From NCBI GenBank assembly GCA_018823135.1, contig JAHJJF010000016.1, forward strand, positions 1 to 64,000: 64,000 nt of DNA, read 5' to 3'. The notes under the pieces are model-generated. The model saw only the letters and a program-made list of their open reading frames with translations, was not told where the DNA came from and did not search any database. This DNA comes from Pseudomonadota bacterium (GTDB taxonomy: Bacteria > Desulfobacterota > Desulfobulbia > Desulfobulbales > CALZHT01). The position numbers and the translations under genes were made by a program. Shown here in pieces: positions 1-64,000 of this stretch; within the stretch, counting starts at the first letter, position 1; each line of letters starts with the position of its first letter.

Positions 1-294
1 AGGATTGCTTTGCTGCGCATCTGAAAAATTCTTGAAAGGACGATTTCGACAATTTATTAGTTCCTTTTTTCAGGGTATGATAGAATCAACAAACCGGTTC
101 CGCCGTTCTTTTATTTAATGCTAATAATTTACGGCTGTAAACCGCATCTAATAATTTCAGTATGTTACAGAGGTCAAGCGTAACAGTCGAGCGCTTTTTT
201 ATAAAGAAGCCGTTTTTTATATTTTTTCATAAAAACCCATTATCTTGCCAGATAAAAAGTGGCTGGTGTGTTTACTTGACAGGGGGATAAAAAG
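1..294. other. AT-rich region upstream of rnr, no gene seen
   Basis: No open reading frame here looks like a protein on either strand. The stretch is rich in A and T, as expected of a promoter region for the rightward rnr-trmJ pair. A TTGACA-like hexamer at about 275-280 lies too close to the start codon to serve as an rnr -35 box. I could not assign a convincing promoter. Confidence 0.5.
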
Positions 295-2544
295 TTGGCG
301 CAGAAAAGACAATCAGGAAAAAAGGCAGCTTTTGGAAGGCACGGAAAGCAAAAAGGCAAAAAATATATGACGGAAACAGTGAAACCCCGGTCATCTTTTG
401 CACGAACCAACCGGGTTGGCGGCATTGTTTCTGAGGAAGACCTTATCGGTTTTATTTACAGTCGTGACGGGTTGACGACCTTCAAGGAGGTCATGGCCGG
501 TTTTGATATTCCCAGAGGTCACAGAAAGGAAGTGCAAAATCTGCTGACGGCGCTGTGCAGCCAGAAGGTCCTTTTCCAGGATGACGATGGGTTTTATTCA
601 ATTCGGCGCAAGGAAGACTTTGTTGAAGGGATGCTGAGCGTTAATCCGCGCGGCTTTGCTTTTGCCACGGTTTCAGAGCCACCCCCCGGGGTAGTCATTG
701 AGCAGGATGTCTTTATTCCTGAAAGAGAGTTAAGCTCCGCAACCCATGGGGATAAGGTTCTTCTGAGGATTGTCGCCAGTCGCCGGGGCCGCATGGAAGG
801 CGTTATCATCAAGGTGCTTGAACGGGGAACAACCGTTCTTGTGGGAGATTATATGTCGGGTCGCAGCACCGGCCTGGTGTATCCTGAAGATGACCGGTTT
901 CCGTTTCAGGTTCTGGTTCGCAAAGAAAATTCCATGGGCGCGAAAAACGGTGAATCGGTTGTTGTCGAAATTGAACATTATACGCCGGGCAAGCGTAACC
1001 CCGACGGGAAAATTATTGAGATATTAGGTGATCCTGATGATATAGCCGTGCAAAACGAGATCGTCATCCGCAAGTTCCAGCTGCCCTTTAAATTCAGCCC
1101 CAAAGCCATGGATTATGTGGCCGCCCTTGATGAAAACATTGTCATGGAAAAGGGCCGGCTTGATCTTCGGGACATCCAGCATGTAACCATCGACGGCGAA
1201 ACCGCGCGTGATTTTGACGATGCCGTGGCGGTTATCAAGACCAGGTCCGGATTCAGGCTCTATGTTTCCATTGCCGACGTCAGTCATTATGTAAAGCCGG
1301 GAACAGCCCTGGACCTGGAAGCCTATCTGCGCGGCACAAGCGTCTATTTCCCAACCAGGGTTGTGCCGATGCTGCCGGAAAAACTATCAAACAACCTGTG
1401 CAGTCTTGTTCCTGAACAGGACAGGTATTCTTTTACCGCCATATTGGACTTCGACGGTAATGGCACTCGAAAGGAGATGCAGTTCTCCAAAAGTATCATT
1501 CGCAGTCGTTACCGTCTCACCTATACCATTGTCAAAAAAATTCTTGTGGATAAGGACGATGAAAGCCGCCGGCAATATCATGATATTCTTGAAAACCTCG
1601 AATATATGGGGGCGCTTGCCCTTCTTCTTGAGCAAAAAAGAATGGATCGGGGCAGCATCGGCTTTGAGATACCGGAAGCGGAAGTTGCAATCGATGAAAA
1701 CGGCGAAATATCCGGCATTAACCGGCTGGAAAGAAACCGGGCCCACAAGCTGATTGAAGAATTCATGCTGGCGGCCAATGAGGCGGTTGCTGAAAAACTG
1801 TCAACCGGCTTTGATAAGAAAAATGCGGCTCTGTACCGGATTCATGAAAAGCCTGATCCGATTAAGGTCGCGGTATTTTCCGGGTTCGGGCGAACCATGG
1901 GCCTGAAGCTTCCCGGGGACAGCGGCTCTCCCGTCTGGTTCGGTAAGGTTCTTGATCTGACCCGCGGCACCCCTCAGGAATATATAGTCAACAATCTCCT
2001 GCTGCGCACCATGAAACAGGCCAAATATTCTCCTGACAATGTGGGTCATTTTGGCCTGGCCGCTGATTTTTATACCCATTTTACCTCACCGATCAGGCGC
2101 TATCCTGATTTGATGGTTCACCGGAAACTTTCCGAGCTTCTAGGTTCCGGCGCTGATGAGACCCCGGTGTCGGCAGACGAGGCAGGTCTTTTTCTTTCAA
2201 AGCGCGAGCGTGTTGCCGTGGACGCAGAACGGGAAATGGTTGATCGCTTGAAGGTCCGATTCATGGCCGGACGTGAGGGCGAGGTTTTTGACGGTATCAT
2301 CTCCGGGGTCACAACCTTTGGTTTGTTCATCGAGTTGCTTGATACTTTTATCGGCGGCGCCATTGAACTGACCGCCCTCAAGGACGATTATTATCAATAT
2401 GAGGAAGAGAGCCATCGTCTCCTGGGACGACGGACAGGAAAGATTTTTCGATTGGGTGATTTGCTCCGCGTCAAACTCGAGAGTGTGGATAAAAGAAAAC
2501 GTCATATTAATTTTGTCATTGCCGAAGAAAAAGAACATGGTTGA
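295..2544 (+). CDS. rnr: Ribonuclease R (3'-5' exoribonuclease)
   Basis: Processive 3'-5' exoribonuclease that degrades structured RNA in the cytoplasm and takes part in rRNA and tmRNA quality control. At 749 residues it has the usual RNase R length. A winged-helix N-terminus (about 45-110) is followed by cold-shock/OB domains, an RNB catalytic domain with the metal-binding Asp-rich motif TARDFDDAVAV near residue 306, and a C-terminal S1 domain from about 660. The chosen start is TTG at 295, with AGGGGG about 10 nt upstream; an ATG at 367 would remove 24 basic residues and has a poorer ribosome site. Its end overlaps the next gene by 8 nt, so the two are probably co-translated. Confidence 0.93.
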   Translation: MAQKRQSGKKAAFGRHGKQKGKKYMTETVKPRSSFARTNRVGGIVSEEDLIGFIYSRDGLTTFKEVMAGFDIPRGHRKEVQNLLTALCSQKVLFQDDDGFYSIRRKEDFVEGMLSVNPRGFAFATVSEPPPGVVIEQDVFIPERELSSATHGDKVLLRIVASRRGRMEGVIIKVLERGTTVLVGDYMSGRSTGLVYPEDDRFPFQVLVRKENSMGAKNGESVVVEIEHYTPGKRNPDGKIIEILGDPDDIAVQNEIVIRKFQLPFKFSPKAMDYVAALDENIVMEKGRLDLRDIQHVTIDGETARDFDDAVAVIKTRSGFRLYVSIADVSHYVKPGTALDLEAYLRGTSVYFPTRVVPMLPEKLSNNLCSLVPEQDRYSFTAILDFDGNGTRKEMQFSKSIIRSRYRLTYTIVKKILVDKDDESRRQYHDILENLEYMGALALLLEQKRMDRGSIGFEIPEAEVAIDENGEISGINRLERNRAHKLIEEFMLAANEAVAEKLSTGFDKKNAALYRIHEKPDPIKVAVFSGFGRTMGLKLPGDSGSPVWFGKVLDLTRGTPQEYIVNNLLLRTMKQAKYSPDNVGHFGLAADFYTHFTSPIRRYPDLMVHRKLSELLGSGADETPVSADEAGLFLSKRERVAVDAEREMVDRLKVRFMAGREGEVFDGIISGVTTFGLFIELLDTFIGGAIELTALKDDYYQYEEESHRLLGRRTGKIFRLGDLLRVKLESVDKRKRHINFVIAEEKEHG

Positions 2545-3316
2545 AATTGCTATAAGTCCGGCCAGACTGATTGCAAACGTCGCCATAGTACTGGTTGAAC
2601 CGAAATATCCTGAAAATATCGGTGCTTCAGCCAGAAGTGCAATGAATATGGGGATAAGCCGGTTGATTGTCGTTGCCGCGGAAAAGCCGGACAAGGAAAG
2701 AATGCTCAAAATGGCGACTCACAATGCCGCGCACCTGATTGAAGAGATGGAACTGTTTGCAGACCTGGAAAGCGCCCTTTCGCCGTTTTCCTTTGTCATC
2801 GGCACTACAGCGCGTCTGGGTCGAAAAAGAAGAGCCATTCAAACCCCGAGACATGTTGCGGCAGCGGCGGTGCCAATTCTGCAAAACAACCTGGTTGCGC
2901 TGCTTTTCGGGCCGGAAGACAGGGGGCTTACCAACGATGACTTGAAGTATTGCCACACGACGAGTACCATTCCCACGGAAAATTTCTCGTCGTTGAATCT
3001 GGCCCAGGCAGTAGCCATACATTGCTATGAAATGTACATGGCAACCCTTCAGGCATCCAGAGATGAGAACACCCGTTTTCAGCCCAAACTTGCCGATTCA
3101 TTCGAAATCGAAGAGATGTACAAGCATCTTGAGAATGTATTGACAACTATAGGTTTTTTAAAAAAAACCGATTATGAATACTGGATGGGAAACATCAGGC
3201 ATTTCCTGGGAAGAATCCATCTCCGGGCGAGGGATGTAAGGATTTTACGCGGTCTCTGCCGGCAATTTCTCTGGTATGATAAGAAAATATCAACAGGGGG
3301 ATTTGGCGATAAATGA
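2537..3316 (+). CDS. trmJ: TrmJ-family tRNA/rRNA 2'-O-methyltransferase (SPOUT)
   Basis: SpoU/TrmH-type methyltransferase that transfers a methyl group from SAM to a ribose 2'-OH of RNA. Family motifs are visible: ENIGASARS with NMGISRLIVV at the N-terminus, LLFGPEDRGLTNDDL near residue 123 and the knot motif SSLNLAQAVAIHCYEMY near 146. A C-terminal extension ending in RDVRILRGLCRQ is typical of TrmJ, which methylates position 32 of the anticodon loop. The ATG at 2537 is preferred to an upstream start buried in rnr because it puts the first beta strand (NVAIVLVEP) near the N-terminus. The family is certain; the exact RNA target is inferred. Confidence 0.85.
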   Translation: MVEIAISPARLIANVAIVLVEPKYPENIGASARSAMNMGISRLIVVAAEKPDKERMLKMATHNAAHLIEEMELFADLESALSPFSFVIGTTARLGRKRRAIQTPRHVAAAAVPILQNNLVALLFGPEDRGLTNDDLKYCHTTSTIPTENFSSLNLAQAVAIHCYEMYMATLQASRDENTRFQPKLADSFEIEEMYKHLENVLTTIGFLKKTDYEYWMGNIRHFLGRIHLRARDVRILRGLCRQFLWYDKKISTGGFGDK

Positions 3317-3409
3317 GGTCTTTTGTTCAAAACCCTCACGGAGCGGCTGCCGGCTAAAAAAATATCTGCAAGACACACAGTAAACCAAATAGTTAAAGGG
3401 TTTGTTTTT

Positions 3410-3784
3410 ATGGCACGCATATTGGTGGTAGATGACGAAGTTCCGTTTCGAAAAGCGCTTTGCAAGATGTTGTTAAATGCCGGTTTTGACGTCGATGAAG
3501 CAGCAGACGGATCTGAGGCGATTAAAATCTACCGGCAGCACCCCGCAGATTTGGTTATTATGGATATCGTAATGCCTGAAAAGGAAGGCATTGAGACGAT
3601 AATTGAGTTGAGGCGCGATTATCCGGATATAAAAATAATTGCTATTTCCGGAGGTGGAGAATACGGCCACCCGGAAGGGTATCTTGCTGTGGCTAAAAAA
3701 CTCGGTGTGCTCAAGACATTTGCCAAGCCTTTTGAGTACAAGGCTTTTATTGATGCGGTCAAGGCAGCCTTGAACCCTTGTTAA
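3410..3784 (+). CDS. Single-domain response regulator (CheY-like receiver)
   Basis: A stand-alone receiver domain of 124 residues with no output domain. It has the acidic pair Asp8-Asp9, the phospho-acceptor Asp52 in VIMDIVMP, the Ser of IAISGGG and the conserved Lys in FAKPF. The ATG at 3410 is chosen because it begins right at the first strand (MARILVVDDE) and follows AAAGGG by 9 nt. No histidine kinase lies next to it, so the partner kinase and target are unknown; it may act by protein-protein contact or phosphorelay. It follows trmJ by 93 nt on the same strand and is convergent with the next gene. Confidence 0.88.
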   Translation: MARILVVDDEVPFRKALCKMLLNAGFDVDEAADGSEAIKIYRQHPADLVIMDIVMPEKEGIETIIELRRDYPDIKIIAISGGGEYGHPEGYLAVAKKLGVLKTFAKPFEYKAFIDAVKAALNPC

Positions 3785-3854
3785 AACATTTACTTCTACA
3801 AAAACCTGCGGCCAGGAAGGGTGCTTTTTCCTCCCAGGGATAATCTTTCTCTCC

Positions 3855-4514
3855 CTAAGACTCTTTTATGGGGCAAAAATCGCAACGTGGGTTTGTTTTC
3901 TTGCAGAACTCCTTGCCCAGTCTCACTAAAAGCGCATGGTATTCGTTATAAATCGTCGTATCTTCCGGAAGTGAGTCCATGAATAAATCCTGAATATCAT
4001 GATATTCGGCATATTCCTCAACCAGACCGTGCCGATTGAGAATCCTGTGGGTATATGCATCAACGACAAACATGGGTTTTCCCGCCGCATAAAGGATAAT
4101 GCTGTCAGCAGTTTCAGGCCCTATCCCCTTTACCGCCAGGAGAGTTTTTCTCAGTTCGTGGATATCGAACATTTCAAAAAAAGTATCGGGATCACCTGAG
4201 GGGGCCGGGGCTTCCTTCATTAAAGCACTGATGGCTGAAATCAGGTTTTTTAATCGCCTGGCTTTGAGATTGTAGTATCCGGAAGGCCTGATTAGTTCGG
4301 CAAGAGCGTCAAGAGGGATGGCGTCAAGAGCCTCCAGCGAAAGGAGGTTTTCTTGTTTGAGGTTCTCTATGGCGCGGGTAACATTGGTCCAGTTGGTGTT
4401 CTGGGTCAGCACCGCGCCGACGATGATTTCGACGGTTGTATCTCCGGGCCACCAATGCTGGGGACCGAAATATTCATATAGTTTGTTGTATATTTCGAGG
4501 ATGTGTTGAGACAC
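3855..4514 (-). CDS. Endonuclease III-like HhH-GPD DNA glycosylase
   Basis: Base-excision repair glycosylase of the HhH-GPD superfamily, 219 residues from a GTG start at 4514 (family members are about 210-220). The helix-hairpin-helix VKGIGPETADSIILYA spans about 128-143. The catalytic Asp is Asp152 in VVDAYTHRI. The lyase Lys of E. coli Nth (GRKTAN) is Glu134 here, which suggests a monofunctional enzyme like the MIG/MagIII group. Three cysteines of the 4Fe-4S loop are present (204, 211, 214), but the TAG stop falls exactly where the fourth Cys should be. No clear ribosome site precedes the GTG; a longer start at 4634 would overlap the upstream gene. Confidence 0.82.
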   Translation of the reverse strand: MSQHILEIYNKLYEYFGPQHWWPGDTTVEIIVGAVLTQNTNWTNVTRAIENLKQENLLSLEALDAIPLDALAELIRPSGYYNLKARRLKNLISAISALMKEAPAPSGDPDTFFEMFDIHELRKTLLAVKGIGPETADSIILYAAGKPMFVVDAYTHRILNRHGLVEEYAEYHDIQDLFMDSLPEDTTIYNEYHALLVRLGKEFCKKTNPRCDFCPIKES

Positions 4515-4569
4515 TGGAAAAAAAAAGTTTGAGGTTAATGGCCATTGTCTGATGTCTGTGAGATTGGCC

Positions 4570-4902
4570 TTAGTCGTCTGAGCGCATAAAAAGCACATAG
4601 ACAACCACGGCGATTGCTCCAACGCCCACGGCAAGCACCGGCGCGATATTGTTTAACTCTATTTCGCCGTCTACCATGTTCTTCATGTAAGTCGTTCCTG
4701 AAAAAAACCATAATCCAAAACCCAAAGCGACAAGAATCATGGAATTCCAGGACTGTTTATAAAGCAAGTAACCCAGGTAGGCAATAAAGGGGACAAGGAA
4801 CCATGGATTGCTGAAAACACCGGGGATATCAACCTTGCTGACTTGATCCGGCAGGTTTGTGGAGTTTATGAATTCCGAAATTGAACCCAGGAAACCAGGC
4901 AT
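4570..4902 (-). CDS. Small membrane protein, unknown function
   Basis: A 110-residue protein I do not recognise. It starts with a perfect ribosome site (GAGGAGG, 7 nt before the ATG), which supports real translation. Three hydrophobic segments are predicted at about 34-49, 53-70 and 86-104, ending in a short charged tail (RSDD). The soluble N-terminus of about 30 residues is polar. It lies 56 nt upstream of the glycosylase gene on the same strand and may be co-transcribed with it, but no functional link is evident. Confidence 0.7.
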   Translation of the reverse strand: MPGFLGSISEFINSTNLPDQVSKVDIPGVFSNPWFLVPFIAYLGYLLYKQSWNSMILVALGFGLWFFSGTTYMKNMVDGEIELNNIAPVLAVGVGAIAVVVYVLFMRSDD

Positions 4903-5108
4903 GTCCTTTCCTCCTCAACCGGATGTAACTCTCTGTCCGGAACTGATCGTTTTACTGACCACTGCATCATACAAAAAAATAATACTCGAAATATGCAACA
5001 TATGCCTGCGCTTATTTATTCAGCAAGTTTTCAGACTTCCTTAATTTTGTTCACGGGCAAAAGTCTTGTTTCCGGGCAGGTTCCGCTTCTTCTAAGAAAA
5101 CCAGCAGC

Positions 5109-6410
5109 TCAGTTGCGCGACTCATTTTTCATTGTGGCGTGTTTATAGACCTTTATGGCACAGTATGAGCCGCACATGCTGCATGCATCGCCCTTGTAAG
5201 TGCCGCCTTCATCCCTGAAGCGCCTGGCTTTTTCAGGATCGAGGGAAAGCGCAATCTGTCCTTTCCAGTCCAGGTTGTTTCGGCATTTTGCCATGGCGAT
5301 ATCTTTATCCATAGCCCCAGGCAGGCCCTTTGCAATATCCCCGGCATGGGCGGCGATTCTTGAGGCGATCACTCCTTCGCGTACATCATCGGCACCGGGA
5401 AGCTTAAGGTGTTCGGCAGGAGTCACGTAGCAGAGAAAATCAGCTCCGGCGGCGGCGGCGATTGCTCCGCCAATGGCGCCGGTGATGTGATCATAACCTG
5501 GCGCAATATCGGTAACCAGTGGTCCGAGAACATAAAAAGGAGCTCCGTGACAGAGCTTTTTCTGAAGCATGATATTGGCTTCAATCTGATTCATCGGCAT
5601 ATGCCCGGGACCCTCGATAATTACCTGTACCCCGGCATCCCAGGCTCGCAGTGTAAGTTCACCCAGGTGGATGAGTTCCTGCACCTGGCCCCGGTCGGTG
5701 GCATCTGCAAGGCATCCCGGCCTGATTCCGTCACCCAGGCTCAAGGTTACTTCATGTTCTTTTAAAAGAGCCAGGAGCTCGTCGTAATGTTCATACAAGG
5801 GGTTTTCCTTGTTGTTGTGGCTCATCCATTCAATGGTAAAAGAACCGCCGCGACTCACAACTCCCATCAACCTGCTGTGCCCTTTGACTTTTTCCAATGT
5901 GTTTCGGTTAATTCCGCAATGAATGGTCATGAAGTCAACGCCATCAAGAGCCTGTTCCTCAATGGTTTTGAAGATGTGGTCAACGGTTACTTCGCCGATT
6001 TGTTTTTTCTGGCCCTCGACAACCTCGGCCACAGTCTGATAGATCGGCACCGTACCAAGGGGTACCGGGCAGTTGGCCAGGATTTCTCTGCGGACTTGGC
6101 GCAGATCCCCTCCCATGCTGAGATCCATTAGCGTGTCAGCACCGGCTTTAAGGGCGACACACAGTTTTTGCAGTTCATTTTCAGCTTCGGGATGATCTTT
6201 GGAGGAGCCGATATTCGCGTTGACTTTTGTTGAGATGCCCCTTCCCACCGCCATAATTCTTTCAAAGTTGTGATTGTTGTTTTTAGGAACCGCAATCACT
6301 CCGCTGGCAACGCCCTCAATTAATGTTTCAACGGAGATCCCCTCGTTTGCCGCGCATGCTTTCAGGAGTGGGGTTTTGTTATTATTTAAAGCGTCTTCGC
6401 GAATACTCAT
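5109..6410 (-). CDS. thiC: Phosphomethylpyrimidine synthase ThiC
   Basis: Radical-SAM enzyme that rearranges 5-aminoimidazole ribotide to hydroxymethylpyrimidine phosphate in thiamine synthesis. The 433-residue length is the short form found in anaerobes and archaea. Recognisable blocks are VNANIGSS (about 62-69), FMTIHCGI (about 159), EGPGHMPMN (about 266) and YDHITGAIGGA. The C-terminal cluster motif is CSMCGSYC (Cys410, 413, 417), a CX2CX3C spacing one residue tighter than the CX2CX4C of E. coli ThiC. AAGGAT precedes the ATG. No other thi gene is adjacent, and I see no TPP riboswitch upstream. Confidence 0.95.
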   Translation of the reverse strand: MSIREDALNNNKTPLLKACAANEGISVETLIEGVASGVIAVPKNNNHNFERIMAVGRGISTKVNANIGSSKDHPEAENELQKLCVALKAGADTLMDLSMGGDLRQVRREILANCPVPLGTVPIYQTVAEVVEGQKKQIGEVTVDHIFKTIEEQALDGVDFMTIHCGINRNTLEKVKGHSRLMGVVSRGGSFTIEWMSHNNKENPLYEHYDELLALLKEHEVTLSLGDGIRPGCLADATDRGQVQELIHLGELTLRAWDAGVQVIIEGPGHMPMNQIEANIMLQKKLCHGAPFYVLGPLVTDIAPGYDHITGAIGGAIAAAAGADFLCYVTPAEHLKLPGADDVREGVIASRIAAHAGDIAKGLPGAMDKDIAMAKCRNNLDWKGQIALSLDPEKARRFRDEGGTYKGDACSMCGSYCAIKVYKHATMKNESRN

Positions 6411-6648
6411 GGTTGTATCCTTGCTCCAGTACTGTTAACCCTCAGTCAGCCAGTAATAAATTGATTTTGAGAAAAAAGATGAAATTTGCCACGTTGTTTC
6501 AGCCGGTTGATTCAATAAATTTGAAAAGAAACAAACATACCAACGCTTCTGTAATCATGTCAACGTAAAAGAGAGACAGCAGGACGCCTTGAAAAAATCG
6601 GCGGATTGAGGAAATCCTGGAACGGTATCAGGGGCCGGGCTGAATTTT

Positions 6649-7221
6649 TCATGTTTGAAATACGCCGTGATCATAAAGGATTTTCAACCCGAGGAAGATG
6701 AGGAGAAATCCACACATAACTTCAGCCCAGGAGCCAATACGGGTGAGTGACTTGGCATAATTGCCCAAATGCAGCCCCACAGCGGTGAACAGGGCCGCGA
6801 CAATGCCGATGACCAGCGCCGGAATCCATATGCTGATCTGTAGAAGTGAAAAACTTATTCCCACTGCCAACGAGTCGATGCTCGTTGCTATTGAAAGGAA
6901 AACAAGCATTTTCCCCCTGGTTGGATCAGTTTTGCTGGCGTCTTGTTTATCCCGCCTTGCTTCAATAATCATCCGCACCCCGACAATGGCGAGTAAAATA
7001 AACGCAACCCAGTGCGCATAAGATTCTATAAAATTTCTGATCGACAAACCGGCGGCCCACCCTAAAATATTCATCAGGCCTTGAAACAAGCCGAAATGCC
7101 AGGATAACCTGAAGGTGTGCCGATGGCCGACCTCCGGCAGAGAAATACCTGCTGCAAGCGCTACGGAGAAAGCGTCAACCGCAAGCGCTAAAGCGATTAA
7201 AAGTATCGAGGTGTTGCTCAT
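6649..7221 (-). CDS. mntP: Manganese efflux pump MntP
   Basis: Inner-membrane Mn(II) exporter of 190 residues, the normal family length, with six hydrophobic segments arranged as two repeats. Both halves carry the family's Asp-containing helix: ALAVDAFSVALAAG near residue 15 and ATSIDSLAVGISF near residue 115. The long leader on this strand lacks the GGGGAGUAGC signature of the yybP-ykoY manganese riboswitch that controls mntP in many bacteria. The gene is alone; a divergent antiporter gene lies on the other side of the leader. Confidence 0.9.
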   Translation of the reverse strand: MSNTSILLIALALAVDAFSVALAAGISLPEVGHRHTFRLSWHFGLFQGLMNILGWAAGLSIRNFIESYAHWVAFILLAIVGVRMIIEARRDKQDASKTDPTRGKMLVFLSIATSIDSLAVGISFSLLQISIWIPALVIGIVAALFTAVGLHLGNYAKSLTRIGSWAEVMCGFLLIFLGLKILYDHGVFQT

Positions 7222-7309
7222 GAAAAAATGCTCAAAGAAATCTTGTCTCTGGTCAAAAATGGTCCTTTTGGTACCGTATTGTCATGGTTAAAAATTATTA
7301 CAGTGAGAA

Positions 7310-7446
7310 CAGCGAGGTCTCCATGCGCCGATATTGGAAAACACCTGCGGGTTTTTTTTCGTCTTCCATGGAGTCTCCCACCAGCTGTAACCCCAAATCG
7401 AACAGAGCGCCGAGTATGCGAGACATCGAAATGTCTCATTTTTTTT
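7310..7446 (+). promoter_or_regulatory. Candidate structured leader or attenuator between mntP and the antiporter gene
   Basis: The + strand can fold into an outer helix (CAGC 7310-7313 with GCTG 7384-7387) and an inner helix (CTCCATG 7319-7325 with CATGGAG 7367-7373), followed about 33 nt later by an intrinsic terminator. Two GTCTC segments (7317-7321 and 7373-7377) are complementary to the GAGAC in the terminator's left arm, so alternative pairing is possible. This is the layout of a riboswitch or attenuator for the antiporter gene starting at 7586. I cannot match it to a known class. The palindromic helices could equally form in the mntP leader on the other strand. Confidence 0.35.
7420..7446 (+). 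terminator. Intrinsic terminator upstream of the antiporter gene
   Basis: A 7-bp hairpin (GAGACAT, loop CGAA, ATGTCTC) is followed by A and eight T residues. No protein gene on the + strand ends before it; the preceding + strand gene is more than 3 kb away. It therefore probably ends a leader RNA or a small RNA rather than an mRNA. Confidence 0.65.
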
Positions 7447-7585
7447 AACCGACGCAATCCAGTGTTTATCGACCGGTTAAGGAATTAACGACCATATGTG
7501 ATTGAGAAAACACTTAAATTTTATTAAAATCATTTTTGGATTTTATGGCCAGCTTTTTTAAGCTTTCACCAGGCAGGAGATATTT

Positions 7586-9736
7586 ATGCAGAATGTAACC
7601 TTGGGTTTGGCTGTTCTGCTCAGTGTCGGGATTTTATTTGCAAAACTCGGCCAGTTTCTCCGTCTCCCCTCAGTTACCGGATATATTATTGCCGGCGTTC
7701 TTTTGGGGCCTTCCTGTTTGGGTTTTGTATCCTACGAGATTATCGGACAGAAATTAAATCATTTCACAGAAATTGCCCTGATGCTCATTGCTTTTGGCAT
7801 TGGTGAACATCTTGAACTTAAAAAGCTTCGAGTCATAATTAATAAAATTTTTATTATCGGACTTGGTGAAACCATCGGTGCTTTTAGTTTGGTTTTTTGT
7901 GGCACCCTGCTGGTTTCTCTCTATGTTGGCGCATGCGTCGGCGGCTGGGCGTTTAAAGAAATCGTCGTTTTATCTCTTTTGCTTGGCGCTGTTTCTGTTG
8001 CAACCGCACCAGCGGCAACTCTTCATGTCATGCGTGAAGCCAGGGCTGCCGGTCCGCTTACCACTACTTTAATGGCTGTAGTTGCGATAGATAATGGCCT
8101 GGCGATCATGATTTTTGGTGTTGCTGTTGCCATTGCTCGAAATATTGTGGGAGCCGGTGGCGCGGTGGTTCCGATTATTTTTGGAAGTTTGGCCGAGATT
8201 TTGACATCATTGATGCTTGGAGTTTTGACCGGCATGTTGATTGATTTTTTCGGTCAGAAACTTAAAAATAAAAACGAACTTCTTACTGCGGGGCTCGCCC
8301 TTTTGCTTTTATGCGGCGAGGGCGCCCGGCTCATGGACCTTTCGCCTCTTTTAGCTGGAATGACCGCAGGTTTTACGGTTATTAACCGTCATCGGCGGGA
8401 CGTGCGCCTTTTTCGGGTGCTGCAAGCCTTTGAAGCACCGATATACGTCCTGTTTTTTTCCCTGGCCGGTGCGCACCTTCACTTTTCTTCTGTTATGATC
8501 GTCGGATGGCTTGCTCTTTCCTATTATTTTTTGAGGGGAATTGGGAAAATGGGTGGTGCTGCTTTGGGTGCACGGTTGGCCTTGGCGCCACCCACTGTAC
8601 AACGATATCTCGGACTTGCTCTTATGCCACAGGCAGGTGTTGCGATCGGGCTTATTTTCTTGATAAAAAGTGAACCCGGTTTGACGGTATTTTCTTCCAT
8701 TATTACCCCGGTTGTACTTGCCGGGGTGTTTCTTTCTGAGCTTACAGGACCTGTCTGTGCCCGGCTGGCATTTGACAAGTCCGGTGAGTCGCATGGTGCT
8801 GCTGAAAAATGTGCAAATCACCGGAACAAGCTGGCTTCAGCCCAGAGTTATAACGGCTCTCAGGATATGACGTTGGATGATTTTCATATGTCCAAGTGGA
8901 CACGGGGTAAGTTAATTCCGCCTCGAAGGCTTGAGGGTTGCGTTGTTTTTGGTCTTTCACTCCCAACAACTGCGGCTGGTCTTGCAAGAATTGCAACGTT
9001 GTTTTCTCATTATTTCATGTCTTCGCCTTTGGCTGTTCATGTGGTTATGCCGCAAAAAAAGGATAATGATCTGTTTGAAGAAACCGACTCAGCGCCTCAA
9101 TTGTTTAAACTTGCTTCTCAAGAAGTCGCCTCCCTGGGTTATAGACTTGAAACGCAAATTATCCACTCGGATGACATTGTTTCGGCTCTTTTGTCCGTGA
9201 CTGATAATCCAGGTACACGGGCAATAATTATTGGGCATCCCTTAAAGAAAAGTTCTCAGGAATTTCAGGGAGTTATAGAGTCTGTCGCGAAAAATGCGAC
9301 ATGCCTGGTAATTGTTGTTCGTTTTGCGGAAACGCTGCATACTGAAAAAATTCTCGTGCCGATTACTTCCATCGAAGACATGCGTACACTGGGAGACCCG
9401 GTTTCCTCATTGTGTTGCGCAGGCCGACATCAAGTTACGGTATTAAGGCTTCTTCCGCCGGATGCGGTTAAGGAGCATATTGAAAATGCTGAAGCCGATC
9501 TTTTTGAGTGGGCCAAGAAACAAGGGGTGGCTAGATTTGTTCGTATTAAGGTTGAAGCGACCGAGACCCGCCTTCAGGCAATTGTTCAAGAAGCAGAATC
9601 CCATGATTTACTTATTATGTCCTCGGCGCAGACAAAAAGGATACAGCGATTCTTTTTTGGTTCTTTGGCTGAAGATGTCGCCCAGAACATCAATAAATCG
9701 ATGCTTATTGTTCATTCGAGCAAACAATCAAACTGA
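7586..9736 (+). CDS. CPA2-type cation:proton antiporter with C-terminal Usp-like domains
   Basis: Inner-membrane monovalent cation/proton antiporter of 716 residues. Residues 1-390 form about a dozen hydrophobic helices of the Na_H_Exchanger (KefB/CPA2) family, with the discontinuous-helix motif ATAPAATLHVM near 144-154 and an acidic transport site in VAIDNGLA near 166. From about 430 to the end is a soluble part resembling two universal-stress-protein folds, ending in LLIMSSAQ and FFFGSLAEDVAQNINKSMLIVHS, the typical Usp nucleotide-loop region. No RCK/TrkA-N domain is present. AGGAG precedes the ATG by 9 nt. The cation and the bound regulator are unknown. Confidence 0.85.
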   Translation: MQNVTLGLAVLLSVGILFAKLGQFLRLPSVTGYIIAGVLLGPSCLGFVSYEIIGQKLNHFTEIALMLIAFGIGEHLELKKLRVIINKIFIIGLGETIGAFSLVFCGTLLVSLYVGACVGGWAFKEIVVLSLLLGAVSVATAPAATLHVMREARAAGPLTTTLMAVVAIDNGLAIMIFGVAVAIARNIVGAGGAVVPIIFGSLAEILTSLMLGVLTGMLIDFFGQKLKNKNELLTAGLALLLLCGEGARLMDLSPLLAGMTAGFTVINRHRRDVRLFRVLQAFEAPIYVLFFSLAGAHLHFSSVMIVGWLALSYYFLRGIGKMGGAALGARLALAPPTVQRYLGLALMPQAGVAIGLIFLIKSEPGLTVFSSIITPVVLAGVFLSELTGPVCARLAFDKSGESHGAAEKCANHRNKLASAQSYNGSQDMTLDDFHMSKWTRGKLIPPRRLEGCVVFGLSLPTTAAGLARIATLFSHYFMSSPLAVHVVMPQKKDNDLFEETDSAPQLFKLASQEVASLGYRLETQIIHSDDIVSALLSVTDNPGTRAIIIGHPLKKSSQEFQGVIESVAKNATCLVIVVRFAETLHTEKILVPITSIEDMRTLGDPVSSLCCAGRHQVTVLRLLPPDAVKEHIENAEADLFEWAKKQGVARFVRIKVEATETRLQAIVQEAESHDLLIMSSAQTKRIQRFFFGSLAEDVAQNINKSMLIVHSSKQSN

Positions 9737-9775
9737 ATTGTTGTATAACCATTTGATTTTACACAATATTATTTA

Positions 9776-9795
9776 ATTGTTTCACGTGAAACAAT
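9776..9795. other. parS: parS centromere-like site (perfect)
   Basis: The core TGTTTCACGTGAAACA at 9778-9793 is an exact match to the bacterial parS consensus, and the palindrome extends two bases on each side to 20 bp. ParB binds such sites and spreads to load SMC and to guide origin segregation. It sits about 130 bp upstream of parA, with parB following, so site and protein genes form one locus. I found no second exact copy in the window. Confidence 0.97.
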
Positions 9796-9923
9796 CCCTT
9801 GTGGGTTTTTGGGTGTCTGGGCAAGGGTATTTTTGGGTAAAGTGAAAAAATTGTTGTAAGCGAGCGGGAAAAATGTTTTCAGTGGTATGTGGGTTTTGGC
9901 GATTTGGTGATTCAACAAATAAT

Positions 9924-10742
9924 ATGGGCGGTGTAGCGGTGGAAAAGAACGGCAAAAAGGCAAAGGTTGTGGCGCTGGCCAATCAAAAAGGCGGGGTGGG
10001 GAAAACAACGACAGCGATAAATCTGGCAGCAGCGGTGGCCAGTATGGGGCGGTCGGTTTTGGTTGTTGATTCAGATCCCCAGGGAAACACCTCGAGTGGC
10101 CTTGGTGTTAATGTTTCGGAGATAGAAAGCCATTTGTATCATTGTTTTCTTGGCGAGGTGGCGACTGAGAAAACTGTTTGTGGTGTCCAGGGGGTTCCGA
10201 ATCTGTTTGTCTTGCCGACCCATATAGATCTCGTGGGGGTCGAAATAGAGTTGATGTCCGCCCCTAAAAGGGAGCGTTTTCTGGCTGATATTCTGGCGCC
10301 GGTTCTTAAGGATTATGATTATGTGTTTGTGGATTGTCCGCCGTCCCTTGGTCTGCTCACTTTGAATGCCTTGACTGCGGCAGACTCAGTAATTATCCCA
10401 ATGCAGTGTGAGTATTTCGCTCTTGAGGGGTTGGGGCAATTGGTAAGAACTATACGGTTGGTGAAAAATTCATACAACAAAAGGCTGTCTATTGAGGGAC
10501 TTTTGTTGACAATGTTTGATAGAAGGAACCGTCTCACGTATCAGGTTGCCCGAGAGATAAAGAAGCATTTTCATGATAGAGTGTATGATACGGTAATACC
10601 CAGAAATGTGCGGTTGAGCGAGTGCCCTAGTCATGGAAAGCCGATCAATGTGTATGATCCGCTTTCAGCGGGATCTTTGAGTTATCTGAGTCTGGGCAAA
10701 GAATTCGTTAAAAGGCAAAGACAAAAAAAGAAGGTGGCTTAA
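9924..10742 (+). CDS. parA: Chromosome-partitioning ATPase ParA (Soj)
   Basis: ParA/MinD-family ATPase that works with ParB and parS in chromosome segregation. The deviant Walker A motif KGGVGKTTT lies near residue 17, VVDSDPQGN is the switch I/A' region, and VFVDCPPSLGLL is Walker B. Three in-frame starts are possible: ATG 9873, ATG 9924 and GTG 9939. The first adds 17 residues not typical of Soj and has no ribosome site; I use 9924, giving 272 residues. GTG 9939 also has a GGCGG-like site. The gene ends 1 nt before the parB start codon, so the pair is translationally coupled. Confidence 0.93.
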   Translation: MGGVAVEKNGKKAKVVALANQKGGVGKTTTAINLAAAVASMGRSVLVVDSDPQGNTSSGLGVNVSEIESHLYHCFLGEVATEKTVCGVQGVPNLFVLPTHIDLVGVEIELMSAPKRERFLADILAPVLKDYDYVFVDCPPSLGLLTLNALTAADSVIIPMQCEYFALEGLGQLVRTIRLVKNSYNKRLSIEGLLLTMFDRRNRLTYQVAREIKKHFHDRVYDTVIPRNVRLSECPSHGKPINVYDPLSAGSLSYLSLGKEFVKRQRQKKKVA

Positions 10743-10743
10743 A

Positions 10744-11613
10744 ATGATAAAGACGCGGGCGTTGGGTAAGGGCTTGAATGCGTTGCTTCCAGGGAATATC
10801 GAGGAAGACGGGGAGGGTCGAGAGTATTTTATTTGCCAGATTGATGATATTCGGCCGAATCCATATCAGCCAAGAAAGGAAATGAAAGGATCCGATCTGG
10901 ATCAATTGGCTGCCTCGATCCAAGAAAAGGGTGTTTTGCAGCCTCTGATTGTTACTGAAAGAGAGCTGGGTGTTTATGAATTGATTGCCGGTGAGAGGCG
11001 GTGGCGTGCCGCAAAACTTGCTGGATTAACAGAGGTGCCGGTATTGGTCAAAGATGTTACCGATATCGAGCGACTGGAGTTGGCAATAATAGAAAATATC
11101 CAGCGTGAAAATTTAAATCCCCTTGATGAAGCCCTGGCCTATGATCGACTTATGAAAGAGTTTGGGCTCACACAGGAAAAAGTAGCAAAAAAGGTCGGGA
11201 AAGAAAGGTCTACCGTCGCAAACTTGATTAGAATTTTACAATTGCCGGATTATGCCAAAAAGGATGTAGCCGATGGGGTAATGAGCCTGGGGCATGCTCG
11301 TGTTTTGCTTGGAATCAGTGATCCCGAAGTGGTCAGAGAGTTGAGGGATAAAATTGTAAATCAGGGGTTGAACGTAAGGCAAGCTGAGGAATTAGCCAAA
11401 AAGCAGAAGAGTGCAAAACCCATATCCAAGCCGCGGAAAACCACTACTGATGGAATCCCGGAATCGTATTGTAAGGCTTTATCCCATGATCTTGTCCGAT
11501 ATTTGAGCACGAAGTGTCGGATAGTCCAGCAAGGAGACAGGGGCAGGCTCGAGATTGAATATTATTCCGTTGATGATTTGGAGCGGTTGCTGGAGTTGAT
11601 TGTTAAAAAGTGA
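10744..11613 (+). CDS. parB: Chromosome-partitioning protein ParB (Spo0J)
   Basis: CTP-dependent parS-binding clamp protein of 289 residues, normal for chromosomal ParB. The N-terminal ParB/Srx domain carries the CTP-binding box GERRWRAAKLAG near residue 82 and ENIQRENLNPLDEA near 119. A helix-turn-helix follows at about 145-165 (LTQEKVAKKVGKERSTVANLIRIL). A charged linker (about 215-235) leads to a C-terminal dimer domain. The start MIKTRALGKGLNALLP is the family's usual ParA-activating basic N-terminus. Confidence 0.96.
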   Translation: MIKTRALGKGLNALLPGNIEEDGEGREYFICQIDDIRPNPYQPRKEMKGSDLDQLAASIQEKGVLQPLIVTERELGVYELIAGERRWRAAKLAGLTEVPVLVKDVTDIERLELAIIENIQRENLNPLDEALAYDRLMKEFGLTQEKVAKKVGKERSTVANLIRILQLPDYAKKDVADGVMSLGHARVLLGISDPEVVRELRDKIVNQGLNVRQAEELAKKQKSAKPISKPRKTTTDGIPESYCKALSHDLVRYLSTKCRIVQQGDRGRLEIEYYSVDDLERLLELIVKK

Positions 11614-11676
11614 TCGAGGTTCCATTGGCAACAGGTTGAGTCTGTTTTTAAGAAAGTTAACACGATCACGGCAAGA

Positions 11677-12474
11677 ATGAGAGTCATGGACCAATTTCAG
11701 GAAAAAGTTGAGGTTATTCGATCTGAGAGGATTGCAGCGGATGTTTTCCGTCTGGTTTTAGCTGCCCCGGAAATTGCCGAAAAGGCCACGCCGGGTCAGT
11801 TTATAATGATAAAAGTAAACTGGGCCTATGATCCGCTGTTGCGGCGACCGTTTTCAATATTTCAGACATCCGGGCAAGATATTCAAATAGTTTATAAGGT
11901 CTTGGGGAAAGGGACTCAAATAATGTCAACGTTCAAGGCCGGTGATAAAATTGACATTATAGGCCCCCTTGGCAAAGGTTTTACGGTTATCAGTAAAAAT
12001 CTTTGTCTGGTCGGGGGGGGGATGGGAATTGCCCCGCTTTTTTTTCTGTCAAAACAGATAGTTCAGACTGTAAAAGGGGCCAAGATCCAACTACTTCTTG
12101 GTGCAAGAACACGCGATGAATTAATGGCTTTTGAGCCGGGTTTCAAGGCCTTAGGGGTGCAAGTGCATGCTGCCACCGATGACGGCAGTGCCGGGCACCA
12201 CGGGTTTGTCACTGATTTGTTTGTGAAAGCAGCTGATAATTGTCCAGCCGATCAGGCTTTTGATGTGTATTGTTGCGGACCCTATCCGATGATGCGAACA
12301 GTTGCTGAGCTATGCACTAAATATGGCTTGCCGTGTCAGGTGTCTATGGAAACCATGATGGCCTGCGGGATTTCCGCTTGTCTTGGTTGTGCTATACAGG
12401 GAAACGGCAAACGATATCTTCATGTCTGCAAAGACGGGCCGGTTTTTCAAGGGGGAGAAATCAAATGGGCATAG
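11677..12474 (+). CDS. pyrK: Dihydroorotate dehydrogenase electron-transfer subunit PyrK
   Basis: Iron-sulfur flavoprotein subunit that passes electrons from PyrD to NAD+ in pyrimidine synthesis. The FAD-binding motif RRPFSI is near residue 57, and the NAD-binding [14 protein letters not shown] near 112. The 2Fe-2S cysteines are in [10 protein letters not shown] and the later VCKDGPVF (about residues 228-251). The 265-residue length is normal. An ATG at 11686 is an alternative start. It overlaps pyrD by 10 nt, as expected of a two-subunit enzyme. Confidence 0.93.
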
Positions 12475-13391
12475 AAATTCTTCCTGATCTGCGAGTTTCT
12501 ATCGGGTCTTTCCAGTTGAAAAATCCCGTTATGACCGCGTCCGGCACTTTCGGATATGGTGAGGAGTTCGCTTCCTTAGTAGATTTACATAGGTTAGGCG
12601 CAGTGATTGTTAAGGGTATTTCGCATGAGCCGCGGGCAGGAAATATGCCCCCAAGAATTGTAGAAACCTCGTGCGGGATGCTTAACGCCATTGGACTTGA
12701 AAATGTCGGTTTTGAGGGTTTTGTAAAAGAGAAACTACCGTATTTAAGAAATAAAAAGGTCCCGGTCATAGTGAATATCCTGGGCGATAGCATTGAAGAA
12801 TACTGTATTCTTGCGGAAAAACTTAATGATATAGAAGGGGTTTCAGCTCTTGAAATTAATATTTCGTGCCCCAATGTGAAAAAAGGTGGAGTTGCATTTG
12901 GCACCGACCCGGATATGGCCGAAGCTGTCACCAGCGGCGTACGGAAAAGATGTACCTTACCTGTTATTGTTAAGCTTTCACCGAATGTCACTGACATAAC
13001 GGTAATTGCAAAAGCTGTTGTTTCCGGGGGATGTGATGCAATATCGCTGGTAAACACTCTGCTGGGCATGGCAATTGATATTCATACAAGAAAGCCAAAG
13101 CTTGCCAATATTGTTGGTGGGCTTTCAGGTCCGGCAATCAAGCCGGTGGCTTTAAGGATGGTATGGCAGGTCGCTCAGGCTGTGAAAGTGCCGGTTATTG
13201 GCATCGGCGGGATTACCACCGCGGCAGATGCAATCGAGTTCATGATTGCCGGAGCAACTGCCATTCAAGTGGGCACAGCAAATTTTATAAATCCCGGCGT
13301 TTCTGAAGAGATCCTTGATGGGATCGCCACCTATTTGAATGAAAAGGGGTTGACCTCGGTTCAGGAACTAATAGGCTCCCTTGAAATTTAA
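12465..13391 (+). CDS. pyrD: Dihydroorotate dehydrogenase B, catalytic subunit
   Basis: FMN enzyme that oxidises dihydroorotate to orotate, class 1B because PyrK is encoded next to it. A 308-residue TIM barrel. Visible motifs are [13 protein letters not shown] (about 21), [10 protein letters not shown] (about 77), the active-site Cys segment [12 protein letters not shown] (about 132) and the FMN-phosphate loop [19 protein letters not shown] (about 246). The ATG at 12465, with GGGGGAG 7 nt upstream, is chosen over an out-of-context upstream start inside pyrK. Confidence 0.95.
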
Positions 13392-13483
13392 AAAGAGCGT
13401 AAGAGGCAGTTTTTATATGGTTTGTTTTTCATTGAAAACACAAGGACTCAGCGGAGTTAAGCATAAATGGAAACCGATAGTTG

Positions 13484-13753
13484 ATGGTCTTGTTTTTTAA
13501 GAAAATCCGCTTTTATCAGGCGATTTTCTTTGACAAGGAAACTCCGTGGCATGTAAAGCTGTTACTCCTTTTAGCTTTTCTATATCTTGTTTTTCCTTTT
13601 GATTTAATCGCAGACAATATTCCCTTTATCGGCTGGGTTGATGATTTGACAGTGAGTTCAATTCTGGTGTCTCTGGCTTTCAGACTGGTACCAAGGCATG
13701 TAATTTACAAAGCGCGGCTTAAAATTTTTGGTGAAAATCAACACAAAATGTAA
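13484..13753 (+). CDS. YkvA/DUF1232 family small membrane protein
   Basis: An 89-residue protein with the DUF1232 signature: WHVKLLLLLAFLYLVFPFDLIADNIPFIGWVDDLTV, that is P-x-D-L-I-x-D-x-I-P-x-x-G-x-x-D-D. Function in the family is unknown; the hydrophobic segment suggests membrane association. The ATG at 13484 is preferred to the TTG just before it. No clear ribosome site is seen. It lies 92 nt after pyrD on the same strand. Confidence 0.75.
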   Translation: MVLFFKKIRFYQAIFFDKETPWHVKLLLLLAFLYLVFPFDLIADNIPFIGWVDDLTVSSILVSLAFRLVPRHVIYKARLKIFGENQHKM

Positions 13754-13807
13754 GCAATAATTTTCTTATGATGTCTTCCCGCTGCTTGGGATCAAATAGT
13801 TGGCAAA

Positions 13808-14548
13808 ATGAATACGGATCAAAAAAGAAATATATTAAGGCATATATATGCCCACGCTTCGTGGACGGAAAATTCCTCCTATGCCTGCACCAAAGGGTGC
13901 GCCACATGCTGTACCCAGAGTGTTACCATGACAACACTGGAAGGCCTTGATATTATAGCCTTTTTGAAATCTAACAAGACGGTTTCACTGGAAGTCTTAT
14001 TTGGCACATACCGGCCCGGAAAACAGAAAAAAAATTTACTTACGACAAATGAGTTTGCTAGAAAATGCCTCACCGAGACGCTGACTGACGATGAGGAAGA
14101 AGGTGGTGATGCATGGGATTTTTCACCCTGTGTATTTTTGCAGGATAACAGCTGCAGCATCTATCCGGTAAGACCGTTCGGTTGCAGAGGTTTTGCATCA
14201 ACATCCCGGTGCGACCAAAAAGGGTTTGCCGAGGTGCCGGAGTTAATAGTTATCCTTAACACCCTTTGTTTACAATTAATTGAACATTTAGATCTTGGCG
14301 GGTTATGGGGAAATATTAATGACGTTTTATTTTGGTTGCTGGCAAAAGAAAAAAATGAAGAGATGGAAAGATCAAATGTGTCAGGGCTGAACCTTAAAAC
14401 AAATGAGCGCATTTATGGATTCCTGGTTCCGCCGGAAGAGCAACAAAGTGTTCGAGATATTTTTGCGCCGATATTGTCCAGCCAATTTCAGAATTCGTCT
14501 TTGGGGGAACTCATCAATATTGATGTCATGGGTAAAAACGGGCAATGA
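13808..14548 (+). CDS. YkgJ-type cysteine-cluster protein
   Basis: Putative zinc- or iron-chelating protein of the YkgJ (CxxCxxCC) family, 246 residues. The N-terminal CTKGCATCCTQSVTMTTLE (about 27-45) and the downstream CVFLQDNSCSIYPVRPFGCRGF (about 108-129) hold the eight-cysteine cluster typical of the family. A C-terminal region (about 140-246) is unrecognised. The biochemical role of the family is not established; metal binding is inferred from cysteine spacing. It stands alone between DUF1232 and yrfG. Confidence 0.78.
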   Translation: MNTDQKRNILRHIYAHASWTENSSYACTKGCATCCTQSVTMTTLEGLDIIAFLKSNKTVSLEVLFGTYRPGKQKKNLLTTNEFARKCLTETLTDDEEEGGDAWDFSPCVFLQDNSCSIYPVRPFGCRGFASTSRCDQKGFAEVPELIVILNTLCLQLIEHLDLGGLWGNINDVLFWLLAKEKNEEMERSNVSGLNLKTNERIYGFLVPPEEQQSVRDIFAPILSSQFQNSSLGELINIDVMGKNGQ

Positions 14549-14668
14549 ATGAATATATTCAATGATTTCAAGTTGTTAGTTTGTTGATGGGCTGCCTGGT
14601 AATTTCTCTCTACACTATAGGTGTTCTGTAGGGCATAAAAACAAAAAAGTCTGAAAAAAAATCGAATA

Positions 14669-15361
14669 ATGCACTCAGAAAAAATAACCGCACAGGTCCA
14701 ATGGAAAAAAATTGATACAGTTCTGCTTGATATGGACGGTACACTTCTGGATAAACACTTTGACGATTATTTCTGGGAGCAATATGTTCCGGAAGTGTTT
14801 TCACTGAATAATAATATGACTCTTGAAAAGGCTCGTGAAACACTTCTCCATCGTTATAAAAGAGAGGAGGGTACTTTAGCCTGGACCGACCTTGATTTCT
14901 GGTCTGAAGAACTGGGTATGGATATTCCGGCTTTGAAACTGAGAGTGGACAACCTTATACAAGTACATCCCTATGTTGTCGATTTTCTGAAATTTTGTAA
15001 AAAAATGAATAAACATCTCTGCCTGGTGACCAACGCCCACAGCAAAACGCTGGACATAAAATTGAATAAAACAGCCCTGGGGGGGTATTTTGATAGAATT
15101 ATTTGTTCACAGGAAGTGGGGATGGCCAAGGAAGACCCGGTGTTTTGGGAAAAACTGGAAAAAATGCTTGGTTTTAACCGCCTCACGACGATGCTTGCCG
15201 ATGATACGGAAGAGGTTCTTGCCTCAGCAAAAAAATATGGAATACAATGGCTGATTTATGTGGCAAGGCCAAGCAGCAGAAAACCGGTGAAGTATTCTCA
15301 AATATTTCCTTCCATAGAATATTTTAAGGAATTAATCACCAGTGATGAAATTAAGCATTAG
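14669..15361 (+). CDS. yrfG: HAD-family GMP/IMP nucleotidase (YrfG-like)
   Basis: Haloacid dehalogenase-type phosphatase of 230 residues. HAD motif I is LLDMDGTLLD (nucleophile Asp21, acid/base Asp23), motif II is CLVTNAHSKT near 119, motif III includes Lys in VGMAKEDPVFW near 153, and motif IV is MLADDTEEV near 175. The N-terminal stretch W-x-x-I-D-T-V-L-L-D-M-D-G-T-L-L-D...DDYFW...VPE matches E. coli YrfG, which dephosphorylates GMP and IMP. The function is inferred from this resemblance. It may be co-transcribed with hemL, 96 nt downstream. Confidence 0.8.
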   Translation: MHSEKITAQVQWKKIDTVLLDMDGTLLDKHFDDYFWEQYVPEVFSLNNNMTLEKARETLLHRYKREEGTLAWTDLDFWSEELGMDIPALKLRVDNLIQVHPYVVDFLKFCKKMNKHLCLVTNAHSKTLDIKLNKTALGGYFDRIICSQEVGMAKEDPVFWEKLEKMLGFNRLTTMLADDTEEVLASAKKYGIQWLIYVARPSSRKPVKYSQIFPSIEYFKELITSDEIKH

Positions 15362-15457
15362 GCAAGTAAGCCTTTGACAGCCCCTGAAACCATGCTATAT
15401 TCCCTGGGATTAAAAAAACAAAACATGATAACGTATTAATTTATTAGGAGTTTTGGT

Positions 15458-16750
15458 ATGAATACTGAAAAGTCAAAAGCATTATTCGCCGCTGCGCAGA
15501 AATCCATCCCTGGTGGGGTGAACAGCCCGGTTCGAGCCTGCAAGTCTGTTGGCTGTGATCCACTGTTTGTCGCACGGGCAGATGGATCGAAGATTTATGA
15601 TGTCGATGGAAATGAATTTATTGATTTCGTCTGTTCCTGGGGGCCGATGATTCTCGGCCATAATCATCCTGCGGTGACAGAGGCAATCAGGGAAGCCCTT
15701 GGCAACGGCACAAGTTACGGGGCTCCGACCCCCCTTGAGATAGATCTGGCCGAGCTTGTTATAGATGCGTTGCCCTCGGTGGAAAAGGTGCGATTTGTCA
15801 GTTCCGGTACCGAGGCAACCATGAGCGCTATTCGCCTGGCGCGGGGATACACCGGTAAAAATATTGTTGTGAAGTTCGACGGTTGTTACCACGGACATGC
15901 GGATTCCTTCTTAGTAAAAGCCGGATCCGGCGTAGTGACTCTTGGTATCCCTGGGAGTCCTGGAGTACCAAAGGATATTGTAAAAAATACAATATCAATT
16001 CCTTATAATAATTTTGAAATATTAGAAAAGACACTTTTAGACGATTCCCTTGACATTGCCTGTGTCATTATTGAGCCGGTTGCGGCGAATATGGGAGTTA
16101 TTCCTCCGGCGCCGGGTTTTCTGCAAAAAGTGCGGGAACTCACCGAAAAGCGAAATATTGTTCTTGTTTTTGATGAAGTGATCACCGGATTCAGGCTTGG
16201 TTTCGGTGGCGCCCAGGGAGAGTTCGGTATTATGCCGGATCTCACTTGCCTGGGTAAGATAATCGGCGGCGGGCTTCCGGTTGGCGCCTATGGCGGCAAG
16301 GCGGAGATCATGGCGCATATCGCACCGGACGGACCGGTGTATCAGGCAGGCACCTTGTCCGGCAATCCCTTGGCAATGGCCGCAGGCATTGCTACCTTGA
16401 AGGTCCTTAAAGAGCCGGGTTTTTACGATAAATTAAATAATACGGCAGCCTCTTTTGCTGACGAATTGATGCGGCAGGCGGAAAAATATTCTTTGAAAAC
16501 CACCCTGAACAGGGCAGGCTCGGCAATGACTACTTTTTTCACGGAAGGGCCGGTTACGGATTTTGATTCTGCGATGAAGGCCGATACTGACAAATACGGC
16601 AGGCATTTTCGGCAGATGTTGTCCCAGGGTGTTTGGCTTGCCCCTTCACAGTTTGAAGCGGCATTCATTTCGGCGGCGCAAACTACTTCAGATCTGGAAA
16701 AAGCCTTGGAAAAAAATGAATGGTCATTCAAAAAGTTGGTGGATTTGTAA
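15458..16750 (+). CDS. hemL: Glutamate-1-semialdehyde 2,1-aminomutase
   Basis: PLP enzyme that converts glutamate-1-semialdehyde to 5-aminolevulinate, the second step of the C5 route, in partnership with HemA encoded at 29.1 kb. Length is 430, normal for GSAM. Motifs include [16 protein letters not shown] at the N-terminus, [17 protein letters not shown] near 117, the PLP-contact FDEVITGFR near 234 and the Schiff-base Lys in [15 protein letters not shown] near 267. TAGGAG lies 9 nt before the ATG. Confidence 0.97.
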
Positions 16751-16846
16751 AAAAATCGTTGACTTTGGACTATAGCCGTGATAACAAAATTATCGATTTT
16801 TCTTTTGTTGGGGCCATGTCTCCATGGTTTATTTTGAGGTAATTTG

Positions 16847-17074
16847 ATGTCCGGCGAGCGTAAGGAAATTGTTAAATTGCTGGCCGAATTCAGCACCATT
16901 GGGATGACAGTAGCCTTTTCCATCTTTATAGGGGTTGGAATAGGATATTTTTTGGACCATAAGGTTTTTGACGGTAAAACTTCTCCGTGGCTCACCCTGA
17001 TTTTTTTGGGTTTGGGAGTAGCGGCAGCCTTTAAAAATCTTTTCAGGGTGGCCACACGAAAGGATTTCAGGTAG
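16847..17074 (+). CDS. atpZ: AtpZ/AtpI-family ATP synthase accessory protein
   Basis: A 75-residue two-helix membrane protein with FSIFIGVGIGYFLD and WLTLIFLGLGVAAAFKNLFRV, the AtpZ signature seen at the head of many atp operons. Family members help assemble the c-ring or form a Mg/Ca channel with AtpI; which applies here is unknown. ATG 16847 follows GAGGT at good spacing; the TTG one codon earlier is rejected. It is followed after 3 nt by atpI. Confidence 0.85.
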   Translation: MSGERKEIVKLLAEFSTIGMTVAFSIFIGVGIGYFLDHKVFDGKTSPWLTLIFLGLGVAAAFKNLFRVATRKDFR

Positions 17075-17077
17075 CGG

Positions 17078-17488
17078 ATGACGGAGCAAAAAGCAACACA
17101 GAACGCGGATTTTTCGTTGGGAAGGATTCAGTTATACAATTGGCTGCTTCTCTTTATACTCGCAACTGCTGGATGGGTTGTCTTTTCTCCGTTTATTGCC
17201 GGCTCAATATTTACAGGTGGTTGTATCGCCAATATCAGCTTCATGATGCTTAAAAGGGACCTGTTATCCCTGATGAGCGGCTCCTTGATAGCGGTTAAGG
17301 CGCGATTTTTAATTAAATATTATTTTCGCCTGTTTGTGCTGGCCATCATACTTTTTTTGCTGATCAAGCAGCAGATCGTCAATAGCATCGGATTGCTGGT
17401 TGGATTATCAACAGTTTTTCTGAGTATTGCGGGTTCGGTTGTAAGTGAGGTGAGGAAAAATTTTTTTCAAGCTAAGGAGGCTTCGTAA
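17078..17488 (+). CDS. atpI: ATP synthase subunit I
   Basis: A 136-residue membrane protein with four hydrophobic segments (about 22-38, 42-55, 72-93 and 98-118), matching ATP synthase subunit I, a non-stoichiometric assembly factor for the c-ring. Sequence conservation in this family is low, so identity rests on size, helix pattern and position between atpZ and atpB. It ends 6 nt before the atpB start. Confidence 0.8.
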   Translation: MTEQKATQNADFSLGRIQLYNWLLLFILATAGWVVFSPFIAGSIFTGGCIANISFMMLKRDLLSLMSGSLIAVKARFLIKYYFRLFVLAIILFLLIKQQIVNSIGLLVGLSTVFLSIAGSVVSEVRKNFFQAKEAS

Positions 17489-17494
17489 GGAACC

Positions 17495-18235
17495 ATGGAA
17501 CATCCGATACTATTTATTTCGGTAATTTTGGAAATGGTAGGCCCTGAAAAAGTGGGTCATGTTCTCCACAATCTGACCGGTGTTGGCCTTTGGGATCCTA
17601 TCAGGGTGTTTTTGCCCCATATGACCTACACCTGGCTGGTCATGGCCTTTCTCATTCTTATTCCCAAACTGACCATGGGCAAGATGGAAATGATCCCGGG
17701 TAAGGGGCAGAATTTCTGGGAAGCGGTTATCAGCGGCATGGAAGGCTTCATGGCTGATAATATGGGAAAAGAAGGCGCAAAAATGATGTTCCCCATGCTG
17801 GCCACCTTTGCCATGTATATTCTGGTCGCCAACATGGTTGGGCTGATGCCGGGCTTCATGTCTCCCACGTCAAATCTTAATATTACTCTTGGCATGACCC
17901 TGATTGTTTTTACAACAACGCATATTCTTGGGCTCAAGTTTCATGGTGCGGGCTATGTTAAGCATTTCCTGGGTCCCATTCCGTGGCTTATTCCCCTGAT
18001 GCTGCCCATCGAATTGATCAGTCATTTCGCGCGTATTCTTTCACTGTCCATTCGACTTTTCGGGAATATCATGGCGAAAGAAACCCTGTTGGGAATTCTC
18101 TTTATGCTTGCCGGCGCTTATTTTGCACCGCTGCCGATCCTTTGTCTGGGTGTATTTGTTTCCATTGTTCAGGCTCTGGTATTTGTACTGCTTTCCATCC
18201 TGTACTTTTCTGCCTCCATGGAGCATGCACATTAA
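17495..18235 (+). CDS. atpB: F0F1 ATP synthase subunit a
   Basis: Membrane stator subunit that forms the two ion half-channels against the c-ring. At 246 residues it is of usual length. The essential Arg is Arg187 in LSLSIRLFGNIMAKE; upstream, PMLATFAMYILVANMVGLMPGF is the conserved middle helix. AAGGAACC precedes the ATG. It is in the same operon as atpZ, atpI and atpE. Confidence 0.96.
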   Translation: MEHPILFISVILEMVGPEKVGHVLHNLTGVGLWDPIRVFLPHMTYTWLVMAFLILIPKLTMGKMEMIPGKGQNFWEAVISGMEGFMADNMGKEGAKMMFPMLATFAMYILVANMVGLMPGFMSPTSNLNITLGMTLIVFTTTHILGLKFHGAGYVKHFLGPIPWLIPLMLPIELISHFARILSLSIRLFGNIMAKETLLGILFMLAGAYFAPLPILCLGVFVSIVQALVFVLLSILYFSASMEHAH

Positions 18236-18637
<402 letters not shown>

Positions 18638-18660
18638 GATTTGAAAGAAGCTTGAGATGA

Positions 18661-18681
18661 CGCAACGACGAGATCGTTGCG
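18661..18681 (+). terminator. Hairpin downstream of atpE
   Basis: A perfect 8-bp stem (CGCAACGA / TCGTTGCG) with loop CGAGA sits 23 nt after the atpE stop. It lacks a strong T run, so it may protect the 3' end of the mRNA or act as the first part of a double terminator with the next hairpin. Confidence 0.5.
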
Positions 18682-18707
18682 CTTCTTGATTACATCTTAT
18701 ATTGTTT

Positions 18708-18747
18708 AGGGCTGCAGGGTATAAACCTTGCGGCCCTTTTCTGTTTA
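18708..18747 (+). terminator. Rho-independent terminator of the atpZIBE operon
   Basis: A long GC-rich stem (AGGGCTGCAGG pairing with CCTTGCGGCCCT, 18708-18737) is followed by TTTTCTGTTT. It closes the Fo operon; no atpF, H, A, G, D or C gene follows. Confidence 0.8.
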
Positions 18748-18813
18748 GATTGGTCTTGTTGCGCAGAGCTGGCATCTTAAGGCCAACTCCAAAATTTATT
18801 ATGCGAGCAGCTT

Positions 18814-19566
18814 GTGAATACCCAATACGTAATAAATCCTACACGGGAAAAAGGCGAGCCTGTGCTTGATGGGACAGGGTTGCTGGTGGTTAATCCCTCT
18901 GAGGCAAGACTTGCCGTGGAGCATGGGTTAAGCCATGGTGGAAAGCGGCATTTTATCTTTAATAGTAATTTGGTCCAGATCCCTCTAACCGCAGATGGTG
19001 GACCATTTTTTATCGCGGGGCCGTCAGTTGGAGCGCCCATGGCGGCCATGACCCTGGAAAAATTGATGGCATTGGGTGCGCAGACCGTGGTGATTTTCGG
19101 CTGGTGCGGCTCTCTTTCGCCTGATTTAACCATAGGAGACGTCCTTCTTCCTGTCTGGGCTGAAAGCGAGGAAGGCACCTCAAAACATTATACTGAAGCT
19201 GACGCGAAGCCAGAGGCAGATTCTGAACTTAGATCCTCTTTGAAATTATGGCTTCTGCAGAAAGAAATTCATGTCACTGAAGCGCCGGTCTGGACCACCG
19301 ACGCCCCGTATCGTGAGACAAGGCATGCCGTTGAGGCTTATGCTAAAAAAGGGGTGCTGGCTGTTGATATGGAGTTTTCAGCGCTGTGCGCCGTTGCTGC
19401 AACCAGAAAAGTACGCATTGCCGCGGCTTTTGTGGTTTCAGATGAACTTTGGGGTGAAACCTGGAAGTCCGGCTTTAGAACCCGGAAATTCAAAGACCAG
19501 AGGAAATTGCTCTTGGCCTCAATTATGGATTTTTGCGCAAATTATGAAACTTTTTTCATACGATAA
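18814..19566 (+). CDS. Nucleoside phosphorylase family protein
   Basis: PNP/UDP-family phosphorylase of 250 residues. The fold's signatures are present: IAGPSVGAPMAAMTLEKLMALGAQ (about 68-91), VIFGWCGSLSPDLTIGDVLLP (about 93-113) and the substrate-binding VLAVDMEFSALCAVAATRKV (about 182-201). These resemble uridine phosphorylase and MTA/SAH nucleosidase; the substrate cannot be decided by eye. The GTG start at 18814 has only a weak ribosome site. It is followed by rimO after 46 nt. Confidence 0.75.
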   Translation: MNTQYVINPTREKGEPVLDGTGLLVVNPSEARLAVEHGLSHGGKRHFIFNSNLVQIPLTADGGPFFIAGPSVGAPMAAMTLEKLMALGAQTVVIFGWCGSLSPDLTIGDVLLPVWAESEEGTSKHYTEADAKPEADSELRSSLKLWLLQKEIHVTEAPVWTTDAPYRETRHAVEAYAKKGVLAVDMEFSALCAVAATRKVRIAAAFVVSDELWGETWKSGFRTRKFKDQRKLLLASIMDFCANYETFFIR

Positions 19567-19612
19567 ATAAACAATGTAAATAATTGAAACAGGATTAAAA
19601 GACAGTAATACA

Positions 19613-20965
19613 ATGGAAAACTCGAAAAAACTTTTTATTCTCAGCCTGGGGTGCCCCAAAAATCTCGTGGACTCCGAAGTAATGCTTGGCAGGCTTCAGG
19701 TGGCCGGGTATTCAGTGTGTCAAACCCCTGAGGAGGCAGACCTTCTGTTGGTTAATACCTGTGGTTTTATCCAGTCTGCGGTGGAAGAGGGTATTGACGA
19801 AATTCTCTCCCTGGTCCGCATAAAAGAACAATATCCTCCAAAGCTGCTTGTGGTAACCGGGTGCCTGGTCCAGCGATATGGGTTGAAGCTTCAACAAGAG
19901 TTGCCCGAAGTGGATTATTTTTTAGGAACAGAAGGTTTTGATGAAATAGTTGCCAGGATTGGCGACCTTAAGCCTGGAGTTCGCCAGTCACAGATAATCT
20001 TACCTCCTTCGACATTTATAATGAAGGATACCACCCCGAGACTTATCTCCACCCCCAGGCATAGAGCATATTTGAAAATTACCGAAGGGTGCGCAAACCG
20101 CTGTTCGTTCTGTATGATTCCTTCTATAAGAGGGCGACTCAGAAGTCGAACTACAGGTGATTTGATTAAAGAAGCAAAAAGGCTTGATGAGGCGGGTGTT
20201 AAGGAGTTAACCCTTATCGGTCAGGATCTCACTTCATACGGACTCGACCTGGGCCCAAAAGAGGCGAGTCTGCCGGGACTGTTGAAAAAACTCGTTGATG
20301 AAACGGCTGTCCCTTGGATCAGGCTCCTATACCTTTTTCCAACCAGAGTTGACGAAACATTGCTCGATTTAATTGCAGACCAACCAAGACTTGTACCGTA
20401 TCTTGATATTCCATTGCAGCACGTGAGCCCGAAGATTTTAAGGGCAATGAATCGCCCCAGCGACCGAATACTGATTGATCTGCTGATGAAAAAAATTCGT
20501 GACAGGCTTGATCCTGTGGCCATTCGCACCACATTCATGGTTGGTTTTCCTGGAGAGACCGAAGAGGATGTTCGTCAACTGGAGGATTTTATTCGATCAC
20601 ACCGGTTGAACCATGTAGGTATTTTCACTTATTCCAACGAAGAGGGCTGTGCCGCGGAAAACATGCCGGATCAGATCAATGAAGATGTTAAGGAAGAAAG
20701 AAGAAGTCGCCTCATGGAATTACAGGCAGAAGTATCTCTTGAACAAAACTTGAAGCAGGTCGGCAAGAAGATGCGCGTCCTGGTTGAAGGGGAGAGTCGT
20801 GAAACAGATTTGCTGCTTGAAGGGCGAACAATGTTTCAGGCGCCGGAGATTGACGGCTGCGTTTATATAAACGACGGGGTGTGCAATCCTGGTGATTTTG
20901 TCGATGTTCAAATCACAGAAGCACACGCTTATGATCTTGTTGGAAGTATTGCTGAAACTGAATAG
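19613..20965 (+). CDS. rimO: Ribosomal protein S12 methylthiotransferase RimO
   Basis: Radical-SAM methylthiotransferase that modifies Asp88/89 of ribosomal protein S12. The N-terminal UPF0004 domain supplies three cluster cysteines (Cys14 in SLGCPKN, Cys50 in NTCGF, and TGCLVQRY near 84). The radical-SAM motif CANRCSFC is near 160, and a C-terminal TRAM domain binds S12. SLGCPKNLVDSE and IPSIRGRLRSR separate RimO from the related tRNA enzyme MiaB. Length 450. Confidence 0.95.
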   Translation: MENSKKLFILSLGCPKNLVDSEVMLGRLQVAGYSVCQTPEEADLLLVNTCGFIQSAVEEGIDEILSLVRIKEQYPPKLLVVTGCLVQRYGLKLQQELPEVDYFLGTEGFDEIVARIGDLKPGVRQSQIILPPSTFIMKDTTPRLISTPRHRAYLKITEGCANRCSFCMIPSIRGRLRSRTTGDLIKEAKRLDEAGVKELTLIGQDLTSYGLDLGPKEASLPGLLKKLVDETAVPWIRLLYLFPTRVDETLLDLIADQPRLVPYLDIPLQHVSPKILRAMNRPSDRILIDLLMKKIRDRLDPVAIRTTFMVGFPGETEEDVRQLEDFIRSHRLNHVGIFTYSNEEGCAAENMPDQINEDVKEERRSRLMELQAEVSLEQNLKQVGKKMRVLVEGESRETDLLLEGRTMFQAPEIDGCVYINDGVCNPGDFVDVQITEAHAYDLVGSIAETE

Positions 20966-20988
20966 GAGAAAAGAGAATAAATTTAGTA

Positions 20989-21270
20989 CTAATCAGCAAT
21001 GTTAACGCGTTCCTTCAGTTCTTTTCCTACTTTGAAAAAAGGAAGTTTCTTGGGAGGAACTTGAATTTTTTCTCCGGTTTTTGGATTCCGACCAAAATAT
21101 GATTCGTATATCTTGATCATAAAGCTGCCAAAGCCGCGAATTTCTATGTTATCACCGGCTGCCAGGGAATCAACCATGGAGTCTAAGATCGTGTTGGTAA
21201 CAATGCTTGCTTCACGAAGCGGCATATTTGTTTCCTGAGCAATGGCTTCGATTAATTCAGATTTATTCAT
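20989..21270 (-). CDS. HU/IHF family DNA-bending protein
   Basis: A 93-residue nucleoid protein. MNKSELIEAIAQE is the dimerisation helix start, and IEIRGFGSFMI...YFGRNPKTGEKIQVPPKKLPFFKVGKELKERV carries the beta-arm with the Pro that intercalates into DNA. GRNPKTG and PFFK look more like IHF than canonical HU, but the subtype is uncertain. ATG 21270 follows GGGAG; the longer upstream reading is an AT-rich leader. It is convergent with rimO. Confidence 0.92.
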   Translation of the reverse strand: MNKSELIEAIAQETNMPLREASIVTNTILDSMVDSLAAGDNIEIRGFGSFMIKIYESYFGRNPKTGEKIQVPPKKLPFFKVGKELKERVNIAD

Positions 21271-21395
21271 CTTTTTTCTCCCAATAAAAAAAGTATGCAA
21301 ATGCGGCACAAAATAAAAAAAAAGCAAAAACTTATTGAATACAAGTAGATATGATATCTTAAACCAGTAACTAGTCGAATGTAAAGAATATTTTT

Positions 21396-22106
21396 TTAAG
21401 AAAAGATTTTTTCCAAATCTTTTTTCTCAAGAAAGCGATATTTTCCCGAGGGCAGTTTTCCAAGTTTCAGTTTTCCATAAGCGATTCTTTTCAGATCAAT
21501 AACCTTATGGCCTACGGCCTCAAACATCATCCTGATCTGGCGTTTACGGCCTTCATGTATGCATATTTCAAAGGATGTCGAGAGCTTTCTCGATTTAATT
21601 TTTGTTATTTTTGCCGGCGCAGTTTTTTTCCCCTCGATTTCAATTCCACTGACCAGTTGATCTAATTTTTGGCGGGCGGGATGGCCAAAAACGGTGGCTA
21701 TATACGTTTTTTTTATTTTTTTACTCGGATGGAGGATTTGATTGGAGAAATCTCCGTCGTTTGTAAGAATAAGAGCGCCTTCCGTATCAAGGTCGAGACG
21801 GCCTACAGGGTAAACTCTGGTGCTGATATCTGCTAAGAGGGAGGTGATAATGGGACGATTTTGTGGATCGTGCAGGGTTGTCAAATAGCCGCGAGGCTTG
21901 TTGAGCAGGATATAGATTTTTTCTTGTTCATCGACCAAGGGAGAACCCTCAAATTCGATGCGTTGTTTTTGGGGATCTGCTTTAAAGCCCAGTTCGGTAA
22001 TCACTTTGCCGTCAACCGAGACTTTGCCGCTCAGAATTAATTCTTCGGCTTTTCGGCGGGATGCGATTCCGGCATTGGCCAGAATTTTCTGTAACCGTTC
22101 TTTCAT
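21396..22106 (-). CDS. rluB: RsuA/RluB-family pseudouridine synthase
   Basis: Converts uridine to pseudouridine in rRNA. An N-terminal S4 RNA-binding domain (RLQKILANAGIASRRKAEELI) precedes the catalytic domain with the nucleophilic Asp in VYPVGRLDLDTEGALILTNDGDF (about 92-114). HEGRKRQIRMMFEAVGH and LKRIAYGKLKLGKLPSGKYR are further family blocks. At 236 residues it is RluB-like; the exact target (23S U2605 in E. coli) is inferred. Confidence 0.9.
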   Translation of the reverse strand: MKERLQKILANAGIASRRKAEELILSGKVSVDGKVITELGFKADPQKQRIEFEGSPLVDEQEKIYILLNKPRGYLTTLHDPQNRPIITSLLADISTRVYPVGRLDLDTEGALILTNDGDFSNQILHPSKKIKKTYIATVFGHPARQKLDQLVSGIEIEGKKTAPAKITKIKSRKLSTSFEICIHEGRKRQIRMMFEAVGHKVIDLKRIAYGKLKLGKLPSGKYRFLEKKDLEKIFS

Positions 22107-22148
22107 GAAAAAGCGGTGGCGTTATAATTTATTAAAGGGTTTGACTGA

Positions 22149-22586
22149 TTAATGTCCGGCCAGGTAATCACCGCGACGGTATTTAGCGGTTTCAAGATAA
22201 GCCACTGCTGCAACCCGGTCAAGAAGTTTGGCTAGCGGGTCGTCTTCTGGAAGTTGTCCTTTTACCGCGATAAGCGCGGAGGTTTCTTCTTCAATCGCTG
22301 TTATGAATGGCTCGAGCGCCGAGGTTGAGTTTTTGAGATTTTTTAATGCAGAGCAGTATGAGTCCAGATTTTTGAGAGTGGATTCAGTGACTGTAAGGCC
22401 TTCGATTCGCAAACTTGGCGGCACTGCCAGCGGTCGGACAACATGCGCTGGCCCTGTTGTATTCTTGGTTTCACTTATCGTCTGGAGCTGATTTTCCAGG
22501 AGTTTCTGGAAATCAGTGGTGCCGTCTGCTCGATTAAATTTAATGCCGCTTGCCTGTTTGCCCGGCAGAAGTTCGTTTATTTTCAT
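22149..22586 (-). CDS. Hypothetical protein, possibly motility-linked
   Basis: A 145-residue soluble protein I do not recognise. It is probably largely helical after residue 65 and has no signal peptide or membrane segment. GGAGA precedes the ATG. A sequence resembling a sigma-28 (FliA) promoter lies upstream, which would suggest co-regulation with flagellar genes, but no flagellar gene is in the window. It lies 42 nt upstream of rluB on the same strand. Confidence 0.7.
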   Translation of the reverse strand: MKINELLPGKQASGIKFNRADGTTDFQKLLENQLQTISETKNTTGPAHVVRPLAVPPSLRIEGLTVTESTLKNLDSYCSALKNLKNSTSALEPFITAIEEETSALIAVKGQLPEDDPLAKLLDRVAAVAYLETAKYRRGDYLAGH

Positions 22587-22630
22587 GGTATCTCCAAAAT
22601 ATTCGTATAATAAAACAGTGCTATCCTATC

Positions 22631-22658
22631 CTTTCGGCAGACAAGGCGTCAAGCTTAA
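22631..22658 (-). promoter_or_regulatory. Possible sigma-28 type promoter
   Basis: On the minus strand, TTAAGCTT (22658-22651) and GCCGAAAG (22638-22631) are separated by 12 nt. The flagellar sigma-28 consensus is TAAAGTTT, 11 nt, GCCGATAA, so 6 of 8 and 6 of 8 bases match with spacing off by one. It points at the gene ending at 22149. The match is by eye and modest. Confidence 0.3.
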
Positions 22659-22887
22659 ACAGTTTCTATCATAATGATACCAAGAAGCAAATTTTATTTC
22701 GCAGTGCTCTCAAGCATAAACTGTCATATTGATTGCGGCGAAGGGAATTTCGCATACTCAAGTATGGGGAAACACTCTGCAGGTAGCGAAAATCTTCCGG
22801 CTGACCGTGAGCAAAACTTTCAACTCAAACCAAAACGTCATTTTTTCAATACACTATCTGCATTGAAATGGTCATGAGAAAAGAGAA
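22659..22887. other. Intergenic stretch with nothing recognised
   Basis: Together with the promoter candidate, about 300 bases separate the 145-residue hypothetical gene from ubiD. I see no gene, hairpin terminator or known RNA motif. Confidence 0.4.
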
Positions 22888-24666
22888 CTATCGCCATTTT
22901 TGAGGGAGAAGTGAAGTCATTTTATCATCCACCAGTTTTTTTGTCGCCGGATCAACTTTAAGTATATGTGGATACCAGGGTTTCATTCTGCAGTCGATAA
23001 CAATGGGCGCGGAAAGACCGATATGAAATCGTTTCGTGGTGGTTTCCTTTGTGTAAATATCAGCTGCGGGTTCGAAACGTGTAAAAAAAGTCCAGAGAAA
23101 CTCCTGCAGTGAAACCGTTGTTTTGGCGGTGTTGTCCACCAGAAGAACCACCTGCCAGTCGGAAAACGCCCCTGAATCAGCAAGAATCTGCGGTAATTGC
23201 CGGTTGGAAGCATATGGTTCCCCTTGAACGACCAAAGTGCCGGGAAGGTAAGCTTCGGGATTTGAGCACTCTAGAGGAAGGTTGCCATTGAATGTTTTTG
23301 GTAGAACGTTTCGCGGCTCTTTGCCGAGGCCCAGGAGCATGGCCTTGGAACCCTTATTTACCGAAGGACCGGTATAATCAAGTGTATCCTGGGAAACATC
23401 GGCAAAGATAAAAAGGTCCTGCTGCCAGTTCACCCGTTCCAAAACATACAACCAGAGGCGTTTAAAATCGGTAACATCAATATTGCCGTCTGTGATAATC
23501 AGAAATTTGGTGAGCGACAGCTGACCCTCGCCCAGGATACGAAGCCCTGCGGCAAAAGCTTCCCTGGGGTAGCGATTTTTGACGCGGGCTGCGGCAAGAC
23601 AGTGAAAGCCTGTTTCGCCGAAGGTTTTCAGCTGTTCGACACCGTTCATGACCAGGGGAAAAAGCGGCGATAACAGGTCCTGAAGAAAATCACCGATATA
23701 AAAGTCTTCCTGCCGAGGTCTGCCTACAACCGTTGCCGGATAAATCGCATCCCGTCGGTGGTAGAGATGATGCACTTGAAAGACCGGATAGTCATGGGTC
23801 AGGGAATTATAGCCGTAATGGTCCCCGAATGGTCCTTCCGGGCGGCGTTTATGGGGCGGGACAATACCTTTAGCGGCAAATTCGACATGGGCAACCAATT
23901 GGTGGCCGCCCAAGGGGTCCTGGATCAGATCAAGTTTGTCGCCGAGAAGCAGGGAAGCCAGCATCAGTTCGGGGATGTTTTCAGGAAGCGGGGCGATAGC
24001 CGCCATCATTAAAGCCGGCGGGCCGCCGATAAACAAGGTCATGGGCAGGTTTTCATTTCTTTTCTCGGCCTCATGATAATGATAGCCGCCGCCCTTGTGG
24101 ATTTGCCAATGGATGCCTGTTGTGGCATCGTCATAGCGCTGGATGCGGTACATGCCTAAATTATGTCCCCGGCCGGCGGGATGTTCCGTATAAACCAGGG
24201 GCAGGGTGACAAAGGCGCCGCCGTCCGTATCCCACGAGGTCAGCAAGGGAAGCTCGGAGAGTTTCGGAGGAAGCTGACATTCTTCAAGTATCGGCGCCTT
24301 ATTGATCCTGCGGGTGCCGACCTTCATTGCTTGACCGAACATGCCCTTCATGGACCAGAGTTTGCCGAGAGTCGGCGGCATCAGTGTTTCGGCGGCACGA
24401 ACAAGGTCTTTGACGAACTGCTGCGGACGAGTTCCAAAGGCAAGCTCCAGGCGACGATGCGAGCCGAACAGGTTGGTGACAACCGGAAAACGACTGCCTT
24501 TTACGGACGAAAAAAACAGGGCTGGACCGTTTTGAGCAATGACCCGGCGGTGAATTTCAGCGATTTCAAGATTCGGGTCAACCGGAGTATCAATTTCGAT
24601 GAGTTCAGATTCTTTTTTCAGAATATCAATAAATGCTCTCAAATCACGGACAACTGTGCTTTTCAA
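22888..24666 (-). CDS. ubiD: UbiD-family decarboxylase
   Basis: Prenylated-FMN dependent decarboxylase of 592 residues, longer than E. coli UbiD (about 497) and typical of the menaquinone/aromatic-acid branch in anaerobes. Prenyl-FMN and metal-binding blocks include MYRIQRYDDATTGIHWQIHKGGGYH (about 172-196) and EFAAKGIVPPHKRRPEGPFGDHYGY (about 263-287) with the catalytic Glu. RPRQEDFYIGD is near 322. Substrate is not decidable here; a role in menaquinone synthesis is plausible for an anaerobe. No ubiX flavin prenyltransferase is nearby. Confidence 0.9.
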   Translation of the reverse strand: MKSTVVRDLRAFIDILKKESELIEIDTPVDPNLEIAEIHRRVIAQNGPALFFSSVKGSRFPVVTNLFGSHRRLELAFGTRPQQFVKDLVRAAETLMPPTLGKLWSMKGMFGQAMKVGTRRINKAPILEECQLPPKLSELPLLTSWDTDGGAFVTLPLVYTEHPAGRGHNLGMYRIQRYDDATTGIHWQIHKGGGYHYHEAEKRNENLPMTLFIGGPPALMMAAIAPLPENIPELMLASLLLGDKLDLIQDPLGGHQLVAHVEFAAKGIVPPHKRRPEGPFGDHYGYNSLTHDYPVFQVHHLYHRRDAIYPATVVGRPRQEDFYIGDFLQDLLSPLFPLVMNGVEQLKTFGETGFHCLAAARVKNRYPREAFAAGLRILGEGQLSLTKFLIITDGNIDVTDFKRLWLYVLERVNWQQDLFIFADVSQDTLDYTGPSVNKGSKAMLLGLGKEPRNVLPKTFNGNLPLECSNPEAYLPGTLVVQGEPYASNRQLPQILADSGAFSDWQVVLLVDNTAKTTVSLQEFLWTFFTRFEPAADIYTKETTTKRFHIGLSAPIVIDCRMKPWYPHILKVDPATKKLVDDKMTSLLPQKWR

Positions 24667-24810
24667 GGGGAAGTCTCCTTTACAGAAAGTGACAAGTATT
24701 GAGTAAACGGTGATGAGTTGTTTTTCACCACAAGGTGAACTTGGGCCCAGGGAAAAATTTTTTAATATTATACAGGTGCTTCTGTTTTTTTCTGAAGTGA
24801 ATAATCTTTT

Positions 24811-25062
24811 TTACAGATCGGCAAGAAAGAGAGAGTGATACTCTTTTTCGCTGAGATGTTTTTGCATAAGACCGGTAAGGTTGTCAACGAGCGATACTAT
24901 TTCGTGGTCCGAAAGTCTGGGGATAATCGCTTGTAACAATGGCAGAGCGGAAAATCTGTTGAGAAATGCATAAAGCGATTGCTCATCATCTTTTCTGTTC
25001 AGTCCGAAACAGATGTTTTCAACCGGCATATTCTTGGCGGCAAAGAGATTTTTTTTATCCAT
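24811..25062 (-). CDS. Small hypothetical cytoplasmic protein
   Basis: An 83-residue acidic-to-neutral helical protein, unrecognised, with no signal peptide or membrane span. Start is uncertain: ATG 25062 is used, but TTG at 25068 has better spacing from AGGA and would add two residues. It lies in a quiet region between ubiD and a divergent PilZ gene. Confidence 0.55.
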   Translation of the reverse strand: MDKKNLFAAKNMPVENICFGLNRKDDEQSLYAFLNRFSALPLLQAIIPRLSDHEIVSLVDNLTGLMQKHLSEKEYHSLFLADL

Positions 25063-25232
25063 AATCAATAATAGTTCCTGGAGTTCCAGCAGTTAATAAA
25101 TGACAAGCCATCAAGTGCGGATGTATATTGTAAAAAATGGTGAATTTTACATTGCTTCTCTTGAGGGCAACAATTAAAAAGATAAAGTGAAAATTTAAAA
25201 AGCTGGAAACAGACGATCAGGATAGCCGATTA

Positions 25233-25982
25233 ATGTTTTTTAAAAAAACAAAAAAAGACAAGCCACAGGGAAAATCGGAGTGGATTCCCGTTAAAGCGGG
25301 GTTTGAAAAAACCCGCTCAGAAGCAATTATCAGTCAATCTCTTGACCGGCTTATGCTTAACAGGGTGTTTATTACCGTGATCAGCAAGGAATATCAATCA
25401 GGGAGTACTGTGCTGGTGGGCTGCAATGAACACCAGCTTCTTATTGACAGGCCTCCGGATTGGCCTGAAACCGCAACTGGAAAACACTTTCAAATTGTTT
25501 TTAAGGACACGCGGTTTTTATGGAATCACTTTAATATACAGTTTGAATCGGCAACAAGCGATACACTGTATTTTGAGTTTCCCAAGACCTTGTTCCGCCT
25601 CCAGCGGCGAACCAATTACCGGGTGCCGGCCCCGATCGGCAGCAAGGTTTCGTTTGTGTTTGATGCATCCAAAAAGATGGATGCAGTGGTTTTGGATTTA
25701 AGCGTTACCGGGCTTTTCGTGAGTTTGTCCGGAAGAGAGGCGATACAGAAGGGAACAGAAATTACAGATATTTCGGTAACGCTATGCTGTCCAGGGGAAG
25801 GAAATCAAAAATTCAGATATACTGTTGGGCGGGCCAGGGTTGTTCGATCATTCTATAACGAAAATTTACGGGCCCACTGTCTTGGGCTTCGGTTGGATAT
25901 TGAGAACAAGGACAAAGAAGATCTGTTGAAATTCATCCGCCGCCAAGAGCTCAGCCTGCTCCGAAAAAGCCTGCCACGCTAG
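25233..25982 (+). CDS. PilZ-domain protein (YcgR-like c-di-GMP effector)
   Basis: A 249-residue protein with an N-terminal YcgR-like beta domain (about 30-115) and a C-terminal PilZ domain. Both c-di-GMP contacts are visible: RLQRRTNYRVP (RxxxR, near 122) and VLDLSVTGLFVSL (DxSxxG, near 152). In YcgR such proteins slow the flagellar motor when c-di-GMP is high. The binding residues are seen; the motility role is inferred. The gene stands alone. Confidence 0.85.
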   Translation: MFFKKTKKDKPQGKSEWIPVKAGFEKTRSEAIISQSLDRLMLNRVFITVISKEYQSGSTVLVGCNEHQLLIDRPPDWPETATGKHFQIVFKDTRFLWNHFNIQFESATSDTLYFEFPKTLFRLQRRTNYRVPAPIGSKVSFVFDASKKMDAVVLDLSVTGLFVSLSGREAIQKGTEITDISVTLCCPGEGNQKFRYTVGRARVVRSFYNENLRAHCLGLRLDIENKDKEDLLKFIRRQELSLLRKSLPR

Positions 25983-26049
25983 TCTGGATTTTTTACGAGT
26001 GAAACCGGCGTTTCGCGTAGTACAAGAAATAAACGGCTGATCTGTTGAT

Positions 26050-26445
26050 CTAACGAATCTGCCAGAGAACTTTTCTGGTTCTCGGGCCATCAAATTCGCA
26101 GAAGAAAATTTTCTGCCAGGTGCCTAGTTGCAGTTTTCCGTTGTTCACAAAGATGGTTACAGAGCTGCCGATCAATGACGTCATCACATGCGCCGGAGAG
26201 TTTCCCTCCATGTGCCGGTATGGATAATCCAGCGGAACAATTTTTTTCAGGGCGCCAAGGATATCAGACTGAACAGCTGGGTCCGCGCCTTCGTTAATGG
26301 TTAAACCCGCAGTGGTATGAGGATTATACACAATGCAGATACCGTCTTCTATGCCGGAGGACTGGAGTTCCTGTTGAATTTTACCGGTTATGTCAACAAG
26401 CTCCATTTGTGACGAGGTCTTGATTTGTATGGTTCCTTTATTCAT
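26050..26445 (-). CDS. YjbQ family protein (UPF0047)
   Basis: A 131-residue protein of the YjbQ/UPF0047 family: VDITGKIQQEL, GICIVYNPHTTAGLTINEG, and YRHMEGNSPAHVMTSLIGSSV with the conserved His residues, then GTWQKIFFCEFDGPRTRKV at the C-terminus. The family has weak thiamine-phosphate synthase activity in vitro and an unclear cellular role. An association with thiC at 5 kb is not implied by position. Confidence 0.88.
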   Translation of the reverse strand: MNKGTIQIKTSSQMELVDITGKIQQELQSSGIEDGICIVYNPHTTAGLTINEGADPAVQSDILGALKKIVPLDYPYRHMEGNSPAHVMTSLIGSSVTIFVNNGKLQLGTWQKIFFCEFDGPRTRKVLWQIR

Positions 26446-26640
26446 GATCTGTTTCCTGTGGTTGATCGTTTCTCATTTTGGTTTTCATAATATGAATATA
26501 ATAGAAAGGTTTAACCTGTCAAAGTGAAAGAGGGATGACGTCTGGAAATAGTTTGTTTAATTATTTCTTGTGGTTATGGCGAGACAGGCAGCTGGTGCCC
26601 GTTTTATCCTTAAAACTGAAAGCAAATCCCGGAGGTGGTT

Positions 26641-27285
26641 ATGGATATTGAAAAGATTCTCAATAACCTGGTCTGGTATGGGCATGATACTTTTTGTTTG
26701 AAGGCATCAGGGAAAACCATCTATTTTGATCCCTATAAATTGCAAGGTGAAAAGGCGCCCGCAGATATCATTTTTATAACGCACGATCATTTTGATCATT
26801 GCTCGCCCGAAGATGTGGAGAAAATTTGTAAGAGTTCCACAATCATAATTTCCGAACCCCGGGCCGCGGAAAAATTTATCCGCAAGGCAGTAACCAAAAG
26901 TATGAAACCCGGCGATAAGCTGGAAATAGAAGAGATTACCGTTGAGGCGGTTCCTGCATATAATACGAATAAAAAGTTTCATCCAAAAAGTAATAACTGG
27001 ATTGGTTTCATTCTCACGGTGGAGGGGGTGCGGCTTTATCACGCCGGTGACACCGACCACATACCCGAGATGAAATTCATCAAAACGGATATTGCGCTTT
27101 TGCCTGTTTCCGGAACTTATGTTATGACAGCCGGTGAGGCGGTTGGCGCAGCCCTTGAACTCAATCCAAGGGTGGCTATCCCGATGCATCTGGGTGGAAG
27201 TGTCGGCACCATGGAAGATGCCAGGATTTTTGCACAGGGGCTTGAGGGCAAAATCAGGGTTGAAATCCTGAAAATTCAGCCTTGA
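26641..27285 (+). CDS. MBL-fold metal-dependent hydrolase (UlaG-like)
   Basis: Metallo-beta-lactamase fold protein of 214 residues. The metal motif ITHDHFDHCS (HxHxDH) lies near 49; further ligands are in LYHAGDTDHIPEM near 137 and IPMHLGG near 181. Such UlaG-like enzymes hydrolyse varied esters, and the substrate is unknown. ATG 26641 follows GGAGG by 5 nt; the GTG two codons earlier is inside that ribosome site and is rejected. It precedes sirC by about 100 nt on the same strand. Confidence 0.85.
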   Translation: MDIEKILNNLVWYGHDTFCLKASGKTIYFDPYKLQGEKAPADIIFITHDHFDHCSPEDVEKICKSSTIIISEPRAAEKFIRKAVTKSMKPGDKLEIEEITVEAVPAYNTNKKFHPKSNNWIGFILTVEGVRLYHAGDTDHIPEMKFIKTDIALLPVSGTYVMTAGEAVGAALELNPRVAIPMHLGGSVGTMEDARIFAQGLEGKIRVEILKIQP

Positions 27286-27355
27286 GCGGCTATAATTGCC
27301 AATCGCGCATGGACAAAACGAGTTATCTGTGGACGCTGTGCAAGGCCGTTATCTG

Positions 27356-27361
27356 TATAAT
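27356..27361 (+). promoter_or_regulatory. Probable -10 box (TATAAT) of the sirC operon
   Basis: A perfect TATAAT lies 26 nt upstream of the sirC ATG. The -35 position 17 nt upstream is poor, so an activator may be needed or the match may be chance. A GTTATCTGT direct repeat surrounds the site. Confidence 0.35.
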
Positions 27362-27386
27362 TTAATGAGGGAAAAGTGCAATAATT

Positions 27387-28076
27387 ATGAGTTATTTTCC
27401 GATTTGTCTTGATATCCGTAATCGATATTGTATCGTCATCGGCGGCGGTAACGTTGCCCAGCGAAAAGTCCATGCGTTGATTGCTTATGGCGGCAAGGTT
27501 ACGGTCATCAGTCCGGAAATTATCAGCGAACTTGCCGAACTTCAGAAAACCGGCAAACTTGAATGGATAGATCGGGCATATCAAAAGGGTGACCTGACTG
27601 GGGCATTTCTGGTGATCGCTGCAACAGACGATCCCGATGTTCAGGCGACAATAAGCAACGAAGCCGAAGAGAAGAATATTCTTTTGAATGTTGCTGATGT
27701 GCCGAAATGGTGTAATTTTATTCTGCCCGCCACAATACGGCGTGGCGACTTGACGGTTTCTTTTTCAACAGCCGGCAAAAGCCCGGCTCTTGCGAGAAAA
27801 TTAAGGAAGGAGAATGAAGAGCGTTTCGGCGAAGAATATGAAATTCTGTTAAAGATTCTCGGAGAGGTGCGCGAGACAGTTTTAGCCCAGGGCAGGCCCC
27901 ACGAAGAAAATAAGACACTGTTTCACAATCTTCTTGACTGTGATATGCTTGAATGGATCAAAAAGCGAGATTGGGGTGCGATGAAAAGGCATCTCAAGGA
28001 TTCAGTGGGCATAGAAATAGAATTACAAAATTATAATGATGATGGCGTCGTAAAAAGTCGCTCTACTGCGTCGTAA
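27387..28076 (+). CDS. sirC: Precorrin-2 dehydrogenase (SirC/Met8-type)
   Basis: NAD-dependent oxidation of precorrin-2 to sirohydrochlorin, the branch to sirohaem and, in sulfate reducers, to haem. 229 residues. The Rossmann motif CIVIGGGNVAQRKV is at about 15-28, ATDDPDVQATI near 75, and TIRRGDLTVSFSTAGKSPALARKLRKE near 114. The stand-alone protein lacks the CysG methyltransferase domain. The last 11 codons (28041-28076, including the stop) come from an inserted MITE; the pre-insertion gene would have ended about nine residues earlier as N-P-stop. It is upstream of ccsA/hemX and hemA. Confidence 0.92.
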   Translation: MSYFPICLDIRNRYCIVIGGGNVAQRKVHALIAYGGKVTVISPEIISELAELQKTGKLEWIDRAYQKGDLTGAFLVIAATDDPDVQATISNEAEEKNILLNVADVPKWCNFILPATIRRGDLTVSFSTAGKSPALARKLRKENEERFGEEYEILLKILGEVRETVLAQGRPHEENKTLFHNLLDCDMLEWIKKRDWGAMKRHLKDSVGIEIELQNYNDDGVVKSRSTAS

Positions 28077-28238
28077 CAGCGAAGCGGTGTCTGGGTTCGC
28101 GAAATGCTCGACATGCATTTGTATGCAGTCGCTTTTGCTACACCACGATACTTCGGAGTCTCACCGGTTCGCTTACCTGTGACCAACTTTTTACTTAGCC
28201 ATTCTGAAGCGGTACGATGGACTTTTTACGACGCCATC
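28041..28238. mobile_element. MITE-like element with 19-bp perfect inverted repeats and 6-bp target duplication
   Basis: The ends GATGGCGTCGTAAAAAGTC (28041-28059) and its exact reverse complement (28220-28238) bound a 198-bp non-coding element. AATGAT occurs directly on both sides (28035-28040 and 28239-28244), a target-site duplication. Removing the element and one copy restores a sensible sirC end (AAT GAT AAT CCT TGA). The interior holds a second near-palindrome around GCATTTGTATGC and no transposase, so it must be mobilised in trans. It supplies the current sirC stop codon. Confidence 0.88.
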
Positions 28239-28288
28239 AATGATAATCCTTGATTATATGTTTGACCCTGTCTGAGGAATGTGCGGAT

Positions 28289-29104
28289 ATGAACCTTCTT
28301 TTTTCAGCAACATTTTTATGTTATATTCTGGCAACAGCCGCCTATGTGGTCTTTTTTTTCTCACAAAACAAAAAGATTCGATTGGGGGCGCGGTCCATAT
28401 TCTTTGTTGCCGGGGTACTGCATTTCATCTATCTCATTGTACGGTATGTTGCTGCAGGTCATACCCCGCTTACCAGCAATCATGAGGCGGTCTCCTTTTT
28501 TGCATTGACCATAACCTGGGCCTTCCTTTCGTTTCGCTGGCGGCACCAGGTTAAGAATTTCGGGACTTTTGTGAGCCCGGTGGTAACGCTGCTGATGCTT
28601 GTGGCGGTTCTATCGTCCAAGCACATCAAGGAGTTACCTCCAGCCCTGCAAAGCAACTGGCTTCCTGTGCACGCAAGTATCGCGCTTATGGCTTATGGCT
28701 TTCTTGCCCTGGCTTTTTGCGGCGGCATCATGTATCTGCTGCAGGAAAGAGAGATCAAGAAAAAGAGTTTCGGCCTTTTTTACAGCCGACTGCCTTCCCT
28801 GGATGCCCTGGATAGTCTCAACCACCACTGCCTTGCCATAGGTTTTCCGCTCATGACCCTGGGGATCATTACCGGATCCATCTGGGCGCGGCAGGCGTGG
28901 GGCACATACTGGCAATGGGATCCCAAGGAAACCTGGTCACTGATTACCTGGTTCATCTATGCTGCGCTTCTCCATCAACGCTTGACTGTCGGCTGGAGAG
29001 GGAAAAGGGCGGCGATCATGTCTATCATTGGTTTTTCCGCAGTGTTATTCACCCTCTGGGGTGTGTCTTTCCTGCTCTCGGGGTTGCATTCCTATGTTGG
29101 TTGA
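28289..29104 (+). CDS. ccsA: CcsA/HemX-type cytochrome c assembly membrane protein
   Basis: A 271-residue polytopic membrane protein with eight hydrophobic helices and the haem-handling WWD-like motif AWGTYWQWDPKETWSLITWF near 210. Conserved haem-ligand His residues flank it (VHASIALMAYG near 126 and HSYVG at the C-terminus). Position directly before hemA, overlapping it by 11 nt, is also typical of HemX, a CcsA-like protein that controls HemA levels. CcsA and HemX cannot be separated from sequence alone. ATG 28289 follows GAGGAA. Confidence 0.85.
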   Translation: MNLLFSATFLCYILATAAYVVFFFSQNKKIRLGARSIFFVAGVLHFIYLIVRYVAAGHTPLTSNHEAVSFFALTITWAFLSFRWRHQVKNFGTFVSPVVTLLMLVAVLSSKHIKELPPALQSNWLPVHASIALMAYGFLALAFCGGIMYLLQEREIKKKSFGLFYSRLPSLDALDSLNHHCLAIGFPLMTLGIITGSIWARQAWGTYWQWDPKETWSLITWFIYAALLHQRLTVGWRGKRAAIMSIIGFSAVLFTLWGVSFLLSGLHSYVG

Positions 29105-30377
29105 TTCAATCGTTACATTGGGGGTTAACCATAAAACAGCCCCTGTTGCAGTCCGCGAAAAACTGGCTTTTTCCGGGGAATGCGAATCACCTCTTGTCAG
29201 GCTTTCCGGGCTTGACGGTTGTGATGAGTGCTGCTTTCTTTCCACATGCAACAGGGTTGAAGTGGTAATGATCAGCCGCACCCCTCAGGAATCTATCGCT
29301 GCAGTCCGTAAAATTTTGTTTGAAAAAACGAACCTGACTAAAGAGGAAACCGAAAAGTACAGTTATGCGCACCAGGGAAAAGAGGCAATAAATCACCTGT
29401 TCAGGGTTGCATCAAGCCTTGATTCGATGATTGTCGGTGAACCGCAGATTCTCGGCCAGTTGAAGCAGGCGTACCGTGAAGCTTCCGAGAGTAAAAACAC
29501 CGGCATAATTTTAAACAAGTTGATGCATAAGGCCTTTTCGGTTGCCAAGCGTATCCGCACGGAAACAAAAATCGGCAGCAGTGCGGTGTCAATAAGTTAT
29601 GCGGCGGTTGAGCTTGCAAAAAAGATTTTCGGAAATCTCAAAGGCAAGCGGGTTCTTTTGGTAGGGGCTGGAGAAATGGCCGAGCTTGCGGCGGAACACT
29701 TGATTAATCAAGGTGTTGCTGGGGTTGTTGTTGCCAACAGGACATTTGAGAGAGCAGTAAAACTTGCCCGCAAATTTAACGGCACGGCGGTAGCTCTGGA
29801 GGAGATTGTTGGGCAGCTTGAGGATGTGGATATTTTAATAAGCTCAACCGGGGCGACAGAGCTTATTCTCAATAAAAATGATCTCAAGCCGATCATGAGG
29901 CAGAGAAAAAACCGACCGCTCTTTCTTATAGATATAGCGGTTCCAAGAGACCTTGATCCCAAACTTAACGAACTGGATAATATTTATCTCTATGACATTG
30001 ACGATCTTACAAATGTTGTTGAGATCAATAAGTCGGAGCGGGACAAGGAAGCCGCCACGGCAGAAAGAATCGTTAAAGAGGAGACTCTGAAGTTCCGGCA
30101 ATGGGTCGAAAGTCTGGAGGTTGCCCCGACAATTGTCGAGCTCCGGAAAAAAGCCGAAGAAATAAGAACTGCAGAACTTGAAAAAACATTCGCTCAATTG
30201 AAAGATCTCTCAACAAATGATAAAAAAGCTATCGAAATAATGGCCAATGCGTTGGCAAACAAACTGCTCCATGATCCAATTCTTTTTCTGAAATCAGAAG
30301 CATCCCCGGAAGACAAACAAAACAAGCTTGATCTGATTCGTGAAATGTTCGGGTTGGATAAAAACTCCTCCCGATAA
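29094..30377 (+). CDS. hemA: Glutamyl-tRNA reductase
   Basis: NADPH-dependent reduction of glutamyl-tRNA to glutamate-1-semialdehyde, the first committed step of C5 tetrapyrrole synthesis. 427 residues. The catalytic Cys is in FLSTCNRVE near 50, with GVNHKTAPVAVREKLAF at the N-terminus, the core EPQILGQLKQAYREA near 113 and NADPH-binding LLVGAGEMAELAAEHL near 188. The C-terminal dimer domain carries the usual long helices. ATG 29094 lies inside the end of ccsA, implying coupled translation. Confidence 0.96.
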   Translation: MLVDSIVTLGVNHKTAPVAVREKLAFSGECESPLVRLSGLDGCDECCFLSTCNRVEVVMISRTPQESIAAVRKILFEKTNLTKEETEKYSYAHQGKEAINHLFRVASSLDSMIVGEPQILGQLKQAYREASESKNTGIILNKLMHKAFSVAKRIRTETKIGSSAVSISYAAVELAKKIFGNLKGKRVLLVGAGEMAELAAEHLINQGVAGVVVANRTFERAVKLARKFNGTAVALEEIVGQLEDVDILISSTGATELILNKNDLKPIMRQRKNRPLFLIDIAVPRDLDPKLNELDNIYLYDIDDLTNVVEINKSERDKEAATAERIVKEETLKFRQWVESLEVAPTIVELRKKAEEIRTAELEKTFAQLKDLSTNDKKAIEIMANALANKLLHDPILFLKSEASPEDKQNKLDLIREMFGLDKNSSR

Positions 30378-30782
30378 GCATTATTTTCACGCGTTGCTGG
30401 TGAGGCATGAAGGATGTTTGCTAATTGAAAATATTTGACATGTTTATTGAGTTGTGGTTAGTATGCAATGTTCAAGAATGATGAAGTCGTAACAAGTCTC
30501 GCAATCATCACCAGGTCCTTGTTAATTCAGCAAATTACGGGCGTTATAGCTGCCGACGGAAGTTTTTTGGGAGCCTCCCCGTGTTTACTTGCCGACGAGG
30601 CCGACAATATAAGTCGGAAGCTCTGTGGTGGTTATTTATCACTTTAATATTTGTTTTCCAGAGTACTGGATTGGCTGCCGGGAAGGACGATAAGGCAATC
30701 AGATAATTAGGCGCCGAGAAGTTTTACAGAAACAAAGATACCCTGGAAATAACTCTTTAACTGAAGACATAAAGGAAGAACA
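30378..30782 (+). other. Intergenic region upstream of rpmH with folded segments
   Basis: About 400 bases without a protein gene. It contains the promoter listed separately and, downstream of it, several hairpins: CCGAC/GTCGG (30601-30617, extended by GAG/CTC), a GGGAG/CTCCC palindrome (30569-30579) and a TGCCGACG direct repeat (near 30551 and 30590). I found no DnaA box (TTATCCACA) or AT-rich repeats, so I do not call an origin. It may be a long rpmH leader or a small RNA. Confidence 0.4.
30435..30464 (+). promoter_or_regulatory. Sigma-70 type promoter upstream of rpmH
   Basis: A perfect TTGACA (30435-30440) and TAGTAT (30459-30464) are spaced 18 nt apart. Transcription would start near 30471, about 310 nt before the rpmH start codon, leaving an unusually long leader. 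Confidence 0.55.
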
Positions 30783-30920
30783 ATGAGTAAAAGAACCTTT
30801 CAACCCAGTAATATTCACAGGCACCGGACCCATGGTTTCCGGGCGAGAATGAAAACCAAAGCAGGGCGAGCGGTAATTAAGCGAAGAAGGGCCAAGGGCC
30901 GTCATCGTCTTGCTGTCTAA
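30783..30920 (+). CDS. rpmH: 50S ribosomal protein L34
   Basis: A very basic 45-residue protein: [19 protein letters not shown] then R-A-R-M-x-T-K-A-G-R-x-V-I-x-R-R-R-A-K-G-R-x-R-L, the canonical bL34 pattern. AGGAAG lies 6 nt before the ATG. It is followed after 54 nt by rnpA, the near-universal rpmH-rnpA arrangement. Confidence 0.98.
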
Positions 30921-30974
30921 AGCCGGTTATAAAACCTGAAAGAATTTGAGACGCGGGCTTTTGTGGGCAATGAG

Positions 30975-31328
30975 ATGAGTCAGAAACTTCCAAAATCATC
31001 CCTGCTCCGAAAACCCTGGCAGTACAGAGAGGTGTACCGGGACGGCATACGGCTTAAAACCAAGGATTTGAGCCTCATTTTTCTTGCAAGCAGCCATGAG
31101 ACGAGCCGACTGGGCATCAGTGTACACGGAATCAGAAAGGCGACAAAAAGAAACAGGATTAAGAGGATAATCAGAGAGTTTTTCAGGTTGCATAGGAGCA
31201 CCATATTACCGGCGACAGATATCGTTTTTGCTGTCAGAAGCGGGTTCATGCCAGATTCACCTTCAGATGTAAAAAATGCGGTTCAGGCCATGACAAGACA
31301 ACCCCGCAGTAAAGCATTTTCATTTTGA
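30975..31328 (+). CDS. rnpA: Ribonuclease P protein component
   Basis: Small basic protein that assists the RNase P ribozyme in tRNA 5' maturation. 117 residues from ATG 30975. The RNR motif KRNRIKRIIREFFR is near 56, with the upstream LGISVHGIRKA and a downstream D-I-V-F-A-V-R strand. A GTG at 30963 is an alternative start, adding four residues. It follows rpmH on the same strand. Confidence 0.94.
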   Translation: MSQKLPKSSLLRKPWQYREVYRDGIRLKTKDLSLIFLASSHETSRLGISVHGIRKATKRNRIKRIIREFFRLHRSTILPATDIVFAVRSGFMPDSPSDVKNAVQAMTRQPRSKAFSF

Positions 31329-31566
31329 TTGGCAGTGTCTTACCAAGCAAAGTCCCGGGAATAGCACCTATGGAAAAATCCGTTTTTTTTTGCAGCGGGA
31401 CATTAAGCGTACCCGGGAAACAGGCGGCATAAGGCAGTTGAAAATTTAGGCAGAAAAGATGTGAGTGCCAAAATTAAGCCGCGGCAGAGACTTATTCAAT
31501 CCCCATGGCAAAACCATGGTTCCGGATACCCTTTCTTGCCCGTAATTGCCCGATAGGGGTGGGTAT

Positions 31567-31809
31567 GTGAAAAAAATATTAGTTGTCCTTATCAGAGCCT
31601 ATCAGGTGGCTCTTTCTCCTTTGATTCCGCCTAGTTGTAGATTTACCCCCACGTGTTCCCGGTATGCTATTGAAGCCATAAATGTACATGGCGCCTGGCG
31701 AGGTATGTATCTGACTCTGCGCCGGCTCCTTCGCTGTCATCCTTTTCATCCAGGCGGTTATGATCCGGTCTGCCGGGAATGTGTATCTCATGGGAAAAAT
31801 GAGGGATGA
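31567..31809 (+). CDS. yidD: Membrane protein insertion efficiency factor YidD
   Basis: Inner-membrane-associated 80-residue protein with the family pattern [31 protein letters not shown], then the HG...R and [12 protein letters not shown] blocks. It helps YidC-dependent membrane insertion. The GTG at 31567 follows GGGGTGGG and gives the standard N-terminus [13 protein letters not shown]. It lies between rnpA and yidC as usual. Confidence 0.95.
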
Positions 31810-31842
31810 TCAATAAAAGATTAGTGACGGAAATATAATTCT

Positions 31843-33498
31843 ATGGAAACCAAAAGAACTTTTTTAGCAATAGCTTTAGCTTTTCTCATACTTGTGGGGT
31901 GGCAATATTTTTTTGTACCTCCCGTTGAAACACCGGTTCCGGAGCAATCCGCCACCGAAAACAGTCAGCAGGAATCCGCCGCAATCCTGCCAGTTGAGGC
32001 CGGAGCGTCTCTGGTTCAGGATGAAACAGTTCCAGCCCCTGAAGCCGGCGCTCCCCAGGGCAGAGACATTACTATAGAAACAAGCCTGTATACTGCGGTT
32101 ATTACCGAGTCGGGAGGAGGGGTTAAAAGTTTTAAATTAAAAAATTACAATGAAGCTCTCGATCCGGAATCAGGCCTGAAGGAGCTGATTAAAACCCAGG
32201 CAGTGCGCGAGCTCCCCTTATTTTTCACCTGGGGTATCGAACCGACCAGAGCTGTTGTGCCAACCTTTACCGCAGACCGGGAGCATGTGAGCACCTCATT
32301 CGGCGGCACAAGTACTTTGACCCTCACCGCACCACTGGCATCCGGCTTGGAACTGACCAGAATTCTTACCTTTTCCGACCAGGATTATAAAATCGACATG
32401 GCCGTGGAAGTCAGAAATACCACCCAGCAGTCATACCAGGGAGCGCCTTTCTTAAGCCTGGTGAATAATCCTTTTTCCGTAAATTCAAAAAGCGATCGCT
32501 TCCTGTTCAATGGCCCTGCGGTTTATCTTGAAAATGTATTGGAAGAGACCAAGGTCGACGACATTATTGAAGACGGGCCTAAAACAATGAGCGGCCGGAT
32601 CAGCTGGGTGGCTTATGAAAGCACCTATTTCATGTGTGGAATTATTCCAGAAAATCCCGCGGGCAATTCGGTTACCCTGTCGTCGCTGGGTGACACCAAG
32701 GTTTCAACCGTTATTTCCGCGCCGGTTGATATACTGGCATCGGGCGAAAGCAAGACATACCAGTACGGTATTTATTTCGGTCCCAAAAAGCTTTCCATTT
32801 TAAAAACCACCAGCCCGGATCTTCACCGCATCGTCAATTTCGGCTGGTTCGATGTGATGGCCAAACCGGCCCTGTATCTGCTTAATTTCTTTTATAAGTA
32901 CGTAGGCAATTATGGTCTGGCTATAATTCTCGTCACCGTGCTTATCAAAGGACTTTTCTGGCCGATTTCACATAAAGGCATGAAATCGATGAAAACCATG
33001 CAGAAACTGCAGCCGAAAATGACCAAGCTCCGAGAAAAATATAAGGATGACAAAGAGCGGCTGAACAAGGAAATGATCGAGCTCTATAAAACCTATAAGG
33101 TAAACCCCCTTGGCGGCTGCCTGCCGATGGTTTTGCAGATTCCGGTATTTTTTGCACTCTATAAAGTGCTCCTGCAGACCATAGAACTCAGGCATGCACC
33201 GTTTATGCTGTGGATTACCGACCTGTCCGCACCGGACAGATTGTTTATAGGATTTGACCTGCCATTCCTCGGAGGGCTCCCGGTTTTGACCCTATTGATG
33301 GGGGCAAGTATGTTCATGCAACAAAAAATGACCCCGAATACCGCGGCTAACCCGGAAATGGCAAGGGTGATGATGTTCATGCCGGTGGTTTTCACCTTTT
33401 TGTTTCTCAATTTTGCATCCGGGCTTGTGCTCTATTGGTTCGTAAACAACCTGTTATCCATGGCCCAGCAATATGTCATTAACCGCCAAGTCGATTGA
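31843..33498 (+). CDS. yidC: Membrane protein insertase YidC
   Basis: Inserts and folds inner-membrane proteins, alone or with SecYEG. 551 residues, normal for a Gram-negative YidC: an N-terminal helix (RTFLAIALAFLILVGWQYFF), a Pro/Glu-rich linker, the large periplasmic beta domain (about 75-340), then the insertase core with five helices. In the core, MKSMKTMQKLQPKMTKLREKYKDD near 382 is the coiled hairpin and NPLGGCLPMVLQIPVFFALYKVL near 422 carries the conserved Pro/Gly loop. Confidence 0.97.
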   Translation: METKRTFLAIALAFLILVGWQYFFVPPVETPVPEQSATENSQQESAAILPVEAGASLVQDETVPAPEAGAPQGRDITIETSLYTAVITESGGGVKSFKLKNYNEALDPESGLKELIKTQAVRELPLFFTWGIEPTRAVVPTFTADREHVSTSFGGTSTLTLTAPLASGLELTRILTFSDQDYKIDMAVEVRNTTQQSYQGAPFLSLVNNPFSVNSKSDRFLFNGPAVYLENVLEETKVDDIIEDGPKTMSGRISWVAYESTYFMCGIIPENPAGNSVTLSSLGDTKVSTVISAPVDILASGESKTYQYGIYFGPKKLSILKTTSPDLHRIVNFGWFDVMAKPALYLLNFFYKYVGNYGLAIILVTVLIKGLFWPISHKGMKSMKTMQKLQPKMTKLREKYKDDKERLNKEMIELYKTYKVNPLGGCLPMVLQIPVFFALYKVLLQTIELRHAPFMLWITDLSAPDRLFIGFDLPFLGGLPVLTLLMGASMFMQQKMTPNTAANPEMARVMMFMPVVFTFLFLNFASGLVLYWFVNNLLSMAQQYVINRQVD

Positions 33499-33583
33499 TT
33501 AAGTCTGTCAGGCCCGTATCCAAGCCGGGGATCCCTCTTTCTGATGAGGTTAAGTGCCTGACAACAACGGAGGAAGAAATACA

Positions 33584-34402
33584 ATGTCAATAAAAATGGA
33601 ATATGAAGGAACAAATATAGACGATGCGATCCAGAAGGCTTGCGCCGGATTGAAGGTAGACAGGGAAAACCTGAATATTGAAGTTCTGTCGACAGGCTCC
33701 GCAGGGATTTTTGGCTTATGCCGGAAGGCCGCAAAAATTCTGGTGACAAGAAAGGAGAATGAAGAAGCAGTTTTATCCAGGAGCAAGTCACGTCTTCCGG
33801 AGAAGAAAACCTCCAAAGACCGAGAGCAAAACATCCAGAAAAAAATTGATCCAGTAGTTGATATTTCCCAGGAAGTGCTTGATACCATTAAAGCCGACTT
33901 GGTGAAACTGCTCGAACTCATGGGCTATTCCTTTGATGTTTCCATGTCTGTTAGTGGGCGAAAAGCGTTAGCCCATATCTCCGGTGAAAACCTCGAAGGT
34001 ATCGTCGGGCCGGAAGGACAAACCATTGACGGATTGCAGTTTCTTTTGCGGAAGATAGTAAGCAGAAAGTTTGAAGAAAAAATCATGCTTTCTCTGGATG
34101 CGGGAGATTACCGCGAAGCACGGGGGCAGGAACTTGAAAAACAGGCACTGGAACTTGCTGAAGAAGTAAAGAAAACAGGCAAGACTGCCACGATCTCCGC
34201 AATTAACCCGGCTGAGCGCAGAATTGTTCATATGGTTCTGCAGAACGACACGACTATCCGGAGTCGCAGTGTCGGTGACGGGCTGTTTAAAAAAATACTT
34301 ATTTATCTCCCGGGAAAAGGCCGGAAAAAACCCTCGGGCAAGCGACGGAGTCCTGGAAAAAGGCCGGAAAAAACCCTCGGGCAAGCGATGGAGTCCGAGT
34401 AA
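33584..34402 (+). CDS. jag: Jag/KhpB RNA-binding protein
   Basis: RNA-binding protein with Jag-N (about 3-52; SAGIFGL near 42), a KH domain (GPEGQTIDGLQFLLRKIVSRK near 143) and an R3H domain (NPAERRIVHMVLQND near 206), 272 residues. ATG 33584 follows GGAGGAAG; the upstream reading adds ten residues in the 5' leader. The C-terminal tail is basic and made by a tandem nucleotide duplication in which the second copy is read in a different frame. Position between yidC and mnmE is canonical. Confidence 0.92.
   Translation: MSIKMEYEGTNIDDAIQKACAGLKVDRENLNIEVLSTGSAGIFGLCRKAAKILVTRKENEEAVLSRSKSRLPEKKTSKDREQNIQKKIDPVVDISQEVLDTIKADLVKLLELMGYSFDVSMSVSGRKALAHISGENLEGIVGPEGQTIDGLQFLLRKIVSRKFEEKIMLSLDAGDYREARGQELEKQALELAEEVKKTGKTATISAINPAERRIVHMVLQNDTTIRSRSVGDGLFKKILIYLPGKGRKKPSGKRRSPGKRPEKTLGQAMESE
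34313..34396 (+). repeat. Imperfect tandem duplication at the 3' end of jag
   Basis: Copy 1 (34313-34353, 41 nt) and copy 2 (34355-34396, 42 nt) differ by one extra A and one C-to-T change. Because the lengths differ and are not multiples of three, the copies encode different peptides: GKGRKKPSGKRRSP versus KRPEKTLGQAMESE. Confidence 0.9.
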
Positions 34403-34579
34403 AAGGTTTGGAAAACATGTAGTGTCTGTCCAGAAGTAGTCATTTACTCCGCTCTGTACGGCATGAAAAAACTTGCCTCCCTGGTCTTTCAGCTTCCGTG
34501 GAGGTAAGTGCGCCAGCCATGCACCGCAAAGCCTCTTTTCTTTACAGACAAAGACAATAGTATGAATTCTGTATAACAC

Positions 34580-35974
34580 ATGAAAATACAGGAACATAAT
34601 GCTGCAACAATAGCTGCCATTGCCACTCCACCCGGCACTGGCGGCATAGGTATCATCCGCATCAGCGGGGCCTTTGCCCTGCCCATCCTCACAGGGCTTT
34701 TCAAGCCACGAACCAAGCGAGCAAAATTTCACAGTCACAAAATGTATTATGGCTGGATAGTTAACCCGGGCACCGACAGGGTTGTTGATGAGGTACTTGC
34801 CGTATACATGCGGGCGCCGAATACTTACACCCGTGATGATGTGGTTGAAATCCATTGCCATGGCAGCTATCTCCTTCTTCAGGAAATCCTTGGCCTCATC
34901 CTTGAGGCCGGGGCGGTGCTTGCAGAGCCCGGCGAGTTTACCAAGCGCGCTTTTCTTTCCGGCCGGATCGACCTTACCCGAGCCGAGGCGGTTCTTGAAA
35001 TTCTACAAGCCAAGACCCCGGAAAGCCTCAAGATGGCAATGGCGCAATTGCAGGGCCGTCTTTACCAGCGGGTCCTTGAAATACGTTCTTCCCTTGTTTC
35101 TCTCCGTTCAATTATAGAAGTTGCAATAGATTTTCCGGACGATGATATTGAAATCCTTGACCCGGAAAAGTTTGAGGAGCAACTTGTCAGAGAGGTGCTG
35201 AACCCCCTTGATGAGTTGATCGCAGCCGCTGATCGCGGAAAAATATTTTTTCAGGGGGTTGCCGTTGTGATTCTTGGGCGACCCAATGTCGGCAAGTCGA
35301 GTCTGTTAAACAGCCTGTTACGGGAAGAGCGCGCTATTGTGACGCCAGTGCCGGGAACTACCCGCGATACCATTGAGGAATATCTCGATATCAGGGGCAT
35401 TCCGGTGCGAATAATCGATACGGCAGGGATCAGAAACGCTGAGGGAGAGATTGAAGAGCTCGGGATCAAACGATCCCGCCAGAAACTTGAAAGCGCCGAC
35501 CTGGTTCTTTTCATGATCGACGGCAGCGAGCCGCTATCTGATCAAGACACCGAACTCTATGCAAGTGTGGCTGAAAAGCCGATGCTCCTGGTTGCAAATA
35601 AAATTGACAAGCTTGGGAAATTTGATGACGCGCCGATCAAATGCCGATTTCCTGGGCGGACAATAATTTTCATATCAGCAAAAACCCATGCAGGGCTCGA
35701 CAATCTGGAGGAGGCGATCTTTACTCAGATCACCGGGGGTGCAATGAAGGGTGACCCGGACCAGGATTGTGTGCCCAATATCAGGCATAAAGCCTCGCTT
35801 ACCAAGGCCCGTGATGCAGTGCAGGGAGTCTTAGCCGGCACAACCATACTGTCACCGGATCTTCTGGCTATAGATCTGCAGACTTCACTGGATCATCTCG
35901 GCGATATTGTCGGCGAGACCGACGTTGAAGATATTCTTGATTTTATTTTTGAAGGCTTTTGTATCGGCAAATAG
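34580..35974 (+). CDS. mnmE: tRNA modification GTPase MnmE
   Basis: With MnmG it installs the 5-carboxymethylaminomethyl group on U34 of tRNAs. 464 residues. The N-terminal folate domain starts AATIAAIATPPGTGGIGIIRISG. The embedded G domain has GRPNVGKSSLLN (about 230), GTTRDTIEEYLD (about 254), DTAGI and NKIDK. The C-terminal CIGK ends with the invariant Cys. No mnmG or rsmG follows, which is an unusual break in the standard order. No clear ribosome site precedes the ATG. Confidence 0.96.
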   Translation: MKIQEHNAATIAAIATPPGTGGIGIIRISGAFALPILTGLFKPRTKRAKFHSHKMYYGWIVNPGTDRVVDEVLAVYMRAPNTYTRDDVVEIHCHGSYLLLQEILGLILEAGAVLAEPGEFTKRAFLSGRIDLTRAEAVLEILQAKTPESLKMAMAQLQGRLYQRVLEIRSSLVSLRSIIEVAIDFPDDDIEILDPEKFEEQLVREVLNPLDELIAAADRGKIFFQGVAVVILGRPNVGKSSLLNSLLREERAIVTPVPGTTRDTIEEYLDIRGIPVRIIDTAGIRNAEGEIEELGIKRSRQKLESADLVLFMIDGSEPLSDQDTELYASVAEKPMLLVANKIDKLGKFDDAPIKCRFPGRTIIFISAKTHAGLDNLEEAIFTQITGGAMKGDPDQDCVPNIRHKASLTKARDAVQGVLAGTTILSPDLLAIDLQTSLDHLGDIVGETDVEDILDFIFEGFCIGK

Positions 35975-36041
35975 TCTCCCTCCCCTTTTTTATTATTGAA
36001 CTTTGGATGATTCTTCCTGGGCTGCGGAATGTTTCGCATTG

Positions 36042-36071
36042 ACGGCATTTTAGACTGCCGTTATAGTTTTT
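36042..36071 (+). terminator. Probable terminator after mnmE
   Basis: A 6-bp stem ACGGCA/TGCCGT with loop TTTTAGAC is followed by TATAGTTTTT. It lies 67 nt after the mnmE stop and would end the rpmH-mnmE transcript. The U tract is interrupted, so strength is uncertain. Confidence 0.5.
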
Positions 36072-36119
36072 AAGAAAAATTAGTCAGCCGGCATTGATTC
36101 ACTCCAGAAAGAAGGAATT

Positions 36120-37649
36120 ATGGGAACAAAGGACGCCAGGAATCTTGACCTTGATCAACAGGTTAACTTTCTCAAAAAAATAGCCTTCTTTGATGATTTT
36201 GATGATCATGAACTCAAGCAGTTCTTGAATGTCAGCAAGTGGATGATTGTCTCTAAGGATACGCTGCTCATTGAAGAAAACTCAATGGGCCGAGGCTTCT
36301 ATATCCTTGTGCAGGGCGAAGTTTCAGTTTTTAAGACCATTGATGGCGGAGCCGGCAAGCTTGAATTGACAACCCTGAAAACCGGGGATTGTTTCGGCGA
36401 AATGTCTCTGGTTACCGAAATCAAACGAACCGCCGGAGTTGAGACTACCAAGAATTCCTTTATTCTGATGGTTGAACCCGACATCATAAATACCTCCAAC
36501 GTCTTTCTGCAGCTTAAATTCTATAAACGGTTCTGCGAAATCCTCGTAAGCCGCCTTATCATGGCCAACGAGAGGATGGTAACCCAGGCTGGGGAGCCTG
36601 TTAAAGTATCAAGTCCGGATAGAGAAAGGGCAAAAGAAAAAGTTAAGGCCCTTGATGACCGACGGGATGAGCTGTTCGTCAAGCCGAAAGCGGAAGGTCC
36701 TGGAAAAAACGTTGCAGAAGGTGGAAGGCTTGGCTCTTTGCCGCCGATGCCGGTGCGGAAGCCTCGGGTATCTCCGGCAAGCATCAGGCGCAAAATAGAG
36801 CCGGAATACTACCTGCACGTCAATCCTTCCGTAGCGGAAAGACTTTCGTCTTTCCTGGTTGGGGAGGTTGAGGATACCCGGAGATTTTCGGAGCTGATTC
36901 TTTTGGACCCTGTTTTAAGCAGTGTGGTTCTCCAGACCGCAAATTCTTCTTTTTTCAGGCGGGCGGTTACTGTAGCATCAGTGCCTCATGCGATGATTGC
37001 CGTTGGTATCAAGCATATTCAGACGGTGATTTCTGAAACCATTGAAAAGAGCAGGGAGATAACGGTTTTTTCAGGGGACGGAAGATTGACCGCGGCCCTG
37101 TGGGAGCATTCCGTTGCCGTGGGCAGGATTGCCGCCATGCTCAAGGACGCAATCCGGCTCAACATTTCAGGAGATATTTATCTGGCTGGCTTATTGCATG
37201 ATTTCGGGATGTTTGCCCTTGACCGGATGGAGCCCAGATTTTATCCGCAGCTTTTGAATCCTGATCACATCTTTCATGATCTGAATGAGTCGGAGAAAGA
37301 ATATATCGGTATTGATCACGGGCTTGCCGGTTGCTGGATTGCTCAGAAAATGGGGTTGCCTGGAGCATATGCGGACGTCATGCGATTTCATCATTTTCCG
37401 GAAAACACCAAGGATAATTTTCTTTCAGTGGCCCTGGTACATATAGCCGATGTAATGGCAACCAGCCGGAAAGTCTGTGTAGGGAACCAAAAGGATGCAA
37501 GCGAAGACCTGATTCGCTCTTTTGCCTGGGTGTTGATCCAGGAACAACACAAGGTGTTCATGGAAGTAAACTTAAATGAATTTATCAGTTCCTTTGCTGA
37601 AGAAGTAAACAAAGCCTGGGACAGCATAACCGGAGATGTCCTGATTTAA
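36120..37649 (+). CDS. Cyclic nucleotide-binding plus HDOD signalling protein
   Basis: A 509-residue cytoplasmic protein joining a cNMP-binding beta-barrel (about 18-140; GRGFYILVQGEVSVFK and GDCFGEMSLVTEIKRTAGV) to an HDOD domain (about 225-480). The HDOD part has LLDPVLSSVVLQTANSSFF, LAGLLHDFGMFALDRM and RFHHFPENT. In the cNMP pocket the phosphate-binding Arg region reads EMSLVTEIKRTA. Ligand and output are unknown; HDOD proteins often act in chemotaxis, motility or stress signalling. A Pro/charged linker joins the two halves. The gene stands alone after mnmE. Confidence 0.85.
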   Translation: MGTKDARNLDLDQQVNFLKKIAFFDDFDDHELKQFLNVSKWMIVSKDTLLIEENSMGRGFYILVQGEVSVFKTIDGGAGKLELTTLKTGDCFGEMSLVTEIKRTAGVETTKNSFILMVEPDIINTSNVFLQLKFYKRFCEILVSRLIMANERMVTQAGEPVKVSSPDRERAKEKVKALDDRRDELFVKPKAEGPGKNVAEGGRLGSLPPMPVRKPRVSPASIRRKIEPEYYLHVNPSVAERLSSFLVGEVEDTRRFSELILLDPVLSSVVLQTANSSFFRRAVTVASVPHAMIAVGIKHIQTVISETIEKSREITVFSGDGRLTAALWEHSVAVGRIAAMLKDAIRLNISGDIYLAGLLHDFGMFALDRMEPRFYPQLLNPDHIFHDLNESEKEYIGIDHGLAGCWIAQKMGLPGAYADVMRFHHFPENTKDNFLSVALVHIADVMATSRKVCVGNQKDASEDLIRSFAWVLIQEQHKVFMEVNLNEFISSFAEEVNKAWDSITGDVLI

Positions 37650-37719
37650 TCGGCTCCTGCCTGTTTGGCATGTTTTTTTCGAGCCTGAGGGTTTACCGGC
37701 AGGAAAACAGATTCCTGAA

Positions 37720-37881
37720 TCATTCAACTGGAGTGAACTGGTCCTTGCCCGCCCCGCAGACAGGACAGGTCCAGGAAGCGGGCAGGTCTTTGAAATCAGT
37801 GCCGGGATCAACGCCGTTTTCCGGGTCGCCTGCCGAAGGATCATAAACATATCCGCACACTTCACATTCATAGCTCTTCAT
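37720..37881 (-). CDS. Rubredoxin
   Basis: A 53-residue one-iron electron carrier. The two chelating loops are CEVCGY (Cys6, Cys9) and CPVCGAGK (Cys39, Cys42), with the standard spacer [23 protein letters not shown] precedes the ATG at 37881. It is convergent with the HDOD gene and stands alone; partners such as rubredoxin-oxygen oxidoreductase or rubrerythrin are not in the window. Confidence 0.96.
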
Positions 37882-38097
37882 TGTAATTCTCCGTTTTAAT
37901 AATTCCTGTAGGGGTTTTAAGGTTTGCTTCAGTCTTAATCACATTTACAATGAGATGAAATTAATTTTTCCGCGATGATTTTTTATAATTATCATGGAGC
38001 AGTATATGTAGGTCAAGTATTTTGTTAATAACAAACCGTCATTCCGGCACAAGTCTGGGGGCTGTTATTAAAGATCAAAAGGTTGCAACGAACAAAA

Positions 38098-38631
38098 ATG
38101 GAAATCGAAAAAACACTGGTTGTAGCTGCAAAAGATATTCGGAAAAGAACCAGGGCGCTCGGGCGTGAAATCACCAGAGATTACGCGAAGAAAGAGCTCC
38201 TGGTTATCGGAATCCTAAATGGTGCTTTTATATTTGCGGCGGATTTGGTTCGAGAGATAAACTTGCCCCTTGAGATAGATTTTGTAAGAGTATCCAGCTA
38301 TGGAACGCAGACCGTTTCATCGGGAGAGCTGAAATTCAGCAAAGGCGTTGAACTTGCAGTCAGCGGCAAAGACGTTCTTCTGGTTGAAGACATTGTTGAC
38401 ACCGGTCTTACGATTAAAAGGTTGAGGCAATACCTTGCCGCATTTTCCCCCAAGTCCATAAAAATCTGCGCTCTGATCGACAAAAAGGAAAGAAGGGAAA
38501 CAGAAGTTTCAATTGATTATATCGGGTTTGAGGTGTCGCAGGGCTTTCTGGTGGGGTATGGCCTGGACTGCGCTGAGAAATACAGGAATTATCCGGATAT
38601 TTATCATCTTCGGATTAATACAATTGAGTAA
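38098..38631 (+). CDS. hpt: Hypoxanthine phosphoribosyltransferase
   Basis: Purine salvage enzyme that transfers phosphoribose from PRPP to hypoxanthine or guanine. 177 residues. The PRPP loop LLVEDIVDTGLTIKRL is near 97, ILNGAFIFAADLVRE near 39 and VGYGLDCAEKYRNYP near 152. ATG 38098 is used; an in-frame TTG at 38083 overlaps the ribosome site. The gene ends 25 nt before bioA. Confidence 0.93.
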   Translation: MEIEKTLVVAAKDIRKRTRALGREITRDYAKKELLVIGILNGAFIFAADLVREINLPLEIDFVRVSSYGTQTVSSGELKFSKGVELAVSGKDVLLVEDIVDTGLTIKRLRQYLAAFSPKSIKICALIDKKERRETEVSIDYIGFEVSQGFLVGYGLDCAEKYRNYPDIYHLRINTIE

Positions 38632-38656
38632 CGGTTTCGTGAGACTGGAAAAGACG

Positions 38657-40048
38657 ATGAACCTCCAGGAAAAAGACAGAAAATATCTCTGGCATCCGTA
38701 TACCCAGATGAAAGACTATGCTCATCGAGACCTGCTGATAATTGACCGGGCGCAAGGCCTCATGCTGTATGATGAAAAGGGTAGGGAGTATTTTGATACC
38801 ATTTCGTCCTGGTGGTGTATTCTCCATGGCCATAATCATCCTGATATTAAGGCTGCTATCCTGTCGCAACTTGACAGACTGGAACAGGTCCTCCTTGCCG
38901 GCACATCCCATGAACCGGCAATCCTGCTGGCAGAGCAACTTGTACAATGCACTCCGGAACCGCTCACCAAGGTGTTTTTTTCGGATAACGGCTCAACGGC
39001 ATGTGAAGTTGCGGTAAAAATGTCAATTCAATACTGGCGCCAGTCCGGACAGCCGAAGCGTCATAAAATCGTTGCTATAGAGCGGGGGTACCACGGCGAT
39101 ACAATCGGCACCATGAGTCTTGGCGGAGTGCCGGAGTTTCATGAGGCGTTTGGCTCGATGATGTTCGAATCCCACAGAATACCTTCCCCTTACTGTTATC
39201 GCTGTCCCATGGGAAATGAAAAGGATTCCTGCGATCTCGAATGCCTGGTTCCGCTTCAGGAACTCCTGGAAAATGAAGGAGAAACAATTGCCGCCTTTAT
39301 CCTTGAACCGCTTATTCAGGCAGCGGGCGGCATGATAGTATATCCTGGGCGTTATCTTGCCCGGGCGGTTGAAATTGTCCGAAAATTCGGCGCGCATATT
39401 ATTTTTGATGAAGTGGCCACCGGTTTCGGCAGGACTGGCCGGATGTTTGCCATGGATCATCAGGGAGTTGTTCCGGATTTTCTCTGTTTGTCCAAAGGCC
39501 TGACCGCAGGCGCCCTGCCTATGGCTGCGACCCTTGTAACCGAAGAGGTGTATCAGGGGTTTTACGCCGACTACTCGGAGAATAAAACTTTTTTTCACGG
39601 GCACACCTTTACCGGAAACCCGTTATCCGCTTCAGCGGCACTGGGATCGCTTAAAGTTTTTTCCAGGGAAAAACCATTTTCAACAATGCAACGGACCGTG
39701 CCGCATTTAAAACAAAGGATGCAGCGATTTCTCGATCTGCCGTGGGTCGGCGATTTTCGCCACCTGGGGATGATTGCCGCAATCGAGCTTGTTAAAGATA
39801 AACAAACAAAAAAGCCATTTGATCCGGTTGACAGGGTAGGATGGAAGATTTATTTGAAGGGCCTTGAAAAAGGGCTACTTTTGCGGCCGCTTGGCAACAT
39901 TATCTACCTCTGGCTGCCTCTATCAACAACAATTTCCGAAATTGACGAGATCACAGAGCGCACCTGGCAGGTTTTATCCAATCCTGAAAATATTTCGGGT
40001 TTCTGGAAAAAGCCGGGACGTGGTATACCGACAGAGAAAAGGAAATGA
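38657..40048 (+). CDS. bioA: Adenosylmethionine-8-amino-7-oxononanoate aminotransferase
   Basis: PLP enzyme of biotin synthesis that aminates KAPA to DAPA using SAM. 463 residues. Family marks are the N-terminal WHPYTQM, SSWWCILHGHNHP near 44, FSDNGSTACEVAVKM near 104, FDEVATGFGRTG near 250 and the Schiff-base Lys in LSKGLTAGALPMAATL. No other bio gene adjoins it. ATG 38657 follows GGAAAAG; a GTG at 38639 is possible but has no ribosome site. Confidence 0.92.
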   Translation: MNLQEKDRKYLWHPYTQMKDYAHRDLLIIDRAQGLMLYDEKGREYFDTISSWWCILHGHNHPDIKAAILSQLDRLEQVLLAGTSHEPAILLAEQLVQCTPEPLTKVFFSDNGSTACEVAVKMSIQYWRQSGQPKRHKIVAIERGYHGDTIGTMSLGGVPEFHEAFGSMMFESHRIPSPYCYRCPMGNEKDSCDLECLVPLQELLENEGETIAAFILEPLIQAAGGMIVYPGRYLARAVEIVRKFGAHIIFDEVATGFGRTGRMFAMDHQGVVPDFLCLSKGLTAGALPMAATLVTEEVYQGFYADYSENKTFFHGHTFTGNPLSASAALGSLKVFSREKPFSTMQRTVPHLKQRMQRFLDLPWVGDFRHLGMIAAIELVKDKQTKKPFDPVDRVGWKIYLKGLEKGLLLRPLGNIIYLWLPLSTTISEIDEITERTWQVLSNPENISGFWKKPGRGIPTEKRK

Positions 40049-40202
40049 ATTTACAGAGTGAGGGCATTCCTCGCTGCTCGGAGTCGATTCTTTCCTGCGT
40101 GGGGAGCTTCAATAATAATTTGCAACCTGGATGTTTGTTTAAGGTATGGGTTGGTTTATGACGGGATATGAATTATAATAAAAAAACGGAATTCTTTTTG
40201 CT

Positions 40203-40279
<77 letters not shown>

Positions 40280-40318
40280 AATGTTTTATGGAGTTACTTC
40301 GAGGACAGGGGTTTGTAA

Positions 40319-40768
40319 ATGTCTCAAGCGACGGTTACTCAAAAAAACAGCAGACGACCTGCTTTACTCTTTTTCCTGCTCGTCATTTGTTTTTCTTCGC
40401 CGGTCCTGGCGGGAGTCGTGGTGACGCCGGAAATGCTGGCGGGATCAGCCAGTATTATTAAGGAGCTTTCCCCGGCGGAAGCAAAGGAACTTATTGACAC
40501 GCGAGCGGATTTGGTTGTAATTGATGTGCGAAACTTGAAGGAACTCTCGCATGGTGTTATTCCCGGATCGCTTCTCTTGTCTCTTCCGGATATTGCCAGG
40601 AAAAATTATGATTTGCCAAAGAAAACCCCGATTCTTGTTATCTGCACCCTTGGAGGGCGTAGTGATGCCGCCTCTCGATATCTTGCAAAAGATGGGTTTC
40701 CGGAAATTTTTTATATAAAAGGCGGGATTGCCGCCTGGAAAAAGGCTGGCTATCCTGTCATGTATTAA
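40319..40768 (+). CDS. Exported rhodanese-like protein
   Basis: A 149-residue protein with an N-terminal signal peptide (RRPALLFFLLVICFSSPVLAG) and one rhodanese domain. The active-site loop is VICTLGGRSDAA with Cys109, and VIDVRNLKELSHGVIPGSLLL is the entry motif. It probably handles sulfane sulfur in the periplasm. AGGGG lies 8 nt before the ATG. The first residues (SQATVTQKNS) precede the basic part of the signal. Confidence 0.85.
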   Translation: MSQATVTQKNSRRPALLFFLLVICFSSPVLAGVVVTPEMLAGSASIIKELSPAEAKELIDTRADLVVIDVRNLKELSHGVIPGSLLLSLPDIARKNYDLPKKTPILVICTLGGRSDAASRYLAKDGFPEIFYIKGGIAAWKKAGYPVMY

Positions 40769-41013
40769 TCTTTTAGCTGCAAACCAGCTATCACCCTCTC
40801 GTTTTAGTCTAACAGCACTCTCATAAAAAACTTAATACAAGGGCGACGACAAAGGAATCAATAATTCCCCTGAGAATATAGCGTAAATCAATATCTCCGA
40901 ACCAGCTAATGCAGACAAAAGAGGTAAGAACGGCAGTGAATATTTCAGAACAGACAATTGCTATCCACAGAGAGTGCCAGGAATTTATTTTGAGAATTGG
41001 GTAAGAAATTTTT

Positions 41014-41331
41014 TCAGCGGGTAACGATTTTCAAAACTTCCAGGAGATCGATGGCATCTTGCACTTCGGTTTTTTCCTCGGTGATAACAATTTGAAAAAA
41101 ATCACATTTTGTGCAGTTTTCTAGTTTGGCGGCAAAGTTTCCTTGGACTTTACCTCCGCAATAAGTTCCGGCAATAATCCAGCAGGACCGGCCGGCGTTA
41201 TCGCCCCGGTGAATACCGTCCATGCTTTTTTCCGTGGAAGCAGGACAGACTCCAAGAGTTATTACATTTTCACCGCCCGGTTCGCGGCCGCATTTTTTAA
41301 ATTCCCAGCAATTAAGTTTTTTTTTGCTCAT
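41014..41331 (-). CDS. Two-CW domain protein, unknown function
   Basis: A 105-residue cysteine-rich soluble protein with two CW pairs: NCWEFKKCGREPGG near residue 8 and RSCWIIAGTYCGGKVQG near 47, plus GVCPAS and NCTKCDFF. This matches the poorly understood two-CW family often found beside sensor proteins in deltaproteobacteria. Six or more cysteines suggest metal or cluster binding. Start 41331 gives the family-like N-terminus; 41343 is an alternative. It lies in the region where a cassette array would be expected next to the integrase, but no attC is visible. Confidence 0.7.
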   Translation of the reverse strand: MSKKKLNCWEFKKCGREPGGENVITLGVCPASTEKSMDGIHRGDNAGRSCWIIAGTYCGGKVQGNFAAKLENCTKCDFFQIVITEEKTEVQDAIDLLEVLKIVTR

Positions 41332-41682
41332 AAACCGTTTCATCCTGTAATTGTTTTTCGGGTTGACTACCGGTATTGAACCATCTTTTCAGTACTTAAT
41401 AAAGTATACACGGGTTTTAGAAAATTATGAATCTAATGTTTATGATAATTAATACTGTCAGAATCTGCCGGTTGAGATTTGAACTAAATTTACTAAGCCA
41501 AACAGCCGAACCATAAGATTTGAGTTTATCAATGTTTCCCTTTGCATGTGCAAGGTTTTATCCTGGAATATTAAACATGTTTGAAAAAATAATTTCTGTT
41601 ATGTTTTGTATTAAGGAATAAAGACCGTAAGGACGTGCTCGGCTTATTGGAATATATCTGGTTTATGTTGAACGAGGTCTGT
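41332..41682. other. AT-rich region upstream of the integron integrase, no attI recognised
   Basis: About 350 bases with no gene. This side of intI is where an integron attI and cassette promoter would lie. I searched by eye for the core site GTTRRRY (RYYYAAC on the + strand) and found no exact copy. Confidence 0.45.
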
Positions 41683-42690
41683 ATGCAAGAAAATGAATCG
41701 CAAAAAAAAGTAATGGGCCATGGAAAAACCAAGAAAAAACTTCTTGAATATGTTCGAGAGGTTATGCAATTCAAGCATTATAGCAAGAGAACTGTAGATG
41801 TCTATGTCGGCTGGATACAAAAATATATTCTATTTCATAATAAGCGGCACCCCCTGGAGATGGGAACCAAAGAGGTTGAGCAATTTCTTTCTTCCTTGGC
41901 AAAAGAAGAAAATGTTTCTCCGTCCACACAAAAGCAGGCGCTTAATGCGCTGGCTTTTCTCCACAGACAGGTACTCAAACAGGATTTTGACTCCAAGGAA
42001 ATACATGCCGCTGAAGCCTTGAAAAAAAGAAAATTGCCATTGGTGCTCAATAAAAAAGCAATTAAACACATAATTGTATGTATGAGCGGCAAAAACCAGC
42101 TCATGGCCAAACTCCTCTACGGCGGTGGACTCAGGCTTATGGAATGTGTAACTCTCCGGGTAAGAGATCTTGATTTTGCGCAGAAAAAAATTCATGTCCG
42201 AGATGAAAACGGCGAAGTCCTCCGGTCAACTTTTTTACCGGAACCGATGAGTCAACAGCTTATGGAACATCTTGAAAAAATAAGGGTAAAGCACACCAAA
42301 GATTTGGAAAATAAGAGCGGGACTGTTCCGATACCTGAAGCTATATTCAAGCAAAATCCTGAAAAGGAGAAGGATTGGGATTGGAAGTTTGTCTTTCCTG
42401 CTGAAAAAATAAGTGTTGATCCGTCGACTGGAAACAATCAGCGACTGCACGTACACGAGTCTTCCCTCCAAAAGGCAATCCGCAAGGCTTCCCAAAAAGC
42501 GGGAGTACAAAAAATGGTTTCGCCTCAGACCTTTCGGCACAGCTTTGCTATCCACCTGCTGATGGAGGGGACGGATTTACGGACAATCAAGGAATTACTC
42601 GGACACAAGGATTTATCAACGACATTGGTATATGCCCATATCCTTAAAGAGCAGGGAGTGGGGTCGCCGCAGAGTCCCCTTGATTTCTGA
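41683..42690 (+). CDS. intI: Integron integrase (IntI-type tyrosine recombinase)
   Basis: A 335-residue tyrosine recombinase that is clearly of the integron class: it carries the IntI-specific insertion around residues 215-255 (SGTVPIPEAIFKQNP...WDWKFVFPAEKISVDPSTG), which contacts the flipped-out bases of attC, and the characteristic ending VGSPQSPLDF. Catalytic positions are Arg151 (GGGLRLMEC), Arg285, His308 (GHKDLS) and Tyr317. The usual His of HxxR is Gln282 (QTFR). ATG 41683 has GAGG 5 nt upstream and fits family length; earlier in-frame starts lack a ribosome site. Neither attI nor attC sites are seen nearby. Confidence 0.92.
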   Translation: MQENESQKKVMGHGKTKKKLLEYVREVMQFKHYSKRTVDVYVGWIQKYILFHNKRHPLEMGTKEVEQFLSSLAKEENVSPSTQKQALNALAFLHRQVLKQDFDSKEIHAAEALKKRKLPLVLNKKAIKHIIVCMSGKNQLMAKLLYGGGLRLMECVTLRVRDLDFAQKKIHVRDENGEVLRSTFLPEPMSQQLMEHLEKIRVKHTKDLENKSGTVPIPEAIFKQNPEKEKDWDWKFVFPAEKISVDPSTGNNQRLHVHESSLQKAIRKASQKAGVQKMVSPQTFRHSFAIHLLMEGTDLRTIKELLGHKDLSTTLVYAHILKEQGVGSPQSPLDF

Positions 42691-42803
42691 TTTGAAAATA
42701 AAGGCAAAGGATCATTCCCGAGAAGATATTTGATAATTTTCGAAAAAATAGCCAGGGTTCTTGACGGAGTTCAAGGCCTCTGAAATTTTTCATCAAGCGC
42801 TAT

Positions 42804-43826
42804 ATGAAAGAAGAAAACACCCGCTTCAGGCTGTTTGCCAATACAAATTTCAGCGGATTACGACGGCTTGTTCAGGCTGGATTTTTTTTCTTTGTGCTGT
42901 TTGACGGTTGGCGGTTCTACAGGTTTTATCTCTGGGCGAGCGGTAACGCGGAAAAGTATGTGCCCCGGCCGCCCTCTGTAGAAGGGTTTCTGCCAATAAG
43001 TGCCTTGATGAGTTTAAAAAAACTGGTTCTCACTGGTCAGTACGACCAGATTCACCCGGCCGGCTTGACGATTTTTATTGCAGCGCTTGCTATCGGACTG
43101 TTTCTGAGAAAAGGGTTTTGCGGATGGATTTGTCCGGTAGGATTCACCTCGAACCTGGCAGAGTGGACCGCAAGGAAATTAAACATTCTGATCCGGCTGC
43201 CGGCATGGCTTGATTATCCTTTGCTTTCGGTGAAATACCTCCTGCTCGTGTTTTTCCTCTACATAATTATTTGGAAAATGCCCCTTTATGCAATCGAACA
43301 GTTTTCGCGAACAACCTACAACATGGTTGCTGATGCCAAGATGCTCATGTTTTTTCTCGATCCGTCAATCTTGAGTCTCTGGGTAATGGGTGTTTTGGTG
43401 GTAGTTTCGTTTTTCACCAGAAATTTTTGGTGCCGGTATTTATGTCCATATGGCGGTCTTCTGGGAATACTTGCCATGGCAAGTCCTTTTCAGGTAAAAA
43501 GACAGGCTGCAAACTGTATTGAATGTGATAGGTGTAATAAGGTTTGCCCGGGCTCGATTCGCGTATCCGGTAAAGAAAAAGTGCTCAGTCCCGAGTGCAT
43601 CGGCTGTATGGAATGTGTGGCGGTCTGCCCGGCAGAAGACTGCCTTTCTTTGTCGATCTCCACGAAGAGAAAAATATCTGTATTTATTCTTCCGGTCCTG
43701 GTATTGGGTGTTTTTTTTCTGTTCTATCTGGTGGCGCAAAGCACCGGCAACTGGAACAATGACATGCCCCTGGATGTGGCCAGAAGACTCTATTCAATCG
43801 AGATAAGCGGGCTTGCTCATCCATAG
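42804..43826 (+). CDS. Membrane 4Fe-4S polyferredoxin (NapH/NosR/CcoG-like)
   Basis: A 340-residue membrane iron-sulfur protein. About five to six helices surround two CxxxCP motifs, CGWICPVG near 108 and CRYLCPYG near 210. Then two 4Fe-4S ferredoxin motifs follow, CIECDRCNKVCPGS near 234 and CIGCMECVAVCPAE near 262, and a final helix. This fits quinol-linked electron delivery proteins such as NapH or NosR; the acceptor is unknown, as no reductase adjoins it. The ribosome site is weak. Confidence 0.85.
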   Translation: MKEENTRFRLFANTNFSGLRRLVQAGFFFFVLFDGWRFYRFYLWASGNAEKYVPRPPSVEGFLPISALMSLKKLVLTGQYDQIHPAGLTIFIAALAIGLFLRKGFCGWICPVGFTSNLAEWTARKLNILIRLPAWLDYPLLSVKYLLLVFFLYIIIWKMPLYAIEQFSRTTYNMVADAKMLMFFLDPSILSLWVMGVLVVVSFFTRNFWCRYLCPYGGLLGILAMASPFQVKRQAANCIECDRCNKVCPGSIRVSGKEKVLSPECIGCMECVAVCPAEDCLSLSISTKRKISVFILPVLVLGVFFLFYLVAQSTGNWNNDMPLDVARRLYSIEISGLAHP

Positions 43827-43878
43827 CTCTATGTGATTACCGCTCCGCTTCATCTCATCGAGATTTCTTATTAGCAAG

Positions 43879-43939
43879 GAACTATCCAGACCAAGAACCC
43901 TAAGGTTTTCTGTTTGTATTACGGTGGCCTGGATAGTTC
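43879..43939. repeat. 11-bp inverted repeat between convergent genes
   Basis: GAACTATCCAG (43879-43889) and CTGGATAGTTC (43929-43939) are exact reverse complements 39 bp apart, with a smaller AACC/GGTT hairpin inside and a GGATAG/CTATCC pair overlapping the right arm. It lies between two convergent genes and may be a bidirectional terminator or a repeat remnant. Confidence 0.4.
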
Positions 43940-44018
43940 ATGGGCTATCCCTCAGGAGCACACGGCTCAAAGTGCGACGTTAATATCCATAAATTGCTGG
44001 AAAAGAGAGACCAAATAA

Positions 44019-45701
44019 TTATCGGGTGAGGTGCCGGTATTTAATCCGATGCGGTTGCAGCGCGGCATCTCCCAGCCTCTCTTTTTTATCCTTTTCATAA
44101 TCCGAAAAATTACCTTCAAACCAGACAACCTGGCTGTCGCCTTCAAATGCAAGAATATGGGTGGCGATGCGGTCCAGAAACCAGCGGTCATGGCTGATTA
44201 CCACGGCACAGCCGCCAAAGTTTTCCAGGGCTTCTTCCAAGGCTCGAAGGGTATTGATATCCAAGTCGTTTGTCGGTTCATCAAGAAGAATGACATTTGC
44301 GCCCTGTTTAAGTGTTCGGGCCAGATGAACCCGGTTTCGCTGGCCGCCGGAGAGAAGGCCTACCTTTTTCTGTTGTTCGGTTCCGGAAAAATTAAAACGG
44401 GAAACATAGGCCCTGGAGTTCACCTCACGATTGCCGAGAGTGATAACGTCCTGGCCTTCTGAAATGACCTCCCAGATGCTTTTCTCGGAATCAAGGTCAT
44501 CACGGCTCTGATCCACATAGGCAAGTTTTACTGTATCCCCAAGCCTGATTGAACCGCTGTCCGGTTTGTCCTGTCCGGTAATCATTCTAAAAAGCGTTGT
44601 CTTGCCGGCGCCATTCGGGCCGATGATTCCGACAATCCCACCCGGGGGAAGGGAGAAAGTCATGTTTTCGAAAAGTAATCTGTCATCAAAGGACTTGGCA
44701 ATTTTTTCAGCATCGATAACAAGCTTTCCAAGACGCGGACCCGGCGGGATATAGATTTCAAAGTCACGGGTTTTAGAAGCTGTTTCTTCGGTTAATAATG
44801 ATTCATAGGCGCTGATACGCGCTTTGGATTTTGTATGTCGGCCCTTGGGAGACATTCTGATCCATTCGAGCTCGCGCTGTAAAGTCTTACGACGCTGGTC
44901 CTGGGTCTTTTCTTCACTCTGCAGTCGTTTCTCTTTCTGTTCAAGCCAGGAAGAATAATTGCCCTTCCAGGGGATGCCGTGGCCCCGGTCAAGTTCAAGA
45001 ATCCAGCCGGCGACATTATCGAGAAAATAACGGTCATGTGTTACGGCAATGACCGTTCCTTCATACCGTTGCAGGTGCTGCTCGAGCCAGGCAACGGACT
45101 CGGCGTCAAGATGGTTTGTGGGTTCATCCAGCAGAAGAATGTCAGGATTTTTCAACAGCAGGCGGCAAAGGGCAACCCGCCTTTTTTCGCCGCCGGAAAG
45201 AATAGAAACCGGCGTATCTCCCGGGGGACAGCGCAAGGCATCCATTGCCATTTCAAGCCTTGAGTCCATATCCCAGGCATTGAGGACATCGAGTTTTTCC
45301 TGTACCGCCCCCTGGCGTTCGATAAGGGAATTCATCTCATCATCGGACATGGGTTCGGCAAATTTTTCGTTGATCGCATTGAATTCATTCATCAATGCCA
45401 CGGTTTCCGCCATTCCCTGCTCAACGATCTGGCGAACGGTTTTGCCTTCTTCAAGAATTGGTTCCTGCTCTAATAATCCCACGGTCAGCCCCGGGGAAAT
45501 AGTGGTCTTGCCGTTAAAGCTCGTGTCAGTTCCGGCCAGAATGCGAAGCAAGGACGATTTTCCCGAGCCGTTCAGACCCAGAACGCCAATTTTTGCGCCA
45601 TAAAAATAGGATAGGCTGATATCCTTTAATATAGGGGTTTTGTCGTAAAATTTACTGACCCGGATCATGGAATAGATGATTTTGTTGGGCTCATCGCTCA
45701 T
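44019..45701 (-). CDS. ettA: ABC-F translation factor EttA
   Basis: Cytoplasmic ABC-F ATPase that binds the ribosomal E site and throttles early elongation according to energy level. 560 residues. Two ABC domains are seen, with Walker A GLNGSGKSS near 40 and GPNGAGKTT near 350, and signatures LSGGEKRRV and LSGGQRNRV. The start SMIRVSKFYD...ILKDISLSYFYGAKIGVLGLNG matches EttA rather than Uup or YheS, and the arm insert and linker are present. AAGGAG lies upstream. No membrane part exists, so it is not a transporter. Confidence 0.93.
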   Translation of the reverse strand: MSDEPNKIIYSMIRVSKFYDKTPILKDISLSYFYGAKIGVLGLNGSGKSSLLRILAGTDTSFNGKTTISPGLTVGLLEQEPILEEGKTVRQIVEQGMAETVALMNEFNAINEKFAEPMSDDEMNSLIERQGAVQEKLDVLNAWDMDSRLEMAMDALRCPPGDTPVSILSGGEKRRVALCRLLLKNPDILLLDEPTNHLDAESVAWLEQHLQRYEGTVIAVTHDRYFLDNVAGWILELDRGHGIPWKGNYSSWLEQKEKRLQSEEKTQDQRRKTLQRELEWIRMSPKGRHTKSKARISAYESLLTEETASKTRDFEIYIPPGPRLGKLVIDAEKIAKSFDDRLLFENMTFSLPPGGIVGIIGPNGAGKTTLFRMITGQDKPDSGSIRLGDTVKLAYVDQSRDDLDSEKSIWEVISEGQDVITLGNREVNSRAYVSRFNFSGTEQQKKVGLLSGGQRNRVHLARTLKQGANVILLDEPTNDLDINTLRALEEALENFGGCAVVISHDRWFLDRIATHILAFEGDSQVVWFEGNFSDYEKDKKERLGDAALQPHRIKYRHLTR

Positions 45702-45839
45702 AGAAAAACTCCTTAATAAAAGTATATTTTAAGTTTAGGTATATTGTTCGGATAGTCCAAAAGTTAAGCAAGTGAATATAGCATGCTTTTCAAGCTAGAA
45801 AACGAAAAATTTTAAACATAAAGCGGGGATTAAAGGCAA

Positions 45840-46066
45840 GAAGATATTTCCGGCAGCCCCGGTGCGTTCCACCGGGCCTTCGATAATTTCAACAACATTC
45901 GCCACAAGCTCGTGGATAATTTCTCGAATATCCAGCCCGCTTAAAAAACAAAGGTCTGAAGAGCCCGGAGCGGGGAATCCATCCCCAGGACCGTTGCATA
46001 AAAATCACAGGGTGCCTGGATATTTTTTACGGAGAAGACCAGGTGATCAAGGGCGAGAATATTCAT
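45840..46066 (-). pseudogene. Decayed VOC (glyoxalase-fold) family gene
   Basis: From an ATG at 46066 the minus strand encodes a VOC N-terminus (NILALDHLVFSVKNIQAPCD then FYATVLGMDS). The reading frame then shifts and a middle portion is missing. In another frame the gene resumes as PAPGSSDLCFLSGLDIREII, then HELVANVVEIIEGPVERTGAAGNIFF. Together these fit the start and middle of a single-domain glyoxalase/fosfomycin-resistance family protein, with about 30-40 residues deleted and the 3' part lost. It is therefore non-functional as a full VOC enzyme. Confidence 0.8.
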
Positions 46067-46108
46067 GGGTCTTAATTCGCAAGGGAAAACAGCGGTGAAT
46101 GCAGAAAG

Positions 46109-46771
46109 TTAATAAAAGGTTATGGCCTCAATGGCTCTTTCTAAGGGTTCGTATTGGTCCGTGCCAGCATAACTGATGACAAAACCCAAGGCATGGCGGT
46201 TAATTATTGCTGTATAATATTTTTGCTGTATTGTTTTTCCCCCCAACAAAAGAACCGCATTCAGACGATAGAATTCCCTGCCGTCCAGGTCAATCTGTTG
46301 TATCTCCTCGTCGATATCAATGTTTATCTGACCTGAATTCAGGAGCATTTTTACGTTCTGTAAATATTCTTTTCCGGTTTTGATGCCCGGCAGATGACTG
46401 ACTTTTTCGGCAACTCCGGTTATGGAAGGGTTAAAAAAATCAACCGGGGTGCCGGGTGCCACCATAAAAGTCTGGAATAGATTATATACATTTTTTTCTG
46501 CGGCCTGGAGGCTTGCTTCCATATTTTTGTCGTCGCCGGCAATAATGTCCTGTCCTGTTTTAGCAATTGCTTTCATGGTTTCCTGGTCCACGGTGTACCA
46601 GTTTTCCGGGAGCTCGATCTTGAATTTGAAATAAGTATTATCATAGACGTTGCCAACCAGAGTTGCGGTGTCGGGTGAGCCGGCCGGTTTTTCGGAGCAG
46701 CCGCTGAATAGCAGAAGAAGCAGAATGAATAAAAAGAATCGAATGGTTGATTGTGTGACGTTTTTTTGCAC
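46109..46771 (-). CDS. Lipoprotein, unknown function
   Basis: A 220-residue putative lipoprotein. The signal peptide RFFLFILLLLLFSGC ends at a lipobox (LFSGC), predicting lipidation at Cys25. The mature part, from about residue 45, has FKFKIELPENWYTVDQETM, resembling the photosystem-associated PsbP/MOG1-like fold found in many bacterial lipoproteins; this resemblance is weak. Start is GTG at 46771 with AAGGAG upstream. Confidence 0.72.
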   Translation of the reverse strand: MQKNVTQSTIRFFLFILLLLLFSGCSEKPAGSPDTATLVGNVYDNTYFKFKIELPENWYTVDQETMKAIAKTGQDIIAGDDKNMEASLQAAEKNVYNLFQTFMVAPGTPVDFFNPSITGVAEKVSHLPGIKTGKEYLQNVKMLLNSGQINIDIDEEIQQIDLDGREFYRLNAVLLLGGKTIQQKYYTAIINRHALGFVISYAGTDQYEPLERAIEAITFY

Positions 46772-46966
46772 GCTTTACTCCTTTTTGTTCTAGGTATCGG
46801 TGGTAGAGCCAACTCGGAAAAAATAGGCACGTGGCAGCATAAAGTTTTGTTAATGAGATCGGATTAATTCACTGCTGATCACCACTGCTGTGGATTTAGG
46901 CCTTCTTCAAAAGTTAATTGTTAAGTTGTTGCCCGAGGATATTTTAGAAAAGGACTTCAGAAGCAA

Positions 46967-48100
46967 TCACCCGAGTTTTTCAACTATCATGCACGCTGCA
47001 TCAAGGACTGCGAGAAACCGGGCTTCAATCAGCTCCCGACCTTTGCCGGTGTTTCCGAACATCCTGACCTGCCGCGGAGGAATGCTTCTCAAGTAGTCGC
47101 CTTCAATCCCGAGGACAAGCAGGCGATCTTGAAAATAGACTGAGGCATTCTCAAGGCTTCTCCTGAACGCGATAAGGGCCTCCTGCAGGCCGGGAGTGAG
47201 CAGGTTCTCGATTTCGCTGCCAAAGAGATTCTGCTGGCTGCCATCCAGCTTGAAATAATATGAAAAATTGAATTGCCTGGATCCGATGGTCTCTTCTTCA
47301 TCCCGTTCCGGATCAGGAGTCCTGCGTTCGGGGTGAAGCTCAAAGGGTTTGGTGATTTTTCTGTCATGCACGAAAGCAAAGAGCGTTTTTGATCCCGGCC
47401 CTGATTTGGAGGAAGGCAGAACCAGCCCGGACCAGAAATCGATTGCAGGGCCGGCGCCGTCATATTTTCCCCAACATTCATTATTGAGAACCGGACTTCT
47501 TCCCCGGCCGAAAATCCTGGGCAGCAGGTTTTTGAACTTATCCATACGCCCGGACTCATTCTGTCCTCCGGCAAGATACACCCAGCCATGGTCGTGAGCG
47601 ATTGCGGCAATCATGGCATCAAGGCGTGAAGCGAGAACTTTTTTTCTGAAATAAGCCGCAAGGAGGAAGAAAAAGAGCGGTCCGGCCAGAACAAGACATT
47701 TCCCGGCCGCAACTACAGTGAATCCGTCTAAGAAGATATCGGAAAGCTTTCGGGGAGTGATCAGGAGAAACACCAGAATCGCGGTAAGAGAGGCGATTCC
47801 GGCCCCCAAAACCAGGAGAAACAAGCCAAGCCGGATTTTACCCCTGCCAGCAAGATCCTTATCCGCCGGAATGTCTCCGGAGTCAAAAAGCCCGATGGCG
47901 GGATCCCAGAACCTCGAAGCATCTGAAGACAAAGTCCGAGGCTGTTTTTCTGTTGCAGTGGCACCGGCTTCTTTCTCTCGGGTGAGAAGAATTTTCTTGC
48001 CACACTTCGGGCACTTCAGCGATACTTTTTTGCCAACGGGGACCTTTTCATCCGCAACCGTGGCCACATTTTTGCCGCAGGCATCACAATAGATCAGCAT
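46967..48100 (-). CDS. Zinc-ribbon membrane protein, unknown function
   Basis: A 377-residue protein with an N-terminal zinc ribbon (CDACGK at about 5-10 and CPKCGKK at about 30-36), then two hydrophobic segments at about 92-116 and 130-152, and a soluble C-terminal half of about 220 residues containing RLDAMIAAIAHDHGWVYLAGG. This layout resembles DUF3137-like proteins, but I cannot name a family with confidence. ATG 48100 follows GGGAGGGG; the longer start lacks a site. Confidence 0.7.
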   Translation of the reverse strand: MLIYCDACGKNVATVADEKVPVGKKVSLKCPKCGKKILLTREKEAGATATEKQPRTLSSDASRFWDPAIGLFDSGDIPADKDLAGRGKIRLGLFLLVLGAGIASLTAILVFLLITPRKLSDIFLDGFTVVAAGKCLVLAGPLFFFLLAAYFRKKVLASRLDAMIAAIAHDHGWVYLAGGQNESGRMDKFKNLLPRIFGRGRSPVLNNECWGKYDGAGPAIDFWSGLVLPSSKSGPGSKTLFAFVHDRKITKPFELHPERRTPDPERDEEETIGSRQFNFSYYFKLDGSQQNLFGSEIENLLTPGLQEALIAFRRSLENASVYFQDRLLVLGIEGDYLRSIPPRQVRMFGNTGKGRELIEARFLAVLDAACMIVEKLG

Positions 48101-48190
48101 TTCCCCTCCCGACAGTATATTGAAGTAACCGCACAGCATGAATTCATAATAGGAATGTTTCCGGGAGTCAATAAGTAAAAGCCCTTGGAT

Positions 48191-48667
48191 TTACTCATCT
48201 CTGGTGGGATTGATAGGTTGGGTGCGACGGATTGATTGGATCACCTCGTCGAGCTGCTGAAGAAAACGTGAGCGGTCACGTTTTGTCAGCGGTGGCGGAC
48301 CGCCGGTAATCTCTCCTGCGCCACGAAGCTCTGACAACAGGTCACGAGTCGCAACAGTATCACCGATGTTGTCTTCCGTAAAAGGTTTTCCGGATGGACC
48401 AAGTACGCGTGCCCCTTCCTTGAGGCAGCGGCTGGCAAGGGGAATATCGGCGGTAATCACGATATCATGCGGTTGCAGGTGTTCGACAATCCAATCATCG
48501 GCGGCATCGAATCCGGCCTTTACAACTTGGAGCACAAGCCCTGGTTCCTTAGGAATTCGCATCCATGAGTTGGCCACCAATGTGACTTCTAGGTGATATC
48601 TGCCTGCGACGCGGTACACCTCCTGTTTGACCGGGCACGCATCAGCATCTACAAAGATATGCAACAA
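48191..48667 (-). CDS. yaiI: YaiI/YqxD family (UPF0178) protein
   Basis: A 158-residue NYN-like/PIN-related protein: HIFVDADACPVKQEVYRVAGRY at the start, VKAGFDAADDWIVEHLQPHDIVITADIPLASRCLKEGARVLGPSGKPF in the middle and GGPPPLTKRDRSRFLQQLD. The conserved Asp residues suggest a metal-dependent nuclease; activity in the family is not well established. The start is TTG at 48667 with GGAGG 9 nt upstream. Confidence 0.88.
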   Translation of the reverse strand: MLHIFVDADACPVKQEVYRVAGRYHLEVTLVANSWMRIPKEPGLVLQVVKAGFDAADDWIVEHLQPHDIVITADIPLASRCLKEGARVLGPSGKPFTEDNIGDTVATRDLLSELRGAGEITGGPPPLTKRDRSRFLQQLDEVIQSIRRTQPINPTRDE

Positions 48668-48698
48668 TCGGACAATCCTCCCGTTTCTAGTGATATGC

Positions 48699-49370
48699 TC
48701 AGTTTACCCTGGGCCGCAGTTTAACCACCAGCAAGCCCTTTTTTAACTGTATATCTAGTGGCTCGAGTTTGAGAGGGATATCGCGGTTCCCGACTCGTAC
48801 CGTCTTTGACTGCAGGGAATCAAGGTCAATAGGATATTCCTGGCCGCTAAGGGTTGAAAGCATGGCGAGAAGGGCATCGGCAATGTCCATGTTATTCTCT
48901 TTTTCGCTTTTGGAAAAGTACAGGGTAACGTAGAGAGTTTTTTGGGTTTTATCAAAACGGGGGAGAACTTTGCAAGAGACCGGTAAACGCATGCTTTTCA
49001 GGCGCATGCTGATCTCCCGGTCGGCGATTCTGGTATTCATTGTAAGATTCTCTCCCCGGACAACTCCCGTGATGAAGATTGAGTCTTCTGTAATCTGCAG
49101 GGCGCTCAGAGAATCGATGACGATATCGCCCTTTAAATAGCTTCCATTGGTCTCAAGGGGCATGGGTAAAGCACCGCTGATGACCTCCTTGAGGATTTCA
49201 GCGGGCACGGAGATCGTTACTGCTTGTTCCGCGGCATTTGCCGGAATAGCGGCAAGGAAGAAAGTTGGAAACAGGAGCAGGAAGCAAATGGATAATGATT
49301 TCTGGTGACATGATTTCAAGGAAATTCCACCTTTTAATTGGAGGGATTTAGTAAAAATGTTCTGGGGCAA
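48699..49370 (-). CDS. Exported periplasmic protein, unknown function
   Basis: A 223-residue protein with a signal peptide (SLSICFLLLFPTFFLAAIPANA, cleavage near residue 47). The mature part is strand-rich (ISVPAEILKEVISGALPMPLE, GDIVIDSLSALQITEDSIFITGVVRGENL) with no enzyme motif. This resembles the LolA/YajI-like small beta proteins of the envelope only loosely. Start is TTG at 49370 with GAGGG upstream; a shorter start is possible. Confidence 0.65.
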   Translation of the reverse strand: MPQNIFTKSLQLKGGISLKSCHQKSLSICFLLLFPTFFLAAIPANAAEQAVTISVPAEILKEVISGALPMPLETNGSYLKGDIVIDSLSALQITEDSIFITGVVRGENLTMNTRIADREISMRLKSMRLPVSCKVLPRFDKTQKTLYVTLYFSKSEKENNMDIADALLAMLSTLSGQEYPIDLDSLQSKTVRVGNRDIPLKLEPLDIQLKKGLLVVKLRPRVN

Positions 49371-49421
49371 TGTTACCCTCGAACGTCCAAGAGCACTGTT
49401 TCAGATTAAGTTTGGACTATT

Positions 49422-49590
49422 TCAGTTAATTTTATTGCCACAATCAGGACAGATGCATCCCATGTGTGACGATCGTCATTGCTGATTCACATTTCGGGCA
49501 GCTCGAATCGGGTGAGATGCGAGCTGCGGCAGAGGATCCGAATATCAGCAGACCTTTGCGAATCCTCAACAAAAGGGTGGCGGTTCTGAC
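49422..49590 (-). pseudogene. Frame-broken zinc-ribbon ORF remnant
   Basis: Reading the minus strand gives LLLRIRKGLLIFGSSAAARI then SPDSSCPKCESAMTIVT in one frame. After one extra base it continues as MGCICPDCGNKIN and a stop. The two CxxC pairs would make a small zinc ribbon if joined. It sits just downstream of the ZIP transporter gene. This could be a genuine frameshift, a sequencing error or chance. Confidence 0.3.
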
Positions 49591-49613
49591 TGTAATTTAT
49601 AAATTTTGACCCA

Positions 49614-50429
49614 TTATCCCAAAGCCACATCGAGAATCATCATTACCACAAAGCCGGTCATTGTCGTCATTGTGACTAAATCAATGGTCGCATAATTTTT
49701 TTGAGATTCCGGGATGAGTTCCTCCACAACGACAAAAATCATGGCGCCTGCAGCAAAGCAGAGCGCGTATGGCAGGATGTTCTGCATTTTCAGGACAAAC
49801 AATGCACCGACAACCCCGGCAATGGGTTCCACCATGCCGGAAGCTTGCCCCATGAAAAAACTTTTCACCTTAGACATCCCCTCTCTTCTCAACGGCATGG
49901 ATACAGCAGTACCTTCAGGGAAATTCTGAAGCCCGATCCCGATTGCCAGGGCAATTGCGCCCCCCATTGTCGCAGAAGGGAGATTAGCTGCCACAGCACC
50001 AAAAGCAACGCCGACAGCGAGTCCCTCAGGTATATTGTGCAGGGTTATGGCAAGCACCAGAAGAGTGCTTCGTTGCCATGAGGTCTTTACCCCTTCACTT
50101 TTATCAATACTCAGTCCAGGATGAAGATGTGGCAAGAATTTATCAGTCAGTCTCATGAAAATTCCACCAGCCATGAATCCAATGGCTGCGGTCAGCCATG
50201 GGGTATGCCCTAACTGTTCCGCCATCTCGATGCCGGGGGCGAGAAGAGACCAGAAACTTGCAGCAATCATCACGCCGGCGGCAAAGCCAAGGGTTGAATC
50301 CATAAGCTTCTGATTTATGGTTTTTGTAAAAAAAACAAGTGCCGCACCTGCAGCAGTGACCCCCCAGGTAAAGAGTGTGGCAATCAGCGCCTGGGTTACA
50401 GGATTGAATTGTAGGAAGAAATCACTCAT
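49614..50429 (-). CDS. ZIP-family metal transporter
   Basis: Divalent metal importer (zinc or iron class) of 271 residues with eight hydrophobic helices. The metal-site motifs are LHNIPEGLAVGVAFG near 158 and LQNFPEGTAVSMPLR near 192. The His-containing loop FLPHLHPG near 122 is typical. ATG 50429 forms a 4-nt ATGA overlap with pssA, so the longer upstream reading is rejected. The metal specificity cannot be decided. Confidence 0.92.
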   Translation of the reverse strand: MSDFFLQFNPVTQALIATLFTWGVTAAGAALVFFTKTINQKLMDSTLGFAAGVMIAASFWSLLAPGIEMAEQLGHTPWLTAAIGFMAGGIFMRLTDKFLPHLHPGLSIDKSEGVKTSWQRSTLLVLAITLHNIPEGLAVGVAFGAVAANLPSATMGGAIALAIGIGLQNFPEGTAVSMPLRREGMSKVKSFFMGQASGMVEPIAGVVGALFVLKMQNILPYALCFAAGAMIFVVVEELIPESQKNYATIDLVTMTTMTGFVVMMILDVALG

Positions 50430-51052
50430 ATCTTTGGTATACGGATTCGGCTGATCATCAGGGAACCGGAGAGGGCAAAGGTCAGGACCAGGGGATGGAG
50501 CTTGAAACCGGCAATTTTGACCTGTCCGAACCAGAGGTCCTGGTGGACAGCACCGAACCATGCTGCGATCGCCAGCAGAAAGACGAGGAGGAGAGAGGTC
50601 GGGATAGGTGTTCCTTCAAAGTATTTCACCTTGTCGCTGCCCTCGGACAGCGTTTCGGCGGTGACGTTGTAACGAGCCAGGCGTGATACCCCGCAGGCGA
50701 CAAAGTAGGCCAGCACGATGCGGTCGTATAGGCCCTGCATGCCGCAACCGTAGGCAATAATTGCCGGCGCGACGCCGAAGGAAATGACATCGGCGAGGGA
50801 GTCAAGTTCCCGACCCATTGCCGATGACTTCTGACGCCATCTGGCGATGCGGCCATCCAGGACGTCAAATACCAGGGCGGCGAACACCAGGGCACAGGCA
50901 GAATAGACGTGCTGGATCCCGGCGGTCTGCAGGTAAGTCATTGTTGAGAAAATCGCTCCTATGCCGCAGGCAGCGTTGGCAAGAGTAAACCAGTCGGCAA
51001 GATGGAACTCACGAATCATTGATAAGGGCCTGGGGGGCTTATGTATTGTCAT
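50426..51052 (-). CDS. pssA: CDP-diacylglycerol-serine O-phosphatidyltransferase
   Basis: Membrane CDP-alcohol phosphatidyltransferase of 208 residues that makes phosphatidylserine, precursor of phosphatidylethanolamine. The catalytic motif D-G-x2-A-R-x8-G-x3-D-x3-D appears as DGRIARWRQKSSAMGRELDSLAD near 68-90. Five to six helices follow. The start is uncertain: ATG 51052 has AGGG immediately before it, and ATG 51019 is an alternative. The psd decarboxylase is not adjacent. Confidence 0.87.
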   Translation of the reverse strand: MTIHKPPRPLSMIREFHLADWFTLANAACGIGAIFSTMTYLQTAGIQHVYSACALVFAALVFDVLDGRIARWRQKSSAMGRELDSLADVISFGVAPAIIAYGCGMQGLYDRIVLAYFVACGVSRLARYNVTAETLSEGSDKVKYFEGTPIPTSLLLVFLLAIAAWFGAVHQDLWFGQVKIAGFKLHPLVLTFALSGSLMISRIRIPKI

Positions 51053-51297
51053 CCCTGTAGTTTATAGTTGCGGATGCCCACTTGTCAAGCCTGCCGTCAA
51101 TGTATCAAGCTTGGCAGATGACTATTCCATGACATGCTGAGGTCTTTGTAATAACCAGATTCAGGCCCCTGAGTCTTGGCTTTGTATAATTTTCTGAATA
51201 TTGAAACTCCCCGGAGCTCGGAGTTTTCACTTTCCGGCTGCGGGGAGCTTCAGCTTTAACCAGCTAGGACCATTTTTTTAAAGAAAATATCAGGTCA

Positions 51298-53676
51298 TCA
51301 ATACACAACCAGGGCCGTCTGTTCGAACAGAGTGTCGTCAAAAAGTCTGCCACTGATCGTGGCCATGTTGTCGCCCTTCATGAGAAGCAGTGAAAACCCC
51401 TGGCGGTCGAATTTTACCATAAGATCAGGGGCACCGTTATTGTTGGTATCACCGATTTCCGCAGGTCCTTGGGTCTCCAGAGGTGGGTCCTGTTCAATGC
51501 CGTTGATGTGGCTCATTGTAATGGTGTCGATATCAATCTCTTCGACATTATAGCCGTCCGGGAGTTCGATATAGACCTTAACCCAGCGACCCCTGGAAGC
51601 GGGACCCATGGTGTTCGAACTGATAATGACTTGCGGAGTGATATTGTTTTCCATGACAGTTATTGTCACGACATCAGCCTGCTGCAGGCCGCTAAAATCG
51701 GTCACTGTCACCATGAATTCGAGCTCGGCCGGGGTCTGCATTTCCGGGGTAATAAAGGTTGTCTGGAAAGCCACCGGATTTGAAAGGGTAACCGGAACTC
51801 CCCTGGTCTGGGTCCACTGTACAGACTGGATTCCGTCATCTCGGTCAGAGGAAGAGGTGGCGTCGAGCAGGACGGTTACGCCGATGTCTACTGTCTGGTC
51901 CAGGCCGGCGTTGGCCACCGGCGGTTCGTTAATCCATGAGACGTTAACGCGGATAGTATCAAGAGACTGCAGGCCGCCGGCGTCAATGATTAATAATTCG
52001 AAAACCAGGGTTTCGCCGGTTATGTTGCTGTCCGGGGCGATGAAACTGACCTGGGGAGCTGATGCATCGAGCAACGCCACCATTGGCCCGGAAATCTGGC
52101 TCCAGCTCCATACGGAAATCCCGTCATCCGGATCGGTTGATTGAGAACCGTCAAGCACGACCTCCTCGCCTTCAAATACAGTCTGGTCATTTCCGGCCTC
52201 GGCAATCGGTGCCGCATTGATCCAGGAGACATTGACAATGGACGTATCCTGAGACTGCGCCCCCTCAAAATCGGTAACGGTAACCTGGAAGGCCAGAGAT
52301 GAGGATTCAAGAGTCAGTTCCGAGGTTTCAAAAGACGGTTGCACTGCTGTTGAATCTGAAAGCATGATGTTTGGTCCGCCAATCTGTACCCATTTGATTG
52401 CAGTTATTGCGCTGTCGATATCATAGCTGTTTGAGGCGTCAAGCATCACCGAATCACCCATCATTACATTCTGATCCGGCCCGGAGTTTGCCACTGGTGA
52501 GTCGTTTAGCGGGGAGACATAAAGTGTGACTGTGGCGGTATTTGAATTGGCTCCGCCGTCAGACGCCTTGAAAGTAAATGAATCCTGGCCGAATATGTTG
52601 GCGGCCGGGGTGTATTTGAAAGATCCGGAAATCACATCAAGAAGCTCGATCTCGCCGTTAACGGTGTTGCTGACCAGGGAATAGGCAAGGATGCTGCCGT
52701 CAATGTCGGCTGCGCTCAAGGTGCCGAAGACTGCAGTATCCTCTTCTGTGGCAATGCTCATGTTAAATGAAACGGGTGCGTCGTTGACGCCCTGCACCAC
52801 GATAGTGACACTTCCCTGCACAATAAGTTTGCCGTCGGAAAGCTGGTAGGTGAATGAGTCCGGTCCGGAATAATTAGATCCCGGAGTATAGATGATATTG
52901 CTGTTGCTGATGATTGCCGAGCCCGATGCAGGCAGACTCACCCCGACGATAGAAAGCGGGTCACTGTCAACATCGTAGTCATTAGCCAGTACGGCGATTG
53001 TAATGGCAGAATCTTCCAGAGTTGTTGCAGTATCAGCCGCAGCCACCGGTGGATCATTTGTAGGTGTAACCGTAATTGTCACCGTTGCAAGGTTTGAGTC
53101 GGCGGTGCCGTCATTGGCTCGGTAAGTGAAGGTGTCAGTGCCGGAATAATCAGGATTCGGGGTGTAACGGAACTGGCCGGAAAGAGGATCAATGAGTTCA
53201 ACAACACCGTTGAAGCTTAAGCCGACTAAAGTGAAACTGACGACATCGTTGTCAGCATCAAAAGCCGCAAGGGAATTGATCAGGACCGTATCTTCTGTAC
53301 CGGAAAAGGATAGGTTTTCTGCAACAGGAGCAGAATTACTCGCGGTAAAACTGTACAGAACAGTGATAACTTCTGATGGCGCGGACTCATTGTTCGTTAT
53401 ATCGAAAGCGGTCAAAGTAAAGTCATTTGTTTCAACCGTAACTAGAATGGGGCATGAGATTTCCCGGTCATCCGGGTTGTCGGTCTGGCAGAGGAATTCT
53501 CCCTGATGAAACAGTTTGAACCCTGCCAGGCCGGGAATCTGGCCGTAATTCCAGGTTACGGTAGCCGTTTTGCTCTCAGCAGCATTTCCCATGGCAGGAA
53601 AAAGCACAAGGCTTACGGAACACATCACAGCGAACATCCAAAAACAGATTTGTACTGGGAATCGAACGGGTTTCAT
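51298..53676 (-). CDS. Secreted cadherin-like/PKD multidomain surface protein
   Basis: A 792-residue exported protein with a signal peptide (about 1-34, PVRFPVQICFWMFAVMCSVS). After an N-terminal fibronectin-like stretch come at least three cadherin-like/VCBS repeats (NDPPVAAADTATTLEDSAIT, YTPGSNYSGPDSFTYQLSDG, YTPAANIFGQDSFTFKASDG). Then three PKD/REJ-type repeats follow (VANSGPDQNVMMGDSVMLDA, IAEAGNDQTVFEGEEVVLDG, VANAGLDQTVDIGVTVLLDA) and a short tail. Asp-rich motifs suggest calcium binding. It has no sortase or type I secretion tail, so anchoring is unknown. A GEMM riboswitch lies in its leader. Confidence 0.85.
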   Translation of the reverse strand: MKPVRFPVQICFWMFAVMCSVSLVLFPAMGNAAESKTATVTWNYGQIPGLAGFKLFHQGEFLCQTDNPDDREISCPILVTVETNDFTLTAFDITNNESAPSEVITVLYSFTASNSAPVAENLSFSGTEDTVLINSLAAFDADNDVVSFTLVGLSFNGVVELIDPLSGQFRYTPNPDYSGTDTFTYRANDGTADSNLATVTITVTPTNDPPVAAADTATTLEDSAITIAVLANDYDVDSDPLSIVGVSLPASGSAIISNSNIIYTPGSNYSGPDSFTYQLSDGKLIVQGSVTIVVQGVNDAPVSFNMSIATEEDTAVFGTLSAADIDGSILAYSLVSNTVNGEIELLDVISGSFKYTPAANIFGQDSFTFKASDGGANSNTATVTLYVSPLNDSPVANSGPDQNVMMGDSVMLDASNSYDIDSAITAIKWVQIGGPNIMLSDSTAVQPSFETSELTLESSSLAFQVTVTDFEGAQSQDTSIVNVSWINAAPIAEAGNDQTVFEGEEVVLDGSQSTDPDDGISVWSWSQISGPMVALLDASAPQVSFIAPDSNITGETLVFELLIIDAGGLQSLDTIRVNVSWINEPPVANAGLDQTVDIGVTVLLDATSSSDRDDGIQSVQWTQTRGVPVTLSNPVAFQTTFITPEMQTPAELEFMVTVTDFSGLQQADVVTITVMENNITPQVIISSNTMGPASRGRWVKVYIELPDGYNVEEIDIDTITMSHINGIEQDPPLETQGPAEIGDTNNNGAPDLMVKFDRQGFSLLLMKGDNMATISGRLFDDTLFEQTALVVY

Positions 53677-53729
53677 CTCAACATCCTCACTGGTTATATT
53701 CGGCCTTACAGCCGTACCAGGAGGTATTG

Positions 53730-53825
53730 AGCTGCTTGGCAACCCCGCTGCCATACCCTCGATAGTCCAAGGGGTTAGGCTGGTGGCTTTGCGGCTCGCC
53801 CTTTCGGACGATGTGCCTTTTTCAA
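53730..53825 (-). promoter_or_regulatory. GEMM-I cyclic-dinucleotide riboswitch
   Basis: On the minus strand the leader reads GGCACA, a stem-loop closed by GAAA (TCGTCC GAAA GGGCGA), CGCAAAGCCACCAGCCTAA, and later GGCAGCGGGGTTGCC. These are the conserved pieces of the GEMM-I aptamer: the GNRA tetraloop, GCAAAGCC, the CCUAA tetraloop receptor and the AGCGGGGUU 3' element. The base before GGCA is A where Vc2 has G20, a change known in the cGAMP-sensing GEMM-Ib group. A CCTCC (53724-53720) downstream could mask the GAGG ribosome site. It controls the adhesin-like gene. Confidence 0.85.
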
Positions 53826-53839
53826 GTTTTTACTGGATG

Positions 53840-54327
53840 TGAAACACAGCAAAATGGATGCCAAGCTGCCATTTGCTGTTCAGATTGACACATTATGGAA
53901 AATAATTATGGGCCTTATCTTTTTGTAATGTCTTGCGGTTCAAGGCGTTCCGGCTGAAATTGCGGGTGGGGGGCGTGGGATTCTTATTAATGGATATTCA
54001 TCAAGGGATAGGACCGGATCAGGAAAAAGGGGAATAGTGTCACCGATGTTGACAGTGAACGCTTGATTATTGTGAAATGGAGAAAGGGGCGCCACGAACG
54101 CCAGGGATCATCATTTTAAATTATCAAATGCGCCAGGTCCTGTGGTTTCGCAGGACTGAACTGGAGGAATTGTTACAGCAGAATTGATCTTTATTTTTGA
54201 ATCAAAATGAAGTGCGGGCGAAACTGGCTGATGTGATAATTTTATCGGATATATTGATTCCGCTCTCCACAAAGCGGGGGTATTTCTGGGATAAATGATT
54301 TAATATCTGGTTCTGAGGATGAGGTGG
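53840..54327. other. Intergenic region with possible short ORF remnant
   Basis: About 490 bases between the riboswitch and the cyclase gene hold no convincing gene. On the + strand a 36-codon reading from 54078 ends in LWFRRTELEELLQQN, vaguely like the end of an excisionase-type helix-turn-helix, but it is too short to claim. GC content and codon pattern look non-coding. Confidence 0.3.
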
Positions 54328-55542
54328 CTATCCTGCAACAACCCGGTTCCGGCCCTGTTTTTTTGCTTTGTATAAGGCATTGTCAGCGGCCTTGATCATT
54401 GCCTGTGGTTGGGGTTTTCCTTTTTCCTGACCGGCAACCCCGATACTGACCGTTACCGAAGCGGTTTTTTTAATCCAGGCCTGTTTCCGGCGGTGACTGG
54501 CATTATTCTTTTTGCGGTCCGAACCCCGGACAATAAAATCGGTCTCGGCGATTTTTTCCCGCAGGAATTCAAGGTGCGGCAAGGCGTCCTCCACGGTTTT
54601 TCCTGGAAAAAGCACGGTGAATTCTTCGCCGCCAAACCGGAAGGCCTTGCCGCCGCCGCTCACTTTGGATATCCGCGAAGCCACCATGCATAAAACCTGA
54701 TCTCCTACGTCATGGCCAAAGGTGTCATTGAATTTTTTAAAAAAATCAATATCCAGCATGGCAACCGTGAAACAACCGGGCAGTTTTAAAAATGATTCAT
54801 TCAAGGCCCGGCGGGCGGGAAGTCCGGTAAGTTCGTCACGGAATGCCATACCGTAGGCGGATTCGATGACCGCGGCGATCAGCATCAGCCCGGCGGTGGA
54901 AAGAAGCAGATGCGCGGCGCCTGATTTTTCCTGAATCAGCGCGAAAAGAACCGCGATGATCGCCCAGAAAAATCCCATTTCAAATGTCCCTCTTTGCCTG
55001 GAATAGACCAGGGCAACAAGAATCAGAGAGATGAAAAAGGCAATCACGGCCTGTTGTTTAAGAATAAAGGAGCTGAAAAAGCTGATGCCGGGAATGGGTT
55101 GAAACAACAAGGGGTTCAATATTTCCGGGCGAAAGTGATATACAAGGAAGAGAATTGCGGGCAGGATGAGGATAAAGCAGATTCGCAGTATGCCGCGAAC
55201 GGTGAAAATGCCGCGTTCTTTGAGAAGGGAAAGAATCGCAAGATTTATCGGGAGCAGGATGGAGACGCTGGTAAACACAAAAGACCGGTGGCTGCTTAAG
55301 ATTTTACTCGGTTCGGACATTCCAAGGAGACGGTCGGCAAGGAAGAGCAGGGCAACGGCAAAGACCAGTCTGCTCCGGTTGAAGCGCCAACCGAAGAAGA
55401 CCCCGGCGCCCAGGACCGCAATGGGAAAAAGCTTGAGCAGGATCGGGGTCCAGACTTCATGCATATACAGGCTGATGAGAAACAAGGCGGCAGCAAGAAG
55501 CAAACCGCCGGGCATGAACAGGGAGAGAAATATTCGAATCAT
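54328..55542 (-). CDS. Membrane diguanylate cyclase (GGEEF)
   Basis: A 404-residue protein: seven or eight hydrophobic segments (about 1-230) then a GGDEF domain (about 235-400). The signature is RFGGEEF. The metal and guanine contacts DIDFFKKFND and GHDVGD are intact, including the Asp that favours GTP, so c-di-GMP is the expected product rather than cGAMP. The inhibitory I-site RxxD is absent before GGEEF (KAFRF). It lies 650 bp upstream of the riboswitch-controlled surface protein, on the same strand. Confidence 0.88.
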   Translation of the reverse strand: MIRIFLSLFMPGGLLLAAALFLISLYMHEVWTPILLKLFPIAVLGAGVFFGWRFNRSRLVFAVALLFLADRLLGMSEPSKILSSHRSFVFTSVSILLPINLAILSLLKERGIFTVRGILRICFILILPAILFLVYHFRPEILNPLLFQPIPGISFFSSFILKQQAVIAFFISLILVALVYSRQRGTFEMGFFWAIIAVLFALIQEKSGAAHLLLSTAGLMLIAAVIESAYGMAFRDELTGLPARRALNESFLKLPGCFTVAMLDIDFFKKFNDTFGHDVGDQVLCMVASRISKVSGGGKAFRFGGEEFTVLFPGKTVEDALPHLEFLREKIAETDFIVRGSDRKKNNASHRRKQAWIKKTASVTVSIGVAGQEKGKPQPQAMIKAADNALYKAKKQGRNRVVAG

Positions 55543-55838
55543 CTATTTTCAGTAATATCCTTTTTAACTGCCTTTTAGCTGGAGGTTCTCGCAAAAGCCC
55601 GACCAGCAGAAGTATACAGTATGCGGCCGGGATTTATTAGTGAAATGATTGACAATGAATGCCACGACGAGCGTCAATTGAAGATTTGCCTGACGGTGTC
55701 CGCCAGTGTATGATGTGTGTTGGTTAAATTTTCATGGGTGTGCCCGGGCATTGTTGCCAGAAGTCATGACTTCTGCATCGCCAGGAGCTTTCAGGTTTTT
55801 AAAAAGATACGAGAATGTTTTCATGAGAGTTGTATCTG

Positions 55839-57248
55839 ATGGCTGAAGACAACACGACAATTTTAAGCGTTGGGGCGGAATGCACGATTTCCGGGGCCCC
55901 GGAACCGCTTAGGAAAATCATTACAACAAAACTCACCTGCGAAAATCCGCAATACCGTGATGCCAAAAAATACGGGCGCTGGGTCGGCAAACGTTTAAAG
56001 CCACAGCTTTATTTTTTTCGAGAAGAGCCTGACGGCAGCCTGATCATTCCGCGGGGTTATGCCAGGCAGGCGGTGTATACCTGCAGGAACTATCTGGGGA
56101 CGGAGCGCCTGCAGATCAAGGACCAGCGAAGAGAAGTCAAAAAGATAAATTTTACCTTTATCGGCGAGCTTCGACCATATCAGAAAAAAGCGCGGGATGA
56201 AGTCCTGCAGAACGAATTCGGCGTCCTGGAATCAGGGACCGGTTCCGGAAAAACCGTAATCGCCCTGGCTGTTATCGCTGCACGAAAACAGCCGACCCTG
56301 ATCCTGGTGCACACCAAAGAGCTTCTTTACCAGTGGGTTGAAAAAATTCAGACCTTTCTGGACATGAGGGCCGGAATGATCGGCGACGGGCATTTTGATG
56401 TACAGCCCATAACCGTTGCCATCGTTAATTCGGCAAGAAGGCGGCTGCAGGATTTGCCAGGGCAATTCGGCCAGATCTGCGTCGATGAATGCCATCGGGT
56501 TCCTGCGACTCTTTTTACGGATGTGGTCACCGCCTTTGACTGCCGCTTCATGCTCGGCCTTTCCGCCACGGCCTACAGGCGTGACGGCCTTACCTGTCTG
56601 ATTTATTATTATCTCGGCGAGCGCGCCTGGCGCATCGACCCGCAGGAGCTTGAAAGCTCCGGAGCCGTGCTGAAGCCGGAATTTATCCAGAAGGAAACCG
56701 GATTTACATATGTCTACCGCGGCGATTATCAGGATCTGATGAAGGCACTCACCGGCAGCAAAACTCGCAATCAGCGCATAATAGAGGATATATTGACTGA
56801 GGCGGAGAAGGGTCGGCGCACCGTGCTGGTGGTGAGTGACCGGGTGGCTCATTGTGAAGCCCTGGTCAAGGGGATTGCCGAGCGCGACATCAATGGACGT
56901 TTCAGGACCGCGATGCTCACCGGCAAGATGAAAGCCGATGAGCGCTCGCAGCTTGTCGAGGCGATTCATAATGGTGCAGTGGATATTCTTATTGCAACCC
57001 TCCAGCTTATCGGCGAAGGATTTGATTGTCCGGGATTGCGGGTGCTTATTCTCACCACGCCGATAAAATTTACCGGCCGCCTTCTCCAGGTTGTCGGAAG
57101 AGTCTTGCGGCCGGAACAAGGGAAAAAGCCTGTTGTTTATGATTATATCGACCAATGCGGACTTTTACAGAAATCCGCCAGGGAGAGAAGGCAGGTGTTT
57201 GAGGATGAGGAAGATATTCAGGAAATGCTGTTTTCTATGAGGGAATGA
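55839..57248 (+). CDS. SF2 DNA/RNA helicase (XPB/Rad25-like)
   Basis: A DEAD-like helicase of 469 residues. Walker A is SGTGSGKTVIAL near 130, motif II is VDECHRVP near 217, the SAT-like motif GLSATAYRRDG near 240, and the C-terminal motif VI is QVVGRVLRPE near 424. The N-terminal 100 residues include VGKRLKPQLYFF, a region similar to the damage-recognition part of XPB homologues. The role is likely DNA repair or restart, but this is inference. ATG 55839 is chosen over the TTG three codons earlier. Confidence 0.85.
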   Translation: MAEDNTTILSVGAECTISGAPEPLRKIITTKLTCENPQYRDAKKYGRWVGKRLKPQLYFFREEPDGSLIIPRGYARQAVYTCRNYLGTERLQIKDQRREVKKINFTFIGELRPYQKKARDEVLQNEFGVLESGTGSGKTVIALAVIAARKQPTLILVHTKELLYQWVEKIQTFLDMRAGMIGDGHFDVQPITVAIVNSARRRLQDLPGQFGQICVDECHRVPATLFTDVVTAFDCRFMLGLSATAYRRDGLTCLIYYYLGERAWRIDPQELESSGAVLKPEFIQKETGFTYVYRGDYQDLMKALTGSKTRNQRIIEDILTEAEKGRRTVLVVSDRVAHCEALVKGIAERDINGRFRTAMLTGKMKADERSQLVEAIHNGAVDILIATLQLIGEGFDCPGLRVLILTTPIKFTGRLLQVVGRVLRPEQGKKPVVYDYIDQCGLLQKSARERRQVFEDEEDIQEMLFSMRE

Positions 57249-57397
57249 TTTACAGCACGGAGTTTTCCCCTGTAAGATAAAAAGGCGTTTGATAAGGACA
57301 GCATTCCCGCCTGCTGAGATTGTCAGCGGTTCGGGGCCTTGTTTTTCCGCCACAGGGGCTGTGGTTCATACCGTTAAAAAAGTGAAGACAAAATCAG

Positions 57398-59023
57398 ATG
57401 CCGGCAACAGATAACATATTTCAAGGGCAGCGGCTTTTTGACAGGACCGCAGCGATACTTTTCCTGGCAGCATTTGCAGTCAGGGCGCTGCATATATTTT
57501 TCATATCGCAGAACAGCCCGTTTATTGATGTGTTGCCCGGAGATCTCGGGGCCTATCATTCCTGGGCGAAATCAATTGTCAGCCAGGGTTGGATCGGCAA
57601 GGATATTTTCTACCAGGACCCACTGTATCCCTATTTTCTGGCGATGGTTTATACCCTCATCGGCGAGAAATTTGTCTTGATCTATCTCCTTCAAGCTCTG
57701 CTTGGCGCGGTTACTGCGGCGATGATTTATCTGGCAGGGAAACAAATGTTTTCAAAAAATACAGGTCTTGTCAGCGGAACTCTCTTTGCATTCTATGCCC
57801 CGGCGATTTTTTTTGACGGGCTTCTTCTCAAGGTAAGCCTTTCAGCCTTTTTATGTATGGCCTGTTTCTGCCTGCTGATTATTTTCAGGGGCAGTAAACA
57901 GCAGTGGCGAAGCCTGATCGGCGCCGGGATCTGCTTTGGACTTGCGGTGCTGACCCGCGCGAATTTTCTGCTGCTGGCGCCGGTGATTGTTGCGGTTCTG
58001 GTGTTTTCTGATTTCCGCAAGATCCGCAAAGGGGTTGTTTCTGCAGTTTTTTTTACGGCGGGCACAGTGATGATTCTCTTTCCGGTGGTGCTCAGAAATT
58101 ATTATGTCAGCGGTTCCCTGGTCGTCACCACCGCCCAGGCTGGCCAGAATTTTTTTATCGGCCAGAACCCTCGGGCCACCGGGACCTATATCGGACTGCC
58201 GTTTGTGCGGCCGGATCCCCTGTATGAAAGGCTGGATTTTCAAAATGAGGCGCAGCGGAGGCTCGGCAAAACCCTGAGCCCCCCAGAAGTCTCGCAATAC
58301 TGGTTCGCACAAGGCATGGCTTTTATCCGCGAGAACCCGACAGCCTTTCTGCGGCTTACCTGGACGAAATTCCGATTGTTTTTTAATAATTACGAGATGC
58401 CGGACAACCATAACTTTTATTTTCATAAAAAATATTCCCATGTCCTCAACCTGCTGCCGGTATCCTTTTATCTTGTGGGGCCGTTCTTTTTTGTCGGCAT
58501 GGTCGCGTTGTTCCGGGAGCGGCGCTTTGAGACCAACCTCCTGTTTTATTCACAGCTTGCCTATATTGTTTCCGTGCTTGGTTTTTATGTGTTTTCCCGC
58601 TACCGCATGCCGGTGATTCCCTTATTTTGCCTTACTGCGGGATATGGGACGCTGAGTCTGCTTTCCAATATTAAGGAAAACAAAGCCCTTTCCGCCGGCA
58701 TAAAACTCGGGGCTGCCGCAATTATCCTGGTCTGGGTGAGTATCCCGGTGTTCGAGCCGTTTAATTTCGGGCATTCCTATGTGGATGAGGCAATCGCCTA
58801 TGAGTTGAAAAATAACCCCGAAAAAGCCGTGGAATCATACCGGCAAGCCCTGGAGATTAATCCTGAGTATTTACGGGCCCTTGAACGTCTGGGCCGGCTG
58901 CAGCTCAGGCTCGGAGCCTACGGTGAAGCAAAAAAAACCTACGGGAAAATCCTTGAAGTCAGGGCGGATTCCCCGGAGGCCAAAAGTGTGTTGTTTCTAA
59001 TCTCCCGCAAATCCGGGCAATGA
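57398..59023 (+). CDS. Glycosyltransferase 39-like membrane protein with TPR tail
   Basis: A 541-residue polytopic protein, with ten or more helices in residues 18-450. The N-terminal loop PGDLGAYHSWAKSIVSQGWIGKDIFYQDPLYPYF resembles GT39/ArnT-type lipid-linked sugar transferases, with acidic catalytic residues in GDLG. The last 75 residues form two TPR-like repeats (ALEINPEYLRALERLGRLQLRLGAYGEAKKTY). The sugar donor and acceptor are unknown. It lies downstream of the helicase without overlap. Confidence 0.78.
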   Translation: MPATDNIFQGQRLFDRTAAILFLAAFAVRALHIFFISQNSPFIDVLPGDLGAYHSWAKSIVSQGWIGKDIFYQDPLYPYFLAMVYTLIGEKFVLIYLLQALLGAVTAAMIYLAGKQMFSKNTGLVSGTLFAFYAPAIFFDGLLLKVSLSAFLCMACFCLLIIFRGSKQQWRSLIGAGICFGLAVLTRANFLLLAPVIVAVLVFSDFRKIRKGVVSAVFFTAGTVMILFPVVLRNYYVSGSLVVTTAQAGQNFFIGQNPRATGTYIGLPFVRPDPLYERLDFQNEAQRRLGKTLSPPEVSQYWFAQGMAFIRENPTAFLRLTWTKFRLFFNNYEMPDNHNFYFHKKYSHVLNLLPVSFYLVGPFFFVGMVALFRERRFETNLLFYSQLAYIVSVLGFYVFSRYRMPVIPLFCLTAGYGTLSLLSNIKENKALSAGIKLGAAAIILVWVSIPVFEPFNFGHSYVDEAIAYELKNNPEKAVESYRQALEINPEYLRALERLGRLQLRLGAYGEAKKTYGKILEVRADSPEAKSVLFLISRKSGQ

Positions 59024-59167
59024 TTTCTTGCATGAGCAGGATGATTTGTGAATTGACCGGCAGCATCTTTTTTCTGGTAAATGGTTTCCGCATGTTTTAA
59101 TTAAGCTGTAAGGCTTTTTTTGAGAAAGGGTTGTGAATGATCGGGTGTACAAGGAACGGTAAAGGAA

Positions 59168-60295
59168 ATGGAAGCACCAAAAAAACAATCGGATAAAGAA
59201 AAAGAGGTCATAAAGATTGAAGACAATGTCTACGACCAGTTGTTTGACAAAGCACTGGATGTCAAAGCCATTGATAATCTTTATGATGAACTGTTTGGCA
59301 TCAGTTCTGGGAACGCTGGTTCTCTGGCGGTTCTTGAGTATCTTGACGGTAGAAGGGAAGATATTTCCATGGCGGTTTTGTTCCACCCGACAAGAAACGA
59401 TATCACGGTGATGGCTGTAGGAGTCAACCCCGAACGAATTTTGTCTTTGAACGATCTGAGCTGTATTCGAATAGCGAATATGCCCAAAGAATTTCCCGAG
59501 TTGAGCGATGCCTGCCAGATAGACGTGATTGAGACCGTTTCCGGAAGCAAATACCAGGAATACGTTGCGGCGGATCAAAACATGGAAACCGGTTTTTTCG
59601 GTTTTGCTGCTGAAGAAGAGACCAAATGCAAATATTCGTTCTTTCCGGCAATCAACATGAGACATCGTTATCAGAAAAGATATCTCGGGCAGATCCTTAT
59701 TGAAAGAGGCCTGATCGAAATACACAGCTTCGAAAAGGCGCTTACTGAATTTCAATCACTTAAAAAAAGAAAACTGGGGGAGATCATCGCCCAGCAGACC
59801 AAAATCCCCTATTCCTTAGTCGAGAAGCATATCCAAAAAGCCTATGACGAAAACCCAAAAGATGTCAAGGCCGGGAAAATTCTGGTAGAGGCCGGGTTGG
59901 TCAGCGAAGCACAGGTGAGTGCAGCCCTGGTTGTTCAGGAAAAATTCAAAAAGAAGCGGATCGGTCAATTCCTCATTGAAAAGGGGCTACTTGAGGAAGA
60001 TAAAATTTTTATGGGGCTTGCGGAAAAATTCAGAATGCCTTTTGTTGACTTGAGACAGGTGACATTTTCTAAAAAAGCCCTGTCCCAGCTTCCCAAAGAT
60101 TTGGTGTCGAAACTGCAGGTCCTGCCGATCTCGCAGGACGAAACTACTTTGGTGGTAGCCACCCTGGCCCCGGATGTTCCGGCCATCAAAGATGTTTTAC
60201 TAAAACACGTAAAGGGCCAGAAAATCGAACTGGTTCTGGTCCGTCCCACTCAACTCCGCGCCGCAATCAAAAAACTGTATCAGGATCCAGCCTGA
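59168..60295 (+). CDS. MshEN-domain protein without an ATPase domain
   Basis: A 375-residue soluble protein. From about 170 it has four copies of the MshEN/T2SSE_N motif (for example KRYLGQILIERGLIEIHSFEKAL and KKRIGQFLIEKGLLEEDKIFMGL), followed by a GspE N-terminal-like subdomain (MPFVDLRQ to about 370). Two tandem copies normally bind one c-di-GMP in MshE. The N-terminal 165 residues contain YLDGRREDISMAVLFHP, possibly a small regulatory domain. There is no Walker motif, so it is a binding module rather than a pilus ATPase. The partner is unknown. Confidence 0.8.
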   Translation: MEAPKKQSDKEKEVIKIEDNVYDQLFDKALDVKAIDNLYDELFGISSGNAGSLAVLEYLDGRREDISMAVLFHPTRNDITVMAVGVNPERILSLNDLSCIRIANMPKEFPELSDACQIDVIETVSGSKYQEYVAADQNMETGFFGFAAEEETKCKYSFFPAINMRHRYQKRYLGQILIERGLIEIHSFEKALTEFQSLKKRKLGEIIAQQTKIPYSLVEKHIQKAYDENPKDVKAGKILVEAGLVSEAQVSAALVVQEKFKKKRIGQFLIEKGLLEEDKIFMGLAEKFRMPFVDLRQVTFSKKALSQLPKDLVSKLQVLPISQDETTLVVATLAPDVPAIKDVLLKHVKGQKIELVLVRPTQLRAAIKKLYQDPA

Positions 60296-60340
60296 GAAAG
60301 GGTCTGTGCTCTTCCAATCACCAGAAGAAGGATGGATCAT

Positions 60341-62065
60341 CTAGAACCGGCCGCCTGTGGTGAGGGTCGAACCGAGGTTGAGGCGGGTGGTCAGTTCTTT
60401 GCTGATTGCATCAAAGTTTCCCAGCTCGTTCTGGGATTGGCCGATTGCCCCGGAAGTTTTGGCAACAACCGCCTTCCGAAGTTCGTCCTCGAATTTCTTT
60501 GCCTGTTTAGTAAATGCCTTTGACACAACATTTTTCATGGATTCATCAAGATCGGATGAGAGCTTGATATCATAATCATCCAGGGTGCCGGTGGCGGAGC
60601 CCCAGATCGAAAGCTTTGAAATTTCAGAAAGGGCGTCAGCAAAGGCCTGAATGACCGCTCCTGATTCCGGGCTTTCGGAAGTTGTTAATTTCACCGGCTT
60701 CAATACAACATCAAAAGCGGCATTCAAGTTCCTTTGCTGGAGAGATGCGCGAATGGTAATGTTTGCGGTGGATTGTTCCATGGCAAGGGGCAGACTCTTA
60801 TTATCTGAAAGAACCACCGTATCTGTTTTCTGTCCTGTAACTGCGAGGGAAATGGTGTCTTGCGAACTGTGCGGATCAATATGATCAAGAACGCCGGCAA
60901 GGGTTAATGCCTCAATCTTTTTAAGGTTCTGCCCGGTGAAATTGAATTCCAGGGGAGACCCGAGAATCTGTTGCTGATTGGTGATGTTTGATATTTTTCC
61001 GGAAAAGGTTCCGGAATCAGTAATAATTTCAGTCTGCAGGTGTCGAACGAGAAATTCGGGCAGGGGCTTGTTTTCATCAAAATGAATAAACACCCCTTTG
61101 CCGCGGATATTTTCCGGTTGCCTGTCTTTGTTGGAAGCAGCACCCCCTTCAAGGAGGGGCGAAAGCTTTTCATACCAGAATATGGTCTTTGTCAGATAGT
61201 TTTCCGCTTTTGGTCCAATGAGGAGATTGGTCATGTTGCCCAGGCCCTGACTGGAAAAGGTATATTTTTCCTTTAAACGCTCAAAGTCTTTTGCCGGGGC
61301 CTTGGCAATTGCATCAATGCGTTTCTGATAAGAAGAGAGGTTTGTGTCAAGAAGGGTTTGGGCGTCCTTGATGCGGGTTAAATCATTATCCAGGTCCTTT
61401 TGAATAATCTGGATATCCTTTGTCGCACCCAATATTCCGCCAAGTCCGCGGCTGGAGGATTTGAGGTTTTTGATGCGGGTTTCATATCCTTTAAGCTTAT
61501 TTTCGTCGGGAAGTTCGGTCAGGCGCTTTTTCCAGTTATCCTGTTCCGCCTTGATATCCTTTTGAAATGTTTCAGCGAGTTTGATTGAGTCAAGTTGCTC
61601 CCTGGCGAGTATTTCTTTGACATCCGGGGTGTCAAAGGCGGGCATGGAAAAAGTTTTTCCCGGGGTGTCATTGCTTTTTTTCGGGGGGCTTTTTTTGCCG
61701 GGAATCGCCCCGGAGGTTTTTCGTTGGGTATTGAGGCGCACGCCGGTCATCTGCATTGTATTAATTATGACTTTTCGAACCAGCAGAGAAGGCAGATCAA
61801 GAGACATTGTTGCGTTGCCGATTTCCACGGCGTTTTTCATGGGCTCATCAGGATTGGTGCATGCAAGTTCTTCCAGTTCAAGCCCCAGGGGAAAGAGGGA
61901 AAGATTGGCTCTTTGTACCTCAACTTTAGCTCCCAGTGCTTCGGAACCGTAACGTTCAATGACGCTGACAATGAAGCTGTCAATCAGCAGAAACCAGGCA
62001 ATTGAAATAACCAGACAGAAGCCACCAAATGCGATTAATCCCTGCCATCGAATCCATTTTTTCAT
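60341..62065 (-). CDS. TIGR03545 family protein
   Basis: A 574-residue envelope protein with one N-terminal helix (about 7-28, WQGLIAFGGFCLVISIAWFL) and an AsmA-like start (ALGAKVEVQRANLSLFPLGLEL). A long coiled-coil lies at about 150-300, then a beta-rich C-terminal half. This is the uncharacterised TIGR03545 family, found in bacteria with outer membranes and usually paired with TIGR03546, as here. ATG 62065 overlaps the upstream gene by 4 nt (ATGA) and follows GGAGG, so the longer reading is rejected. A role in lipid or envelope transport is a guess. Confidence 0.8.
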   Translation of the reverse strand: MKKWIRWQGLIAFGGFCLVISIAWFLLIDSFIVSVIERYGSEALGAKVEVQRANLSLFPLGLELEELACTNPDEPMKNAVEIGNATMSLDLPSLLVRKVIINTMQMTGVRLNTQRKTSGAIPGKKSPPKKSNDTPGKTFSMPAFDTPDVKEILAREQLDSIKLAETFQKDIKAEQDNWKKRLTELPDENKLKGYETRIKNLKSSSRGLGGILGATKDIQIIQKDLDNDLTRIKDAQTLLDTNLSSYQKRIDAIAKAPAKDFERLKEKYTFSSQGLGNMTNLLIGPKAENYLTKTIFWYEKLSPLLEGGAASNKDRQPENIRGKGVFIHFDENKPLPEFLVRHLQTEIITDSGTFSGKISNITNQQQILGSPLEFNFTGQNLKKIEALTLAGVLDHIDPHSSQDTISLAVTGQKTDTVVLSDNKSLPLAMEQSTANITIRASLQQRNLNAAFDVVLKPVKLTTSESPESGAVIQAFADALSEISKLSIWGSATGTLDDYDIKLSSDLDESMKNVVSKAFTKQAKKFEDELRKAVVAKTSGAIGQSQNELGNFDAISKELTTRLNLGSTLTTGGRF

Positions 62066-62583
62066 TGTGAACCTCCGAATCCCGACAATGATTGGTAAAT
62101 GGAATATACCTTGCTCGCCTTGAAAATCAGCATCATCTTTGTCTGCTGAACCCACGCAAGAAGGGTTTCGCGATATCGGATGATAAGTGCATTAAAAACG
62201 AAATAGAGCGGCACGAAGAGGATAAGTGCCAGAAGCAGGCTTCCGAAAACCAGGGTGTTGTTATAAGCGAAAAGCCTCATCAGCGTAATCCCGTAGAGTA
62301 TGGTGAAAAAACCTTCAAGCGCAGGGAAAGTAAGAAATGCCTGGCCAATTTCATGAAAAAGCGGATCAAGAAGATACGCGAAACATGAAAAAACGCCCAA
62401 GCCCAGAATGAATGCTGAAAGGTTAACCCTCAGGATGAGGATGAGCAGAAGAATAAGCAGGTTGTGCAGGGAAAGAAGAGGTGTAAAGCCTGCAATCATC
62501 GCCAAGCAGAAAGCAAGACTTATCTGGCCGGGATCGGATTCGGAATTAATAATTTTTAAGAGCTTTGCTATCAGGGTCAGCAT
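62062..62583 (-). CDS. TIGR03546 (DUF2062-like) family membrane protein
   Basis: A 173-residue membrane protein with about four helices (segments near 20-40, 45-70, 95-130). SESDPGQISLAFCLAMIAGFTPLLSLHN is the DUF2062/TIGR03546 hallmark, with TP in the first helix. It lies immediately upstream of the TIGR03545 gene and overlaps it by 4 nt, so the two are translated together. GGAGG precedes the ATG. Function is unknown. Confidence 0.85.
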   Translation of the reverse strand: MLTLIAKLLKIINSESDPGQISLAFCLAMIAGFTPLLSLHNLLILLLILILRVNLSAFILGLGVFSCFAYLLDPLFHEIGQAFLTFPALEGFFTILYGITLMRLFAYNNTLVFGSLLLALILFVPLYFVFNALIIRYRETLLAWVQQTKMMLIFKASKVYSIYQSLSGFGGSQ

Positions 62584-62713
62584 TTTGAAACCTCCACTGG
62601 AGTCAGGGATTCGTGCCGAAGATTTCAGTGTATGAAGAGGAGCATATATATAAGCTAACTACAAAAAGGGAAAGAAATGAAAGATTTTTCTGTGTTGGGC
62701 TGCAAAAAAGAGA

Positions 62714-62750
62714 AGCGAGATGCCGAATGAGACTGGTTCGGCATCTCGCT
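62714..62750. terminator. Strong terminator after the multiheme cytochrome
   Basis: A perfect 14-bp stem (AGCGAGATGCCGAA / TTCGGCATCTCGCT) with a 9-nt loop lies just downstream of the cytochrome stop on the minus strand, followed in that direction by TCTCTTTTTT. The other strand has a T run too, so it can work in both directions. Confidence 0.9.
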
Positions 62751-62776
62751 GTTTTTTTACGCGGATACTACTGTTG

Positions 62777-64000
62777 TTACCTGGACTGTTCGGCGCTGCC
62801 CTGCACAAAGACTTTTGAGCCTTGTGGATGGCAGTCTTCGCAGGCGGTTTTCAATGGTTTGTAATAATTCTTATAATGGCAACCCGTGCATTTTGCCTTG
62901 ACATGCAGGTTGTCAATTTGATAGCGCGAATGCACATTATGATTGAAGAGCAGATTCTTCCCCTTCCAGCCCAATGGGCTGTGACATTTTTTGCAATCTT
63001 CGCCCAGTAATTTATCATGAAAATCTTTATGGCATGCGCCACAGTCATTCTTAAAGCCTGCTAATGTTATGGGGCCCAGGGTCTTGACGCTTCTGGGATT
63101 ATGGCAGTCGATACATTTAACCTGGGCGTGCCTTCCTTCAAGGGCATATTTCGTATGCCGGTCATGGTTGAAATCAGCTTTTTTGGGAGGAAAGCTTTCC
63201 ACGGAATGGCATGCAAGGCAACCGGCGCCATATTCACCCTTATGCGGATCCTGATGGCAATCATCACATTTTTCATATTTCATGTCCTTGAACCGTGCAG
63301 AGCCTAACGGCGCCTTGTTATCGGGTTGCGGGTTGTGGCATTTTTTGCAGTCAACCCTGGCGTGCTTGCCTTCAAGAATATATTTTGAATTGTCGTTATG
63401 CACGAATTTAAGATTATCGCCTCCCCAGCCCTTGAAATCATGGCACTTCAGGCAGTCATCGCCGAGTTTCTGGTTATGGGGATCTTTATGGCAGCCGATG
63501 CATTCGGATTTAAGGCCTCTGAAAAGAGCAGAAGCCAGTGGATCGGTTTTGCTGGCCGGCTTATGGCATTCGATACATTTGATTTTGGCGTGCTTGCCTT
63601 TAAGCCGGTATTTTGAATCGTAATTGTGGTCAAATTTAAGTTCATTTCCTTTCCAGTCTTTGAAATTATGGCAGGATTTGCATTCAGTGCCTTTGCCGAG
63701 ATTTGATTTGTGCGGGTCTTTATGGCAGGCCGCACAATCCTGTTTCAGCCCCCGGAAAAGGGCAGCAGCCAGAGGATCTGATTGTTGCGGCGGTTTATGG
63801 CAATCAATGCATTTTGCCGTGGCATGCTTACCTTCCAGTTTGTATTTGGAATCGAGATTATGATCAAACTTCAGTTCTTTTCCCTTCCATTCAAAGATCG
63901 TATGACAGGATTGACAGGAATCGCCGAACTGTGAGTTATGTAAATCTTTATGGCAGTTTGCACATTTGATCTTAAGTCCACGAAAGACAGCGGTGCCAAG
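62777..64000 (-). CDS. Multiheme c-type cytochrome with triheme repeats (5' end outside window)
   Basis: The 408 residues in the window hold 16 CXXCH haem-binding motifs. Five repeats of about 66 residues each carry three haems, in the pattern CxxCHKDxH...GxxCxxCH...WxGxxLxFDHNxxSKYxLEGKHAxxxCxxCH, and a last single CEDCH sits near the C-terminus. Extra His residues (HN, GKHA) could be sixth ligands for bis-His haems. Such proteins carry electrons in the periplasm or across the outer membrane. The reading frame is open to position 64000, so the signal peptide and further haems lie beyond the edge. Confidence 0.93.
   Translation of the reverse strand, partial: LGTAVFRGLKIKCANCHKDLHNSQFGDSCQSCHTIFEWKGKELKFDHNLDSKYKLEGKHATAKCIDCHKPPQQSDPLAAALFRGLKQDCAACHKDPHKSNLGKGTECKSCHNFKDWKGNELKFDHNYDSKYRLKGKHAKIKCIECHKPASKTDPLASALFRGLKSECIGCHKDPHNQKLGDDCLKCHDFKGWGGDNLKFVHNDNSKYILEGKHARVDCKKCHNPQPDNKAPLGSARFKDMKYEKCDDCHQDPHKGEYGAGCLACHSVESFPPKKADFNHDRHTKYALEGRHAQVKCIDCHNPRSVKTLGPITLAGFKNDCGACHKDFHDKLLGEDCKKCHSPLGWKGKNLLFNHNVHSRYQIDNLHVKAKCTGCHYKNYYKPLKTACEDCHPQGSKVFVQGSAEQSR

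Follow-up and report, generated by a model that had tools for sequence, protein, structure and literature searches.

The window, by which we mean the whole 64,000-nucleotide stretch of DNA analysed, contains sirC, a ccsA/hemX-like gene and hemA, all in one direction. The sirC gene (27387..28076, +) encodes a 229-aa protein of the precorrin-2 dehydrogenase type with Pfam domains NAD_binding_7 (E 3.5e-33) and Sirohm_synth_M. The next gene downstream (28289..29104, +; ATG at 28289) encodes a ccsA/hemX-like cytochrome c assembly protein (PF01578, E 6.3e-51), and hemA (29094..30377, +; ATG at 29094) encodes a glutamyl-tRNA reductase (PF05201, PF01488, PF00745). Elsewhere in the window, a c-di-GMP-I riboswitch aptamer is found at 53735..53827 on the minus strand (73.7 bits).

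The 3′ end of sirC lies inside a 198-bp element (28041..28238, +). Its left terminal inverted repeat, GATGGCGTCGTAAAAAGTC (28041..28059, +), is complementary to the right one, GACTTTTTACGACGCCATC (28220..28238, −), at all 19 positions, so that complementarity of the arms is 100%, and a copy of AATGAT adjoins the element on each side (28035..28040, + and 28239..28244, +). The first-pass annotation had described such an element, with perfect 19-bp termini, AATGAT on both flanks and no transposase; the description was confirmed base by base, and no transposase ORF is present within the 198 bp. When the window was searched for the 19-mer with up to three mismatches, three matches were found, compared to 0.01 expected per window in shuffled sequences. 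Two of them are the termini themselves and the other is a weak, three-mismatch match at 30480. The pairing of the termini is thus not due to chance.

The sirC reading frame runs into the element, as had been noted, and ends there after 11 codons and a TAA (28041..28076, +; stop at 28074-28076): GAT GGC GTC GTA AAA AGT CGC TCT ACT GCG TCG TAA, or DGVVKSRSTAS followed by the stop. Joining the flanks with a single AATGAT indeed restores the proposed sirC end, AAT GAT AAT CCT TGA, and gives a 220-aa ORF ending in NYNDNP; the former stop would be the TGA at 28251..28253 (+), two codons past the junction. The insertion had also been placed upstream of ccsA/hemX and hemA, which gene order and Pfam matches bear out. 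For the effect on their expression that had been suggested as possible, scans for promoters and terminators gave no positive evidence. The duplicated target and the old sirC stop both lie upstream of the ccsA ATG, and the ccsA leader with its ribosome-binding region is intact.

Related elements and the sirC end in relatives

The genome that carries the element, a 3.6 Mb draft in 157 contigs (95% completeness), was searched and sampled for related sequences. About 15 diverged copies, 66–71% identical over most of their length, were found at unrelated places, where they adjoin unrelated genes and have target duplications of their own. The perfect 19/19 termini are peculiar to the sirC copy, other copies having imperfect ones (GATGGCGTC.. 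versus GATGRACTC..). A survey of 258 genomes from 69 genera of the same order revealed the end pattern in 109 genomes and 46 genera; a reversed-pattern control gave one match in the entire set. Over 119 stretches of public MAGs contain the exact 19-mer, and their titles are nearly all deltaproteobacterial or refer to sulfate reducers (Deltaproteobacteria, Desulfobacterales, Desulfobulbaceae). Thus, further copies of the terminus were recovered in the same genome, throughout the order and in public MAGs, the search for them having been proposed by the first reading of the locus.

In other genomes, flanking duplications could be inspected for 75 elements whose right end was paired. An exact duplication of 6–7 bp was present in 56 of them, while shuffling of the flanks produced a mean of 2.1 and a maximum of 8. 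The duplicated targets have the consensus AANNTT (A in 48/56, A in 41/56, two free positions, T in 42/56 and T in 54/56), and AATGAT at sirC fits it. With inverted termini (19/19), a target duplication (AATGAT), multiple dispersed copies, ends in common with an autonomous element (see below), short length and no transposase gene, the 198-bp sequence is a MITE of a dispersed family. These features, including ends like those of a full-size IS, are common to bacterial MITEs, for which in-frame fusion of intragenic copies with host ORFs is also known (review PMC10969869). The family of the MITE at sirC differs from those described there in its spread over one order, the divergence of its copies and the presence of a very small repeat nested inside. 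In itself, the MITE is an ordinary but clean case, in which a name can be put to the gene, the target, the duplication, the family and the parent-type transposon. A literature search found nothing on this family, and the matches to the terminus sequence that it returned were unrelated.

The targets of the family have a final T and the element begins with GA, so that insertion creates a junction TGA in one frame; a second frame meets a TAA in ATGGCGTCGTAA, at the left end of the MITE family. Host reading frames are, therefore, quickly closed. The same genome contains a second type of MITE (L048 around 1501; L054, L056, L051, L040) with a similar left end, GATGGCNTCGTAAAAAGTC, a right end ...CTTTTTACGAGACCGAC and, in L048, the duplication AAAATTT. 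A third type of repeat (L045, L049, L055) has the end GATGGGCTCGTAAAAAGTC, the interior GGTCCACCTCATAAAATCAACATG and, in L055, the duplication AATATAT.

Comparison with close relatives had been suggested as a way to see the uninterrupted sirC site. Of 29 further genomes from the family and order, none has the element at the 3′ end of its sirC, and to this extent the expectation held; the literal AATGATAATCC empty site was not seen, because SirC proteins of these relatives are at most about 60–62% identical to that studied here, a distance at which an exact nucleotide empty site cannot be shown. The uninterrupted ancestral end, ...AATTATAATGATAATCCTTGA, is therefore deduced from the target duplication. 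SirC is 216–237 aa long in the 29 genomes and its tails are unalignable and not conserved. Both the putative former protein of 220 aa and the present one of 229 aa fall within this range, which makes loss of SirC function unlikely. The MITE at sirC shows how the end of a gene can be rewritten at no obvious cost.

A transposon with matching ends and the origin of the insertion

Pairs of the same ends were sought in complete genomes. In G082, a complete genome from the same order, they recur 1887 bp apart, in more than ten copies. Each of 11 copies read begins with GATGGCGTCGTAAAAAGT, ends with GACTTTTTACGAGGTCATC and is flanked by a 6–7-bp duplication (AAGTAT, AATAAAT and ACAATT, for example); the first 18 bases of the left MITE terminus are those of this autonomous IS. 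The first-pass annotation had called for a search for an autonomous parent, and an element with the same ends does exist in a related genome; none was found in that of the MITE. The element in G082 contains a single ORF for a 584-aa DDE transposase with DUF772 and DDE_Tnp_1_6 domains. The best NCBIfam match of the protein is the IS1182 model NF033551, at 158.7 bits; as the curated cut-off of 270 is not reached, we call the transposase IS1182-like and do not file it as a member of the family. Assignment to the ISNCY/ISDol1 group was not confirmed, the ISNCY model scoring far lower (57.9 bits) than the IS1182 one. The parent-type transposase resembles the IS1182 family in its best model match and in its DDE_Tnp_1_6 and DUF772 domains. 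Unlike IS1272, an IS1182-family element that replaces an inverted repeat and makes no duplication (PMC5678879), the parent-type elements make duplications of 6–7 bp. Several related transposases, with identities between 86% and about 50%, are likewise flanked by GATG...CGTAAAAA-type ends and 6–7-bp duplications.

The common ends and the common length of duplication make it very likely, as judged from these sequences, that the MITE was mobilised by an IS1182-like type of transposase. No match to the 584-aa protein or to the IS1182 model was found in the draft genome of the MITE itself, where the mobiliser may have been lost or left unassembled, or it may reside elsewhere. Over the order survey, the association of the transposase with the ends is weak: by hand tally, the ends occur in 14 of the 25 genomes that match the transposase and in 95 of the 233 that do not. 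Among the loci fetched by the terminus, no element longer than 320 bp with matching duplications was found.

We propose, with a probability of roughly 0.93, that the MITE was inserted by DDE transposition into an AT-rich 6-bp target in sirC, most likely moved in trans by a transposase of the IS1182-like type. The element would have integrated, presumably by cut-and-paste, into AATGAT in the last codons of sirC, and the 6-bp target would have been duplicated in the process. The transposase, acting in trans, would most likely be of the IS1182-like type encoded by related genomes. The new frame adds 11 residues and a stop to the non-conserved tail of SirC, and the protein probably still works. 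In a separate event, before or after, a 24-bp very small repeat would have been placed inside the MITE.

The spread of the terminus, the autonomous element that shares its ends and the element-free sirC ends of relatives support the original interpretation of the locus as a MITE insertion. In a rival view, the 198 bp would be no insertion but a conserved RNA or regulatory element that acts in cis on the sirC-ccsA-hemA operon, for example in heme or siroheme control. Such a role would suit the position of the element inside an operon of one pathway and its folding, which is far better than that of shuffled sequence (for both strands, z is about −6.3). Inverted termini by themselves give such a fold, however; Rfam has no match at this position, and the 29 further genomes whose sirC ends without the element, together with the dispersed copies in duplicated flanks at unrelated genes of the same genome, refute regulation as its origin and leave this explanation with hardly any probability. 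Another possibility is that the insertion was kept as useful because it changed expression of sirC, ccsA or hemA or the activity of SirC. Between sirC and ccsA there are now about 200 nt of RNA that folds strongly, and a weak promoter-like match (9/12) spans the right end of the element. Yet promoter- and terminator-like matches are near chance level, the affected SirC tail is not conserved, and drift is enough to account for fixation; we regard a selected benefit as improbable.

The choice of the mover is a little less firm. A different transposase that merely recognises similar ends may have moved the MITE, as the own genome yielded no IS1182-like transposase and holds two or more further types of MITE whose ends are similar. 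Against this stands the fact that the ends, the length of duplication and the AT-rich target are common to IS1182-like elements over a wide divergence of their transposases, and we consider another mover unlikely, if slightly less so than a selected benefit. DDE transposition by the IS1182-like type into sirC thus remains the preferred reading.

A very small repeat nested in the element

Alignment of the window copy to sister MITEs of the same genome revealed a nested 24-bp repeat, GGTAAGCGAACCGGTGAGACTCCG (28154..28177, −), of which the first-pass annotation had made no mention. The block is missing from the same site in seven sister MITEs, and a similar block is present in one other (L005). 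In the same alignment, on the minus strand, about 12 bp more (the AGACACCGCTTC region) are extra in the window copy, at a place where L005 has a different, longer block.

The pattern TAAGCG-N(0-16)-AGACTYCG occurs in 26 copies in the own genome (for example, L308, L309, L310, L311 and L021) and was found in 183 of the 258 genomes and 55 of the 69 genera, with up to 437 copies per genome; the reversed pattern gave 0–5. Copies have the form G[GA]TAAGCG-(1-11)-AGACT[CT]CG with a mini-hairpin between the conserved parts, and lie mostly outside long ORFs. The middle part is mainly 1, 8, 9 or 11 bases long, giving units of mainly 17, 24, 25 and 27 bp. As a single folded unit is thermodynamically weak, the case for the hairpin rests on covariation. 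Among 68 different long forms, pairing of the two positions on either side of the tiny loop was counted in 116 of 136 cells, compared to 73 ± 4 (maximum 87) in 5000 shuffles of the 3′ halves, a control that overstates independence, the sequences being related. Taken by itself, the outer pair is seen as GC, CG, AT, GT, TG and TA.

For an empty-site test, the unit was removed from each copy, the 28-base flanks were joined and an uninterrupted counterpart was sought. Counterparts were found for 33 of 78 distinct copies, or about 29 after tandem-copy artefacts were dropped, with the unit precisely present or absent, though in a sample biased to MITEs, since MITE ends or the unit itself had served to retrieve most of the loci. 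In some pairs the flanks are 100% identical (L371 and L369 with a 27-bp unit; L361 and L309; L199 and L177 with a 17-bp unit). No target duplication is seen at the insertion sites, which lie nearly always between [C/G]A and A. Because amplification of a MITE multiplies the units already inside it, abundance alone is no proof of mobility; the occurrence of insertions in several unrelated repeat families and at several sites does point to independent events.

Whether the nested unit is one of a family of elements in this order that move independently is, in our estimate, an even question. Such elements would be 17–27 bp long (G[GA]TAAGCG - mini-hairpin - AGACT[CT]CG), would insert precisely at [C/G]A|A with no duplication, often into MITEs or other palindromic repeats, and their enzyme may recognise the hairpin. 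A RAYT-like mover is not supported, since Y1 transposases do not track the unit: there are genomes with 11–15 Y1 matches and no repeat, and a genome with 214 repeats has no Y1 match. REP/REPIN sequences, which have RAYT transposases, are, like the nested unit, very short hairpin repeats and mostly extragenic (PMC3116915); the lack of association with Y1 transposases sets the nested unit apart.

A literature search on the sequence of the unit found nothing, and to our knowledge it is not that of the small dispersed repeats of cyanobacteria. The latter, as far as papers that cite them describe them, resemble the nested unit in being about 20 bp long, dispersed and thought to be mobile (Elhai et al. 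2008, cited in PMC2884548 and PMC3116915). Compared to them as so described, the nested unit is found in another phylum, shows a covarying stem of 2 bp and falls into length classes. We think that it matters more than the MITE and deserves a study of its own: if mobile, a unit of 17–27 bp would rank with the smallest known mobile sequences, and its insertion rule can be tested directly on the filled and empty pairs. Tandem units at exact unit spacing (18, 24, 25 and 28 bp) were also observed, as at G043:C40:13359 and 13377 and at G027:C76:766 and 791.
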